Virus record (IMG/VR): IMGVR_UViG_3300037502_002036
Coordinates: 1-45,012 of that record
Source of the DNA: a virus
Length of the DNA: 45,012 nt
Direction: 5' to 3' (one strand)
Made by a program: the position numbers and the translations under genes. The notes beneath the pieces were generated by a model that saw only the letters and a program-made list of their open reading frames with translations, made no database searches and was not told the origin of the DNA. Shown in pieces: positions 1 through 45,012 of the stretch (the first letter of the stretch is position 1; the number at the start of each line of letters is the position of its first letter).

Positions 1-8
1 AAGGAATC

Positions 9-2342
9 ATGGGGTTACCTGCTATGGGTGCAGAGCCCCCCGCACAAAGCCCCTACGACGATCCGCAAACGCAGGCGGTTTATGAAGACTTACGAGCCAA
101 TGTAAGCCCTAAGCAATTTAGTGGTGAGATGCTTGGTTCGATGTCTGAGATGGATCCCCAGACGACAGAGGGATTTCTTGCCCAGCTTGAAGCTGCAAAT
201 CTTCCGCCGGAAGTAATTCGTGCGTTAGAGGATCTTGTCCAAGTTGTTCTTGAGAATCCGGGGAACTATCCGGAGATTCGTGCCTTGGCAATTGAAGAGG
301 GCATTCCTGAAGAAATTCTGCCTGAGTCTTTCGACTTGGACTTCTTCACGATGTTCAAGATGGCCTTGGACGGCTTAACGCCGGAAATGCCTTCGCAACC
401 TCCTCTTCGTATGGCAAGAGGTGGACTAGCGACATTGCCCACTCCTCAGATGACCGAAATGGCTCAAGCCATACGGGGGATGGGTCGTGGAGGTGATACG
501 ATGCTAGCCCACATTACGCCTGAAGAAGCGGGAATGTTGAAGGCCATGGGTGGATCAGGGACGATTAACCCCTACACAGGATTACCTGAGTTTAAGCTTT
601 TTAAGAAAGTTGCTAAAGCCATTGGCGGGGCCGTCAAGAGTGTAGTTAAGGCCGTGGGCTCTGTTGTGAAGTCTGTAGGCAAGGCCGTTGTGAGCGCGGT
701 CAAAGGGGTAGTTTCTGCTGTCAAGAAGGTAGCCAAGAGCCCTATTGGTCGGATCGCAATTGCTGTTGCAGCAGGTTATTTCTTAGGCCCAATGGCAGCT
801 TCTGCCCTTTCTGGTGCTGCTGCTTCTGCGGGAGCCGCAACTGTAAGTGCTGCTCTTACATCAAAGGTGGGTGTAGCGGCAGTTAGCGGCTTTGTTGGAG
901 GCTTTACCTCTAGCGCAGCAGCCGGAGACAAAATCTCGGTTGCCTTAAAAAACGGGGTAACAGGAGCAGTCACTGGTGGTGCTATGTCCGGGATCACCGG
1001 TGGTTCTGCGGCGTTTCAAGCTGGAAGTTACACAGGGCCCACGACGATCTCCGGGCAGTGGGAACGGTTAACTGGAGCAGTTAAAGACTTCATGACTCCA
1101 GCTTCGGCTCAAACTATTACTCCGGCTCCTGGCGAAATACCTCCGCCTGCTGCAGGGGACTACCTAAGTTCGGGAGATGCTCAAGCGCTTTTAGCTTCTG
1201 AAGGGGCGGTTCCTTCGGGGATACCTGTTACTCCGTCTGACATACGCGTTTCTGCTATCCCGCCACAATCCTTGGCTGGAGCGACAGCACCGGTAGAAGC
1301 ACCGTTGTCTGCTGCAACAGCACCGATAGAAGCTCCCGTTGCTGCACCACTCAGGGGACAACAAACCTTTACGGGAACTGTTCCAGCGCCTCCTGAATAC
1401 ACTACGTATGAACCGGTAGCTACTGATTACATGAGTTCCCCAGATGCTCAAAACTTATTAAGAGCAGAAGGCTACTCGTCTGATCTTTTATCTAACCGGT
1501 ATGCTTCTCCCGAAGGAATGAGTTTATCTTCTGTTCCTTCTTACTCCAATTTAGAAACCACACCGACCCAACAAACAACACCAAAAGTTACTGGAGGTGG
1601 AGGTGGAGGTGGAGGTGGAGGTGGAGGCGGCACAGCCGCAGGAGGAGAATCCCCTGGGATTATTGATAGGACTAAAGAGTTCTTCACTAACCCCTCTTTG
1701 GACAGCTTCCAAAACATTCTTGTCAACCCCAATGCTACGACCTTCTTAGGCAAGTACGGTCCTTTAATTGGTGCGGGTACTTTAGCGCTTGGTGCGACAG
1801 GGGCAATGAAAGCGCCTCCCGTAGACGAAACTCCGTTGGACTTTGATCCGATGACGGGAGAAAAAATCGGTGGGCCGTCGTTCAAGGAACTACGCCCTGA
1901 TCTGTTTGCGGATGACCGTAAGCTCAGTGCTCCAGGGTTCCAGCTTTCAGAAACGATTGTTGAGCCTCCACGTTATGGCGTTATGCCCGTGATGGGTTCA
2001 TCGCCCTATTCTGCTCCTGCCTTTACGTTGCAGCCCGGTGGCATACCGCAGCCTTATAACAGAGAAGGGATGTATGGCATCCCAATGCTTTACATGGCGA
2101 AGAGCGGTTCAGGGATCATGGGCGTAGAGAAGTTCCCGCGTAAGACGGGCCCGATCAATGGCCCAGGGACCGGAACTTCTGACTCGATTCCCGCAATGCT
2201 CTCTGATGGCGAGTTCGTGTTCACGGCTAAAGCAGTCCGCAACATGGGCGGTGGATCACGGCGCAAGGGTGCTGCACGGATGTACAAGATGATGAAGATG
2301 CTTGAGGGTGGTCCCGTTGGTGCAGCAAGGAAAAAGGGATAA
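9..2342 (+). CDS. Virion-associated (ejection/tail-type) protein with cationic amphipathic segment
   Basis: The protein has 777 residues and starts at ATG 9 behind AAGGA. Around residues 160-195 it carries a signature I know from many phage structural proteins (DTMLAHITPEEA, then GGSGTINP and TGLPEF). Residues about 195-245 form a Lys/Val/Ala amphipathic repeat of the VKSV/KAVG type, followed by a hydrophobic Ala/Gly stretch. A poly-Gly linker of 13 residues lies near residue 535. The C terminus has the SDSIPAMLSDGEFV motif common in phage tail proteins. It is followed 3 bases later by the next gene of the same late operon. Role inferred: membrane-interacting virion or DNA-ejection protein. 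The exact function is unknown. Confidence 0.75.
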   Translation: MGLPAMGAEPPAQSPYDDPQTQAVYEDLRANVSPKQFSGEMLGSMSEMDPQTTEGFLAQLEAANLPPEVIRALEDLVQVVLENPGNYPEIRALAIEEGIPEEILPESFDLDFFTMFKMALDGLTPEMPSQPPLRMARGGLATLPTPQMTEMAQAIRGMGRGGDTMLAHITPEEAGMLKAMGGSGTINPYTGLPEFKLFKKVAKAIGGAVKSVVKAVGSVVKSVGKAVVSAVKGVVSAVKKVAKSPIGRIAIAVAAGYFLGPMAASALSGAAASAGAATVSAALTSKVGVAAVSGFVGGFTSSAAAGDKISVALKNGVTGAVTGGAMSGITGGSAAFQAGSYTGPTTISGQWERLTGAVKDFMTPASAQTITPAPGEIPPPAAGDYLSSGDAQALLASEGAVPSGIPVTPSDIRVSAIPPQSLAGATAPVEAPLSAATAPIEAPVAAPLRGQQTFTGTVPAPPEYTTYEPVATDYMSSPDAQNLLRAEGYSSDLLSNRYASPEGMSLSSVPSYSNLETTPTQQTTPKVTGGGGGGGGGGGGGTAAGGESPGIIDRTKEFFTNPSLDSFQNILVNPNATTFLGKYGPLIGAGTLALGATGAMKAPPVDETPLDFDPMTGEKIGGPSFKELRPDLFADDRKLSAPGFQLSETIVEPPRYGVMPVMGSSPYSAPAFTLQPGGIPQPYNREGMYGIPMLYMAKSGSGIMGVEKFPRKTGPINGPGTGTSDSIPAMLSDGEFVFTAKAVRNMGGGSRRKGAARMYKMMKMLEGGPVGAARKKG
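1593..1631 (+). repeat. GGAGGT microsatellite coding poly-Gly
   Basis: Six perfect GGAGGT hexamers followed by GGAGGC GGC encode an uninterrupted glycine run inside the 777-residue virion protein. Because the unit is 6 bases, unit gain or loss changes linker length without a frameshift. Confidence 0.9.
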
Positions 2343-2345
2343 AAC

Positions 2346-3980
2346 ATGGCTACGGAAACCGTACAACAGATAGTCCGAGAAGCGCCAGAGATTGAGCTTC
2401 TTAAGCGTCAGCTTATGGAGCAGGCGCAAGGGCTTGCGCTTAGTAACCAACTAAAAACGCAGCTTGAAAGACCTGAGGCACAGTATCGAATAGCCGGGTT
2501 TGATCCCACACAGCAAAGAGCAATTTCTGCTGCTGAGACACAAGGTATCGGGGCATTTGCCCCGTTTATGCAGTCTGGGAGCCAAGCACTACAGTCGGCT
2601 TACTCAACGACAGCAGAAGCTGCAGACATTCTTCGCGGATCTGATGTCCGTCGTCAATTTGCTGATGCCCAACAAGCTTTAGCGCAAGCAGGCGGGGCTA
2701 CTGCGGCAATGACCAAGGGCCTTCCTCTTCTTGGGGAAGCGCAAACACTAGCAGGTGGCGCGGCTAATCAGCCTGGATTTGGTCGAGGCGTTGGGGCGAG
2801 TTACACGGCTGCAGAGCAGGCACGTCAAGCGGCAGCACAGCCTGGGTTTGAGCGCGGCATTGGTGCTTTGTATGGTGCGGCAGACTACTCTCGTTTAGCA
2901 GGTAATCTTGGTCAGGCTCCTACGATTGAGTCCTATCCTGGGGTTACCACAAGCTCCTTCTTGCAGCCTGGGGCATCTTCTGCCTACATGTCGCCTTACA
3001 TGCAGAACGTCCTTGATGCTCAGATGCGTGAGATACAGCGTCAAGACGACATTGCACGGCAGGGGCGGTCGGCACGAGCAGTGGCATCAGGTGCTTTTGG
3101 GGGTACTCGCTCGGCAGTAGAAGAGGCTGAAGCAGCACGGAACTTGGCTCAGTTGAAGTCCAATGTTGCCGCTTCTGGCCTGCAACAAGCCTTCCAACAG
3201 GGTCAACAGCAGTTCAACGTGGAAGAGCAATCACGTCTCGCGGCACAACAGGCCAACCAGCAAGCAGGCATGCAAGCGGCCTTGGCGAATCAACAGATGC
3301 TTGGTCAGTACGGACTAACACAGGCCCAGTTGGGACAGCAGACTGCCGAGATGTTGCGTCAAGCGGGTCTTGGTGAGATTGGTGTTGCTGGTCAACGAGC
3401 GGGTCTTGGTCAACAGGCAGCGCAGCAGCTTGCTCAAGCGGGGTCTATGGAAGCGGGTACAGCAGCGCGGCAAGCAGAGTTGCAACAACAAGCGGCTCAA
3501 ATCTACGGTTCATTGGCAGGCCAGACTGCTGGAATTTACGGCCAACAGGCGCAACAACTGCAGGGCCTTGGGCAGGGAATTGGGTCTCTTGCTGGTCAGC
3601 AGTTTGGTATTGGCGCGCAGATGGCCGCAGGCCTTGGTGGCCTGGGTCAGCAGCTTGGTGGCCTGGGTATTCAGGCAGGTGCTCTGGGGCAGACGGCACA
3701 AGGTCTTGCACAGGGGGACATCAACTTCTTGTACAACATCGGTCAGGCTCGTCAGGCGCTGGAACAACAGAAGCTCGATGCACAGAGGGCCTCTGCGATG
3801 CAACAGATATACGTTCCATACCAGCAAGCGGCGTTCTTGTCGGACATCTACCGAGGCGCTCCGTCAACCCAGATGCAGACATCGGCAGCAAGCACACCAC
3901 AACCAAGTCCTTTCCAGCAAATTGTTGGAACGGGGCTAGGCGTTGCTGCTACTGCAGCAGGTCTCAAAAAACTTTTCTAA
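2346..3980 (+). CDS. Gln/Ala-rich virion structural protein
   Basis: This 544-residue protein starts at ATG 2346, 3 bases after the upstream stop. Its composition is extreme in Gln, Ala and Gly, predicting long helices. A near-repeat (QPGFGRGVGASY, then QPGFERGIGALY) lies around residues 140-180. The segment MSPYMQNVLDAQMREIQRQ followed by ARAVASGAFGGTRS (about residues 215-260) matches a pattern seen in structural proteins of marine and freshwater podoviruses (established family resemblance, not searched). It is probably an internal virion or ejection protein acting with its two large neighbours. No catalytic motif is visible. Confidence 0.7.
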   Translation: MATETVQQIVREAPEIELLKRQLMEQAQGLALSNQLKTQLERPEAQYRIAGFDPTQQRAISAAETQGIGAFAPFMQSGSQALQSAYSTTAEAADILRGSDVRRQFADAQQALAQAGGATAAMTKGLPLLGEAQTLAGGAANQPGFGRGVGASYTAAEQARQAAAQPGFERGIGALYGAADYSRLAGNLGQAPTIESYPGVTTSSFLQPGASSAYMSPYMQNVLDAQMREIQRQDDIARQGRSARAVASGAFGGTRSAVEEAEAARNLAQLKSNVAASGLQQAFQQGQQQFNVEEQSRLAAQQANQQAGMQAALANQQMLGQYGLTQAQLGQQTAEMLRQAGLGEIGVAGQRAGLGQQAAQQLAQAGSMEAGTAARQAELQQQAAQIYGSLAGQTAGIYGQQAQQLQGLGQGIGSLAGQQFGIGAQMAAGLGGLGQQLGGLGIQAGALGQTAQGLAQGDINFLYNIGQARQALEQQKLDAQRASAMQQIYVPYQQAAFLSDIYRGAPSTQMQTSAASTPQPSPFQQIVGTGLGVAATAAGLKKLF

Positions 3981-3989
3981 GAGGCACAC

Positions 3990-5996
3990 ATGGCAAAGAG
4001 CAAAGTCTTAGACAGGCCCATGTTTATTGGCGCGGAGATGTCCGACGAACCGGTGATGGATGTCGAAAACGTCGGGATCATGCAAGGGTTCAAAGATCTC
4101 TTCGAGGATGATGAAGAAGAAATGGATGACGAGATGGAAATGGGCCAAGTCATGGGCCGTACTCCTGACTCGCCTGAGATCCTGATGAACAATCTTCGGG
4201 GTGACATGCGCTCTATCGACGCTCGTCGTGACGAACTTGCTGACTTAGTCGGATACCAAGCCGCAAGCGAGACACCTGAGCCTGTGCTTGCAATGCTTCA
4301 GCCGGTGTTGGCCCAACAGGGTGGAATCGGCGCGCTTCCCATGCCAGGAGCCATGCCTCCCGGACCACCCCCTGGAATGCCGCCTGAAATGATGCCCCCA
4401 CCCGGAATGCCTCCTGGTGGAATGCCTCCTGAAATGATGCCTCCTCCAGGGGCCATGCCTCCCGGACCACCTCCAGGGCCACCCCCTGGAATGCCTCCTT
4501 TGCAAATGGCGCGCGGAGGGATCGTTCAGCGTTTTAGCGAAGGGTCCGATGAGGAAGCCGTGACCCCGTACGGAGAGTCTTCCTCAGACTTTGCTGATCT
4601 TCCCGTGGAACTTAAGCAACAGGCACGAGATGAAGTTGTCTCTTTCCTTACACGGCAGCCTGCTAAAGTTCCTGCCTTGCGTTCTTTAGCAGAGGCGCGC
4701 GCTAGGGAATACGCAGACATTCTTGGCAGCAACAAAGAGTCTACGCAAGCACAGTTACTCTTAGAACTCGGGCAACGGGCTTTTGGTTACGCCTCTAATA
4801 CGGATGAACAAGGTCGTCCTTTGCGTGGAAGCCCTCTTGCTCGGATAGCTGGAGCCGTTCGTACACTGCCTGGAACTGTTGCCAAGTATGCTGGTGAGAT
4901 CCAGAAAGAAGACCGTGCTCTCAAACTCGCTGGGATTCAGGCTGCTGAGAAAGAGCGTGAGGCCATTCGTGATGCAAATACGAAGCTCATTGAGGGCCAG
5001 CGTAAGAGCTTTACGGAAATCGTTAGGAAGTCTGGGGGTACTAACTCCTTGTTTGGTAAGGGCGCGTGGGAGTGGAAGGTAGTCAATACGCCAAACCTCC
5101 TGGCCCGTTATGCGGCAGGCGAGACAGATGATGAGCAGACTAATCTTGTTGAGTCGGCGATCACGAAGCTTTCTCAACCTCGGCTAGAAAGCCGTATTGA
5201 TCCTGACACGAAGCTTCCTTATCAGGTAAGTGTTCCGCCTACGCTTCCTTCTTTTGTCACACAAGCTCGTGATGCACGAAAAGGATTGGCTGCACCTACT
5301 GCCCCAAGAGCAACAGGACGGACAGAAGCAGCACCTGCTGCCGCAGGGTCTGGGATCCAACCGGCTGCGCCTAGTGGTACGGGAATTCTTCCAGGTGTTG
5401 CCACAGCTGGGGGAGGAGACCTTCCCCCCAGCATGCGCGGACCAAAGCCCACAGTCGAGGCTCCAGGAACACCCGGAGCGCTCACTGGAAGAACTTTGTG
5501 GAGCATGAGCACAAACATCACCGGTCCTGGATCAGCAGTAACTGGAGCCATTTCTCAAATTCCAGGGCTTGGTGGAACTTTCCCCGAGGTAACGCAGGCT
5601 CGCAGTTTGGCCGTGCAAGAAGTTGAAAACCTTATTGAAGCCTTCATTAAAAGTAAACAGGCAGGAGTCAAAGAGCAGGAAAGGCTTCGCTCTGTTTATG
5701 CAGTTGGCCCAAGATTTATTGATGATCCTGCTGCATATAGAGATCGATTAATTGCTATCGATGAAGAACTGGGTCGAGATCTAAACCTCGCTAAACAAAT
5801 GGCAAAAAATGAAGATTTGTCTAGTGAAGATAGACAGGCAGCACGACGAACACTTGTCTTGGGGCAAAAGCTAAGGTCAAATTTGGGCGTTCCTCTTCGT
5901 GTATATAGCGAAGAAGATATAGTAGGGCTCCCCCCTGGAACTGAGGTTCTCTGGTATGGCATACAACCAGCTAGGGTTCCTGAAAGGAAAAAGTAA
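3990..5996 (+). CDS. Virion-associated protein with Pro-Gly-Met repeat linker
   Basis: The 668-residue product has an acidic N terminus (DDEEEMDDEMEM near residue 45). A collagen-like Pro/Gly/Met linker of PPGMPPEMMPPPG-type repeats covers roughly residues 115-170. The linker ends in MARGGIVQRFSEG, a GG box also found in neighbouring virion proteins. The C-terminal half is helical and charged. Poly-proline runs usually need EF-P for translation. It sits between two large structural genes and overlaps the next start by one base (TAATG). It is likely a structural or ejection-apparatus protein. I do not recognise a specific family. Confidence 0.65.
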   Translation: MAKSKVLDRPMFIGAEMSDEPVMDVENVGIMQGFKDLFEDDEEEMDDEMEMGQVMGRTPDSPEILMNNLRGDMRSIDARRDELADLVGYQAASETPEPVLAMLQPVLAQQGGIGALPMPGAMPPGPPPGMPPEMMPPPGMPPGGMPPEMMPPPGAMPPGPPPGPPPGMPPLQMARGGIVQRFSEGSDEEAVTPYGESSSDFADLPVELKQQARDEVVSFLTRQPAKVPALRSLAEARAREYADILGSNKESTQAQLLLELGQRAFGYASNTDEQGRPLRGSPLARIAGAVRTLPGTVAKYAGEIQKEDRALKLAGIQAAEKEREAIRDANTKLIEGQRKSFTEIVRKSGGTNSLFGKGAWEWKVVNTPNLLARYAAGETDDEQTNLVESAITKLSQPRLESRIDPDTKLPYQVSVPPTLPSFVTQARDARKGLAAPTAPRATGRTEAAPAAAGSGIQPAAPSGTGILPGVATAGGGDLPPSMRGPKPTVEAPGTPGALTGRTLWSMSTNITGPGSAVTGAISQIPGLGGTFPEVTQARSLAVQEVENLIEAFIKSKQAGVKEQERLRSVYAVGPRFIDDPAAYRDRLIAIDEELGRDLNLAKQMAKNEDLSSEDRQAARRTLVLGQKLRSNLGVPLRVYSEEDIVGLPPGTEVLWYGIQPARVPERKK

Positions 5997-8900
5997 TGAA
6001 CACGCCTCCTCTTCCTGAAGGGCTTGAACCAATCCGAGAAGGGGTTGGAGGAAGCCTGTCCGAAACAGTTATCGAACCCTTTAAAAGCACTGTTCCTCCG
6101 TTGCCAGCAGGGCTTGTTGCTTCAGATCCCACCTTAGGTGAAAAGGCAGAACAGATTGCCATTGGAACCGCAGAAGGTGGTGTTCGTGGAACAACTCTTT
6201 TGGGCGGCGGCCTTCTTGGAGGCAAGTACGGTGCGACGCTTGGTGGAGCAATAGCTGGTCCTCCAGGTGCTGTTGTTGGAGGAACTACTGGTTTCTTGGG
6301 TGGATTGACTGTTGGATTCCTGGCGTCTGAGGAGCTTGGTGATCTGTTCCCTGGAGTACCCAGAGAGGATCTTGCGCCCTATCGTGAAGGTGCTAAGACC
6401 TTTGGCGAATCGATGTCGATGTACCCCGTTGCCTTTGGCATCCCTCAAATGACTGCCAACCGCGTTGCGAGATTTCTCTCCGCGATGGGCGAATCTGCTC
6501 GTGCTCGTCCTGTTGCCACTGGAATCGCTACTACATTGAGTAGCACCGGAGCAGGACTAGGTGGAGGTATGGCCGAAGCCTATGCGCCGGGTAGCCCCGG
6601 CATAAGGATGGGAGCAGAGGTTGCTGGTGCCCTTATCTTCCCTTCTCCCCTTGTTTTGGCAACTAATGCGGCTGGAACGGGCTACGACTTTGCAAAGAAC
6701 ATCATTGGTCAGTTTTCTGGAAACACTAGAGAAGCTCGTGCCGGTACGCTTCTTCGTAATGCTTTGGAAGAGGCGGGAGAAGATGTTGATGAGATCGTGC
6801 GTAAGCTGTCACAGCCCACACCCCTTGACCCACGAACCAGGACTGCTATTCAACCGACCGCAGGGCAGAAGACGGGCGTTCCTGTTCTCAATGCTATTGA
6901 AAAGACGCTTGCCAACGCACATGCGAAGTACGGTGGCCTGAATAAAGAACAGGGTGAGAAGGCCTTCCAAGCTTATCAACTTGTCATCGAGCGACTCAAG
7001 GACATTGGCGATCCACAGTCTTTGAGGAAAGCAGGAGAGCTTGAGGCCCAGTATTTTGATCAGCAACTGCAAAGCCGAATTGATCTTGCCGAACTTGAGG
7101 CTGCTCAGGCCATTTCGCGCATCAGCAAAGACACGCCTGTTGCACGTCAACAGATTGGTCAAATTATTCGTGGCAATGTGGACGAGGCCCTAAAGCAAGC
7201 ACGTGTTGTTGAAAAAGAGCTTTGGAACAATGCCTACAAGGCCAGCTTTAAGACCAACGCAGCAGGCGAGGTGGTTCCTCGTCAAGTACGACCAAACAAC
7301 ATTGTGATGGCCTACGTTGATCGCGTATCACAGATCAACCCGGCCTTTGTCAATGATCTTGTCCCTGCTTCCGTTCAAAAAGCAATGCAGAACTTGGGCG
7401 TTACAGACAAAGTCATTCAACAATATCGTCTTGGTCGTCGAACTCAAGAGTTTTTGGAGTCTGGTTCTGTTCCCACAGAGTTCATGCCCAAGGGCATTAA
7501 GCCTGTAGAGGTGTCGGATCTTGTCGATCTTCGCAGCAACCTTTTGGAACTTGCCCGTAAGTCCTCTTCGCAGGGGGACAACTCGGCAGCTAGTCTCTTT
7601 GGAAATCTTGCAGAAGAGTCCCTGGAGTCTCTGAGTCGTGTGGACAACAAGGCTTATGACAAGGCCCGGATGTTCTCTCGGTCCTTGAACGACACCTTCA
7701 CACGTTCCTTTGCTGGAGACATGCAGCGCACTTCGCCGAGCGGAGCAGAGAGGTTGCCGGTAGAGATCCTCGTTTCACGGGCCTTTACCTCTAATGCTGA
7801 CCTCACTGCCCTGCGGATGCAGGAAATCGAAGAAGCTGTTGGGTTCATGGAAAAAGCCCAACGCGACATGGCTACTCAGTTTCCACGTAGCCCGGAGGCC
7901 GCTGCACTTCAAGACCTCATTCCCTTCACACGTGAACAGGTCGCTTCTACAACGGAAGCCCAGGCACGGGCTATACGTTTGATTGCGGCTAACTACGTTG
8001 ATCCTACGACAGGACGGTTGAACGCTCAGGCGCTTGCTCGTTGGACGATACAAAACAAGCCTACCTTAGATCGCCTTGGCATCACCCAAGACCTTAATAA
8101 CGCCACCGTAGCAGAGAACACTCTCAAGCTTCTGGGCGATCCCAATAGTGCAGCAAGTAAGGCAATCCGAAATCAGCAAACCTTTGCTCGTTTGCTTGAG
8201 TTTGAGAACGGTTCTATGGCCGTGGCCGATGCTCTGCGGAGTAACTTCCCGCTCAAGAGCATGAACAACCTTGTCAAGGTTGCCCAAAAAGGTGGGCCGG
8301 AGGCTGTGGCAGGGTTGAAATCCTCTGTCTATGACTACGCGTTTAACGCGGCCACCAATCGTAATGGCGTAATGAGCCCCACGGTTCTTGAGCAGATCTT
8401 CTTCAAGCCTCTTGCTCAGAACCAGCCCTCTGTTGCCAAAGTACTTCGCAGCCAGGGCTTGATGAGCTTGTCAGAAGAGAAGAATCTTCGTCGTTTAATC
8501 AACCCAATGAAACGGGTCGAGGAAGCGATGAAGAGCGGCAGCCGTGAGAGCATGGAAGAGGTCATCGGTGTAACGTCACCCTTAACAGATGTGGCTCTCC
8601 GTGTGATGGGTTCTGCTGGAGCCTCCCTGGTTGCACCTAGTGGACCAGGATCCCTGATTGCTGCCTCTGCGGGTTCTCGTTTCACACGGAAGGTTTTTGA
8701 CCAGATCCCTAAGCTCTCCCTTACGCGGATGATTGAGGATGCAACCCAAGATCCGAAGTTGATGGCGATGCTTCTGCAAAAAGCACCTCCTATTGCTGGG
8801 CAACAACGTGGTTTAGCAAGAAATCTTCATGGTTACCTCGTTGCTGCTGGTTATAACCGTGCTACCTATGAAGAGCCTGAGGAAGAGGTTCCAGCTACGC

Positions 8901-9148
8901 CAACCACAGGCATGCCTGCTTCTCAGTTGCTACGCCAACTCCCTTCTGCACCACAGACCACGGGAGTTCCTGGGCTAAAAAGCGCACCGAGTGTCACGCC
9001 TCAAGGACCACGGTTAGGGGCTGCCGCACTACCTACGCCATCAGCACCGCAAGCGCCGGGACAACCGCCGCAAACAAACAGTAGGCAGATGCTTCAGTCC
9101 TTGTTCCCGTTTGATACAACCTTGCGCGCCGGATCGCCTCTCCAATAA
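5996..9148 (+). CDS. Large internal virion / DNA-transfer type protein
   Basis: This protein of 1050 residues starts at ATG 5996, overlapping the preceding TAA by one base and preceded by GAAAGGAAAA. Residues about 60-115 are a Gly/Ala-rich hydrophobic stretch with GxxxG spacing, compatible with membrane insertion. Residues about 240-800 look like a long helical, Gln/Glu/Arg-rich body. The C-terminal tail (about 965-1050) is Pro/Thr/Gln-rich and disordered. Length, late-operon position and composition fit an ejected internal virion protein. No lysozyme or transglycosylase motif was found. The 3' end overlaps the convergent exonuclease gene by 55 bases. Confidence 0.65.
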   Translation: MNTPPLPEGLEPIREGVGGSLSETVIEPFKSTVPPLPAGLVASDPTLGEKAEQIAIGTAEGGVRGTTLLGGGLLGGKYGATLGGAIAGPPGAVVGGTTGFLGGLTVGFLASEELGDLFPGVPREDLAPYREGAKTFGESMSMYPVAFGIPQMTANRVARFLSAMGESARARPVATGIATTLSSTGAGLGGGMAEAYAPGSPGIRMGAEVAGALIFPSPLVLATNAAGTGYDFAKNIIGQFSGNTREARAGTLLRNALEEAGEDVDEIVRKLSQPTPLDPRTRTAIQPTAGQKTGVPVLNAIEKTLANAHAKYGGLNKEQGEKAFQAYQLVIERLKDIGDPQSLRKAGELEAQYFDQQLQSRIDLAELEAAQAISRISKDTPVARQQIGQIIRGNVDEALKQARVVEKELWNNAYKASFKTNAAGEVVPRQVRPNNIVMAYVDRVSQINPAFVNDLVPASVQKAMQNLGVTDKVIQQYRLGRRTQEFLESGSVPTEFMPKGIKPVEVSDLVDLRSNLLELARKSSSQGDNSAASLFGNLAEESLESLSRVDNKAYDKARMFSRSLNDTFTRSFAGDMQRTSPSGAERLPVEILVSRAFTSNADLTALRMQEIEEAVGFMEKAQRDMATQFPRSPEAAALQDLIPFTREQVASTTEAQARAIRLIAANYVDPTTGRLNAQALARWTIQNKPTLDRLGITQDLNNATVAENTLKLLGDPNSAASKAIRNQQTFARLLEFENGSMAVADALRSNFPLKSMNNLVKVAQKGGPEAVAGLKSSVYDYAFNAATNRNGVMSPTVLEQIFFKPLAQNQPSVAKVLRSQGLMSLSEEKNLRRLINPMKRVEEAMKSGSRESMEEVIGVTSPLTDVALRVMGSAGASLVAPSGPGSLIAASAGSRFTRKVFDQIPKLSLTRMIEDATQDPKLMAMLLQKAPPIAGQQRGLARNLHGYLVAAGYNRATYEEPEEEVPATPTTGMPASQLLRQLPSAPQTTGVPGLKSAPSVTPQGPRLGAAALPTPSAPQAPGQPPQTNSRQMLQSLFPFDTTLRAGSPLQ

Positions 9149-9804
9149 GCATCCACCCGCTTCATCCACTCGGCCTTGTATTGCAGGAATTCACTACCGG
9201 TAGTAGTGAATTCCTGCGTAGTTCCGTCCTGTACGGAGACTAAAACAGCCCCAAATTCGATGTGAGAACCGTGGATTTCGTCGTGGGCTAGAGCATAGGC
9301 GGCAAGTTGATGGAAGTAGTCCTGGATCCACTCATGCTTTTTGGGCTTATTGGCCTGTTTGAAGTCCACGATTGCGGGTTTTCCCCTATACACGCCCACT
9401 AGGTCAGTCGTCCCCGCGTACTTGCCAGGATAGTAGAGCGTGACCTCAGAGCCCCACACCTCCTGCAAATGCTGAAAGTAGGTGTTGACTAACCGATAGC
9501 CCATCTCATAGCCCTTGGTCATCTGCCAAGTTGTGGGCCTAGGGAGATCCCTAGCAGCAAAAAGCCTGTCCATCACTGCATGCATGTGCGTCCCGATAGT
9601 GGCGGCTTCGTTCTTGATTCTCTCGGCATTGTCTTTCCCAATTCTCTCGGCCCACGCGTCAAGGGCAGCAGTGTCCTTGGTTGCAGCCAGAATCCTGGTC
9701 ACGCTGGGAAGCTTCTCTTCGCCGTAGGTCCGCCCCTCTGGACCGTCTACGCGCTCAAGGCGTTCGTAGTTGTACTTCTTGCGGATGGGTATGAGGTCAA
9801 TCAT
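9094..9804 (-). CDS. PD-(D/E)XK exonuclease (RecB/Cas4-like)
   Basis: The product is a 236-residue single-domain nuclease. With ATG 9804 as residue 1, the visible catalytic set is D134 (GTTDLVGVY), D147 and K149 (AIVDFKQ) and the supporting Gln at about 166 (HQLAAYALA), the usual RecB-family order. I prefer ATG 9804 over GTG 9813 because GGGAG lies at correct spacing and the ATG overlaps the helicase stop as ATGA. It probably processes DNA ends in phage recombination or replication together with the co-transcribed SNF2 helicase. Its 3' end overlaps the convergent late gene and contains a 15-bp-arm inverted repeat. Confidence 0.85.
   Translation of the reverse strand: MIDLIPIRKKYNYERLERVDGPEGRTYGEEKLPSVTRILAATKDTAALDAWAERIGKDNAERIKNEAATIGTHMHAVMDRLFAARDLPRPTTWQMTKGYEMGYRLVNTYFQHLQEVWGSEVTLYYPGKYAGTTDLVGVYRGKPAIVDFKQANKPKKHEWIQDYFHQLAAYALAHDEIHGSHIEFGAVLVSVQDGTTQEFTTTGSEFLQYKAEWMKRVDAYWRGDPARKVVSNGNKD
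9183..9217. repeat. Long perfect inverted repeat inside exonuclease gene
   Basis: Arms GCAGGAATTCACTAC and GTAGTGAATTCCTGC are perfectly complementary around CGGTA. The core CACTACCGGTAGTAGT (9192-9207) is identical, over 16 bases and in the same orientation, to the operator-like sequence in the accessory promoter at 18895-18910. Confidence 0.9.
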
Positions 9805-11255
9805 TTGATCCACTCCCTGGGGTTTTCCTTCAAGATTGTGTTGGCAATGTCCATCTTCTCCAACAGCGCATCGACGATCTTCTCGTCCACCGTATTGGGC
9901 GTGAACAGGTCGATATATGTCATCTTGTTCTTCTGGCCGTAGCGGTCGATCCGGGCCTCCGATTGCAACCGCACTTCGAGGTCGTAGCCATTGCTGTAGT
10001 AGATCATCGTGTGGGCAGAGGTGAGGGTTAACCCGTAGCCCCCTGTCCTGGGCTGGCCGACAAAGAACCTCAGATCGCTTTTTTCGTCAGAAAAACGATC
10101 CACAATCTCGGACCGCTCCTCGGCCTTGGTGTCGCCAAAGTAGGTAGCCACAGAGTTCATGCCGTACTCTTTTTGCAGAGCCAGCTTGATCGCCTCGATG
10201 TCGTGCCTGAAGTGCGCCCAGATGATGATCTTGCCGTCCGACTCTTCAATCGCTGCCATGAGTTCGTTAAGCCTGTTGTTCTTCAACGGCACAATTTCGC
10301 CACCATCCAACGTCACATGGCCGCAAACGATCTGCTGCAGTCGCATGATCTGCGTAAGCGCATTGGTGGTTGTGGTCATACCGTTTTCAAACGTAGCCAA
10401 CGCCATCAAGACCATCTGGTCATAGGCCTTCTTCTGTTCTGCCGTGAGTTCCACTTCACGCTTCAAGAACACCTTATCCGGCAGGTCAAAGCACTCATCC
10501 TTCCGTACCCGGAAGCTGAACCGCGAGAGCTTCTCGTGGATCTCATCAAGATGCCGATATCCAACAACTTGCTTGAAGCTATGCGTAGCTACAGAGCGCT
10601 CCACTGTTATCGCGTAGCGCGCTTGGAAGGCATAGAAGCTCGGGATGCCTAAGCAGTTGGGGCTCAAGAACTCACACTGCGAGTAGAGGTCCATCGGGCT
10701 CTTGGTAACAGGCGATCCTGTGGCGATGCGTCTGTACTTCGCCATGCGGCCAGCCTTGATCGTAGACTTAGTCCTCTGCGCCGAGTGGTTTTTAATCGTC
10801 GTGCTTTCATCCACAGCAAAGAAGGCGTTGTGGCTGCGGAGAAAACTCGTCGCAAAGGCCGCACCCTTTGGCGTAGAGAAAGCCTCGATGTTCATGATCA
10901 AGACCTTTAAATCCTCAGTGATCTCGAACAACGAATCAAGGGCCTTCTTCTCTTCCTTCCTCGGAGATGGCGTCCAGATGGCCGTGCGATGGACTACGTG
11001 CTCAGGCAGGTGCTTAGGCAGTTCGACCTTGAACCAGTTACGGTACACGCCCTTGGGTGCGACGATAAGCGCTGCGTTGATATGCCCATTGTCGTAGAGC
11101 ATCGCAATGTTGTTGATCAGCATGAAGCTCTTGCCTGTACCCGTGTCAGCAAAAAGTGCTGAGACAGGCTCTTTCCAAAAGCGCTGAAGATAAGCCTGCT
11201 GATGCAGGAAGGGCTTGTTCTTAAACGGATATCTGCTTAGGTGTTTGTCTTCCAT
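9801..11255 (-). CDS. SNF2-family (SF2) helicase/translocase
   Basis: The 484 residues carry a full SF2/SNF2 motor. Motif I is DTGTGKS at 37-43, motif II DEST at 149-152, motif III ATGSPVTKSP at 178-187 and motif VI ARIDRYGQ at about 434-441. ATPase-driven translocation on duplex DNA is expected. Similar proteins in phages belong to replication or recombination modules. It is the first gene of a short leftward operon and is directly followed, by ATGA overlap, by the PD-(D/E)XK exonuclease, suggesting a helicase-nuclease pair. It is divergent from the rightward replication operon across an 80-base intergenic region. Start ATG 11255 follows GAAAGAGAGAAGA. Confidence 0.9.
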   Translation of the reverse strand: MEDKHLSRYPFKNKPFLHQQAYLQRFWKEPVSALFADTGTGKSFMLINNIAMLYDNGHINAALIVAPKGVYRNWFKVELPKHLPEHVVHRTAIWTPSPRKEEKKALDSLFEITEDLKVLIMNIEAFSTPKGAAFATSFLRSHNAFFAVDESTTIKNHSAQRTKSTIKAGRMAKYRRIATGSPVTKSPMDLYSQCEFLSPNCLGIPSFYAFQARYAITVERSVATHSFKQVVGYRHLDEIHEKLSRFSFRVRKDECFDLPDKVFLKREVELTAEQKKAYDQMVLMALATFENGMTTTTNALTQIMRLQQIVCGHVTLDGGEIVPLKNNRLNELMAAIEESDGKIIIWAHFRHDIEAIKLALQKEYGMNSVATYFGDTKAEERSEIVDRFSDEKSDLRFFVGQPRTGGYGLTLTSAHTMIYYSNGYDLEVRLQSEARIDRYGQKNKMTYIDLFTPNTVDEKIVDALLEKMDIANTILKENPREWIK

Positions 11256-11277
11256 TCTTCTCTCTTTCTAGCGGCGC

Positions 11278-11306
11278 TTGCATTGCCGTAGAACGCATTG
11301 TAATAT
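11278..11306 (+). promoter_or_regulatory. Sigma70-like promoter of replication operon
   Basis: TTGCAT (11278-11283), exactly 17 bases, then TAATAT (11301-11306) followed by GCGA. The same box, spacing and downstream GCGA occur at 18892-18920. It lies 30 bases before a TTG start with an ideal AGGAG at 6-base spacing. Confidence 0.75.
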
Positions 11307-11335
11307 GCGAACTCGCTTTTAGAAAGGAGAATGAA

Positions 11336-11680
11336 TTGCCTAAGGTATACGTCACCTCTGAGACGCAGCAGCACAACGTCACTCCTGCTTTGCAGTTTGG
11401 CGAGATCCTTACGATCCTCCCACCAAACTCGCAAGTCTTGTTCAGTGTCGTGCCTACTGTGTCAAGGATCAAGAGAAAACTTGAAAAGTTTACCGATGAG
11501 GATTATCTTGTTCTCATTGGTGATCCAGCAGTCATAGGCATTGTATGTTCTATAGCCGCTGCGAAAAACAATGGTAGGTTCAAAGTCCTGAAGTGGGACC
11601 GCAGAGAAAAGCTCTACGTGCCCATTCAGATCGATATATTCCAGAAAGGAGAATCAAGTGAGTCTTACGAATTTATTTGA
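11336..11680 (+). CDS. Conserved small phage protein, first gene of replication operon
   Basis: The protein has 114 residues. I chose TTG 11336 because AGGAG (11325-11329) is 6 bases upstream. The nearby ATG 11331 is in another frame and only one base from the Shine-Dalgarno. The sequence has an internal IGDPAVIGIVCSIAAAKNNGRFKVLKW-type segment (about residues 60-90), matching small proteins I know from other phage replication regions, function unknown. It overlaps the next gene by 23 bases, so the two are translationally linked. Confidence 0.7.
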   Translation: MPKVYVTSETQQHNVTPALQFGEILTILPPNSQVLFSVVPTVSRIKRKLEKFTDEDYLVLIGDPAVIGIVCSIAAAKNNGRFKVLKWDRREKLYVPIQIDIFQKGESSESYEFI

Positions 11681-12212
11681 GAAGGACAGCGAAGCGTTCA
11701 AGGTCCAGGACAACGATCTTGCAGGTGTTGCCGCTATGGCGCGCCGTGCCAAGGAGCTTGAGAAAGAGATCGAAGACTTCGAGCTTATGGTCAAGGAGCG
11801 CAAGGATCAGTACCGCAAGCTGACCGAAGAGGCAATGCCTGAAGCCATGATGGGCCTGAACATGAAAGGCTTTGACATGGACGATGGCTCCAAGGTCACG
11901 CTCAAGCCCTTCTACTCCGCATCGATTCCTGAAGCCCGTCGCGCAGAAGCCTATGCGTGGCTCAGGGAACATGGCTTCGATGACATTATCAAGAACACCG
12001 TGAGCGTCCGCTTTGGACGCAACGAAGACGAGCTTTGCTCTCGTCTACTGGATCTCCTCCGCGCGCAAGGTTTCCCAGCCGAGCAAGCAGAGAAGATTGA
12101 GCCCATGACTCTCAAGGCATGGGTAAAAGAACAGGTCGAGCGTGGCAACGCTTTCCCTGCCGATCTTTTTGGCGCATTCATCGGCCAAAAAGTAACCATC
12201 AAATCTGTTTAA
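11658..12212 (+). CDS. Conserved replication-region protein, N-terminal coiled coil
   Basis: This gene starts with GTG 11658 behind AAAGGAG at 5-base spacing and gives 184 residues. Residues about 20-60 are a charged coiled coil. The rest includes a DGSKVTLKPFYSASI segment and ends in FGAFIGQKVTIKSV. I recognise this arrangement from many phage genomes, where it sits next to the SSB-like gene. The biochemical role is not known to me. A host-nuclease modulator or recombination accessory is conceivable but unsupported by motifs. Confidence 0.7.
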   Translation: MSLTNLFEKDSEAFKVQDNDLAGVAAMARRAKELEKEIEDFELMVKERKDQYRKLTEEAMPEAMMGLNMKGFDMDDGSKVTLKPFYSASIPEARRAEAYAWLREHGFDDIIKNTVSVRFGRNEDELCSRLLDLLRAQGFPAEQAEKIEPMTLKAWVKEQVERGNAFPADLFGAFIGQKVTIKSV

Positions 12213-12224
12213 GGACCACGAATC

Positions 12225-12989
12225 ATGACCAAGACCGACGTTGCAGTAAAGAAGGAAAACGCTGTTGCACTGACCTCGATGTTTGAGGAGGAAGCTGTCT
12301 CAGGCTTTGAGAACATGAACCAGGATGACTTTGCGCTGCCGTTCCTGCGGCTGCTCACCAACAACTCGCCCGAAATAGGTGAAGTTGATGGCGCAATGCC
12401 TGGGATGATCTACAACACCGTCACTGGTGAGTTGTACGATGGCAAGAAGGGCATCGAAGTAATCCCTGTCGCTTATGTTCGGCAGTACATTGAGTGGGCC
12501 CCGCGTGGGTCTGGCAGTGGCGCACCTGTGGCAATGTATCCCGCCACTAGCGACGTGCTGTCACGTACTAGTCGTGAGCCGGGCGACAGCAAAGACTACC
12601 TCGAGAATGGCAATTACATCGAGAACACGGCTAATCATTACGTGATGGTCATTAACTCTGAGGGAACGCCTGAGCCTGCGCTGATCAGCATGAAGTCCAC
12701 GCAGCTTAAAAAGAGCCGCAAGTGGAACTCCATGATGCAGTCAGTCAAGGTTGCCGGAAAGAATGGCCTCTTCACGCCTCCGATGTATAGCCAGATGTAC
12801 CGTCTTACCACCGTGCCTGAGTCGAATGACAAGGGTAAGTGGGTTGGTTGGGAGGTTGAGCGCATTGGTCCCGTCGAAGATGCTGGCATCTATCAAGCTG
12901 CCAAGGCCTTCGCTACTTCGGTCAACGCCGGAGAGGTGAAAGTCAAGCATCAAGACGAAGCAGCCGAGTCGAGCACGACACCGTTCTAA
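12225..12989 (+). CDS. Probable single-stranded DNA-binding protein
   Basis: The 254-residue protein has a central domain with conserved aromatic patterns (FLRLLTNNSPE, YVRQYIEWAPR) and an acidic disordered C terminus ending in TTPF. An acidic tail with a terminal aromatic residue is typical of phage SSBs such as T7 gp2.5. The position just upstream of primase, helicase and polymerase genes supports this. It is followed immediately by a strong hairpin terminator, which may set its level above that of downstream enzymes. OB-fold identity is inferred; no signature motif proves it. Confidence 0.6.
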   Translation: MTKTDVAVKKENAVALTSMFEEEAVSGFENMNQDDFALPFLRLLTNNSPEIGEVDGAMPGMIYNTVTGELYDGKKGIEVIPVAYVRQYIEWAPRGSGSGAPVAMYPATSDVLSRTSREPGDSKDYLENGNYIENTANHYVMVINSEGTPEPALISMKSTQLKKSRKWNSMMQSVKVAGKNGLFTPPMYSQMYRLTTVPESNDKGKWVGWEVERIGPVEDAGIYQAAKAFATSVNAGEVKVKHQDEAAESSTTPF

Positions 12990-12996
12990 CCTGCGA

Positions 12997-13026
12997 GACC
13001 GGGGGCTCACGGCCCTCGGTCTTTTT
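12997..13026 (+). terminator. Rho-independent terminator/attenuator after SSB-like gene
   Basis: Stem GACCGGGGGC / GCCCTCGGTC (10 pairs, one G-U), loop TCACG, then TTTTT. It lies inside the replication operon, 14 bases before the primase start, so it probably attenuates rather than ends transcription. Confidence 0.85.
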
Positions 13027-13040
13027 CGACCGAGAAGAAG

Positions 13041-14567
13041 ATGACCGATATATCACGGTTCAAAGCAATATTCTCCGGATTGGATGTTGCCTACGGGACT
13101 TACAAGATTGAAAAGTCTCGGGGGGATGGCAAGCAGACAGGTAAGGGTGTTGTTGTACGTCGACCACCAACAGATGATCTCTGGGAAAAGCACCTACAGG
13201 GCGTAGAACCCTCCTTGGGCATCATCCCCATTCGTGCAGACAACACCTGCATCTGGGGCTGCATTGACATCGACCAGTATCCGTTAGACCACAAGGGTCT
13301 CGTGGAGAAGGTCCGCAAATTAAAGCTCCCGCTTGTGGTTTGCAGGAGTAAGTCTGGCGGCGCGCATTGCTTCTTGTTCACCAAGGAGCCCGTCGCTGCT
13401 GGCAGCATGCAGGCCTGCCTCAAAACAATGGCCGCCCTGTTAGGCGAGGCTGGCCGGGAGATCTTCCCTAAGCAGGCGGAGATCCTGATCGAGCGCGGTG
13501 ACACAGGCAACTTTCTGAACCTGCCTTACTTTGCAGGTGATGAGGGTATGCGCTATGCCTTTAAAGACGATGGCACCGCCGCAACACTCGAAGAGTTTTA
13601 CGGACTATATACGTCCTACGTACAGGATGGGCTGCCTGAGGTTGAGCCGCCCACGCAACCAGATCTGCCAATCAAGGACGGCCCACCATGCCTCCAGGCA
13701 CTTTGTTCACAGGGCTTTCCTGAAGGCACACGGAACAATGGCCTTTTTAACATCGGCATTTATCTGAAGAAGGTCAACCCTAATGATTGGGAGAACCCCT
13801 TCTTCGAGCACAACATGAAGTACCTCTCGCCTCCGTTGCCTATCTCTGAGGTGCAGGTGCTCGTCAAGCAGTTGAACAAGAAAGAGTACAACTACAAATG
13901 CAAGGACCAGCCCCTCAATAGCTTCTGCAATTCTGGTCTTTGCAGGACACGCAAGTTCGGGATCGGCGGTAATGGCCCGGACTCGCCAAAGCTTTCTAGC
14001 CTGTCGAAGTACAATTCAGAACCGCCTCTGTGGTTCTTGAATGTAGACGGTAGGCGGGTGGAGTTGGAGACAGACAGCCTTTATAACCAGAACATGTTTC
14101 AAAAGGCCTGTGTTGAAAAGATCAACATGCTCCCGCCCACCCTTCGTAAACAAGATTGGGAAGGAATGCTCAACGGTCTCCTGCGTGAGATGGTTGAGAT
14201 GGAACAGATAATTGAAGCCCCGCAAGACACAAGCCTCACTGGCCGTTTTATTGACCTCCTGGAAGAATTTACGACCCACCTCCAGCAGGCAATGGACCGA
14301 GACGAAATCCTCATGGGAAGACCGTGGACGGATGAAGAAACCGCGAAGACTTACTTCCGGATCAAGGACCTGGAAGGTCACCTCAAAAGGAACAACTTCG
14401 TCGGATTGAACTCAGCCAAGATCGCGCAGCGTCTACGCGATCTCGGTGGTGAGCCCATGCCCTTGTTCTTGAAGGGGCGGACAACACGCTGCTGGGCCAT
14501 TCCTCGCTTTGAGAAGCAAGACGCACCTTTTGAAGCTGCCGTGCAGATGAAAGGAAGTCCCTTCTGA
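13041..14567 (+). CDS. Archaeo-eukaryotic-type primase (TOTE-like primase-polymerase)
   Basis: The gene encodes 508 residues. The N-terminal half carries the AEP active-site pattern: CIDIDQY with acidic residues D76 and D78, then SKSGGAH at 103-109, which matches the SxH nucleotide-binding motif. This arrangement is typical of primases in TOTE conflict systems and many phages. A Cys cluster (CKDQPLNSFCNSGLCRTRKF, about residues 300-320) may bind zinc, as in PriCT modules. Helicase motifs are absent; a separate helicase follows with a one-base stop-start overlap. It should make primers for the adjacent polymerase. Confidence 0.8.
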   Translation: MTDISRFKAIFSGLDVAYGTYKIEKSRGDGKQTGKGVVVRRPPTDDLWEKHLQGVEPSLGIIPIRADNTCIWGCIDIDQYPLDHKGLVEKVRKLKLPLVVCRSKSGGAHCFLFTKEPVAAGSMQACLKTMAALLGEAGREIFPKQAEILIERGDTGNFLNLPYFAGDEGMRYAFKDDGTAATLEEFYGLYTSYVQDGLPEVEPPTQPDLPIKDGPPCLQALCSQGFPEGTRNNGLFNIGIYLKKVNPNDWENPFFEHNMKYLSPPLPISEVQVLVKQLNKKEYNYKCKDQPLNSFCNSGLCRTRKFGIGGNGPDSPKLSSLSKYNSEPPLWFLNVDGRRVELETDSLYNQNMFQKACVEKINMLPPTLRKQDWEGMLNGLLREMVEMEQIIEAPQDTSLTGRFIDLLEEFTTHLQQAMDRDEILMGRPWTDEETAKTYFRIKDLEGHLKRNNFVGLNSAKIAQRLRDLGGEPMPLFLKGRTTRCWAIPRFEKQDAPFEAAVQMKGSPF

Positions 14568-16066
14568 TGATCCACAAAGTCTTCGGTCCTCCAGGCACCG
14601 GCAAAACAACCTTCCTGCTGAATACTGTCGAGAAAGAACTCGACTCTGGGATCCTACCCATCGACATCGGCTACTTCGCCTTTACGCGCAAGGCAGCCAA
14701 TGAGGCTAAGGATCGGGCAATCATTAAGTTCCCAAACCTTCAGGGCCAGACAGACTTCCCGTGGTTCAGGACGCTACACAGTCTTGCCTACCGCTGCCTA
14801 GGCGTGAAGCAGAACGACATGATGTCCCCGGAGCATTACGCAGAGTTCGGGAAACTCGCACGGCTGGACATGACCATCGAGGAGACGGGCGAGGAAGAAG
14901 GGTTTGTGAAGGCCAACAACCCGATTCTTAATGAGATCAATCTTGCACGGATAAAGAAGCTCGACCTTCGCACCCACTACAACTATTCACGCCTCGCTAT
15001 CGAGTGGTGGCACTTTGAGTTCGTGGAGCGCACCTACCGCAAGTACAAAGAAGAGCACATGCTGCTCGACTTCACCGACCTGCTTGAGAATATTAACCTT
15101 GAGCCAGAGCGCCTCCCGAAACTCAAGACCGTGATCGTGGATGAAGCCCAAGACCTCTCACCTATCCAATGGGATCTGGTCAAGAACCTCATCGACCGCT
15201 CTGAAGATACCTACATCGCAGGAGACGATGACCAAGCCATCTACTCCTGGGCGGGGGCGGACGTTAAAACATTCTTGGAACTTCCTGGCGAAGTCCGTGT
15301 CTTAGATAAATCCTACCGGATACCTAAGTCTGTCCATCGACTGGCAGACAGAATCTCCTCCCAAATCAAGCGGCGCCAACCTAAATTCTGGCAAGCACGG
15401 GAAGAAGAAGGCGAGATTCACTACCACAACAACGTTGCCTCAGTTCCCATGGAAGAGGGCTCGTGGCTCTTTCTAGCTGCTGCCAATTACCTGATCGATC
15501 CTCTCCACCCATGGCTCAAGGCCCAAGGTGTTCTCTTCGAGCGCAATGGCAACCGCAGCATCTCTCAGAATATCCTTAGCGCCGTGCTCGGTTGGGAATC
15601 GCTACGCAAGGGCAATTCCATCTCGTTTCCCGTTGTCGAACAGATCTACAAGCACCTCGGCGCAGATGGCATCAAACGCGGCCATAAGAGTCTTAAGACC
15701 GCTGACCCTGAGAAGCTCTACACCATGAAGGATCTCAAGGAAGACCACGGCCTACTGACTGATGCTATATGGCACGAGGCCCTGACCCGCATAGCCGAAG
15801 ACAAACGTGACTACATCATCGCCCTCCTCCGCAGAGGCATCAAACTTACCAGCACCCCGCAAGTGAAACTCTCCACGATCCACGGAGCAAAAGGCGGGGA
15901 AGCAGATCACGTCGTGTTCTTTCTGGATCTCTCATCGAAGTTTGCCAAGGAATACGACATTCGTCCTGACGATATGTACCGGCTGGCCTACGTTGCCGCC
16001 ACGCGGTCGAAGAAGACCTTGCACATCGTCCTCCCAGAATACGCAGATAGAGGCTTTCGTTTATGA
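14567..16066 (+). CDS. UvrD/Rep-like SF1 DNA helicase
   Basis: The 499-residue protein has Walker A GPPGTGKT (7-14), motif Ia FTRKAANEA, motif II VDEAQD (about 191-196), motif III GDDDQAIYSWAGA (about 219), motif IV near DKSYRI, and motif VI AYVAATRSKK (about 475). This is a compact UvrD-type 3'-5' helicase. No DnaB-type helicase is visible in the window, so this may be the replicative helicase. The start overlaps the primase stop (TGATG), and its stop overlaps the polymerase start (ATGA), indicating one translationally coupled replisome operon. Confidence 0.92.
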   Translation: MIHKVFGPPGTGKTTFLLNTVEKELDSGILPIDIGYFAFTRKAANEAKDRAIIKFPNLQGQTDFPWFRTLHSLAYRCLGVKQNDMMSPEHYAEFGKLARLDMTIEETGEEEGFVKANNPILNEINLARIKKLDLRTHYNYSRLAIEWWHFEFVERTYRKYKEEHMLLDFTDLLENINLEPERLPKLKTVIVDEAQDLSPIQWDLVKNLIDRSEDTYIAGDDDQAIYSWAGADVKTFLELPGEVRVLDKSYRIPKSVHRLADRISSQIKRRQPKFWQAREEEGEIHYHNNVASVPMEEGSWLFLAAANYLIDPLHPWLKAQGVLFERNGNRSISQNILSAVLGWESLRKGNSISFPVVEQIYKHLGADGIKRGHKSLKTADPEKLYTMKDLKEDHGLLTDAIWHEALTRIAEDKRDYIIALLRRGIKLTSTPQVKLSTIHGAKGGEADHVVFFLDLSSKFAKEYDIRPDDMYRLAYVAATRSKKTLHIVLPEYADRGFRL

Positions 16067-17925
16067 CACTACCCCTTTTCCCACGCCAGACGGAGTGGGT
16101 TCCCCCCGATAAATTCCCAGACCTATCAGACGCCAAGGAGATCGCAATTGACCTCGAAACATGTGACCCTAACATGGAGAAATATGGACCAGGATGGCCG
16201 CGAAACGATGGCTACATTGTTGGTTACGCCTTCGCTGTTGATGGATGGTGCGGATACTTCCCTGTTAGACATCAAGGTGGAGGGAATCTTGACCAAGGGC
16301 TCGTTGAGCGTTTCGTCCGACGAGTTCTCATGCTTCCCGCTGACAAGATCATGCACAATGCAGCTTACGATTGCGGATGGCTCCTCGCCTCAGGATTTGA
16401 AATTAAGGGTCGAGTCATCGACACGATGATCGCCGCGCCGCTTCTCGATGAGAATCGGTTCAGCTATTCGCTTAATGCCCTGGGCTTTGACTACCTTAAG
16501 GAGGTGAAGTCCGAGCAGGGCCTTAAAGAGGCTGCACAAGACTTCAATGTCCACGCCAAGAAAGAACTCTGGCGTCTGCCTGCTATGTTCGTCGGTGAGT
16601 ACGCCGAGCAGGACGCAGCCCTTACTTTAAAACTCTGGCAAACTTTTAAAACACAACTCCGTAAGGAAGAAGTTCAGTCAATCTTCGACCTTGAGACCGA
16701 ACTTCTGCCCATCCTGATCAACCTGACCAAGCAGGGCATTAGGTTTGACAGGGACAAGGCACAAAAACTCATTCTGCAAATGCAGGAACGTGAAGAAAGC
16801 TTGCAGAAAGAATTACGAAAGATGACCGGCGCAACGGTAGAAGTCTGGGCCGCAGCCAGCATTGCGGATGCCTTCGACAAGCTTAAGATCTCCTACCCGC
16901 GCAGCAACACAGGCCTGCCAAGCTTCACCCGCTCGTTCCTCGAGCACCACGAGCATCCCATCGCCAAGCTCATCGTCGAATCCCGCGAGTTAAACAAGAC
17001 TCACGGCACGTTCCTACAGCCCTACCTTGACTTCTCCGCAGCCGATGGCCGGATCCACCCACACGTCAACCAGTTACGCTCGGACGATGGCGGCACGGTC
17101 ACAGGACGGCTCTCCATGGCGAACCCAAACCTACAGCAAGTCCCCGCGCGCCACGAGATCATCGGCCCCATGGTCCGTGGTCTCTTCCTCCCAGAAGAAG
17201 GCGACATCTGGGCCGCATGCGACTTCTCGAGCCAAGAACCACGGCTCTTGGTCCATTACTCTGCGCTTTTGGATCTGCCCGGGGCTGAGAAGATGGCCGA
17301 GGCCTATAGGGAAAATCCTAATACGGACTTCCACCAGATGGTTGCCGACATGGCAGGCATCAAGCGCAAGCAGGCCAAGACCATCGGCCTGGGGCTCATG
17401 TACGGCATGGGCAAAGGTAAGCTTGCCAACGAGCTAGACCTGCCGGTCGAAGAGGCCGAGGCCCTGATGCAGGTCTTCCATACCAAGGTTCCCTTCCTTC
17501 GCGGAACCGTTAATGCTGTCCAAAAAAGGATCGAGCACCCAGGATCGGGAGGATCAATCCGTACTCTGCTTGGCCGGAAGTGTCGCTTCCCTCTCTGGGA
17601 GCCTACTCAATGGGGAGTGAACAAGGCCCTGCCGTATGAGCAGGCCGTTGTGGAATATGGTAGATCCATAAAGCGAGCGTTCACTTACAAAGGATTGAAT
17701 CGCCTGATCCAGGGCTCGGCTGCTGATCAAACAAAGGCCGGAATGATCGCTCTTCATAAGGCTGGCTTTAAGCTCCTCTTGCAAGTTCACGATGAGATCG
17801 CTCTGTCAGTCTACTCCCGCGACGAGGCGATGCAAGCAGCAGAAGTTATGCGTGATGCAGTGCAACTGGAAGTCCCTTCAAAGGTTGACGTAGAATGTGG
17901 GCCGTCATGGGGTGAGGCCCAGTGA
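16063..17925 (+). CDS. polA: Family A DNA polymerase with 3'-5' exonuclease domain
   Basis: The 620-residue enzyme has an N-terminal proofreading exonuclease (IAIDLET near residues 27-33, IDTMIAA, YAEQDAALT) and a polymerase domain. Motif A is DFSSQEPR (about 387), motif B is R435-x3-K439-x3-L443-x3-Y447, and motif C is VHDE (about 575). L443 corresponds to E. coli Phe762. Leucine at this position is known in many viral PolA proteins and has been associated with slower, more temperate lifestyles. No 5'-3' exonuclease domain is present, as usual for phage enzymes. ATGA overlap with the helicase gene. Confidence 0.95.
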   Translation: MTLPLFPRQTEWVPPDKFPDLSDAKEIAIDLETCDPNMEKYGPGWPRNDGYIVGYAFAVDGWCGYFPVRHQGGGNLDQGLVERFVRRVLMLPADKIMHNAAYDCGWLLASGFEIKGRVIDTMIAAPLLDENRFSYSLNALGFDYLKEVKSEQGLKEAAQDFNVHAKKELWRLPAMFVGEYAEQDAALTLKLWQTFKTQLRKEEVQSIFDLETELLPILINLTKQGIRFDRDKAQKLILQMQEREESLQKELRKMTGATVEVWAAASIADAFDKLKISYPRSNTGLPSFTRSFLEHHEHPIAKLIVESRELNKTHGTFLQPYLDFSAADGRIHPHVNQLRSDDGGTVTGRLSMANPNLQQVPARHEIIGPMVRGLFLPEEGDIWAACDFSSQEPRLLVHYSALLDLPGAEKMAEAYRENPNTDFHQMVADMAGIKRKQAKTIGLGLMYGMGKGKLANELDLPVEEAEALMQVFHTKVPFLRGTVNAVQKRIEHPGSGGSIRTLLGRKCRFPLWEPTQWGVNKALPYEQAVVEYGRSIKRAFTYKGLNRLIQGSAADQTKAGMIALHKAGFKLLLQVHDEIALSVYSRDEAMQAAEVMRDAVQLEVPSKVDVECGPSWGEAQ

Positions 17926-17949
17926 TTGTTTTTTATACAGGAGAAAAGA

Positions 17950-18780
17950 ATGAATCCACGAGTCATGAAGTACACGGCAAAGGTTGGTTTCGATGCAGGC
18001 CAGTACACTTGGTTTGATCTCAGTGATCTGCCGCCAGAGTACGAACCGGAGCTAATGGAGTTTGCAAAAGAGATAGGTTGGTTTGAAAAGAGATTCAAGC
18101 TACATGAACTCCTTTTGCCTTCGAATGATCTAGCCCTCATCTTTGAGCACCCTAGTCATTCACAAGACTTTGTCTTCACTTACAACAAACTAATAAAAGT
18201 TGATTTTTATAACTCTGGTTACATTTACGAGGGACCTGCTGTTTGTGCGTATCTCCACCATGCACCAGACCCCACTCCGGTTGCACTTCTTTGCAATGAC
18301 ATCAACCCGCGCACGGGGGGATATCTCCACCTGAGACCGGATCTTTACAGAAGCTTTGAAGCTTCAGGAAACTTTTCTCGCATGTATGACACCATGACGC
18401 AGGAGATGACCAGCCCTTTCGTTGCCCTGTCCTTACTCAACAGGAAAGCGCTAGTCTCCGAAAGCACCTTGACCGCGTACAAAGGAGAAGAGAAGTCCTC
18501 CTTCATCAACAAGAAACGCCGCGCGAAGAACAAGCCCCCCATCTACAACTGGTCCACCGTCGAGCTAAAGCCAAGCGCCCCGCGCAAAGAGCACCAGGGC
18601 GGCACACATGCAAGCCCTGCGCGCCACGAGCGCCGTGGACACTTCCGCAAGTACCCCTCAGGCAAGATCGCCTGGGTACGCCCCACCTGGGTCGGCAGCA
18701 TCGAACACGGCATGACCGTGCACGACTACATCCCAGGCAAGGGGATTCTCTCTAGCCAAAATAGCCAAAGCGCCACATAA
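17950..18780 (+). CDS. Hypothetical protein with C-terminal RRGHFRKYPSGKIAWVRP motif
   Basis: The protein has 276 residues from ATG 17950, chosen because AGGAG lies 8 bases upstream; a TTG at 17926 lacks any Shine-Dalgarno. The C-terminal 70 residues contain HERRGHFRKYPSGKIAWVRP followed by TWVG, a basic motif I know from the ends of otherwise different Burkholderia and Pseudomonas phage proteins. The rest is not recognised. It is the last gene of the replication operon and is followed by two tandem terminators. A nucleic-acid-binding role is possible for the basic tail. Confidence 0.65.
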   Translation: MNPRVMKYTAKVGFDAGQYTWFDLSDLPPEYEPELMEFAKEIGWFEKRFKLHELLLPSNDLALIFEHPSHSQDFVFTYNKLIKVDFYNSGYIYEGPAVCAYLHHAPDPTPVALLCNDINPRTGGYLHLRPDLYRSFEASGNFSRMYDTMTQEMTSPFVALSLLNRKALVSESTLTAYKGEEKSSFINKKRRAKNKPPIYNWSTVELKPSAPRKEHQGGTHASPARHERRGHFRKYPSGKIAWVRPTWVGSIEHGMTVHDYIPGKGILSSQNSQSAT

Positions 18781-18782
18781 TG

Positions 18783-18831
18783 AAGACGCCACGCATCCTA
18801 GACAGTGCGTGGTCTCCTTCGGCGTCTTTTT
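18783..18831 (+). terminator. First of two tandem terminators
   Basis: Outer stem AAGACGCC / GGCGTCTT with an inner CCACGCA / TGCGTGG hairpin, followed by a T run. It closes the replication operon 3 bases after its last stop. Confidence 0.75.
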
Positions 18832-18845
18832 AAGGGGAGACGCTT

Positions 18846-18888
18846 CGGGTGGTCTGTTCCCTCTCTTTCAGACCACCCGTTTTTTTTT
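18846..18888 (+). terminator. Strong rho-independent terminator
   Basis: Perfect 11-bp stem CGGGTGGTCTG / CAGACCACCCG with a 12-base loop, followed by nine T. It insulates the accessory promoter, whose -35 box begins 4 bases after the T run. Confidence 0.93.
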
Positions 18889-18891
18889 CAT

Positions 18892-18920
18892 TTGCACTAC
18901 CGGTAGTAGTCATGTAATAT
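18892..18920 (+). promoter_or_regulatory. Promoter of early accessory operon with embedded operator
   Basis: TTGCAC (18892-18897), a 17-base spacer, TAATAT (18915-18920), then GCGA. The spacer contains the perfect 12-bp palindrome ACTACCGGTAGT (18896-18907). A repressor bound there would occlude RNA polymerase. The next gene encodes a ribbon-helix-helix protein, the obvious candidate. Confidence 0.8.
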
Positions 18921-18945
18921 GCGATACACAAGAAAGGAGAACGCC

Positions 18946-19155
18946 TTGCTAGAAAGAGAAAAGTCACCAAGTGCCCGTAAGAAGTCCTGGCACGTCGTTG
19001 CAGTAAACGGGGAGCAAATGGCACGGCTCAAGGATCACGCTAGTGCTAACGGCTCATCAGTAAACGAAACAGTTCGACAAATCCTGGATCAGTACTTCCA
19101 GACATACAGCAGAAAGGAAGGCAATGCCCAACTACACAACACAGGTAACCCTTGA
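18946..19155 (+). CDS. Ribbon-helix-helix (Arc/CopG-type) transcriptional repressor
   Basis: The product is 69 residues from TTG 18946, which has AGGAG at 6-base spacing. The in-frame ATG 18919 lies inside the -10 box and cannot be used. The core is a beta strand (WHVVAVN, 15-21) and two helices (GEQMARLKDHASANG and SSVNETVRQILDQYFQTY), the standard RHH fold, which dimerises and reads palindromes with the paired strands. It is first in the accessory operon, directly behind a promoter carrying a 12-bp palindrome, so autorepression is inferred. The second copy of that sequence lies at 9192-9207. Confidence 0.8.
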   Translation: MLEREKSPSARKKSWHVVAVNGEQMARLKDHASANGSSVNETVRQILDQYFQTYSRKEGNAQLHNTGNP

Positions 19156-19342
19156 CGTTGTCGTGACCTACACGGTCATACCAGCATCAGACGGGTTTCC
19201 TGAGCAGTTAGACATCACCAAGGTCAACGCAATTGCAGACCCAGGCAAGAAAGCAGCAAACCTCTTGCGGTTCATGGACGAGTCGCAAGTCATCAACCTA
19301 GAAGACGAAATACTCACAGAAAGGAATCACCATGAAAAATGA
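19124..19342 (+). CDS. Small conserved phage protein (VTLDVVVTYTV family)
   Basis: This 72-residue protein starts at ATG 19124 behind AAAGGAAGGC and overlaps the repressor gene by 32 bases. The N-terminal TTQVTLDVVVTYTVIPAS segment is recurrent in small phage proteins I know, predicted beta-rich. The C terminus is acidic (LEDEILTE). Function is unknown. Being second in the operon after an RHH protein it could be a partner, but it lacks any toxin motif. Confidence 0.65.
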   Translation: MPNYTTQVTLDVVVTYTVIPASDGFPEQLDITKVNAIADPGKKAANLLRFMDESQVINLEDEILTERNHHEK

Positions 19343-19547
19343 TTTCAGCACAAACGAAGGCATAGACAAAGCTCTTGATGAGGCATTAGGTATTTGGAAG
19401 TTATCAGACATAGAGCGCTACAACATTCGTGCTTTAGTCCTCCGTGCTTACTACGCGGGACGCGATTCAGGGATCATGCACATGTCCGACGCATGGAAGA
19501 AAAACATTGATAAAACCTTTGCACACCTTGAGAGGAACCTCGTATGA
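19332..19547 (+). CDS. Small helical hypothetical protein
   Basis: The 71-residue product begins at ATG 19332, overlapping the previous stop by 11 bases, with AAAGGAA upstream. It is predicted almost entirely helical (LDEALGIWKLSDIERYNIRA, then LVLRAYYAGRDSG). No known family is recognised. It belongs to the accessory operon and its stop overlaps the next start (ATGA). Confidence 0.6.
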   Translation: MKNDFSTNEGIDKALDEALGIWKLSDIERYNIRALVLRAYYAGRDSGIMHMSDAWKKNIDKTFAHLERNLV

Positions 19548-19792
19548 CCATGCCTCTTAAAGAAGCCACGCTGCGCGCTAATGCGCTGTACTGGCAGGAG
19601 GTTGCTGAGCGCTACCGCATCGAGCGTGACAAGGCCTTACGCGAGTCCGCAGAGATGCAGCGCATCCTGCTCGAGCAGACAGGCCGCGCCTGGGACGGCA
19701 ACGACTACCTGCGCGAGGTGATGGATTCCAAAGCAGAAAGCCTGCGCTGGAAAGATCGCATCTACAACTTTTTAAGGAGAGTAATCAAATGA
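19544..19792 (+). CDS. Small coiled-coil hypothetical protein
   Basis: The gene encodes 82 residues, dominated by one long charged helix (LRANALYWQEVAERYRIERD and onward) likely forming a coiled coil. Codon use is GC-richer than in the flanking genes. ATGA overlaps at both ends show translational coupling in the accessory operon. Function unknown. Confidence 0.6.
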   Translation: MTMPLKEATLRANALYWQEVAERYRIERDKALRESAEMQRILLEQTGRAWDGNDYLREVMDSKAESLRWKDRIYNFLRRVIK

Positions 19793-20112
19793 CTGCCAAA
19801 GAGATGGACATCGATACCTTGATCTGTAAAGCCAAAGGTATCACCCGCGTCTGCATGGACGCATTAGGAGCACGAGCATCAACGGAGGAAGACCTTGAAT
19901 ACGCACTCTGGACTGTGTCCGATCTACTATCCGAAGCCCAACGAAAACTCGAAGAATCATGCGAGCGGCCTGACCTGGGAGAGGATGAACTGGCCGTTCA
20001 AAACAAAGGAAGAACTGTCTTCTTTGACGACATACTTCCAGAAGACCGGATCGACATCGGAGTCACTCCCGACGGCGTTACTCTGACCACACTGCACGGA
20101 GAAATTAAATGA
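19789..20112 (+). CDS. Hypothetical protein of accessory operon
   Basis: This protein of 107 residues has a helical N-terminal half with two Cys (LICKAKGITRVCMD) and a C-terminal half of short strands (FFDDILPEDRIDIGVTPDG). It is not recognised. It is coupled by ATGA overlaps to the genes before and after. Confidence 0.55.
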   Translation: MTAKEMDIDTLICKAKGITRVCMDALGARASTEEDLEYALWTVSDLLSEAQRKLEESCERPDLGEDELAVQNKGRTVFFDDILPEDRIDIGVTPDGVTLTTLHGEIK

Positions 20113-20339
20113 GAAGGAAAGTCACACGCAAACCCTTGGCCGCGAACGACATACAAGAAGGCGGCTCCCACTACAAAGAGATGACCATCCAGACCTGGGA
20201 CTACATCATCGCCAACAAGATCGGCTACATGGAAGGCAACGTCATCAAGTACGTCTCCCGTTGGCAGTCCAAGGGCGGCATCGAGGATCTTATGAAGGCA
20301 CGACACTACTTAGACAAACTTATTGAGGTGAACCAATGA
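20109..20339 (+). CDS. DUF3310 protein
   Basis: The 76-residue protein matches the DUF3310 pattern end to end: GGSHYKEMTIQTWDYI, then GYMEGNVIKYVSRWQSKGG, then EDLMKARHYLDKLIE. The family is very common in phages and is sometimes annotated as a nucleotide-kinase-like protein. Its reaction is not established. It overlaps both neighbouring genes by ATGA. Its presence marks a typical early accessory region. Confidence 0.9.
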   Translation: MRRKVTRKPLAANDIQEGGSHYKEMTIQTWDYIIANKIGYMEGNVIKYVSRWQSKGGIEDLMKARHYLDKLIEVNQ

Positions 20340-20503
20340 ATCTTTTTCTCGGAGCAGCATTTACATTCTGGATGCTTGGATCATGGCTCACGCACGTGAT
20401 CACATGCATTCAACAAGGTGAGTGGTTCTTTCTCATTGCAGGAGCACTATTCTTTCCCGTAGCCATCGTCCACGGAACCGGCGTCTGGTTCGGTGCTTGG
20501 TAG
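20336..20503 (+). CDS. Small two-helix membrane protein
   Basis: A 55-residue ORF from ATG 20336 (overlapping the DUF3310 stop) to TAG 20503. It has two hydrophobic segments, LFLGAAFTFWMLGSWLTHVI and FFLIAGALFFPVAIV, separated by TCIQQGEW. The compact hairpin suggests an inner-membrane protein with both ends on the same side. Similar tiny membrane proteins occur in betaproteobacterial phages. A role in superinfection exclusion or lysis control is possible but not shown. Confidence 0.7.
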   Translation: MNLFLGAAFTFWMLGSWLTHVITCIQQGEWFFLIAGALFFPVAIVHGTGVWFGAW

Positions 20504-20514
20504 GAGAAATCAAA

Positions 20515-20802
20515 ATGACACCACTTGAAACGTACAAATTCCTAAAGACCAAAGATGTAGACCTAAAAGAGATGGTTCTGCTTGAGCGCTTGAACTTCTT
20601 CCACCGTCCCATGATGACGGGTGATGTGGTTTACGACGCAACAAAGGGCAAGGCCTTCGCATCGCAAGCGACCGTCTTTAAATACTTAGCACGGCTCAAG
20701 GACCAGGGTTTAATTGAAGATGTAGAAGAGGTCGAAGATCAACGCTGCACCTATATTTTGATTACCAACAAAGGCAAAAAATTACTTAAGGAGTGGACAT
20801 GA
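20515..20802 (+). CDS. MarR-like winged-helix DNA-binding protein
   Basis: The 95 residues start at ATG 20515, with AGGAG 8 bases upstream; in-frame upstream codons encode the previous gene region and have no Shine-Dalgarno. The recognition-helix region SQATVFKYLARLKDQGLIED (about 50-69) and the wing EDQRCTYILITNKGKKLLKE fit a MarR-type winged helix, with the Asp-x-Arg wing typical of that family. It could be a second regulator of the accessory operon. ATGA overlap with the secreted protein gene downstream. Confidence 0.7.
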   Translation: MTPLETYKFLKTKDVDLKEMVLLERLNFFHRPMMTGDVVYDATKGKAFASQATVFKYLARLKDQGLIEDVEEVEDQRCTYILITNKGKKLLKEWT

Positions 20803-21131
20803 AACGGCTTGTGGCTGCGCTTTTAATGGTCCCTGCGATGGCGAGTGCGGAGTTCCATACAGGGAATGATTTGTACTCTGACTTACTTAGTGAGAGCACC
20901 GGCAAGCGCATGTATGGCTTGGGTTATCTGGCTGGCGTGGCAGATTACGGCAACAACGGGGCGCATTGCATACCGTCTAACGTCACGCTGGGTCAGATAC
21001 AGGATATGGCAATCGACTACCTACGCAAGAATGCTGAAGTCCGGAACCTCTCTGCTGACATTCTTATCGGCATGATGTTGATTGAGCGTTGGCCCTGCAA
21101 GAACAAATCGAAGGGAGGGAAGGGCGCATGA
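20799..21131 (+). CDS. Rap1a/Tai-family immunity-like protein, secreted
   Basis: This protein of 110 residues starts at ATG 20799 (ATGA overlap); GTG 20793 is less likely. Residues 1-17 are a signal peptide (MKRLVAALLMVPAMASA). The mature part has GYLAGVADYG, then HCIPSNVTLGQIQDMAIDYL, then IGMMLIERWPCK, with conserved Cys in HCIP and WPCK. This is the Rap1a/Tai pattern, a family named from periplasmic immunity proteins against type VI amidase effectors. In a phage it should act in the periplasm, perhaps protecting the host wall or blocking rivals. Confidence 0.75.
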   Translation: MKRLVAALLMVPAMASAEFHTGNDLYSDLLSESTGKRMYGLGYLAGVADYGNNGAHCIPSNVTLGQIQDMAIDYLRKNAEVRNLSADILIGMMLIERWPCKNKSKGGKGA

Positions 21132-21409
21132 TCACCATCAAGGAGTACGCCAAGAAAAGAAAAATCTCTGAGCGTACGGCCCGTAAGCAGCTAGACCGTA
21201 AGGTTGCCTTGGGTGAATTGGCGCGGCAGAAAGGATCAAGCAATGCGTATATCTACTACGAACCAAAGTACGAGCACCGAAACTGGCACGATCCGTTCAA
21301 CAAAACTAAGGTGGCACGATCCGTTCAGAAAAACGAAGGGCAGGGTGCCGAGGTTGTGGAGGAATCCGGGCACATATCAGACCCGGAAGAAGTGGCCTCT
21401 CATGCCTAG
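21128..21409 (+). CDS. Small HTH DNA-binding protein
   Basis: The 93-residue product starts at ATG 21128, overlapping the previous stop as ATGA. Residues 1-45 (MITIKEYAKKRKISERTARK, then QLDRKVALGELARQKG) look like a winged HTH with replication-terminator or excisionase-like spacing. The C-terminal part contains the NWHDPFNKTK motif seen in other small phage proteins. A 16-base direct repeat (21284-21299 and 21312-21327) lies in this gene with a 28-base period, so the second copy is read in another frame and the tail is altered. Confidence 0.65.
   Translation: MITIKEYAKKRKISERTARKQLDRKVALGELARQKGSSNAYIYYEPKYEHRNWHDPFNKTKVARSVQKNEGQGAEVVEESGHISDPEEVASHA
21284..21327 (+). repeat. Out-of-frame 16-bp direct repeat
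   Basis: TGGCACGATCCGTTCA occurs at 21284-21299 and 21312-21327. The period of 28 is not a multiple of three, so the copies encode WHDPF and ARSVQ respectively. Confidence 0.9.
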
Positions 21410-21575
21410 GCAAGCCCTGATCTTACATCTGTACAACATAGGCCTAGAGACGCATGAGGTAGCAGAGATCGTGCAGGTGACCGTAGAGACGCTACGCAAG
21501 CACATGGCAAGGATTTACTACAAGTTTGGTGTCCATGACCGTGGTGCGGCGATAAGAAAGGGGATAGGGAAATGA
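21402..21575 (+). CDS. Tiny LuxR/GerE-type HTH protein
   Basis: The protein is 57 residues from ATG 21402. It consists almost only of a GerE-like helix-turn-helix: HLYNIGLETHEVAEIVQVTV, then ETLRKHMARIYYKFGVHDRG, then AAIRKG. The recognition helix and the KFGVHDRGAAIRKG end match the LuxR/NarL DNA-binding domain without any receiver or sensor domain. It overlaps the upstream stop by 8 bases and has only a weak GGAAG upstream. It is the fourth DNA-binding protein in this operon. Confidence 0.65.
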   Translation: MPRQALILHLYNIGLETHEVAEIVQVTVETLRKHMARIYYKFGVHDRGAAIRKGIGK

Positions 21576-21793
21576 AACCAAAGATCGAAACGCTTGGTAG
21601 ATGGGGTGCTCAGGCTTGCCTACATTCCGCACTAGAAGAAGTTGAGCATGACGATGCAGTGGTCGTAATAACGATGCGAGGAGATGGCCCTCCGAAGTGG
21701 TGGACTGCAAACCTCAAAACGTCTACCGCAGTATTTATGGTGGAGTGCGTTAAACAGAAAGTAATGGATGACTTGAAGGAGGGGAAGCAATGA
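21572..21793 (+). CDS. Small hypothetical protein
   Basis: This gene encodes 73 residues with a predicted alpha-beta arrangement (LHSALEEVEHDDAVVVITMR, then WWTANLKTSTAVFMVECVKQ). It is similar in outline to small phage proteins that end in a helix after a WxxxN strand. No function is known. ATGA overlap at both ends. Confidence 0.55.
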   Translation: MKPKIETLGRWGAQACLHSALEEVEHDDAVVVITMRGDGPPKWWTANLKTSTAVFMVECVKQKVMDDLKEGKQ

Positions 21794-21978
21794 ACGTATT
21801 TAAACTAATCGAAGACAACGGTTTGAACCTGCATGGGGACATCGAACACTTTGCCGAGTTAGTAGCGCAGCAGGAGCGTGAGGCGTGTGCCGCCGTTGCG
21901 GATATTGCTTTACTTGGGTGTGAGCGTTCTATTCGTGACAGGGTGGTTCGGGCAATCAGAGCAAGAGGTGAGAAATGA
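21790..21978 (+). CDS. Small protein with EREACA...AIRARGEK module (copy 1)
   Basis: The 62-residue product has HFAELVAQQEREACAAVADI in the middle and ends in RAIRARGEK. The next gene has the same module. The final codons contain an AGGTGAG Shine-Dalgarno directly before the overlapping ATGA of the next gene, so the conserved C terminus doubles as a ribosome-binding site. This EREACA-type module recurs in many phage small proteins; function unknown. Confidence 0.65.
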   Translation: MNVFKLIEDNGLNLHGDIEHFAELVAQQEREACAAVADIALLGCERSIRDRVVRAIRARGEK

Positions 21979-22208
21979 GAGACCTAGAAGACGAAGCCAG
22001 GATTAAAGAATATATGGCGGCAAAGATGCGGCACATAAAGATGTACCACGAGTGCATGAACCTTGCCGATGGTTTGGATGTTGCGAAGTTTGCCGAGTTG
22101 GTCAGGGCAGATGAGCGTGAGGCGTGTGCGAAGGTGTGTGATGACGCCGACAAATCAACGCATCCGGCAGACCTTGCTGATGCAATCCGAGCAAGGGGTG
22201 AGAAATGA
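21975..22208 (+). CDS. Small protein with EREACA...AIRARGEK module (copy 2)
   Basis: This is a 77-residue paralogue of the preceding protein. It has KFAELVRADEREACAKVCDD and ends in DAIRARGEK. The bases GAGCGTGAGGCGTGTGC are identical at 21874-21890 and 22113-22129. A charged N-terminal extension (EDEARIKEYMAAKMRHIKMY) differs. Its last codons GGGGTGAGAA ATGA again provide the Shine-Dalgarno and start of the next gene. Confidence 0.65.
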   Translation: MRDLEDEARIKEYMAAKMRHIKMYHECMNLADGLDVAKFAELVRADEREACAKVCDDADKSTHPADLADAIRARGEK

Positions 22209-22792
22209 GCATCGAGGCAATGAAGCAAGCATTGGAGGCGTTGGAACGACTTAAAAGCTACGGAAACATTTTCATGTACCGTAAAACCGAGAGGAACCCA
22301 TATGACCAGGCTGTTGAATCAATCACCGCACTACGCCAAGCACTAGCACAACCGGAACAAGAGTGGGATTCACGCCACCCTAAAGCGCAAGCACTCATCG
22401 GGGAAAGGGCTCGATTGCGAATCGAACTGGGGCTTGTCGAGCGACTCGTTGATGACCCTCATTTTGAGACAACACCTTCCGACATGGAGTATTGGGGGCC
22501 GCTGCACGACAAACTCGAAGAGGCGCTGACGCAGCCGAAACAAGAGCCTGTGGCGTGGTGGGACCCAAAACTTGGTGTCTTTGATGAAAAACACTTCGAC
22601 CAGTTGCAGCCACTTTTCACCGCACCATCAAAGAAAAAATGGATTGGGCTGACCGCAGATGAAATCTGGAAATGTAACAAAGCCGAGGCTGGGAGTGCTG
22701 TGGAGTTTCACATTTGCTCTGCACACCAGAACGTGCTGGATTTTGCGGAAGCCATCGAAGCCCGATTAAAGAGAAAGAACGCCAATGATTAA
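22205..22792 (+). CDS. Modular small phage protein with EPVAW...PLFTAP and WIGLT domains
   Basis: The 195 residues join three modules: MSIEAMKQALEALE helix with SITALRQALAQPEQE (1-55), a QEPVAWWDPKLGVF to QPLFTAP segment (about 115-142), and the C-terminal WIGLTADEIW to AIEARLKRKN tail (about 147-195). Each module is familiar from Burkholderiales phage proteins where they are shuffled. It is the first of five genes carrying the W-x-GLT tail. Function unknown. Confidence 0.65.
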   Translation: MSIEAMKQALEALERLKSYGNIFMYRKTERNPYDQAVESITALRQALAQPEQEWDSRHPKAQALIGERARLRIELGLVERLVDDPHFETTPSDMEYWGPLHDKLEEALTQPKQEPVAWWDPKLGVFDEKHFDQLQPLFTAPSKKKWIGLTADEIWKCNKAEAGSAVEFHICSAHQNVLDFAEAIEARLKRKNAND

Positions 22793-23369
22793 GACATGGC
22801 AACAACGTTGTGAAGAACACCCAGGCCATGAGGGCATAGTGACTGAGCAGATGATTCGTGAACGGATGCAAGAGGAGATTGACGAACTACGCCAAGCCAT
22901 CGAGCAGGCAGAGAAGCAAGAGCCTGTGATCGGCACAAAGACTTGGTTTGAAGATGGAAAGGTGGTCACTCAGCACCTTCATCCGTCAGACATTTACACC
23001 AGACCTGTGGTGCATGCGGTGCGCTGTACATATCCACAATGTCAAGCAACAAACGGATGCGTTGGGGCTTGTTCTAAAACCGCACCTGTACACGCCAGCG
23101 ACACAAACCAAGAACGTGTCGATGAAACGGCAAAAGATCGACATGAGCCAGAATCAAATAATGTTGAAATTGCGGCAGAGCAGTCCGACAACTACGCTGC
23201 TTTTCTTGCTGGCGTTAGGTTTGCAAAGGTTAATTTACTCGCACCATCAAAAGAATGGGTTGGGCTGACGGATGGTGAGATGGTTGATTTGCTAAAAAAT
23301 TACGAAGGAAGGCTTTGGACTGACATTTTTCCTGCCATCGAAGCCAAACTAAAGGAGAAGAACACATGA
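22785..23369 (+). CDS. Modular small phage protein with WVGLTDGE tail
   Basis: This protein of 194 residues starts at ATG 22785, overlapping the previous gene by 8 bases. The N-terminal helix EHPGHEGIVTEQMIRERMQE is followed by a Cys-containing segment (CTYPQCQATNGCVGACSK, about residues 82-99) that could bind metal. The end has EWVGLTDGEMVDLLKNY and PAIEAKLKEKNT. The last codons AAAGGAGAAGAACACATGA provide Shine-Dalgarno and start for the next gene. Confidence 0.65.
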   Translation: MIKTWQQRCEEHPGHEGIVTEQMIRERMQEEIDELRQAIEQAEKQEPVIGTKTWFEDGKVVTQHLHPSDIYTRPVVHAVRCTYPQCQATNGCVGACSKTAPVHASDTNQERVDETAKDRHEPESNNVEIAAEQSDNYAAFLAGVRFAKVNLLAPSKEWVGLTDGEMVDLLKNYEGRLWTDIFPAIEAKLKEKNT

Positions 23370-23647
23370 AAAGATTTACTGCATATCGAAGGGCCATAAG
23401 CCAACGTGACACACACAACCACTATCAAAAGAATCCCGATGATGAACCACAATTTGAAGGTGTGATCTGGACTGACGGCACCGTGACTTTACGATGGCTT
23501 ACTGCATGCACTTCGCATTCGGTATGGGCGAACATTGAAGACTGCTTAAATATCCATGGGCACCCAGAGTACGGTACTGAGATTATCTGGCATGACGGGC
23601 CAGCCCCTGAATGTTGGGAAACCAAACTGAGAGAGAAGAACACATGA
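23366..23647 (+). CDS. Small hypothetical protein with ETKLREKNT tail
   Basis: The 93-residue product (ATG 23366) is Trp- and His-rich: VIWTDGTVTLRWLTACTSHS, then SVWANIEDCLNIHGHPEYGT. It keeps only the last residues of the KLKEKN tail, again encoding GAGAGAAGAACACATGA for coupling to the next gene. The body is not recognised; beta-rich content and conserved-looking Cys/His suggest a small folded domain. Confidence 0.6.
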   Translation: MKRFTAYRRAISQRDTHNHYQKNPDDEPQFEGVIWTDGTVTLRWLTACTSHSVWANIEDCLNIHGHPEYGTEIIWHDGPAPECWETKLREKNT

Positions 23648-23937
23648 GCAAAATAACTGTCGTGTGCCATAAAGACCATTCGCATGGCTACGAAGACTTT
23701 GAAGGTAAGTGTCTGTTGTGCGTGGTTGATGACCTGATGCTTCAGATCGGAAACTTGATGATTCAAAAACGCAGGGCAGAAAAACGTGAATGGGTTGGGC
23801 TGACGGATGAGGCAGTTTGGTTGGAGTATCAGCAACTTTGGCCTTTCCATCCAGCAGAGGAGCCGACACTGGCTAAAGACATTGCGAAGTTTGCCCGAGC
23901 TATCGAAGCCAAACTAAAGGAAAAGAACAATGGATAG
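23644..23937 (+). CDS. Small protein with WVGLTDEA...EAKLKEKN tail
   Basis: This gene gives 97 residues from ATG 23644 (ATGA overlap). An N-terminal Cys/His segment (VVCHKDHSHGYEDFEGKCLL) could bind zinc. The C-terminal part is EWVGLTDEAVWLEYQQLW to FARAIEAKLKEKNNG. The tail bases AAAGGAAAAGAACAATGG supply the start of the next gene, which overlaps by 8 bases. Confidence 0.65.
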   Translation: MSKITVVCHKDHSHGYEDFEGKCLLCVVDDLMLQIGNLMIQKRRAEKREWVGLTDEAVWLEYQQLWPFHPAEEPTLAKDIAKFARAIEAKLKEKNNG

Positions 23938-24130
23938 ACAATGCCCGAGTTGCGGTGGTCTTTGTAAGAGGTCTGGGTGTGAACGAGAGAACGCCAAACA
24001 ATGGGTTGGCCTGACCGACGAGGAGATCAAAGAGATCATCGGCCCGTGGGGCGAGACCCCCGTTAAGGGCTACACCCGCAAACTGTTTGATCAGATCGAA
24101 GCAAAGCTGAAGGAGAAGAACAATGGATGA
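23930..24130 (+). CDS. Small zinc-finger-like protein with WVGLTDEE tail
   Basis: The 66-residue protein is a short N-terminal Cys cluster (CPSCGGLCKRSGC, residues 5-17) fused to the module KQWVGLTDEEIKEII to DQIEAKLKEKNNG. It is the minimal form of the tail family and defines the module best. It overlaps both neighbours by 8 bases with embedded Shine-Dalgarno sequences. Confidence 0.65.
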   Translation: MDRQCPSCGGLCKRSGCERENAKQWVGLTDEEIKEIIGPWGETPVKGYTRKLFDQIEAKLKEKNNG

Positions 24131-24314
24131 ATTTTCAGACGGGAAAAAAATCTTTGCACCTAAAGACAACCCTGGAACCATAAAGCGTGAATGGACTCAC
24201 CTCACCGACGAAGAATTCGCCCAAGTACTAAAGGAATTTAGTCACGACCCACGGGCCATGGCTATCGAACTCGAAATCCGCATCATGGAGAAAAACACAT
24301 GCACACAACCCTAG
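24123..24314 (+). CDS. Small protein with diverged WTHLTDEEF tail
   Basis: This 63-residue protein is the fifth and most diverged tail-module copy: EWTHLTDEEFAQVLKEF to AIELEIRIMEKNT. It starts at ATG 24123 (8-base overlap) and its final codons overlap the next gene by 16 bases. Function unknown. Confidence 0.6.
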   Translation: MDEFSDGKKIFAPKDNPGTIKREWTHLTDEEFAQVLKEFSHDPRAMAIELEIRIMEKNTCTQP

Positions 24315-24568
24315 AAAACAAAATCCAAAACGGCTCTTACTGGAGCGGCTTTCTTCTCGGAACACTGACCACGGCACTCATCTTTTTGGTGATCGGTAAA
24401 CTCTCCACGGACCAAGGGGCTTACCCGCCCGGTCTTATCCCTCAGGATATTGTGAAGGCCTATAACATGGGCCTTAAAGACGCCCTTCGCATTAACCCAC
24501 CTTCCATGGAGCTCGACGCCGTTTGTCTTGAACTATGGACCGAACGCCAGCCCGGAGTAACTAAATGA
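24299..24568 (+). CDS. Single-pass membrane protein
   Basis: The product is 89 residues from ATG 24299. One transmembrane helix lies at about 17-33 (FLLGTLTTALIFLVIGKL). The following soluble part DIVKAYNMGLKDALRINPPS and MELDAVCLELWTERQ resembles a segment I know from small phage proteins. It is probably anchored in the inner membrane with the larger part outside or inside undetermined. ATGA overlap with the next gene. Confidence 0.65.
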   Translation: MHTTLENKIQNGSYWSGFLLGTLTTALIFLVIGKLSTDQGAYPPGLIPQDIVKAYNMGLKDALRINPPSMELDAVCLELWTERQPGVTK

Positions 24569-24774
24569 CACCAAAGATTGAAACGAAACACGAGATTGAC
24601 CCCGCCTTTCACGCCGTGATCCTGGGCCGCAACGCCCGTCGTTTACAGGAGTTATGTGCTAACGCAACATTGACCAAGGAGCAAATTGATGAAATTGAAG
24701 TCCTCACCCGGGATTGTGTCCGCGCTGCAACTCGAATCACAGTCTGGGCAGACGCACAATCTGCCCCAAAATAA
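24565..24774 (+). CDS. Small helical hypothetical protein
   Basis: This 69-residue protein is mostly helical (FHAVILGRNARRLQELCANA, LTKEQIDEIEVLTRDCVRAA). It is not recognised. Its 3' part overlaps the next gene by 86 bases. Confidence 0.5.
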   Translation: MTPKIETKHEIDPAFHAVILGRNARRLQELCANATLTKEQIDEIEVLTRDCVRAATRITVWADAQSAPK

Positions 24775-25009
24775 TCTTTTTCAATGCTGGGCCATAACCT
24801 CGAACAAAGGAAAGATCAGAGGCAGACATCTCAAAATGCCGCCTCTCTTTTACAGCCGCGCCGACGCAATCGCCTACGTCCGACTGAACACTAACCCAAA
24901 CACTGAACCGTCCCAAATGCCTCACATCTGTAAGTTCACCCTCGTGCCAGAGGAACACACCTTCGAGCAGGTGACCAAGGAAAAACGACCGAAATTTAGG
25001 ATCCTGTGA
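24689..25009 (+). CDS. Small hypothetical protein, long overlap with preceding gene
   Basis: The gene gives 106 residues from ATG 24689, chosen because AGGAG lies exactly 7 bases upstream, although this makes an 86-base overlap. The folded-looking part is CWAITSNKGKIRGRHLKMPP, then YSRADAIAYVRLN, then HICKFTLVPEEHTFE. A later start would lose this part, which supports the overlap. Function unknown. Confidence 0.55.
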   Translation: MKLKSSPGIVSALQLESQSGQTHNLPQNNLFQCWAITSNKGKIRGRHLKMPPLFYSRADAIAYVRLNTNPNTEPSQMPHICKFTLVPEEHTFEQVTKEKRPKFRIL

Positions 25010-25219
25010 ATGAACTGCCCTGAATGCGATACACCAAAGACAGAAGTGCTCGAAACAAGAAAGTACAAGGACTATGAGAAATGGAATTACCGCCTACGCA
25101 AATGCCTCGCCTGCGACTACCGCTTCAAGACCCTGGAGATGACCATTGAAGACTTCCAAAACGCCCTTACCGAACCCGCCGAGCCCAACGACAACGTCAT
25201 CGAGTTCGAAGATTCATGA
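25010..25219 (+). CDS. NrdR-like zinc-ribbon protein
   Basis: The 69 residues begin MNCPECDTPKTEVLETRKY and continue LRKCLACDYRFKTLEMT. The pairs C3-x2-C6 and C33-x2-C36 form a zinc ribbon of the type seen at the N terminus of NrdR and in phage Ogr/Delta-like activators. The ATP-cone of NrdR is absent. The C terminus is acidic (NDNVIEFEDS). It may be a small transcription factor. Confidence 0.75.
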   Translation: MNCPECDTPKTEVLETRKYKDYEKWNYRLRKCLACDYRFKTLEMTIEDFQNALTEPAEPNDNVIEFEDS

Positions 25220-25238
25220 CCCACACGCCCGAGTTCAC

Positions 25239-25400
25239 GTGATCCGCATCCGCGTCGGAGGCGTCGACCACCTCTTCTTCGGCCCCGCCATAGACATAGA
25301 AGGCGAAATGCAAGAGATTGAATTCTTAGGCATCACGGACAAAGAAACACTAATCAAGGCCCTATCCCACCCCTCTCCAACAATGGAAGGCCTACAATGA
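25239..25400 (+). CDS. Tiny hypothetical protein (start uncertain)
   Basis: A 53-residue reading from GTG 25239 gives IRIRVGGVDHLFFGPAIDI and continues EFLGITDKETLIKAL. An alternative TTG at 25146 has GGAG 7 bases upstream and would give 84 residues, but its N-terminal part is a Pro/Ser/Thr low-complexity shadow of the upstream acidic tail. It is the last gene of the accessory operon. Confidence 0.5.
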   Translation: MIRIRVGGVDHLFFGPAIDIEGEMQEIEFLGITDKETLIKALSHPSPTMEGLQ

Positions 25401-25406
25401 CCACCA

Positions 25407-25494
25407 GGAGGGCCTGAGTCGTGGGTCGGCGAGGCGACCTTAAATAGCCCGTATCCCTTTCGCAAGGTGCAAATGTCACGGCCCACGGCCCTCC
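25407..25494 (+). ncRNA. Candidate structured RNA upstream of tRNA
   Basis: An extended stem is formed by GGAGGGCC / GGCCCTCC (8 perfect pairs) and, after a 6-base bulge TGAGTC, GTGGGTC / GGCCCAC (7 pairs, one G-U). It encloses about 52 bases with inner hairpins CCUU-UCGC-AAGG and GUG-CAAAUGU-CAC. It lies between the last accessory gene and a tRNA. No known ribozyme core (for example hammerhead CUGAUGA and GAAA) is present. Function unknown. Confidence 0.5.
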
Positions 25495-25514
25495 GCCCCA
25501 TGCAAGAAATCCGC

Positions 25515-25589
25515 CGCGCGGTGGAGAAGAGGCATCTCGCTAGGTTCATAGTCTAGAGATCGGCGGTTCGAATCCGTCCCGCGCTACCA
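25515..25589 (+). tRNA. tRNA with CAU anticodon (Met or Ile2), CCA encoded
   Basis: A full cloverleaf can be drawn. Acceptor CGCGCGG / CCGCGCT has a C-U mismatch at 1-72. The D arm is GAGA / TCTC with GG in the loop. The anticodon arm is CTAGG / TCTAG with loop TTCATAG. Variable bases are AGATC. The T arm is GGCGG / CCGTC with loop TTCGAAT. Discriminator A and encoded CCA follow. An unpaired 1-72 position is a hallmark of bacterial initiator tRNA, but the three G-C pairs of the initiator anticodon stem are absent. Confidence 0.85.
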
Positions 25590-25625
25590 AAAAAGAGAAA
25601 GACCGCCGGGGCATTGCGCCCCGGC
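25590..25625. terminator. Bidirectional terminator after tRNA and convergent gene
   Basis: Stem GCCGGGGC / GCCCCGGC with loop ATTGC lies between the tRNA and the convergent leftward gene. Read leftward it is followed by GGTCTTTCTCTTTTTT, a good T tract; rightward the T tract is poor. Confidence 0.7.
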
Positions 25626-25631
25626 TCTCAC

Positions 25632-25940
25632 TTACACCAGCCCAACAATGTACTTCGTGTAAACAGAGTCCTTGGTTCGATACTTACGGATCAAGGCCTT
25701 TAACTTCCTGACCTCGCCCAAGGCCCACTTGCGGTCGTAAGGGCCGTCTGGCTCACCAAACAAGGCCTCATGGTTGATGTGCCCCGCCTCATGAAAACAG
25801 GACAATACATACTCGGCCTCGCCCACGATCTCCTCGTCAGGCAAATCCTCCACCTTGCGATGGGTATCAGCACAGACGTTTTCTAGAGTCTGGGACAACT
25901 CGTCAATAGCCAAAGCGGCCCGAAGAATGGGTCGACTCAT
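25632..25940 (-). CDS. Lone leftward hypothetical protein with HEAGH motif
   Basis: The 102-residue protein starts at ATG 25940 with AGGAG 7 bases upstream. Residues 50-54 are HEAGH, formally the HExxH zinc-protease pattern, but the protein is short and no third ligand is evident. The C-terminal GEVRKLKALIRKYRT segment resembles a common family of small phage proteins. It has its own strong promoter with operator-like inverted repeats and is the only leftward gene in this half, suggesting separately timed expression. Function unknown. Confidence 0.65.
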   Translation of the reverse strand: MSRPILRAALAIDELSQTLENVCADTHRKVEDLPDEEIVGEAEYVLSCFHEAGHINHEALFGEPDGPYDRKWALGEVRKLKALIRKYRTKDSVYTKYIVGLV

Positions 25941-25972
25941 TTGCTTTCTCCTTTCTGATTGGTAAAGAACAA

Positions 25973-25993
25973 GTCAGTTAAATTTCAACTGAC
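25973..25993. repeat. Inverted repeat in leader of lone leftward gene
   Basis: GTCAGTT / AACTGAC around AAATTTC, between promoter and Shine-Dalgarno of the leftward gene. It could be an operator or an RNA hairpin. Confidence 0.7.
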
Positions 25994-25999
25994 AACTAG

Positions 26000-26028
26000 A
26001 GTGTATCACAGATTTGACGTAATGTCAA
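26000..26028 (-). promoter_or_regulatory. Leftward sigma70 promoter with overlapping operator
   Basis: Read leftward, TTGACA (26028-26023), 17 bases, TACACT (26005-26000). The -35 box lies inside the perfect inverted repeat ATTTGAC-GTAAT-GTCAAAT (26012-26030), a likely operator. Confidence 0.8.
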
Positions 26029-26240
26029 ATAAGGGGTGTAGGAGGCTCTAGGAGCGGTTTTGGGGGTTAGTGGCTAGGGTAGTACCAGGAAGAGGGTATG
26101 AGAGGCAAGGAGAGTGTCAGGGGGGGGCTTGCGTGAGGGGTTGAGGGAGGAGGAGGGATAAAGGGGCACGGAGGGAGGAGAAAGAGGCGAGGAGGACGAT
26201 ACGCGGATCAAGGATCAAGGTCCAAGAAGGGCAAAAACCA

Positions 26241-26373
26241 TTACGTCTCTTTGGGGGGAGGGGGTGGGGCGTAATGAGGGGCCGAAATCGGCGGGAAGAG
26301 ACGTAATAAAAGGGTGTAAGGGCAGTGAGAGACGTAATGAAAGTTCTCTTTTTGGGCGTTTCTTACGTCTCTA
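26241..26373. repeat. Four AGAGACGTAA boxes
   Basis: Perfect 10-base copies at 26297-26306 and 26328-26337 (direct, 31 bases apart, about three helical turns) and inverted at 26241-26250 and 26364-26373. The related core ACGTAAT is at the centre of the leftward operator at 26012-26030. Confidence 0.85.
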
Positions 26374-26658
26374 TAAGGGGAACTTCTAGTGTGAAAAAAA
26401 AATATTTTTTTTATGAGTAATAAGTTCTCTTTTAGTGTCGACTTTCCTGTAAGCCTTATCCAGTAAGGGTTACAGCCATTACAGTAACATTACGTTAGTG
26501 AAAGAGAGATGTATGAATAAGTTCTCCATTACGGTAACTACAAGGTTTACTAGGGGAGCGGAACGGCGGCTTTTGGAAATTTTTTTTTTTTTTTTAGTAG
26601 AAGTTCTCCTTAAGAGGAGTTGGAAATTGAGCAGGGTTGGACGATTGGAAAAGTTCTC
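26342..26658 (+). repeat. Five AAGTTCTC boxes before late operon
   Basis: Identical 8-base boxes, all in the same orientation, start at 26342, 26422, 26519, 26601 and 26651. A sixth precedes the large terminase (31289-31296). An inverted partial copy GAACTTCTA is at 26381-26389. Spacing is 50-97 bases. They are candidate activator or repressor sites for late genes. Confidence 0.8.
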
Positions 26659-26706
26659 GGTATAGTGGGAACTAGGTTGGAAAAAACGGCGTGGAGAAGC
26701 GAAGAA

Positions 26707-26994
26707 ATGAACGAACAGGCTAGAAAAGAAGTTCCCTTGGACTTGGAATCGGTGCAATACCTCCCGGGGATCCGTCCGCGACAGCATCATGTGCGCTATA
26801 GCGCGACGAGAGACCGCTATAAATGGCCTTTCAAGGCCATGATCCTGGGGGATTACTGCCTGATCTTTTCTGCGGGAGAAGCTCAGGCCGCACGGGCCGC
26901 ATTACGGTCGTTTTACAAGAGGCAAGGCGTGGGCAGGCGGTTTTATGTGCACCAGGAGGCCGATGGGGTCTGGGTCTGCCGCAGGATTCAATAA
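26707..26994 (+). CDS. Small conserved phage protein (KWPFKAMILGD type)
   Basis: The product has 95 residues from ATG 26707, with GGAG 10 bases upstream; TTG 26620 is rejected because its AGGAG abuts the codon. The sequence RYKWPFKAMILGDYCLIFSA, then AALRSFYKRQGVGRRFYVHQ, then GVWVCRRI follows the pattern of widespread small phage proteins (xYPFxxMxVGDSFxV...GVRVWRx). Their role is unknown, possibly DNA-binding. It opens the late operon behind the AAGTTCTC cluster. Confidence 0.7.
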   Translation: MNEQARKEVPLDLESVQYLPGIRPRQHHVRYSATRDRYKWPFKAMILGDYCLIFSAGEAQAARAALRSFYKRQGVGRRFYVHQEADGVWVCRRIQ

Positions 26995-27006
26995 GGAGAA
27001 GAATCA

Positions 27007-27654
27007 ATGACTTACAAAGATGTGTGGCATGTCCCACCAATATTGCCTGACAAACTGCAAAAGAGGATTACGACCGCCGTGGCCCCAATGAAGAAGCAAA
27101 AGAAGAAGTTGACGCAGAGGGAATGGACTTTCGTGCAGGAACTGGTCGCGGGTGATGGCACGGTGACCATGAAGGAATGCGCGTTGCGCGCGGGGTACTC
27201 GCCGCAATCGGCGAAGGCCATGGCATGGCGTCTGACCAACCCTGACCTGAATCCGCATGTCGTGGCCGCGATTCAAGAGTACAGAGCGGAATTGGCCGCG
27301 AAGTATGGAACGACTTTCGAGCGGCACATGCGGGACTTGCAGACGATACGCGACGCCGCCTTGTCTGCCGGGGCGTATGGTGCGGCGGTGCAGGCCGAGT
27401 ACCGACGGGGGCAGGCCCTGGGCACAATCTACATTGAGCGCAAAGAAATCAGGCACGGGACTATTGACCAGATGAGCAAGGAAGAGGTCGAGAAGAAACT
27501 CGAGGAAATCAAACGGCTATACGGTGGGCCGCCCCCGCAGGCCATTCTCGAGGTCGAGGCAAAAGACATTACGCCTGAGGTCGAGCCCGATTTTGAAATC
27601 CCGCAGGATGTAATCGATACGCGCGAAGGGGGAGAGGATGAGTCAAGCGCCTGA
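27007..27654 (+). CDS. terS: Terminase small subunit
   Basis: The protein is 215 residues from ATG 27007 (AAGGAG upstream). Residues about 35-75 (LTQREWTFVQELVAGDGTVT, then MKECALRAGYSPQSAKAMAW) form the N-terminal HTH typical of Terminase_2-type small subunits. A helical oligomerisation region follows, and a coiled segment EEVEKKLEEIKRLYGG precedes the acidic tail. It recognises packaging DNA and loads the large subunit. Unusually, the large subunit lies 3.6 kb downstream, beyond a GC-rich island. Confidence 0.85.
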   Translation: MTYKDVWHVPPILPDKLQKRITTAVAPMKKQKKKLTQREWTFVQELVAGDGTVTMKECALRAGYSPQSAKAMAWRLTNPDLNPHVVAAIQEYRAELAAKYGTTFERHMRDLQTIRDAALSAGAYGAAVQAEYRRGQALGTIYIERKEIRHGTIDQMSKEEVEKKLEEIKRLYGGPPPQAILEVEAKDITPEVEPDFEIPQDVIDTREGGEDESSA

Positions 27655-28066
27655 GGCCGCCCTGTATGCAAGGCTTAAGGAGAACCTCCCGAAGGCCTAC
27701 ATAACCCGCTTAGAGTCGCGGGTAGGGTTAGGTATTCCCGACTGCCTGATCGCCTTGGGGCCGCTTCCAGGCGTGTTCGTGATGGTCGAGCTTAAAGTCG
27801 TGAAGCGGGGCAAGAAGATCAACCTCTCGCCGCATCAGATCGCCTTCCATTTGAAGCATTCGACTTTAAAGTGTCCGACCTTTGTTTTGGTGCAATATCA
27901 CCCGCCGGGGACTACCTCATCGCGCAATGCAGAGATTCTTTTGTACTCGGGCGCGCAGGTCGAATCCCTTGCAATGGTGGGCGTCGAGACGCCGCCGCTT
28001 GACCGTTGGAACCTCGCGGCCATGGAATGGAACATGCTCCGCTTCCGAATTCTTGAGGCCATTTGA
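27638..28066 (+). CDS. VRR-NUC domain nuclease
   Basis: The 142-residue product overlaps the terminase gene by 17 bases. The nuclease core is GIPD (32-35) followed by VMVELK (E51, K53), the VRR-NUC variant of the PD-(D/E)XK fold; the usual Gln is in LSPHQIAFH. Phage VRR-NUC proteins are thought to act as structure-specific nucleases, for example Holliday-junction resolvases that trim DNA before packaging. The position next to terminase supports that. Confidence 0.85.
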   Translation: MSQAPEAALYARLKENLPKAYITRLESRVGLGIPDCLIALGPLPGVFVMVELKVVKRGKKINLSPHQIAFHLKHSTLKCPTFVLVQYHPPGTTSSRNAEILLYSGAQVESLAMVGVETPPLDRWNLAAMEWNMLRFRILEAI

Positions 28067-28115
28067 AACTTTTTTCGGGTGCGTGTATCGTAGTCAGTAC
28101 CGACACGGTGTCGGG

Positions 28116-28129
28116 ATACTTTAGAAAGG
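28116..28129 (+). promoter_or_regulatory. Leader motif ATACTTTAGAAAGG (copy 1)
   Basis: Lies 8 bases before ATG 28138 and directly behind the inverted repeat CCGACAC-G-GTGTCGG. The same 14-base motif precedes genes at 28556 and 29530. The end AAAGG serves as Shine-Dalgarno; conservation of the ATACTYTAG part is unexplained. Confidence 0.8.
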
Positions 28130-28137
28130 GGCTTTTT

Positions 28138-28218
28138 ATGGGTCAGATGATCGCGTTATTTTATTTTTTCGTGCTCGGCATATGCGCGGGGCTTATTTTG
28201 CTGAATGTGGGGTTTTGA
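28138..28218 (+). CDS. 26-residue membrane peptide
   Basis: A short ORF ATG 28138 to TGA 28218 encodes a peptide that is nearly all one transmembrane helix (IALFYFFVLGICAGLILL). It has an AAAGGGG ribosome site and the shared leader motif, so expression is plausible. Function unknown. Confidence 0.5.
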   Translation: MGQMIALFYFFVLGICAGLILLNVGF

Positions 28219-28219
28219 C

Positions 28220-28354
28220 ATGCCCCGCCTTACACCTGAGGAAATCAAAAAGCGAAAAGATGAACGACAGCGGGGGGAATGGTTCGGTATGATTCGCCGC
28301 CTTATATCAATGGCCTTTTTTCACGCCGTATTCGGGCGCGACAAAAGAAAATAA
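28220..28354 (+). CDS. 44-residue basic peptide
   Basis: ATG 28220 follows the previous stop after one base. The product is Lys/Arg-rich at both ends (EEIKKRKDERQRGEW, GRDKRK) with a hydrophobic middle (MIRRLISMAFFHAVF). Probably translated by re-initiation from the upstream peptide. Not recognised. Confidence 0.45.
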   Translation: MPRLTPEEIKKRKDERQRGEWFGMIRRLISMAFFHAVFGRDKRK

Positions 28355-28406
28355 TCATAAACCGTGCCAATAGTGCTCACTAACTTAAGCATAAACCCGG
28401 AGAGGG

Positions 28407-28430
28407 CCCCTAGATGACTCTAGGGGTTTT
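28407..28430 (+). terminator. Rho-independent terminator
   Basis: Stem CCCCTAGA / TCTAGGGG, loop TGAC, followed by TTTT and CTCTAAT. It ends the transcript of the two tiny genes; the remaining bases to 28534 show no gene. Confidence 0.85.
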
Positions 28431-28534
28431 CTCTAATAACCCCGCGTTTTCAATAAAAACAAGGGTTTATAATCCCCTCTAAATTGTGTGGCACGATTCT
28501 TTTACATATCATTAGGAAGGGCTGGTTTTTTTCA

Positions 28535-28548
28535 ATACTTTAGAAAGG
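28535..28548 (+). promoter_or_regulatory. Leader motif ATACTTTAGAAAGG (copy 2)
   Basis: Seven bases before ATG 28556; identical to copy 1 over 14 bases although the surrounding sequences are unrelated. Confidence 0.8.
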
Positions 28549-28555
28549 TTCAAAA

Positions 28556-29257
28556 ATGCTCAAAACTGTAAAAATAAGCGCGAATTCAAAAACGGGGCCT
28601 ATCGCCGTTACCTATAGGGCCGGGGCGCGGGGTACATACGACACTTGCCCGAAGTCGTGTCAATTGCACCCCATGCCCTCGACGGGGGCCGACGAAATCG
28701 ACGCGGAGTATCTCGCGGCCCTTCGGGCCGCCGTGCCCCGCAACGGCCTCGCGTGGACATACTCGCATTTTCCCGCCGCGTCGTTACCCGTCGCGGGGCC
28801 GGGGGAAACGGTTATTAATGCATCGTGCGACGACATGGATTCGGCCGTGGCCGCGTGGTCTATTGGCCGCCCCGCCGTAGTGGCCGCGCCGGCGGGTACC
28901 GAATGGGCCGGGGGCGTGGAATATAAGGGGGTTAAATTCGTGCAATGCCCCGCCGAAAAGTCCGAAGGGTTTACATGCATGCAATGCGGGAATGGCCGCC
29001 CGTTATGTGCGCGGCCTGAGCGCGATTATGTGATCGTGTTCGTCGCGCATGGGGCCGGGAAAAATAAAGTCGGAATGGCCGAGGCCGGGGGATGCTATGC
29101 GGCGGCGGGACATGTCGCGATTCAATGGCACGGCACCCGTAAAAATGGCGCGGCCAATGATGCGGCGGCCCTTTTGGAATTCGCGCGGTCTCTTCCGCCG
29201 GGTTCAATGGTTCGCCACCATGTCGCGGGGGACATAGGGAAAGGGGCCGGAAAATGA
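28556..29257 (+). CDS. Cys-rich conserved phage protein (DUF7227-like)
   Basis: The 233-residue protein begins LKTVKISANSKTGPIAVTYR. It has Cys motifs CPKSCQLHP (about 26-34), CMQCGNGRPLC (about 141-151) and GGCYAAAGHVAIQWHGT (about 178-194), suggesting a metal or iron-sulfur site. From memory this arrangement matches a phage/plasmid family of unknown function (DUF7227). Codon use is strongly GC-biased (GCCGCC, GGGGCC), unlike the genes on either side of the island. Coupled by ATGA to the next gene. Confidence 0.65.
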   Translation: MLKTVKISANSKTGPIAVTYRAGARGTYDTCPKSCQLHPMPSTGADEIDAEYLAALRAAVPRNGLAWTYSHFPAASLPVAGPGETVINASCDDMDSAVAAWSIGRPAVVAAPAGTEWAGGVEYKGVKFVQCPAEKSEGFTCMQCGNGRPLCARPERDYVIVFVAHGAGKNKVGMAEAGGCYAAAGHVAIQWHGTRKNGAANDAAALLEFARSLPPGSMVRHHVAGDIGKGAGK

Positions 29258-29448
29258 ATATTGAAGAATTGGCCGAACCCTCCGCCGCTTATTTTGTCCG
29301 GCGCACGGGGTACTTGCGCGACCGTTGCGAAAAATTAGAGACCGCCGCCCGGGCCGCCCTCGAATTATTGGAGGATCCCGACGCCGAGCCCGAGGCCGCC
29401 GACGCCGTCGCGGCCGCCTTGCGCGATGCGTTAAAAATCCCCGGTTGA
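29254..29448 (+). CDS. Small helical Ala/Glu-rich protein
   Basis: The 64-residue product is one long Ala/Glu/Leu helix (LETAARAALELLEDPDAEPE, then ADAVAAALRDALK) and lies within the GC-rich island, overlapping the preceding stop by ATGA. Not recognised; a partner of the preceding Cys-rich protein is possible. Confidence 0.55.
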   Translation: MNIEELAEPSAAYFVRRTGYLRDRCEKLETAARAALELLEDPDAEPEAADAVAAALRDALKIPG

Positions 29449-29506
29449 TTTTTTCCCGCGTTTCACTTTAAAATTGCAACATGCTCCCCGGATTGGCCGG
29501 GGGGTC

Positions 29507-29520
29507 ATACTCTAGAAAGG
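29507..29520 (+). promoter_or_regulatory. Leader motif ATACTCTAGAAAGG (copy 3)
   Basis: Nine bases before ATG 29530, preceded by the hairpin CCCCGG-ATTGG-CCGGGG. One base differs from the other two copies. Confidence 0.8.
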
Positions 29521-29529
29521 TTTAAAACC

Positions 29530-30615
29530 ATGTCGACACTTATGCAAGCCTCCCACCAATGGGCTACGCGCCCCGCCGAAGAGCGGTTTCTTTCATTGCC
29601 TGAAATGTTGGCCGCCGCCGAGGCCGAGCGCGCAATAAGTCGCGCCGCTGTCGTTTCGTCGCGCCGCCTTCGCGCCGTACCGACCGAAGATAATGCGGGG
29701 ATCGTGATCGAGGGGCCGAACGGCCACGCCTACGCGCCGACTCATTGGGCATTTGGTCAAGCGGCGAACCTCACCGGGGCCCCGGCGTCATACTTGCGCG
29801 GCCTCCCCGCCCCGCTCGCCGCCGATTGTCTTAATTATGGTTTTCAAGTCGAGCGCGACGCGCAGGAAATCGGGGTTTTACTTTCCCGCAATGGTTCGGA
29901 CCAAATTAAGGCCATGACCGGCCCGAGGTATGGCCGCATCTGGAATTCCGAGGTAATTCGCGCCCTCATTGATCGATTCGGCGACGGGCGAACGGGTGAT
30001 TTTCGGGTGCCGGGGGAGTATGGCCGCGCGGTCGAAATCACGCGCGAAAACACGACGCTATACGCCGGGGATCGTGACATGTTCGTTTTCTTGGCCGACG
30101 AAAATAATCGCGTCGAAATCCCGAATCGTCGCGAGGGTCAAACGGGCACACTCGCGCGCGGGTTTTTCGTCACGAATTCGCAAGTCGGCGCGGGGGCCTT
30201 GCGGGTTAAGACTTTTCTTTTTGATTATGTCTGCGCGAATCGGATCGTGTGGGGCGCGCACGAATTAGAGGAAATCAGCATCAGGCATACGGCGGCGGCC
30301 CCGGATAGGTTTATCGAAGAGGTAACCCCCGCCCTCTTGGCCTATTCTCAGTCGAGCGCGGCGAACCTCAACAATGTTTTGAAGGGCGCGCGCGAGTCGA
30401 AAATTGATAAGGTCGACGCATTTTTGGCGAATCGTTTCGGCCCCCGCGTAGCGCAACGAATCAATGCGGCACATGTTGAGGAGGAGGGCCGCCCGATCGA
30501 GACCCTTTGGGATGCGGTCACGGGCGCGACCGCCTATGCGAAATCGATCCCTTGGACCGCCGACCGCGTCGAATTAGAGACCGAGGCCGGGAAAATCCTC
30601 GACCTAGTCGACTAG
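29530..30615 (+). CDS. DUF932 family protein
   Basis: The 361-residue product matches the DUF932 family, common on plasmids and phages. Recognisable parts are HWAFGQAANLTGAPASYLRG, then QIKAMTGPRYGRIWNSEV, then MFVFLADENNRVEI, then ARGFFVTNSQVGAGALRV and FDYVCANRIVWGAHE. The molecular function is not established. It is the last gene of the GC-rich island, has the shared leader motif and is closed by a strong terminator. Its usual plasmid context is notable beside the parS site downstream. Confidence 0.85.
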   Translation: MSTLMQASHQWATRPAEERFLSLPEMLAAAEAERAISRAAVVSSRRLRAVPTEDNAGIVIEGPNGHAYAPTHWAFGQAANLTGAPASYLRGLPAPLAADCLNYGFQVERDAQEIGVLLSRNGSDQIKAMTGPRYGRIWNSEVIRALIDRFGDGRTGDFRVPGEYGRAVEITRENTTLYAGDRDMFVFLADENNRVEIPNRREGQTGTLARGFFVTNSQVGAGALRVKTFLFDYVCANRIVWGAHELEEISIRHTAAAPDRFIEEVTPALLAYSQSSAANLNNVLKGARESKIDKVDAFLANRFGPRVAQRINAAHVEEEGRPIETLWDAVTGATAYAKSIPWTADRVELETEAGKILDLVD

Positions 30616-30636
30616 GCCGCCCCGGCCCCGTTATAG

Positions 30637-30661
30637 CCCCGCCCCGCGCGGGGTTTTTTTT
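30637..30661 (+). terminator. Rho-independent terminator after DUF932 gene
   Basis: Stem CCCCGC / GCGGGG with loop CCCGC, followed by eight T. Confidence 0.88.
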
Positions 30662-30848
30662 GGCCGTTTCCCGCCCCCGGTTTAACCCGCCCCCGCGCGC
30701 CCCCGTTTCCCGGCCTATAGCCCCGCCCGTCGCGGGTTACATGCCCCGGTGTTCACCCACGCCACCGTGGCCGCCAATGCCCCGCAAACTAGGCCCCTCG
30801 GCCCCCGGCCCGTTATCCCTCCCCCTCTCCCCGCGTATCGTGGACCGT

Positions 30849-30876
30849 GGACCGTGTCCCGTGGACCGTGTCCCGT
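30849..30876 (+). repeat. Tandem 14-mer, two copies
   Basis: GGACCGTGTCCCGT occurs perfectly at 30849-30862 and 30863-30876, with a partial copy just before. Confidence 0.9.
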
Positions 30877-30900
30877 GCCCCCTCGACCGTGGCCGCCGCC

Positions 30901-30942
30901 CCGTCGAGCTCGAGCCCTCGAGCTCGGGCCCTCGAGCTCGGG
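30901..30942 (+). repeat. Tandem 14-mer, three copies
   Basis: CCCTCGAGCTCGGG at 30915-30928 and 30929-30942, preceded by a 12/14 copy at 30901-30914. Each unit is centred on the palindrome GAGCTC. Confidence 0.9.
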
Positions 30943-30945
30943 CCG

Positions 30946-30998
30946 CCGTGCGTGGTCCGTGTGCCTCGGTCCGTGTGCGTGGTCCGTGTGCGTGGTCC
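30946..30998 (+). repeat. Tandem 13-mer, about four copies
   Basis: GTGTGCGTGGTCC is perfect at 30973-30985 and 30986-30998, with degenerate copies at 30946-30958 and 30959-30972. Confidence 0.88.
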
Positions 30999-31197
30999 GT
31001 GCCCCCGTGGCCGTGGACCCCGGCCCCTCGACCGCGTCGCATGCCTCACGGCCCCCGCCCCGGGGGCGGAGTGCCGCCGCCGATTCCCGCCGCGCGTGGG
31101 CCATGGGCCGCGTCGCGCGCCGCGCGAGCCGCGCGCCGAAGGCGCGAAGGCTTTAGCCCGATTTCTGACAAATATTTACCAGCCAAAAGTGAATTGG

Positions 31198-31213
31198 TTA
31201 GTAGTCACTAACA
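31198..31213. repeat. Inverted repeat beside parS
   Basis: GTTAGT-AGTC-ACTAAC ends one base before the parS site. The overlapping TAGTAGTCACTAAC resembles TAGTGCTCACTAAC at 28371-28384 (12 of 14 bases). Confidence 0.75.
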
Positions 31214-31229
31214 TGTTTCACGTGAAACA
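31214..31229. other. parS: Canonical bacterial parS centromere site
   Basis: TGTTTCACGTGAAACA is a perfect 16-bp palindrome and identical to the consensus parS bound by chromosomal ParB (Spo0J) in many bacteria, including Betaproteobacteria. A chance match to 16 specified bases in 45 kb is negligible. It lies in the intergenic region before the large terminase. No ParA or ParB gene was found in the window, so host ParB is the likely ligand. Confidence 0.9.
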
Positions 31230-31236
31230 CCCCCGT

Positions 31237-31256
31237 CACTTTGCAAAATCAAAGTG
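31237..31256. repeat. Hairpin after parS
   Basis: CACTTTG / CAAAGTG around CAAAAT, followed by GGCCGGTATTTTT. It may be a weak terminator for read-through from the island. Confidence 0.65.
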
Positions 31257-31288
31257 GCCGGTATTTTTATAAAAATTTGAAACGGAAA

Positions 31289-31296
31289 AAGTTCTC
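31289..31296 (+). promoter_or_regulatory. Sixth AAGTTCTC box, before large terminase
   Basis: The same box that is clustered at 26342-26658 lies 15 bases before the terminase start. No ordinary Shine-Dalgarno precedes that start, so the box may be part of a promoter with a very short leader. Confidence 0.65.
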
Positions 31297-31311
31297 TGTT
31301 ACCTTGACCTC

Positions 31312-32793
31312 ATGTCAGATCCAACTAACCCATCCGCCACGCCCCCAGACGTAGAAGCAGAGCGTCTTCGCCTTGAACTTCGATTAGCCCAGATTGCTGC
31401 CAGGGAGAAAGCGACGGAAAGCTTTTTGTCTTTCTGTCGGTACGTCTGGCCCGAGATGATTGTTGGGGCACACCATGTGAAGATCGCTGCCGCGCTAGAT
31501 CGTGTTGTGTCGGGCGAGTGCAAGCGTCTGATGATTGCGATGCCGCCCCGGCATGGGAAGTCGCAGATGGGGAGCTACTTGTTTCCGGCGTACCTGATGG
31601 GCAAGAGGCCTCAGTCAAAGCTCATTGTCGGATCTCACACGGCGGAACTGGCGCAGCGCTTTGGCCGGATGATCCGGAATCTTGTAGCGGAAGACTCGTA
31701 CAAGGAGTTGTTTCCCGAGTTCCAGTTATCGGCGGACTCGAAGGCTGCGGGGCGGTGGGACACGAACCGTGGTGGGGAGGCCTTTTTCATTGGTAAGGGT
31801 GGTGCGATGACGGGCCGTGGTGGTGACATTGTGATTTTGGATGACATCTTGGATGAGCAGGATGCGATGTCCATGACTGCGATGGAGAACACCTGGAACT
31901 GGTACACGTCGGGGCCTCGTCAGCGTTTGCAGCCGAACGGGTCGATTATTGTGATTAATACGCGGTGGAAGACGGACGATCTGTCTGGGAGGTTGCTCAA
32001 GCAACAAGGAGCACTCAAAGCCGACAAGTGGGAGGTTTTGGAGTTCCCGGCGATCCTCCCGTCTAACAAGCCTCTTTGGCCTGAGTATTGGAAGTTGGAG
32101 GAGTTAGAGGCTGTCAAGATGAGTATTGGGTTGTCAAAGTGGAATGCTCAGTGGCAGCAGCAGCCGACCAATGACGAGGGGGCGATTCTCAAGCGGCAGT
32201 GGTGGAAGGTTTGGCCGCACATGGATCCGCCGGATGTGGAGTACGTCATTCAGAGTTATGACACGGCGTACAGTAAGAAGGAGACTTCTGACTATTCGGC
32301 GATTACGACGTGGGGTGTGTTTTATCCGGATGCGGACTCGGGGCCGAACATTATTCTTTTGAATGTGTTGAAGGGTCGGTGGGACTTTCCGGAGTTAAAG
32401 CGTGTGGCGAAGGATGAGTATGTGTATTGGAAGCCGGACAATGTTTTGATTGAGGCGAAGGCGACTGGAATTACGTTGCAACAGGAGTTGCGGCGGATGG
32501 GGATTCCGGTGACAATGTACTCGCCTGGAGGGCGGCGCGCGGGCCAGGACAAGATATCCAGGGCGAACTCGATTGCGCCACTTTTGGAGTCGGGGATGGT
32601 GTGGGTGCCGGAGACTGAGTGGGCGGATGAGTTGGTTGAGGAGTGTGCGGCGTTTCCCAATGGGGATAACGATGACTTAGTGGACTCGACGACGCAGGCG
32701 TTGATGCGGTTTCGGGCGGGAAATTTTATATCGTTGGGCTCGGATGAAGTGGATGAGGCCAAGGATGAAGCGAAGGTACTGGAGTATTACTGA
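31312..32793 (+). CDS. terL: Terminase large subunit
   Basis: The 493-residue packaging motor has ATPase motifs MPPRHGKS (Walker A variant, 77-84) and VILDDILDE (Walker B, about 173-181), then INTRWKTDD. The C-terminal RNase H-like nuclease shows SYDTAYSKKETSDYSA (about 315), NVLIEAKATG (about 377) and NDDLVDSTTQAL (about 448), matching the TIGR01630 terminase C-terminal family. It cuts and translocates DNA into proheads with the small subunit encoded 3.6 kb upstream. Leu codons become mainly TTG after the first 60 residues. Confidence 0.95.
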   Translation: MSDPTNPSATPPDVEAERLRLELRLAQIAAREKATESFLSFCRYVWPEMIVGAHHVKIAAALDRVVSGECKRLMIAMPPRHGKSQMGSYLFPAYLMGKRPQSKLIVGSHTAELAQRFGRMIRNLVAEDSYKELFPEFQLSADSKAAGRWDTNRGGEAFFIGKGGAMTGRGGDIVILDDILDEQDAMSMTAMENTWNWYTSGPRQRLQPNGSIIVINTRWKTDDLSGRLLKQQGALKADKWEVLEFPAILPSNKPLWPEYWKLEELEAVKMSIGLSKWNAQWQQQPTNDEGAILKRQWWKVWPHMDPPDVEYVIQSYDTAYSKKETSDYSAITTWGVFYPDADSGPNIILLNVLKGRWDFPELKRVAKDEYVYWKPDNVLIEAKATGITLQQELRRMGIPVTMYSPGGRRAGQDKISRANSIAPLLESGMVWVPETEWADELVEECAAFPNGDNDDLVDSTTQALMRFRAGNFISLGSDEVDEAKDEAKVLEYY

Positions 32794-34055
32794 TGCTCAA
32801 CAAGCGGCCACCTATGGATAAGCGATCTGTCTCGAAGCGGGACTTTGATCGTTTGCCGAAGTTCCAGGAGGGTGGTTTGGCAGGATCCGTGCTCAATCGG
32901 ATTTTGCCCTCGGAGCAGAAGAAGATTGAGGAAACGTCGAAGTATTACGACACGTACAACGAGTTGGTGAATCAGTACAACCAGTCGTTGAAGGATTATG
33001 AGGATCAGTACAACGCGGCGACTGCGGCGTACAACCTTCGTGCCAAGGACTATGAGACTCGGTACAACACTGAGACGGACAGGTACAACAAGGCTTTAGA
33101 GGACTACAACAGGCAGGTTCAGCTTTTCCAGACGCAGCAGGTGGATCCGTATAACGCGGCTCTTGCACAGTATGAGCAGCAAGTGAAGGACTACCAAAGC
33201 AAAGCGTTGGCTTATGACCAGCAGGCGTTGGCGGCGCAGCAGGCGTATGAGCAGCAGTATGCTGATTACCAGCGCCAGTACGAGGATTATTTAAAGCAGT
33301 ATGGTGACTATGAGAAGCGGTACAGTGCGTATGAGCCTGTGATAGCGCAGGCTCAGAGCCAGTTAGACTCGTACACGCGTCCTTACGCCAATGATCTTAG
33401 TGGTTATTTAGCTGAGAATGATTACTACAACTACGTGTACAACACCATCTATTCGAGGAACATGAGCCGAGCTAATGACTATGCGTCTCGTGCCCAGCGG
33501 ATGAGGGAAGATCCTTGGTGGATGATGTATGAAGGGCAGTTTGGTAGGACGCCTGAGAGTTATGATCAGTTAGCTGCTGGGTTAAGGAGTCAAGCGGAGG
33601 TAGTTATCCCGGACATTAACAGAGCGGCGGAGTCGATGGAGAAGTACCAAGCCAACTTGCAGAAGGCCGGGTTCTCTTTTGATCAGTACAACTCTTTGAT
33701 AAACAATTTGAACACGGTCGCACAAAGAGCGCCTGCGGCACCGACGTTTAATATTCAGGCTCCTGTGTTGGACATTAAGCCTTTTGGTGAACAGGCTCCG
33801 ACGTTCACGCAACAAGCGCCGGTGTTTAGTCTTCAGCAGCCGACGTTTACGTTTAATGAAGCTGCGCCGACTTTTGATTTTACGCAGCAGGCACCGGAGC
33901 GTCCGAAGGAGCCGGAGATGACGCCTGAGCAGTTGCAGGAGTATCAGGCGCGCGCGCAAAAGCTGGCCGGGTATCGTGCGACGGGATTAGAGAAGGCCTT
34001 TGAGATGGGGATTGCTCCGGAGGTCGCGCAGTACTTTAAGCGGGGGATTATGTAA
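32793..34055 (+). CDS. Tyr-rich coiled-coil virion protein
   Basis: This protein of 420 residues starts at ATG 32793 (TGATG overlap). The N terminus has the GG box KFQEGGLAGS. Residues about 50-190 are a long coiled coil with a recurring Y-x6-7 pattern (YNQSLKDYEDQYNAATAAYN and similar). The C-terminal third repeats APTF and PVF motifs (about 310-370) and ends in YFKRGIM. It sits between terminase and the polyvalent-type gene. A structural or scaffolding-like role is inferred; no family is recognised. Confidence 0.65.
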   Translation: MLNKRPPMDKRSVSKRDFDRLPKFQEGGLAGSVLNRILPSEQKKIEETSKYYDTYNELVNQYNQSLKDYEDQYNAATAAYNLRAKDYETRYNTETDRYNKALEDYNRQVQLFQTQQVDPYNAALAQYEQQVKDYQSKALAYDQQALAAQQAYEQQYADYQRQYEDYLKQYGDYEKRYSAYEPVIAQAQSQLDSYTRPYANDLSGYLAENDYYNYVYNTIYSRNMSRANDYASRAQRMREDPWWMMYEGQFGRTPESYDQLAAGLRSQAEVVIPDINRAAESMEKYQANLQKAGFSFDQYNSLINNLNTVAQRAPAAPTFNIQAPVLDIKPFGEQAPTFTQQAPVFSLQQPTFTFNEAAPTFDFTQQAPERPKEPEMTPEQLQEYQARAQKLAGYRATGLEKAFEMGIAPEVAQYFKRGIM

Positions 34056-37000
34056 TGCGTAAACCGTCGGCCAAGGATCTTTTCAAGGTATTGAATGCGC
34101 GGTATGCGGAAGGTGGTGAGGTTGATATTGCCGAGCAGATGACCGTGGGCACTCCTTTATCTGACAAGTCCACGTTCGATATTGGTGAAAAGCTGACGGA
34201 GTACGGGATAAGTCCGGCGGATGTAGCGGCGTTTCTTGGCAGGGCGGGATCAGCGGCTTCGTTGGCGATGCAACCCAGGGAAGCCAAGGCCATGACGATG
34301 GATGAGTTCTTGGCGAGTAGGCAGGCTGCTTTGGACTTTGAGGGTGCTGCGCCGAACGAGGCTTCAACGGCAAGGGCCGTGTTGCAGGCGGTTAAATCAC
34401 GGAACCCGGCCCAAGGGGCACAAGCCGCGCAGGAGATGATGCGGATGTACTCAGGCTTTGGGGATCCGATCAAGGGTCGGTTTGATGTGGTTAAGGCTGA
34501 TCCAAAGGCGGACATGGGTCGAGCTTTGTATGCTTCGACCTCGCCTGAGGTGGCTTCGCAGAGTGCGATGGACCGGTTAAAGTCAAAGCTTATTCAGCCG
34601 ACGGGAATGGCGGTGTATCCGTTGGACATTCCTAAGCAGAGTATTTTGTTTATGGAAGAAACGTATCCGGCTGAGTTGGCGATGAAGTTGAAGAAGTTTG
34701 CCAACAAGACTTCTGTGCCTGAGGGTCCGACGGTCACTGGCGAGGAGTTGTATCAGGGTATTCGCACGTTGCCCAAGGAGAAGCAGGGTGAGGCGGTGCG
34801 TTTGTTGGGCTTTAGGGGCGCGCAGTTCTTGCCGGGTGGAAAGCCCTTGAGCACGGACAATTTTGCCATCTTTGATACTGACGGGACGGTGTCCGCGATT
34901 ACGGGCAAGCAGTTCAAAGAGGGTGGCGAAGTCACGGATGATGAGTTTATTCAAGAGATGATGACCGGGACGCCGATGTCGGACAGGACGCCGCAGCGTG
35001 GTTTGGTTCCGAGAGAGATCCGTGAGGCGGTGGACGTGCCGCTTGATTTCTTGAATTTAGGTATTCGTGGGATGGCGGGTGCGGTGGTGGGGCCTGCGTA
35101 TGGGTTGTATCAAGGGATTACGAGTGACAAGTTTGGTACGCCAGAGGGTGTGCAGCAGGCGGGGTCTGAGGCGGGGAAGATGATGCAGCGGATCACGGGT
35201 GTGCCCAAGACGGAGACGGCGAAGAAGACGTTGGAGTTTTTGGAGGGTGTAGCGCAGGAGGCGAAGATTCCTCCGATGCCTCAGTTTTTGACGGCCCCGG
35301 CTCCTGGACCAGGGTCCGCGAATGCTTTACTTCGATCCTATGAGTTAGCCGAGACGGCTCCTGCTGGGTCGGTGAAGTTGCCGGGGAAGGAAAGTAGTTT
35401 GTTTTCGAACATCCCTTCCTACAACTCCCCCTTTGTTGGCAGGTTAGATAAGATGGTGGCGGAGCTTCCTGGCCCGGTGCAGAAGCAGCAGTTCTTGAAC
35501 CAGCTTAAAGGCAAGTTCAGGGACTATGAGATTGGCAGGGCCAAGCAGGCGCTAGAGGATCTTCCTGACAATGCGAAGATCTCTCCGTTTGACTTGTTGA
35601 ACAGGATAAAGGCGGACTTTGATCCGGCAAGATATGGCACGTCAATTACAAAGCCTGATCCCAACAAGCCGGACCAGTTTTACTCTGGCATGGACAATAT
35701 TTATGAAGGACTTCCTGTAGGGGTCATTCATCTACGACAGTTAGTTAATCCAGCAACTGAGGCCAACATTGGTCGGGCTCGTGATATGTATCAGGCCTTA
35801 AAAATGAAGACCTACTCAGGGGTTAATTCTGACCTGTCTGATCCAGATGCGTTTAAAAACTATAAAGATAACGTAAATGAGTTTTTGGTTGACCTTAATC
35901 AACCAGAAAAAGCACCAGAGGTGAATAGGTTACTAGACTACGCTCAGTCTTCAGCAAAACTTTATGAAGAGATATCAGATGCTTTGGACTCAATCAGCTA
36001 CCCAACCTTAAGTCCTACTTACAAAGCGCTTAAAGACGAGCAAAGGGCTACGACGGGGTCTTTTAACCAAGAAGCTGTTATTAGAGCATCAATTCAAGCC
36101 GGAGCGGATAAGCTGGATGATCTTTTTCCAGGGGCTAAGGTTCAGCTTAATGATGACATACAGGCGCTACTGAGTTTGGGCCCTTCTACCAGAGCAAAAG
36201 CTACCTCAAATATCAGAGACGCTTTTACCCCCCGCGTAAACGCAATAAATGAAGCGTTTAGGCAAAGCATGACTGGCTTGCGAGACAATCTAGAAAAAAT
36301 TTACACGAGCCCTAAATCGCCTACAGCCCAGTTTGAGTATGGAGGGCAGCATAAGTCATTAGGCGGAGTACCTAATGAAATAGCGTTTAGTCGTTACAGT
36401 GAACACACAACAGACATACCTGACTTAGGAAAAGTGGACGGGATCTACGTTAACGAACTCCAGTCAGACAGGCTGGATGACATTCGTAAGCGTGGGCCAT
36501 TGGGTGGGAGTCCTACAAAGGACGTTCAGAAAGCCTCGGAGCTTGGGCAAAGGTTACAGGACTTAATTGAACAAACGGCGAAAGAACGGGACATTTACGA
36601 CAAAAACCCAACCGAAGAACAAAAGAAAAAGATTGCAGAGCTTGGCAAGACAAGGGATCAGGTTCAATCGCAGATGAACAAGTACATCAAGCGGATTGGA
36701 GAGGGAGACTATAAGATCAAGGAGTCTTTCCCAGGGATGGAGGAATCCCCGCAAGTGATTCAGCAACTGATGGCGAAAAATGTAATTGCTGCTGCAATTC
36801 AAATGGGCAAGAACTTTGTGGCTTTCCCCGGTGCAGAATCCGCGCAAGCGCAGTTGTATGAGAAGCTTCCAAATAATCTTAAACAAGTGGTCAAGGATCT
36901 TGGGCCAGGGTTCGAGTACCGTTCTGTCACGTTGAAAGACAAAGATGGGAAAGAATACATGCACCCTGCTATTGTTTGGGACAGGTATGGTGCAGGACAA

Positions 37001-37078
37001 GTGTTATCCCAGGGGATACCCTTTAAAAAGGGCGGAGAGGTTAAGACCGAGGACTTTATCAAAAAAGTCTTATCCTGA
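34055..37078 (+). CDS. Large polyvalent-type virion protein
   Basis: The 1007-residue protein contains three GG boxes: YAEGGEVDI near the N terminus, FKEGGEVTDDEFI near 290 and FKKGGEVKTEDFI at the C terminus. The C-terminal region with YVNELQSDRLDDIR, then FPGMEESPQVIQQLMAKNV, then NFVAFPGAESAQAQL and a final IVWDRYGAGQVL resembles ELQSD-type domains of phage polyvalent proteins. Codon use changes inside the gene near 35650 from G-ending codons to A/T-rich ones, indicating mosaic origin. Possibly an injected enzyme or internal head protein. Confidence 0.65.
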   Translation: MRKPSAKDLFKVLNARYAEGGEVDIAEQMTVGTPLSDKSTFDIGEKLTEYGISPADVAAFLGRAGSAASLAMQPREAKAMTMDEFLASRQAALDFEGAAPNEASTARAVLQAVKSRNPAQGAQAAQEMMRMYSGFGDPIKGRFDVVKADPKADMGRALYASTSPEVASQSAMDRLKSKLIQPTGMAVYPLDIPKQSILFMEETYPAELAMKLKKFANKTSVPEGPTVTGEELYQGIRTLPKEKQGEAVRLLGFRGAQFLPGGKPLSTDNFAIFDTDGTVSAITGKQFKEGGEVTDDEFIQEMMTGTPMSDRTPQRGLVPREIREAVDVPLDFLNLGIRGMAGAVVGPAYGLYQGITSDKFGTPEGVQQAGSEAGKMMQRITGVPKTETAKKTLEFLEGVAQEAKIPPMPQFLTAPAPGPGSANALLRSYELAETAPAGSVKLPGKESSLFSNIPSYNSPFVGRLDKMVAELPGPVQKQQFLNQLKGKFRDYEIGRAKQALEDLPDNAKISPFDLLNRIKADFDPARYGTSITKPDPNKPDQFYSGMDNIYEGLPVGVIHLRQLVNPATEANIGRARDMYQALKMKTYSGVNSDLSDPDAFKNYKDNVNEFLVDLNQPEKAPEVNRLLDYAQSSAKLYEEISDALDSISYPTLSPTYKALKDEQRATTGSFNQEAVIRASIQAGADKLDDLFPGAKVQLNDDIQALLSLGPSTRAKATSNIRDAFTPRVNAINEAFRQSMTGLRDNLEKIYTSPKSPTAQFEYGGQHKSLGGVPNEIAFSRYSEHTTDIPDLGKVDGIYVNELQSDRLDDIRKRGPLGGSPTKDVQKASELGQRLQDLIEQTAKERDIYDKNPTEEQKKKIAELGKTRDQVQSQMNKYIKRIGEGDYKIKESFPGMEESPQVIQQLMAKNVIAAAIQMGKNFVAFPGAESAQAQLYEKLPNNLKQVVKDLGPGFEYRSVTLKDKDGKEYMHPAIVWDRYGAGQVLSQGIPFKKGGEVKTEDFIKKVLS

Positions 37079-37109
37079 ACGCTGAATTGAAACAAGAGGA
37101 AACGGCACT

Positions 37110-39521
37110 ATGCCTATAGATAAAGTGGTGAATCCTGCACCGACCATCGAGATTGAGGTTATGGAGATGGGGGTGATGCCTGATGTGGAGATCGTGCTTG
37201 AGCCGGATGGCGGGGCGACGATTGAAATCGATGACAAAGCAGACGACGTGGACTTCTACGACAACCTTGTTGATGTGATTGACAAGGGAGAGTTGTCTGG
37301 AATCTCGCTGGAACTCTTGGACATGTTCGAGGCGGACAAGTCCAGCCGTGAGCAGTGGGAGCAGATGTATGCCAAAGGGCTGGATCTGCTGGGTCTGAAG
37401 GTCGAAGAGCGCACGAAACCCTTCCGTGGAGCGGCGGGTGCGGTGCATCCGATGTTGACCGAGTCGATTGTGCAGTTCCAGGCGCAGGCATTCAAGGAGC
37501 TTATGCCTGCTGGAGGCCCGGTACGGACGCAGATCCTTGGAAAAGAGACCTTGGACAAGGCGCAGCAAGCCGCGCGTGTGCAAGATTTTATGAATTACCA
37601 GATCACAACGGTGATGGAAGAGTTCACACCGGAGATGGATCAGGCGTTGTTCTACCTTGGATACGGTGGTTCGGCGTTTAAGAAGGTGTATTTTGATGGT
37701 CAGTTGGGCCGGATGGTCTCAAAACTGGTGTTGGCGGACGATTTATACATCCCGTACACCGGTTCGAGCGTCATGTCGCAATGTTCGCGGATCACGCACC
37801 GTATTGCGATGGATGCCAACGAGTTCAAAAAGCGTGTGGTAGCGGGGGAATACAGCGACATTGATGTTGTGGAAGAGGATCAAGACACAAATCCGTCTCA
37901 GATCCGCATGAACACGGACAAAATCCTTGGTGTTCAGCCCACGGGACAGGCAGAAGAGGTCTTTTTGCTTGAGTTCCACGTCAATTTGGACATTTTAGGC
38001 TTTGAGGACAAGGGTGAAGATGGCGAACCGACGGGAATTAAGCTTCCTTACGTCGTAACCATTGATGAAACAAGCGGTCAAGTTGTCGGAGTTCGTCGGA
38101 ATTGGGAAAAAGAAGACGAACTGAAGCGCCGGATCGAGTATTTTGTGCATTACGTGCTTGTGGAAGGCCCTGGGGCGTATGGCTTGGGCTTTGTTCACTT
38201 GATTGGTGGGCTTTCGAAGACGGCAACGGCGGCATTGCGGCAACTTTTGGATGCTGGAACGCTCTCGAACTTGCCTGCGGGGTTCAAAGCACGTGGCGCG
38301 CGGATCGCGGACGATGACAATCCGATTCAGCCGGGTGAATGGCGTGATATTGACGCTGGCGGAGCGGAACTTTCGGCTTCGTTGATGCCGCTGCCGTACA
38401 AAGAGCCTTCGCAGACGCTGTTTGCGCTGCTTGGGTTCGTGGTGGATGCGGGAAGACGGCTTGCCAGCATCTCGGACATGCAGGTTGGCGACGCGAATCA
38501 GATGGCGCAGGTCGGAACGACGCTGGCGTTGCTTGAGCGTGGGTCGATGGTGATGTCTGCAATCCACAAACGGTTGCATTACGCGCAGAGCATTGAATTT
38601 AAGATGCTGGCGAAGGGCTTTGGCGAGTATCTGCCTGATGAGTACCCGTATGACGTGCCTGGGGCGAGTCGCAAGGTCAAGAAGAAGGACTTTGACAAGA
38701 TGGTTGCGGTCTTGCCGGTGGCAGATCCCAACATCTTTTCGACAGCGCAGCGTATAACGCTGGCGCAGACGCAGTTGCAATTGGCTCAGAGCGCTCCGCA
38801 GATGCACAACGTCTATGAGGCGTTCTATCGCGTGTATGCGGCGCTGAATGTGCGGGACATTGACGGGATTCTCAAGCCGCAGAGCAACCAGATGCCTGTG
38901 GACCCGGCAACGGAGAACTCCAAGGTGCTCAATGGCATGGAGCTAAAGGCTTTTGCTGGTCAGCAGCATGACGCGCACATTGCCGCGCACCTGATCATGG
39001 GCTTGAGCCCGATGATGGAGGCCAATGTGTTGGCCGCGCAGTTGCTGCAGCAACACATTCTTGAGCATGTTCGGATTAAGGCTGAAGAAGTTGTTGAGGC
39101 CGACATCTTCCGCAACTATGGCGTGGATCCTGATCGCATGGTCTCGGCAATCCAGAAGGAAGGCATGATCGCGCTGAAGGTTGTGGAGTTCATGCAAGAG
39201 ATGAAGAACATGCAGCAGCAACTCTCGGGTGAAGATGGCTCTCCGCAGGATCCTGTGGTGGCGTTGAAGCAGCAAGAGCTTCAGATGCGCGCGGCCAATG
39301 ACCAGATGGACAACCAGATCGAGCAACAGCGCTTGTCCCTGGAGCAGAAGAAGGCCCAGGACGTTATGGCGGCGAATCAGGCGCGGATCCAGTCGCAGGA
39401 AAATATTGCAATGCTGCGCGCCGACATGGCGAAGCAGCGTCTGGATCAGGTTGATCGTCAGCAGAACCTTTCACGTATGGAGGCGAGACAAAATGCCACT
39501 CAAACCCGGCAAAAGTCCTAA
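37110..39521 (+). CDS. Portal protein (P22-like)
   Basis: The product has 803 residues. The N terminus is acidic. The region KPFRGAAGAVHPMLTESIVQ (about 110-130), then MNYQITTVMEEFTPEMDQAL and YLGYGGSAFKKVYFD, matches portal proteins of P22-like and related podovirus groups. The last 100 residues are a Gln-rich helix, the barrel or tail region. It forms the dodecameric ring at the capsid vertex through which terminase pumps DNA. It lies downstream of terminase and upstream of scaffold and capsid, the usual order. Confidence 0.9.
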   Translation: MPIDKVVNPAPTIEIEVMEMGVMPDVEIVLEPDGGATIEIDDKADDVDFYDNLVDVIDKGELSGISLELLDMFEADKSSREQWEQMYAKGLDLLGLKVEERTKPFRGAAGAVHPMLTESIVQFQAQAFKELMPAGGPVRTQILGKETLDKAQQAARVQDFMNYQITTVMEEFTPEMDQALFYLGYGGSAFKKVYFDGQLGRMVSKLVLADDLYIPYTGSSVMSQCSRITHRIAMDANEFKKRVVAGEYSDIDVVEEDQDTNPSQIRMNTDKILGVQPTGQAEEVFLLEFHVNLDILGFEDKGEDGEPTGIKLPYVVTIDETSGQVVGVRRNWEKEDELKRRIEYFVHYVLVEGPGAYGLGFVHLIGGLSKTATAALRQLLDAGTLSNLPAGFKARGARIADDDNPIQPGEWRDIDAGGAELSASLMPLPYKEPSQTLFALLGFVVDAGRRLASISDMQVGDANQMAQVGTTLALLERGSMVMSAIHKRLHYAQSIEFKMLAKGFGEYLPDEYPYDVPGASRKVKKKDFDKMVAVLPVADPNIFSTAQRITLAQTQLQLAQSAPQMHNVYEAFYRVYAALNVRDIDGILKPQSNQMPVDPATENSKVLNGMELKAFAGQQHDAHIAAHLIMGLSPMMEANVLAAQLLQQHILEHVRIKAEEVVEADIFRNYGVDPDRMVSAIQKEGMIALKVVEFMQEMKNMQQQLSGEDGSPQDPVVALKQQELQMRAANDQMDNQIEQQRLSLEQKKAQDVMAANQARIQSQENIAMLRADMAKQRLDQVDRQQNLSRMEARQNATQTRQKS

Positions 39522-39753
39522 AGTAGTAAGTGCAAACATCTCAGAGATGGTACGATCCTATGGAAAGACGGGAAAGATAGGTACGAGCACTCCGGATTCC
39601 AAGGCAAAGGCTATTAAGCAGGCAACAGCGATAGCCCTGTCTAAGGCTCGGAAGCCTGCCAAGATGAAAGCAGGCAGTCGGCCCAAAGGTGTTCCTGGCC
39701 CGTCGATGGTTGTGAAGAAGAAGGATGGCAATAGGCCAGTAAAGATTTACTAA
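39493..39753 (+). CDS. Small basic head-associated protein (DUF6496-like)
   Basis: This gene gives 86 residues from ATG 39493, overlapping the portal gene by 29 bases. MPLKPGKSPKVVSANISEMV at the start followed by KAKAIKQATAIALSKARK is the pattern of a widespread small phage protein (DUF6496). It is strongly basic and may bind DNA in the head. A weak hairpin CAGAC / GTCTG (39760-39783) follows. Confidence 0.75.
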   Translation: MPLKPGKSPKVVSANISEMVRSYGKTGKIGTSTPDSKAKAIKQATAIALSKARKPAKMKAGSRPKGVPGPSMVVKKKDGNRPVKIY

Positions 39754-39800
39754 GCCCTTCAGACGGTGGCTTTTAACTGTCTGCTTTACATGGATAGACC

Positions 39801-39989
39801 ATGCTTGAGTATATTGAAGCACTACTGAAAGAGTTGCGGCAGATGCGCGCAGACTCTGAGGCTATTGTGCTCAACGGCACCATTACAGATATGGAACGCT
39901 ATCGTTTCATGATGGGTCGTCTTGAAGGGTTACGGCTTGCTGAAGAGACTGCCAAGCGATTGGCAGATCGAGTCACGGAAGATTTATAA
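39801..39989 (+). CDS. Small coiled-coil protein
   Basis: The 62-residue helical protein (YIEALLKELRQMRADSEAIV, then GRLEGLRLAEETAKRLADRV) is located between portal and GroES genes. Small helical proteins in this position are common in related phages and may be assembly factors. No specific function known. Confidence 0.6.
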   Translation: MLEYIEALLKELRQMRADSEAIVLNGTITDMERYRFMMGRLEGLRLAEETAKRLADRVTEDL

Positions 39990-40009
39990 CCCTGAAAGGA
40001 GAACACCAC

Positions 40010-40480
40010 TTGGAAACAGCAACCGTCACACCCCTTACGCCTCTGGAGCAGAAGTGGCAGAAAGAGCGCGAAGAGAAGGGGCCAACCTTGGATGATGCGT
40101 ACAGCGATGAAGGTCGTTTTGATCCTTCGTCTTTGGAAGCGTCTGTCAAAGACCGTATTCCCACACCGACTGGCTGGCGCATTGCGATCCTGCCGTACCG
40201 TGGGGCGGAGAAAACCAAGGGAGGAATTGTCCTGGCAGAGGAAACCCAGAAGCGCACACAACTGGCAACGGTCTGTGGCTATGTGCTCAAAGTGGGTGAG
40301 CTTGCTTACAAGGACGAATCAAAGTTTCCCACCGGGCCTTGGTGCGCGGAGGGGGATTGGGTGATCTTTGGCCGGTATGCCGGGTCAAGGATTTCCATTG
40401 ATGGCGGCGAGATCCGTATTTTGAATGACGATGAAATCATCGGTCGGTTAAACGACCCTGAAGACATCCTTCACATGTAA
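40010..40480 (+). CDS. GroES-like co-chaperonin
   Basis: The product is 156 residues from TTG 40010, chosen because AAAGGAG is 8 bases upstream and no better start exists. The GroES beta-barrel begins at PTGWRIAILPYR (53-64). The mobile loop region is about 66-82 (EKTKGGIVLAEETQKR), with GDWVIFGRYAG (115-125) and EIRILNDDEIIG at the end. A 45-residue N-terminal extension is unusual. Like T4 gp31 it should cap host GroEL to fold the major capsid protein encoded downstream. Confidence 0.88.
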   Translation: METATVTPLTPLEQKWQKEREEKGPTLDDAYSDEGRFDPSSLEASVKDRIPTPTGWRIAILPYRGAEKTKGGIVLAEETQKRTQLATVCGYVLKVGELAYKDESKFPTGPWCAEGDWVIFGRYAGSRISIDGGEIRILNDDEIIGRLNDPEDILHM

Positions 40481-40489
40481 GGGGTGAAT

Positions 40490-41407
40490 ATGAGCGGCGA
40501 ACAGATGGAATTTAAAATCGGAGAGGACGAAAATCCTGCCGAAGTGGAGTTAAATGAGGAGGGAGAAGGCAAGGTTCTTGATCAGCCGGAACCTCCTGCG
40601 GTCGAGACAGCCTCCGCACCGCAACAAGATGATGAGCTTGATAATTACAGCGAGAAGGTCAAGAAGCGGATTGACAAGCTAACGGCTCGGTTGCGTGAAA
40701 CGCAGCGCCGGGAAGAAGCGGCTCTGGAGTATGCGAAGAATGTGCAGGCACAGCTTCAAGCCGCACAACAAACGGTGTTTAAATCAGACACAGATCGTTT
40801 AAGTGAAGCAAAAAGCCGTGTTGAAACCCAATCGGTAGCTTTAAAACAGATCATTCGTAAAGCTCGTGAAGAAGGTGATATTGAGACAGAGATGGAGGCG
40901 CAAGAGCGTCTTGCCTCGCTTGCTTTAGAGCAGAAACAGATTCAAGCGGCTGAGTCTCAACGTGCCGCCTATGCTCAACAAGCCCGTCCACAACCCATCC
41001 AACCGCAACAACCGCAATATCAGCAACCGGTACAAAAGCCAAAACCAAGGCTTGATCCAAAAGCCGAACAGTGGGCAGAGGAAAATACTTGGTATGGTCA
41101 GGACATGGTGATGACCATGGCCGCGCAAGGCATTCACATGGAACTCATCCAAAATGAAGGGATTGACCCTGCTACGGACGAGTATTATGATGAATTAAAT
41201 CGTAGGATTAGGCAGACTTTTCCACAAAAGTTTCAATCCTCGCAGTCATCCAGGTCACCGCGCCCCGCGCAGGCGGTAGCACCTGCTAACCGGTCTTCCG
41301 GTGTTAATAATGCGCGCCGCACTGTCCGGCTTACGCCGAGTCAGGTAGCGATTGCCAAAAAACTAGGTGTTCCTCTTGAGGAATACGCCAAATACGTGAA
41401 GGAATAA
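40490..41407 (+). CDS. Capsid scaffolding protein
   Basis: This protein of 305 residues is taken from ATG 40490, with GGGG 5 bases upstream; GTG 40484 lies inside that site. The N terminus is acidic, residues about 50-150 are a charged coiled coil (KVKKRIDKLTARLRETQRRE), then a Gln/Pro linker (PQPIQPQQPQYQQPVQKP) and a basic C-terminal helix-turn (LTPSQVAIAKKLGVPLEEYA). Composition, position before the capsid gene and the small basic capsid-binding tail fit a phage scaffold. Confidence 0.82.
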   Translation: MSGEQMEFKIGEDENPAEVELNEEGEGKVLDQPEPPAVETASAPQQDDELDNYSEKVKKRIDKLTARLRETQRREEAALEYAKNVQAQLQAAQQTVFKSDTDRLSEAKSRVETQSVALKQIIRKAREEGDIETEMEAQERLASLALEQKQIQAAESQRAAYAQQARPQPIQPQQPQYQQPVQKPKPRLDPKAEQWAEENTWYGQDMVMTMAAQGIHMELIQNEGIDPATDEYYDELNRRIRQTFPQKFQSSQSSRSPRPAQAVAPANRSSGVNNARRTVRLTPSQVAIAKKLGVPLEEYAKYVKE

Positions 41408-41409
41408 AA

Positions 41410-41895
41410 ATGGATACTATCGGTAAGATACCTGAAATCAAACGCGCTTCTCGTGCTGCTGACACTCGCGAAACGACTGCGCGCCGTAAACCGTGGGCTC
41501 CCCCGTCACGTCTGGATGCGCCTGAGCCGCCTCCAGGATACAAGCATCGTTGGCTTCGGATGGAAGCAGGTGGTCAAGAAGATCGAATCAATATTTCCGG
41601 CAAAATCCGGGAAGGTTATGAGTTGGTTCGTTCGGATGAGTACCCTGATTTCCCCGTTCCGTCGGTTGAAGATGGCCGTTATGCAGGGATTATCTCTGTT
41701 GGCGGCATGGTTCTGGCTCGTATCCCTGAAGAGACTGCTGAGGAGCGCAATGCGTATTACCGCAGCAGGGCACAAGACCAAGTTACGGCAGCCGATAATG
41801 ACCTGCTGAAGACGAATGCTCACAACAGCATGCGTATTGACAGGCCAGTGCGGCAATCGAAGGTGACTTTTGGTGGCCCTAAGGCCGACTCTTAA
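41410..41895 (+). CDS. Head-associated conserved protein
   Basis: The 161 residues have a basic Arg/Pro N terminus, then GYKHRWLRMEAGGQEDRINI, then KIREGYELVRSDEYPDFPVP and MVLARIPEETAEERNAYYRS. This organisation matches proteins I know between scaffold and capsid genes in podovirus-like genomes. Their role is unknown, perhaps head assembly. Strong AAGGAAT upstream. Confidence 0.65.
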   Translation: MDTIGKIPEIKRASRAADTRETTARRKPWAPPSRLDAPEPPPGYKHRWLRMEAGGQEDRINISGKIREGYELVRSDEYPDFPVPSVEDGRYAGIISVGGMVLARIPEETAEERNAYYRSRAQDQVTAADNDLLKTNAHNSMRIDRPVRQSKVTFGGPKADS

Positions 41896-41915
41896 TCTTT
41901 TAAAGGACTTTCAAA

Positions 41916-42491
41916 ATGGCAAATTCCAACAATCCGTTCGGAATGCGCCCTCTAGGCAATCTCTCTGCCACGGGAGCGCAAAAGCAGTATGGGTATTTGA
42001 TTAAGGAAGACTACGGCACGAACATTTTCCAAGGCGACTTGGTACGTCTCGTGGGTGGTTACATTCAGCGTCTGTCTGGGGCTACCCAAGCAGCCGTAGG
42101 CGTGTTTAACGGGTGCTATTACAACGACCCTGTTACCGGCAAGCCCACTTGGTCAAACAAGTTTATTGCCAATGCCGCCTTCACAACGGACATTCAGGCC
42201 GACATCATCGATGATCCCAGCCAACTGTTCCTGATCCAGGCTGATAGCCAAGTTATCGTTCAAGCCGACATCGGTGAGAACGTAGGTGTAACGTATGGTT
42301 CTGGTAGCGTGACCACTGGTCAGTCTGCTATGACCACCACGGGCGCGCCTGATACGACTGCAGGAAACACCCTGAAGATCGTTGGCCTCTTTGCAGAGCC
42401 GGGTAATGAGCTTGGTGCTTATGCCAAGCTTGTCGTTAAAATCAACAACCATAGCTACGGTAGTTCCGGCGTGGCTGGCGTTGCATCGTAA
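41916..42491 (+). CDS. Capsid decoration / head protein
   Basis: The 191-residue product begins MANSNNPFGMRPLGNLSATG and is rich in Gly, Ala, Thr and Val with predicted beta structure (GVTYGSGSVTTGQSAMTTTG). A PFGMRP start is common in phage head proteins encoded just before the major capsid gene. A decoration or stabilisation role is inferred. A strong AAAGGAC ribosome site suggests high expression. Confidence 0.65.
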   Translation: MANSNNPFGMRPLGNLSATGAQKQYGYLIKEDYGTNIFQGDLVRLVGGYIQRLSGATQAAVGVFNGCYYNDPVTGKPTWSNKFIANAAFTTDIQADIIDDPSQLFLIQADSQVIVQADIGENVGVTYGSGSVTTGQSAMTTTGAPDTTAGNTLKIVGLFAEPGNELGAYAKLVVKINNHSYGSSGVAGVAS

Positions 42492-42503
42492 GGAGTCTGA
42501 CAA

Positions 42504-43412
42504 ATGGCTATTTCACGTTCCCAACTGGTACAAGAGCTTGAGCCTGGACTTAATGCTCTTTTCGGCCTTGAGTACAAAAACTACGAGAACGAGCATGCTG
42601 AGATCTATGCAGTAGAGACCTCTGACCGCGCGTTTGAAGAGGAAGTCATGCTCTCTGGCTTTGACTCTGCCCCGGTGAAGACTGAAGGTGCTGGTGTTGC
42701 TTATGACCAAGCGCAGGAAGTCTATACCGCTCGTTACACGCACGAGACTATCGCTCTAGCCTTCTCCCTGACGGAAGAAGCTGTGGAAGATAACCTGTAC
42801 GCCTCTCTGGCTGCTCGTTATACCAAGGCTCTGGCCCGTTCCATGGCTAACACCAAGCAGATCAAGGCTGCAGCGATCCTTAACGGTGCCTTTACCACCT
42901 CTACCGGTGGCGACGGCAAGCCCTTGTGTGCTCTGGACCACCCGACCCTGTCTGGCCCGGTTCTGAAGAACGAGCTTTCCACCCCGGCTGACCTCAGCGA
43001 GACCTCCCTTGAGCAGGCTTTGATCGACATTTCCGCGTTCACCGATGAGCGTGGTCTGAAGATCGCTGTTCAAGGCATCAAGCTGATCATCCCGAAAGAG
43101 CTTCAGTTCACGGCTGATCGCATCATGAAGTCCACTCTGCGTGTTGGTACGGCAGACAACGACATCAACGCGATCAAGAACATGGGAATGATCCCCCAGG
43201 GCTATCGTGTCAATCATTATCTGACTGACCCCGAGGCCTTCTTCATTCTGACGGATGCTCCGAACGGCATGAAGATGTTCCAGCGTGTAAACATGAAGAC
43301 CGGTTTTGAAGGCGACTTCGACACCGGCAACGTGCGCTACAAGGCTCGTGAGCGTTACAGCTTTGGATTCTCGGATCCGCGTGGCATTTTCGGCTCTCCT
43401 GGAGCCGCTTAA
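42504..43412 (+). CDS. Major capsid protein (HK97-fold, Mu gpT-like)
   Basis: The product has 302 residues. ENEHAEIYAVETSDRAFEEE, then TARYTHETIALAFSLTEEAV, then AALARYTKALARSMANTKQI-like helix, then CALDHPTL and GIKLIIPKELQFTADRIMKS match the Mu gpT-like major head subunit family of HK97-fold capsids. Strong TAAGGAG upstream, very host-like codons and a perfect terminator 14 bases downstream show an abundant product. No N-terminal delta domain is apparent, in keeping with the separate scaffold gene. Confidence 0.92.
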   Translation: MAISRSQLVQELEPGLNALFGLEYKNYENEHAEIYAVETSDRAFEEEVMLSGFDSAPVKTEGAGVAYDQAQEVYTARYTHETIALAFSLTEEAVEDNLYASLAARYTKALARSMANTKQIKAAAILNGAFTTSTGGDGKPLCALDHPTLSGPVLKNELSTPADLSETSLEQALIDISAFTDERGLKIAVQGIKLIIPKELQFTADRIMKSTLRVGTADNDINAIKNMGMIPQGYRVNHYLTDPEAFFILTDAPNGMKMFQRVNMKTGFEGDFDTGNVRYKARERYSFGFSDPRGIFGSPGAA

Positions 43413-43420
43413 GAAGTGCG

Positions 43421-43449
43421 AAAAAGGGGGCGACAACGCCCCCTTTTTT
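43421..43449 (+). terminator. Rho-independent terminator after capsid gene
   Basis: Perfect stem GGGGGCG / CGCCCCC with loop ACAA, flanked by AAAAA and TTTTTT. It closes the capsid transcript. Confidence 0.95.
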
Positions 43450-43476
43450 GTTTATTATTGCTGTAAGTTCTAGGAT
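43448..43476 (+). promoter_or_regulatory. Candidate promoter for decoration gene
   Basis: TTGTTT (43448-43453), 17 bases, TAGGAT (43471-43476). The expected start falls at the first arm of the inverted repeat at 43482. Moderate match only. Confidence 0.45.
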
Positions 43477-43481
43477 TTTTA

Positions 43482-43524
43482 CCCGTACGGACTGGCCTAG
43501 CAGACTTAGTAGAGACGGTACGGG
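43482..43524 (+). promoter_or_regulatory. Structured 5' leader (inverted repeat)
   Basis: CCCGTAC (43482-43488) pairs with GTACGGG (43518-43524), enclosing 29 bases with AGTAGAGAC. It ends 28 bases before the next start. Likely a 5' stabilising or regulatory hairpin. Confidence 0.6.
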
Positions 43525-43552
43525 GATGTGCTACTACACGAAAGGATGAGCA

Positions 43553-44131
43553 ATGGCTCTGACTACTTTCTCCGGCCCAGTTGCGTCGCAAAACGGCTTT
43601 ATTGGCGGTACAGCTTCCAGCCCCATCACTGTTTCCTCTGCTACTAACGTCTCTTCTTCTTACGTTACAGCATCCAATACCACTGGCGACGTTCGCCTAA
43701 ACTATTCGCGTTTGGAGTTCACCTCCACCGGATCTGGCGAAACGGCTCGTTTCCTTACTCGTGTGACCGGTGCTAATGCCGCTACTGGCGGTACGGTAAA
43801 CGGTGCTCACATTTCTCTGTCCATTAATGGATCCGGAACGATCTCCGGTGCTGGTAATGCTCTTCGAGTGACCCTTGGTGGTTCTTCCACCAACCCGGGT
43901 GGCACGATTGCCGCGATCCAGGTTGATTCGGACTTTGCTTCTGGTGGCACTTGGACCAATGCTTCGTTCCTGCGCTTTACGAACTCTGGCACAGGCACGA
44001 TTGGCACACTGTTCACCGCTCCTGCTGCGATGTTCCAGGCTGCTACCACGCCGACGGTTACCGACGGTATTGCGGTCAAGGATTCTGCTGGCAACACGTA
44101 CTACCTGCTCTGCTCTACAGCGTTAAGCTAA
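43553..44131 (+). CDS. Beta-rich decoration / fibre-type protein
   Basis: The 192 residues are rich in Thr, Ser, Gly and Asn (LTTFSGPVASQNGFIGGTAS and similar) with predicted beta strands and no long helices. The end TVTDGIAVKDSAGNTYYLLC resembles capsid fibre or decoration proteins. It has an AAAGGATG ribosome site and its own leader behind the capsid terminator, so it is expressed strongly and separately. Confidence 0.65.
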   Translation: MALTTFSGPVASQNGFIGGTASSPITVSSATNVSSSYVTASNTTGDVRLNYSRLEFTSTGSGETARFLTRVTGANAATGGTVNGAHISLSINGSGTISGAGNALRVTLGGSSTNPGGTIAAIQVDSDFASGGTWTNASFLRFTNSGTGTIGTLFTAPAAMFQAATTPTVTDGIAVKDSAGNTYYLLCSTALS

Positions 44132-44134
44132 TAG

Positions 44135-44350
44135 ATGCAGATCACCAAAGAGTTTCTTCTAGCGGAAATCAAGAAGATGCAGGCGCAACGGGACCATGCT
44201 CATGATGTGGCCGTTGCGTCTCAAGCAGCGATAGACACGATGAATGCGCTGCTTGCACGGCTTGATCTTCCGGAAGAAGAGGGCTTGAAATTATCGGATC
44301 TAGGGTTATCGGATCCAGTGCCCATCACTAGGGAAGGGGAAGAAACGTGA
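44135..44350 (+). CDS. Small coiled-coil protein
   Basis: The 71-residue protein has a long N-terminal helix (FLLAEIKKMQAQRDHAHDVA, then AASQAAIDTMNALLARLDLP-like continuation) and an acidic tail. Similar helices occur in small phage proteins encoded after capsid genes. The ribosome site is weak, suggesting coupling. Its stop overlaps the next GTG start. Confidence 0.6.
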   Translation: MQITKEFLLAEIKKMQAQRDHAHDVAVASQAAIDTMNALLARLDLPEEEGLKLSDLGLSDPVPITREGEET

Positions 44351-44649
44351 GTTCCAGTAATCTAAGTACGGTCACAAAGACCGCAAATGATCAGGCTATA
44401 GCTGGTCGCACCCGTGTTATTGGTATTTACTTCACCTGCACGGATACGGCTTCTTCCTTTGAATTAAGGAATGGAGATGCTGATACCGATCCAGTTCTTG
44501 TGACCATTAACACTCCTGCTGCCGCCGGGGCTAATGATCTGATCATTCCGGACATGGGTATTCTGTTCGAGGACGGCGTCTTTATTGACTTAGCGGATGC
44601 TAACGTCGAAAGCGTTACGCTGATATTTTACGGTGGCGCTGCCGTTTAA
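44347..44649 (+). CDS. Small beta-rich head/tail-associated protein
   Basis: The 100-residue product starts at GTG 44347 (GTGA overlap). The sequence alternates short strands (TRVIGIYFTCTDTASSFELR, then DPVLVTINTPAAAGANDLII, then VESVTLIFYGGAA). It looks like a small beta sandwich often encoded near phage decoration or neck proteins. No function assigned. Confidence 0.6.
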   Translation: MSSSNLSTVTKTANDQAIAGRTRVIGIYFTCTDTASSFELRNGDADTDPVLVTINTPAAAGANDLIIPDMGILFEDGVFIDLADANVESVTLIFYGGAAV

Positions 44650-44657
44650 GGACAGCT

Positions 44658-44942
44658 ATGGCTTCCAAGGGCATGGGGATCAAGACTTCTGTGAAGTCGG
44701 GCAACTTTCGCCCGACTAAGCAGGGTGCAGGCATGACGAAAAAGGGCGTTGCTGCTTATCGTCGCGCCAATCCTGGTTCTAAACTCAAAACTGCTGTAAC
44801 AGAAGATGATCCTTCTCCTGCGCGCGCGGCGCGCAGGAAGTCTTACTGTGCGCGTTCTGAGGGCCAGATGAAGAAATTTCCTAAAGCAGCGGCGGACCCT
44901 AACAGCCGTATTCGTCAGGCAAGAAAAAGGTGGAAGTGCTAA
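44658..44942 (+). CDS. Basic DUF6321-like phage protein
   Basis: The 94 residues contain MTKKGVAAYRRANPGSKLKT, then ARRKSYCARSEGQMKKFP and SRIRQARKRWKC. This Cys- and Lys/Arg-rich pattern matches the DUF6321 family known from cyanophages and giant viruses. It is likely a DNA-associated head protein. Function is not established. Confidence 0.78.
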   Translation: MASKGMGIKTSVKSGNFRPTKQGAGMTKKGVAAYRRANPGSKLKTAVTEDDPSPARAARRKSYCARSEGQMKKFPKAAADPNSRIRQARKRWKC

Positions 44943-45012
44943 ATGGAGATGATGCTTTGGAATATCGCGTTAAGCGCGATAGTGGCGATCATGGGAATGA
45001 TGCTTAAAGGAA
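44943..45012 (+). CDS. N-terminal part of membrane-anchored protein, cut by window end
   Basis: From ATG 44943 the frame stays open to the window edge and encodes a hydrophobic start (MMLWNIALSAIVAIMGMML). Small phage proteins with such a start and a helical C-terminal part are common near tail genes. Only 23 residues are visible. Confidence 0.5.
   Translation, partial: MEMMLWNIALSAIVAIMGMMLKG

What the first reader, a model, noticed from the sequence alone, without database searches (positions are those of the whole stretch)
31214..31229. Perfect chromosomal-type parS site in a phage without ParA/ParB genes
The sequence shows TGTTTCACGTGAAACA, identical to the consensus parS to which bacterial ParB binds and loads as a CTP-dependent clamp. 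It is intergenic, sits just before the large terminase and is flanked by an inverted repeat and a hairpin. No ParB, ParA or KorB-like gene is present in the window. Inference: the phage recruits host ParB. This could partition a plasmid-like prophage with the host chromosome, place replicating phage DNA in the cell, titrate ParB away from the host centromere, or regulate the terminase promoter by ParB spreading. I do not know of a described phage system that uses a bare canonical parS.
Basis: partly seen in the sequence, partly recalled or inferred. Interest (0 to 1): 0.93.

Follow-up and report, generated by a model that had tools for sequence, protein, structure and literature searches.

The report
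Host chromosome-segregation site in lytic phages
A family of lytic aquatic phages that lack segregation genes of their own carries, under strong selection, the exact 16-base DNA site that bacteria use to hold and move their chromosomes, so these phages most likely borrow the host's ParB segregation protein.

Summary
TGTTTCACGTGAAACA at 31214-31229 is a perfect chromosomal parS, 82 bp before terL, in a 45-kb viral contig without ParB or ParA. It is not chance: expectation is 8e-6 per window. In a set of relatives found by TerL, 26 of 50 carry the site or a near variant; the reversed-pattern control finds 0.

The site is under selection as DNA. In the window's clade it is the conserved block of a fast-evolving intergenic region. 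In another clade it lies inside a gene, as V[S/P]RET, with codon identity 0.97 against 0.44 elsewhere. Its place changes between lineages, so it is not simply a terminase operator. Phage variants match chromosomal parS of Comamonadaceae-type and Pelagibacter genomes. The obligately lytic SAR11 phage HTVC027P carries one. No integrase was found.

Best reading: a docking site for host ParB, probably to position or retain the infecting genome. Binding and benefit are inferred. Hence a new variant of a known kind: family-wide, in non-sporulating hosts. Some relatives, one on HTVC027P's own host, lack it, so it is not essential.

The parts
31214..31229 (.). parS palindrome TGTTTCACGTGAAACA, inferred loading site for the host's chromosomal ParB
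   Evidence: conserved in relatives
31196..31212 (.). inverted repeat GGTTAGT-AGTC-ACTAAC next to parS; kept in L124, where parS itself is lost, so a separate element
31237..31256 (+). hairpin CACTTTG-CAAAAT-CAAAGTG between parS and terL; still able to pair in L124 and L125 despite changed bases (read by eye from the alignment)
31263..31276 (.). AT-rich palindrome ATTTTTATAAAAAT, kept in the near clade, possible promoter element of terL (not shown); occurs once in the window
31312..32793 (+). large terminase subunit (TerL), marker used to define the phage family
34055..37078 (+). large ORF of unknown function two genes after terL; in other clades a large (~1000 aa) ORF that directly follows terL carries the parS inside its coding sequence (homology of the two ORFs not tested)
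30616..31160 (.). GC-rich low-complexity region upstream of parS; contigs of relatives tend to break here

Best explanation
The site is a working parS: a cis-acting loading site for the host's own chromosomal ParB clamp, carried by a virulent ~60-kb podovirus-like family that makes no ParA or ParB. After injection, host ParB would load on the phage genome, spread a few kb and form a partition complex that host ParA (and perhaps SMC) handles like a chromosome origin. The most likely benefit is placing the infecting genome on the nucleoid and keeping it in the cell, or in both daughters, while replication is slow or stalled: the equivalent in non-sporulating aquatic hosts of Spo0J-dependent entrapment of phi29 in spores. 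Shown: the site exists, recurs, is selected as DNA, matches host parS variants, and comes without a phage ParB. Inferred: ParB binding, spreading and the benefit. I would give about 0.85 to host ParB recruitment and about 0.4 to positioning/retention as the benefit.
For: 26/50 TerL relatives carry TGTTYCACGTGRAACA (<=1 mismatch), control 0/50. More distant relatives: 18 of about 129 loci within 2 mismatches, control 0. DNA-level selection: inside parS 0.958 of rows agree against 0.580 outside in the window's clade; in the intragenic clade same-codon identity 0.974 against 0.444. The site occupies at least four kinds of place: upstream of terL, in the following large ORF (two positions), and elsewhere in the genome, with label changes on the TerL tree. 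Host match: all four forms {T,G}GTT{T,C}CACGTGAAACA occur among 40/41 genomes of the family of a Rhodoferax MAG, in the MAG itself at mnmG-rsmG; in 20/41 Pelagibacter-genus genomes exactly one TGTTTCACGTGAAACA, in rsmG next to parA, and 8/8 tested have one ParB. HTVC027P (SAR11 host) carries CGTTTCACGTGAAACA. No ParB_N in 50/50 family records nor in HTVC027P; no ParA in 26. Precedent: phi29 (PMC9437464).
Against: No binding or genetics could be done. The site is dispensable: L124 (TerL 93% identical) lost it while its flanks stay; L131/L132/L182 replaced the region; two freshwater clades, complete DSL-LC04 and 023Pt_psg01, and HTVC023P (same host as HTVC027P) lack it. The window's host is unknown; MAG contigs with relatives are assigned to conflicting phyla. 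The family is called virulent from one isolate and the absence of integrases, not by test. Nothing here separates positioning from titration.
Confidence: 0.7

Rival explanations
1. ParB sink: as phage genomes multiply, their parS copies draw ParB off the host centromere, stopping chromosome segregation and (through MipZ or similar) division, to the phage's advantage.
For: Pelagibacter genomes show a single exact parS, so a few dozen phage copies would outnumber it; some other phage contigs carry many sites (5 in L016 and L043, 12 in 5 kb of L086).
Against: Most family genomes keep one site although a sink would favour many; it works only late, after replication, when host segregation hardly matters.
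Confidence: 0.2
2. Copy-number-coupled gene control: ParB spreading from parS silences nearby late genes until replication dilutes ParB over many copies.
For: In the window's clade and in distant marine relatives the site is 20-135 bp upstream of terL; chromosomal ParB can repress neighbouring promoters and act over kb (review PMC7022226).
Against: In other lineages it is inside the gene after terL, 3.5 kb into late genes, 9 or 22 kb away, or between convergent genes in HTVC027P, 4 kb before terL; an operator would not wander so.
Confidence: 0.15
3. A phage-encoded protein (terminase small subunit, replication or regulatory protein) binds this palindrome; likeness to parS is convergent.
For: Frequent place near terL and near a region where contigs break, perhaps a genome end or packaging site.
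Against: The variants tolerated (T/C at position 5, T/G at position 1) are those of chromosomal parS (consensus lists in PMC7022226); the same site occurs in unrelated phages including phi29 and B103.
Confidence: 0.06
4. Chance, or host DNA carried along in the contig.
For: None found.
Against: 8e-6 exact sites expected per window, lineage-wide recurrence with zero control hits, no bacterial genes around it.
Confidence: 0.01

Closest known systems
Bacillus phage phi29 and host Spo0J (spore entrapment; Meijer et al. 2005, as cited in PMC9437464)
   Same: Virulent phage without ParAB whose genome carries bare parS-type sites: four TGTTTCACGTGGAACA in phi29, two parS in relative B103, in corresponding genes gp10 and gp15; host ParB acts on phage DNA.
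   Different: Sporulating Gram-positive host, small protein-primed phage, several sites. Here aquatic non-sporulating hosts, ~60-kb phages, usually one site, place varies between lineages, function untested. The primary paper is not held in the library.
Chromosomal parS of proteobacteria (mnmG-rsmG-parAB locus)
   Same: Same 16-bp palindrome and same variants; in hosts also embedded in genes as VSRET (rsmG, mnmG).
   Different: On a phage, one copy, no parAB beside it.
Phage-plasmid ParABS (P1, N15, mycobacteriophage RedRock, cyanophage Mic1)
   Same: Viral use of a centromere site.
   Different: Those encode their own ParA/ParB and cognate, non-chromosomal sites (Mic1: PMC7156551); here none.
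HTVC023P-type pelagiphages (PMC9599517, PMC12753301)
   Same: Same TerL family, GroES, gene order; HTVC027P carries the site.
   Different: A term search of these papers finds no mention of parS or ParB.

Membership tests
canonical chromosomal parS | 16-bp palindrome TGTTTCACGTGAAACA or tolerated variants | tested here: met
canonical chromosomal parS | lies near oriC / parAB | tested here: not met
   phage contig; no ParB_N or AAA_31
canonical chromosomal parS | bound and used as loading site by ParB with CTP | not testable with these tools
   needs EMSA, clamp-closure cross-linking or ChIP-seq
phi29-type virulent phage exploiting host ParB | bare parS without own ParB/ParA | tested here: met
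phi29-type virulent phage exploiting host ParB | virulent life cycle | tested here: inconclusive
   no Phage_integrase in 40 family records; HTVC027P reported obligately lytic (PMC12753301); window record incomplete
phi29-type virulent phage exploiting host ParB | host has chromosomal ParB and the same parS | tested here: inconclusive
   met for Pelagibacter, the host genus of HTVC027P; host of the window itself unknown
phi29-type virulent phage exploiting host ParB | host ParB alters the fate of phage DNA in the cell | not testable with these tools
   needs infection of a parB mutant
phage-plasmid ParABS | phage-encoded ParA and ParB | tested here: not met

The most novel reading that the evidence does not exclude
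Borrowing the host centromere is a general, previously unrecognised strategy of virulent phages: many unrelated lytic lineages keep bare parS sites so that host ParABS holds, moves or inherits their genomes during slow or stalled infection, giving lytic phages of oligotrophic bacteria such as SAR11 a plasmid-like persistence without any genes for it.
Probability: 0.4. Interest if true: 0.88.

Novelty: new variant of a known kind. Interest (0 to 1): 0.76.

Why it matters
ParB-parS is thought of as the bacterium's own machinery. A lytic phage family of lakes and oceans, including a cultured SAR11 phage, keeps the host's centromere sequence through relocations and inside coding sequence, without any phage ParB. 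That makes a direct test possible (ParB ChIP-seq and parS knock-outs in isolates) of whether lytic phages use the segregation machinery to place, hold or inherit their genomes, and would extend the phi29 case beyond spores.

Tried and rejected
Chance or host contamination: rejected by the conservation statistics. Phage-plasmid with own ParAB: rejected. Simple terL operator: weakened by the changing location. Protein-level constraint on VSRET: rejected by codon identity and by the same sequence in non-coding DNA. Host assignment through MAGs carrying the family TerL: inconclusive, conflicting phyla. Searches (over 50 handles; papers or record not held) gave nothing. One search was partly chosen after parS hits were seen and is not used for prevalence. 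One search fixed the pattern to KGTTYCACGTGAAACA, so it cannot show other host variants.

Full report
OBSERVATION. TGTTTCACGTGAAACA stands at 31214-31229, the only site within three mismatches. Under the window's base composition 8e-6 exact sites are expected. The site lies in the gap between an orf ending at 30615 and terL starting at 31312, with an inverted repeat 5' and a hairpin 3'. The window is the whole of a 45,012-bp IMG/VR record: TerL, portal, GroES, head protein, A-family DNA polymerase, primase, helicases. It has no ParB_N and no ParA-type ATPase. Relatives of 57-62 kb show that part of the genome is missing from the record.

CONSERVATION. TerL relatives were collected without regard to parS. 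Of 50 whole records, 26 have the site or a near variant, against 0 for the reversed pattern. In more distant relatives 18 of about 129 loci have it, again 0 for the control. Among 120 IMG/VR stretches taken only for holding an exact parS, 34 carry a TerL homologue and 26 of these are of this family. On the TerL tree the close clade of the window, a sister clade and far marine members share the place upstream of terL (20-135 bp).

SELECTION ON THE DNA. In the window's clade, anchored on the site, the majority base has mean frequency 0.958 inside and 0.580 outside; only positions 1 (T/G) and 5 (T/C) vary. In a second clade the site lies inside a large ORF after terL, in a variable linker, always as V[S/P]RET. 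Where two sequences share an amino acid, they share the codon in 0.974 of parS codons but 0.444 of the ORF (divergent pairs). L170 has two sites 90 bp apart. L159 has the site further along the same ORF, L152 and L139 elsewhere in the genome, L190 a second site 7.8 kb away. In isolate HTVC027P it lies between convergent genes gp31 and gp32, 4 kb before terL. A requirement for the site but not for its position speaks for a whole-genome function rather than an operator.

HOST SIDE. In the bacterial family of a Rhodoferax MAG that contains a relative's TerL, 40 of 41 genomes carry {T,G}GTT{T,C}CACGTGAAACA, usually two or three within a few kb. In the MAG they lie at mnmG-rsmG. These are the four forms seen in the phages; the pattern was fixed beforehand, so this shows that host forms include the phage forms, not that they are limited to them. 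In the genus of a Pelagibacter single-cell genome 20 of 41 genomes have exactly one site, always TGTTTCACGTGAAACA, in rsmG beside parA in the two loci read, and all 8 tested have one ParB. The review PMC7022226 lists the same consensus for Caulobacter, Hyphomonas and Burkholderia chromosome I. The host of the window is not established.

NO OWN MACHINERY, NO LYSOGENY GENES FOUND. PF02195 is absent from 49 family records and DSL-LC04, and from HTVC027P and 49 other parS-bearing viral records. In a third set of 50, 6 exceed the cut-off, which shows that the search can find ParB in such contigs. AAA_31 is absent from 26 records, Phage_integrase from 40. HTVC027P is described as obligately lytic (PMC12753301).

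PRECEDENT. PMC9437464 reports, from Meijer et al. 2005, that the virulent phage phi29 has its chromosome entrapped in spores by Spo0J, the Bacillus ParB. I find four copies of TGTTTCACGTGGAACA in phi29 and two parS in B103, in the corresponding genes gp10 and gp15. So the kind is known in one system; what is new is the family-wide, position-shifting site in phages of non-sporulating aquatic bacteria, and signs that it is widespread: parS-bearing contigs outside the family encode terminases, SU10- and P22-like portals, phi29-like proteins and microvirus capsids. None of the held papers that I searched mentions it; bioRxiv and most subscription papers are not held, so priority is not proven.

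MECHANISM AND LIMITS. Recruitment of host ParB is the simplest account. Which benefit follows is open: positioning and retention (favoured, from the single site, free location and the phi29 analogy), titration, or silencing of late genes. Against an essential role: L124 lost the site within conserved flanks, L131/L132/L182 replaced the region, and HTVC023P, on the same host as HTVC027P, has none. Contig breaks gather within 1 kb upstream of terL (39 of 130 against 9 downstream), so the region may also be a genome end or only hard to assemble.

Noticed in passing
window 30616-31160: GC-rich low-complexity stretch upstream of parS; in relatives contigs break 0-1 kb upstream of terL far more often than downstream (39 against 9 of 130): possible genome terminus or hypervariable region.
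   Followed up: partly
L086 8906-13878: Twelve parS sites (11 TGTTTCACGTGGAACA, 1 perfect) within 5 kb, several inside small ORFs, in a 116-kb viral contig without detectable ParB_N.
   Followed up: partly
L536 40-13409: Eleven sites of a related palindrome, TGTTACACGTGTAACA and mixed forms, spaced about 1-2 kb over 13 kb of a viral contig without ParB_N; may be another ParB-like system's site.
   Followed up: no
L016, L043, L048, L052, L074, L097: A distant terminase family (about 27% identical TerL) with one to five perfect parS sites upstream of terL.
   Followed up: partly
L373 (phi29) 10445, 15903, 17243, 18760; L599 (B103) 10120, 15611: phi29 has four TGTTTCACGTGGAACA, mostly inside genes; B103 has two parS sites, in gp10 and gp15, as phi29 does.
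   Followed up: partly
L001-L120, parS-bearing contigs outside the family: Two large ORFs near perfect parS sites match the microvirus capsid (Phage_F), others phi29-like proteins; not examined one by one.
   Followed up: no
L351 (HTVC023P) 18138-18153: Perfect palindrome TGTTACACATGTAACA, three mismatches from parS, in the relative that lacks parS.
   Followed up: no
window 40010-40480: Phage GroES-like co-chaperonin, a core gene of this phage family.
   Followed up: no
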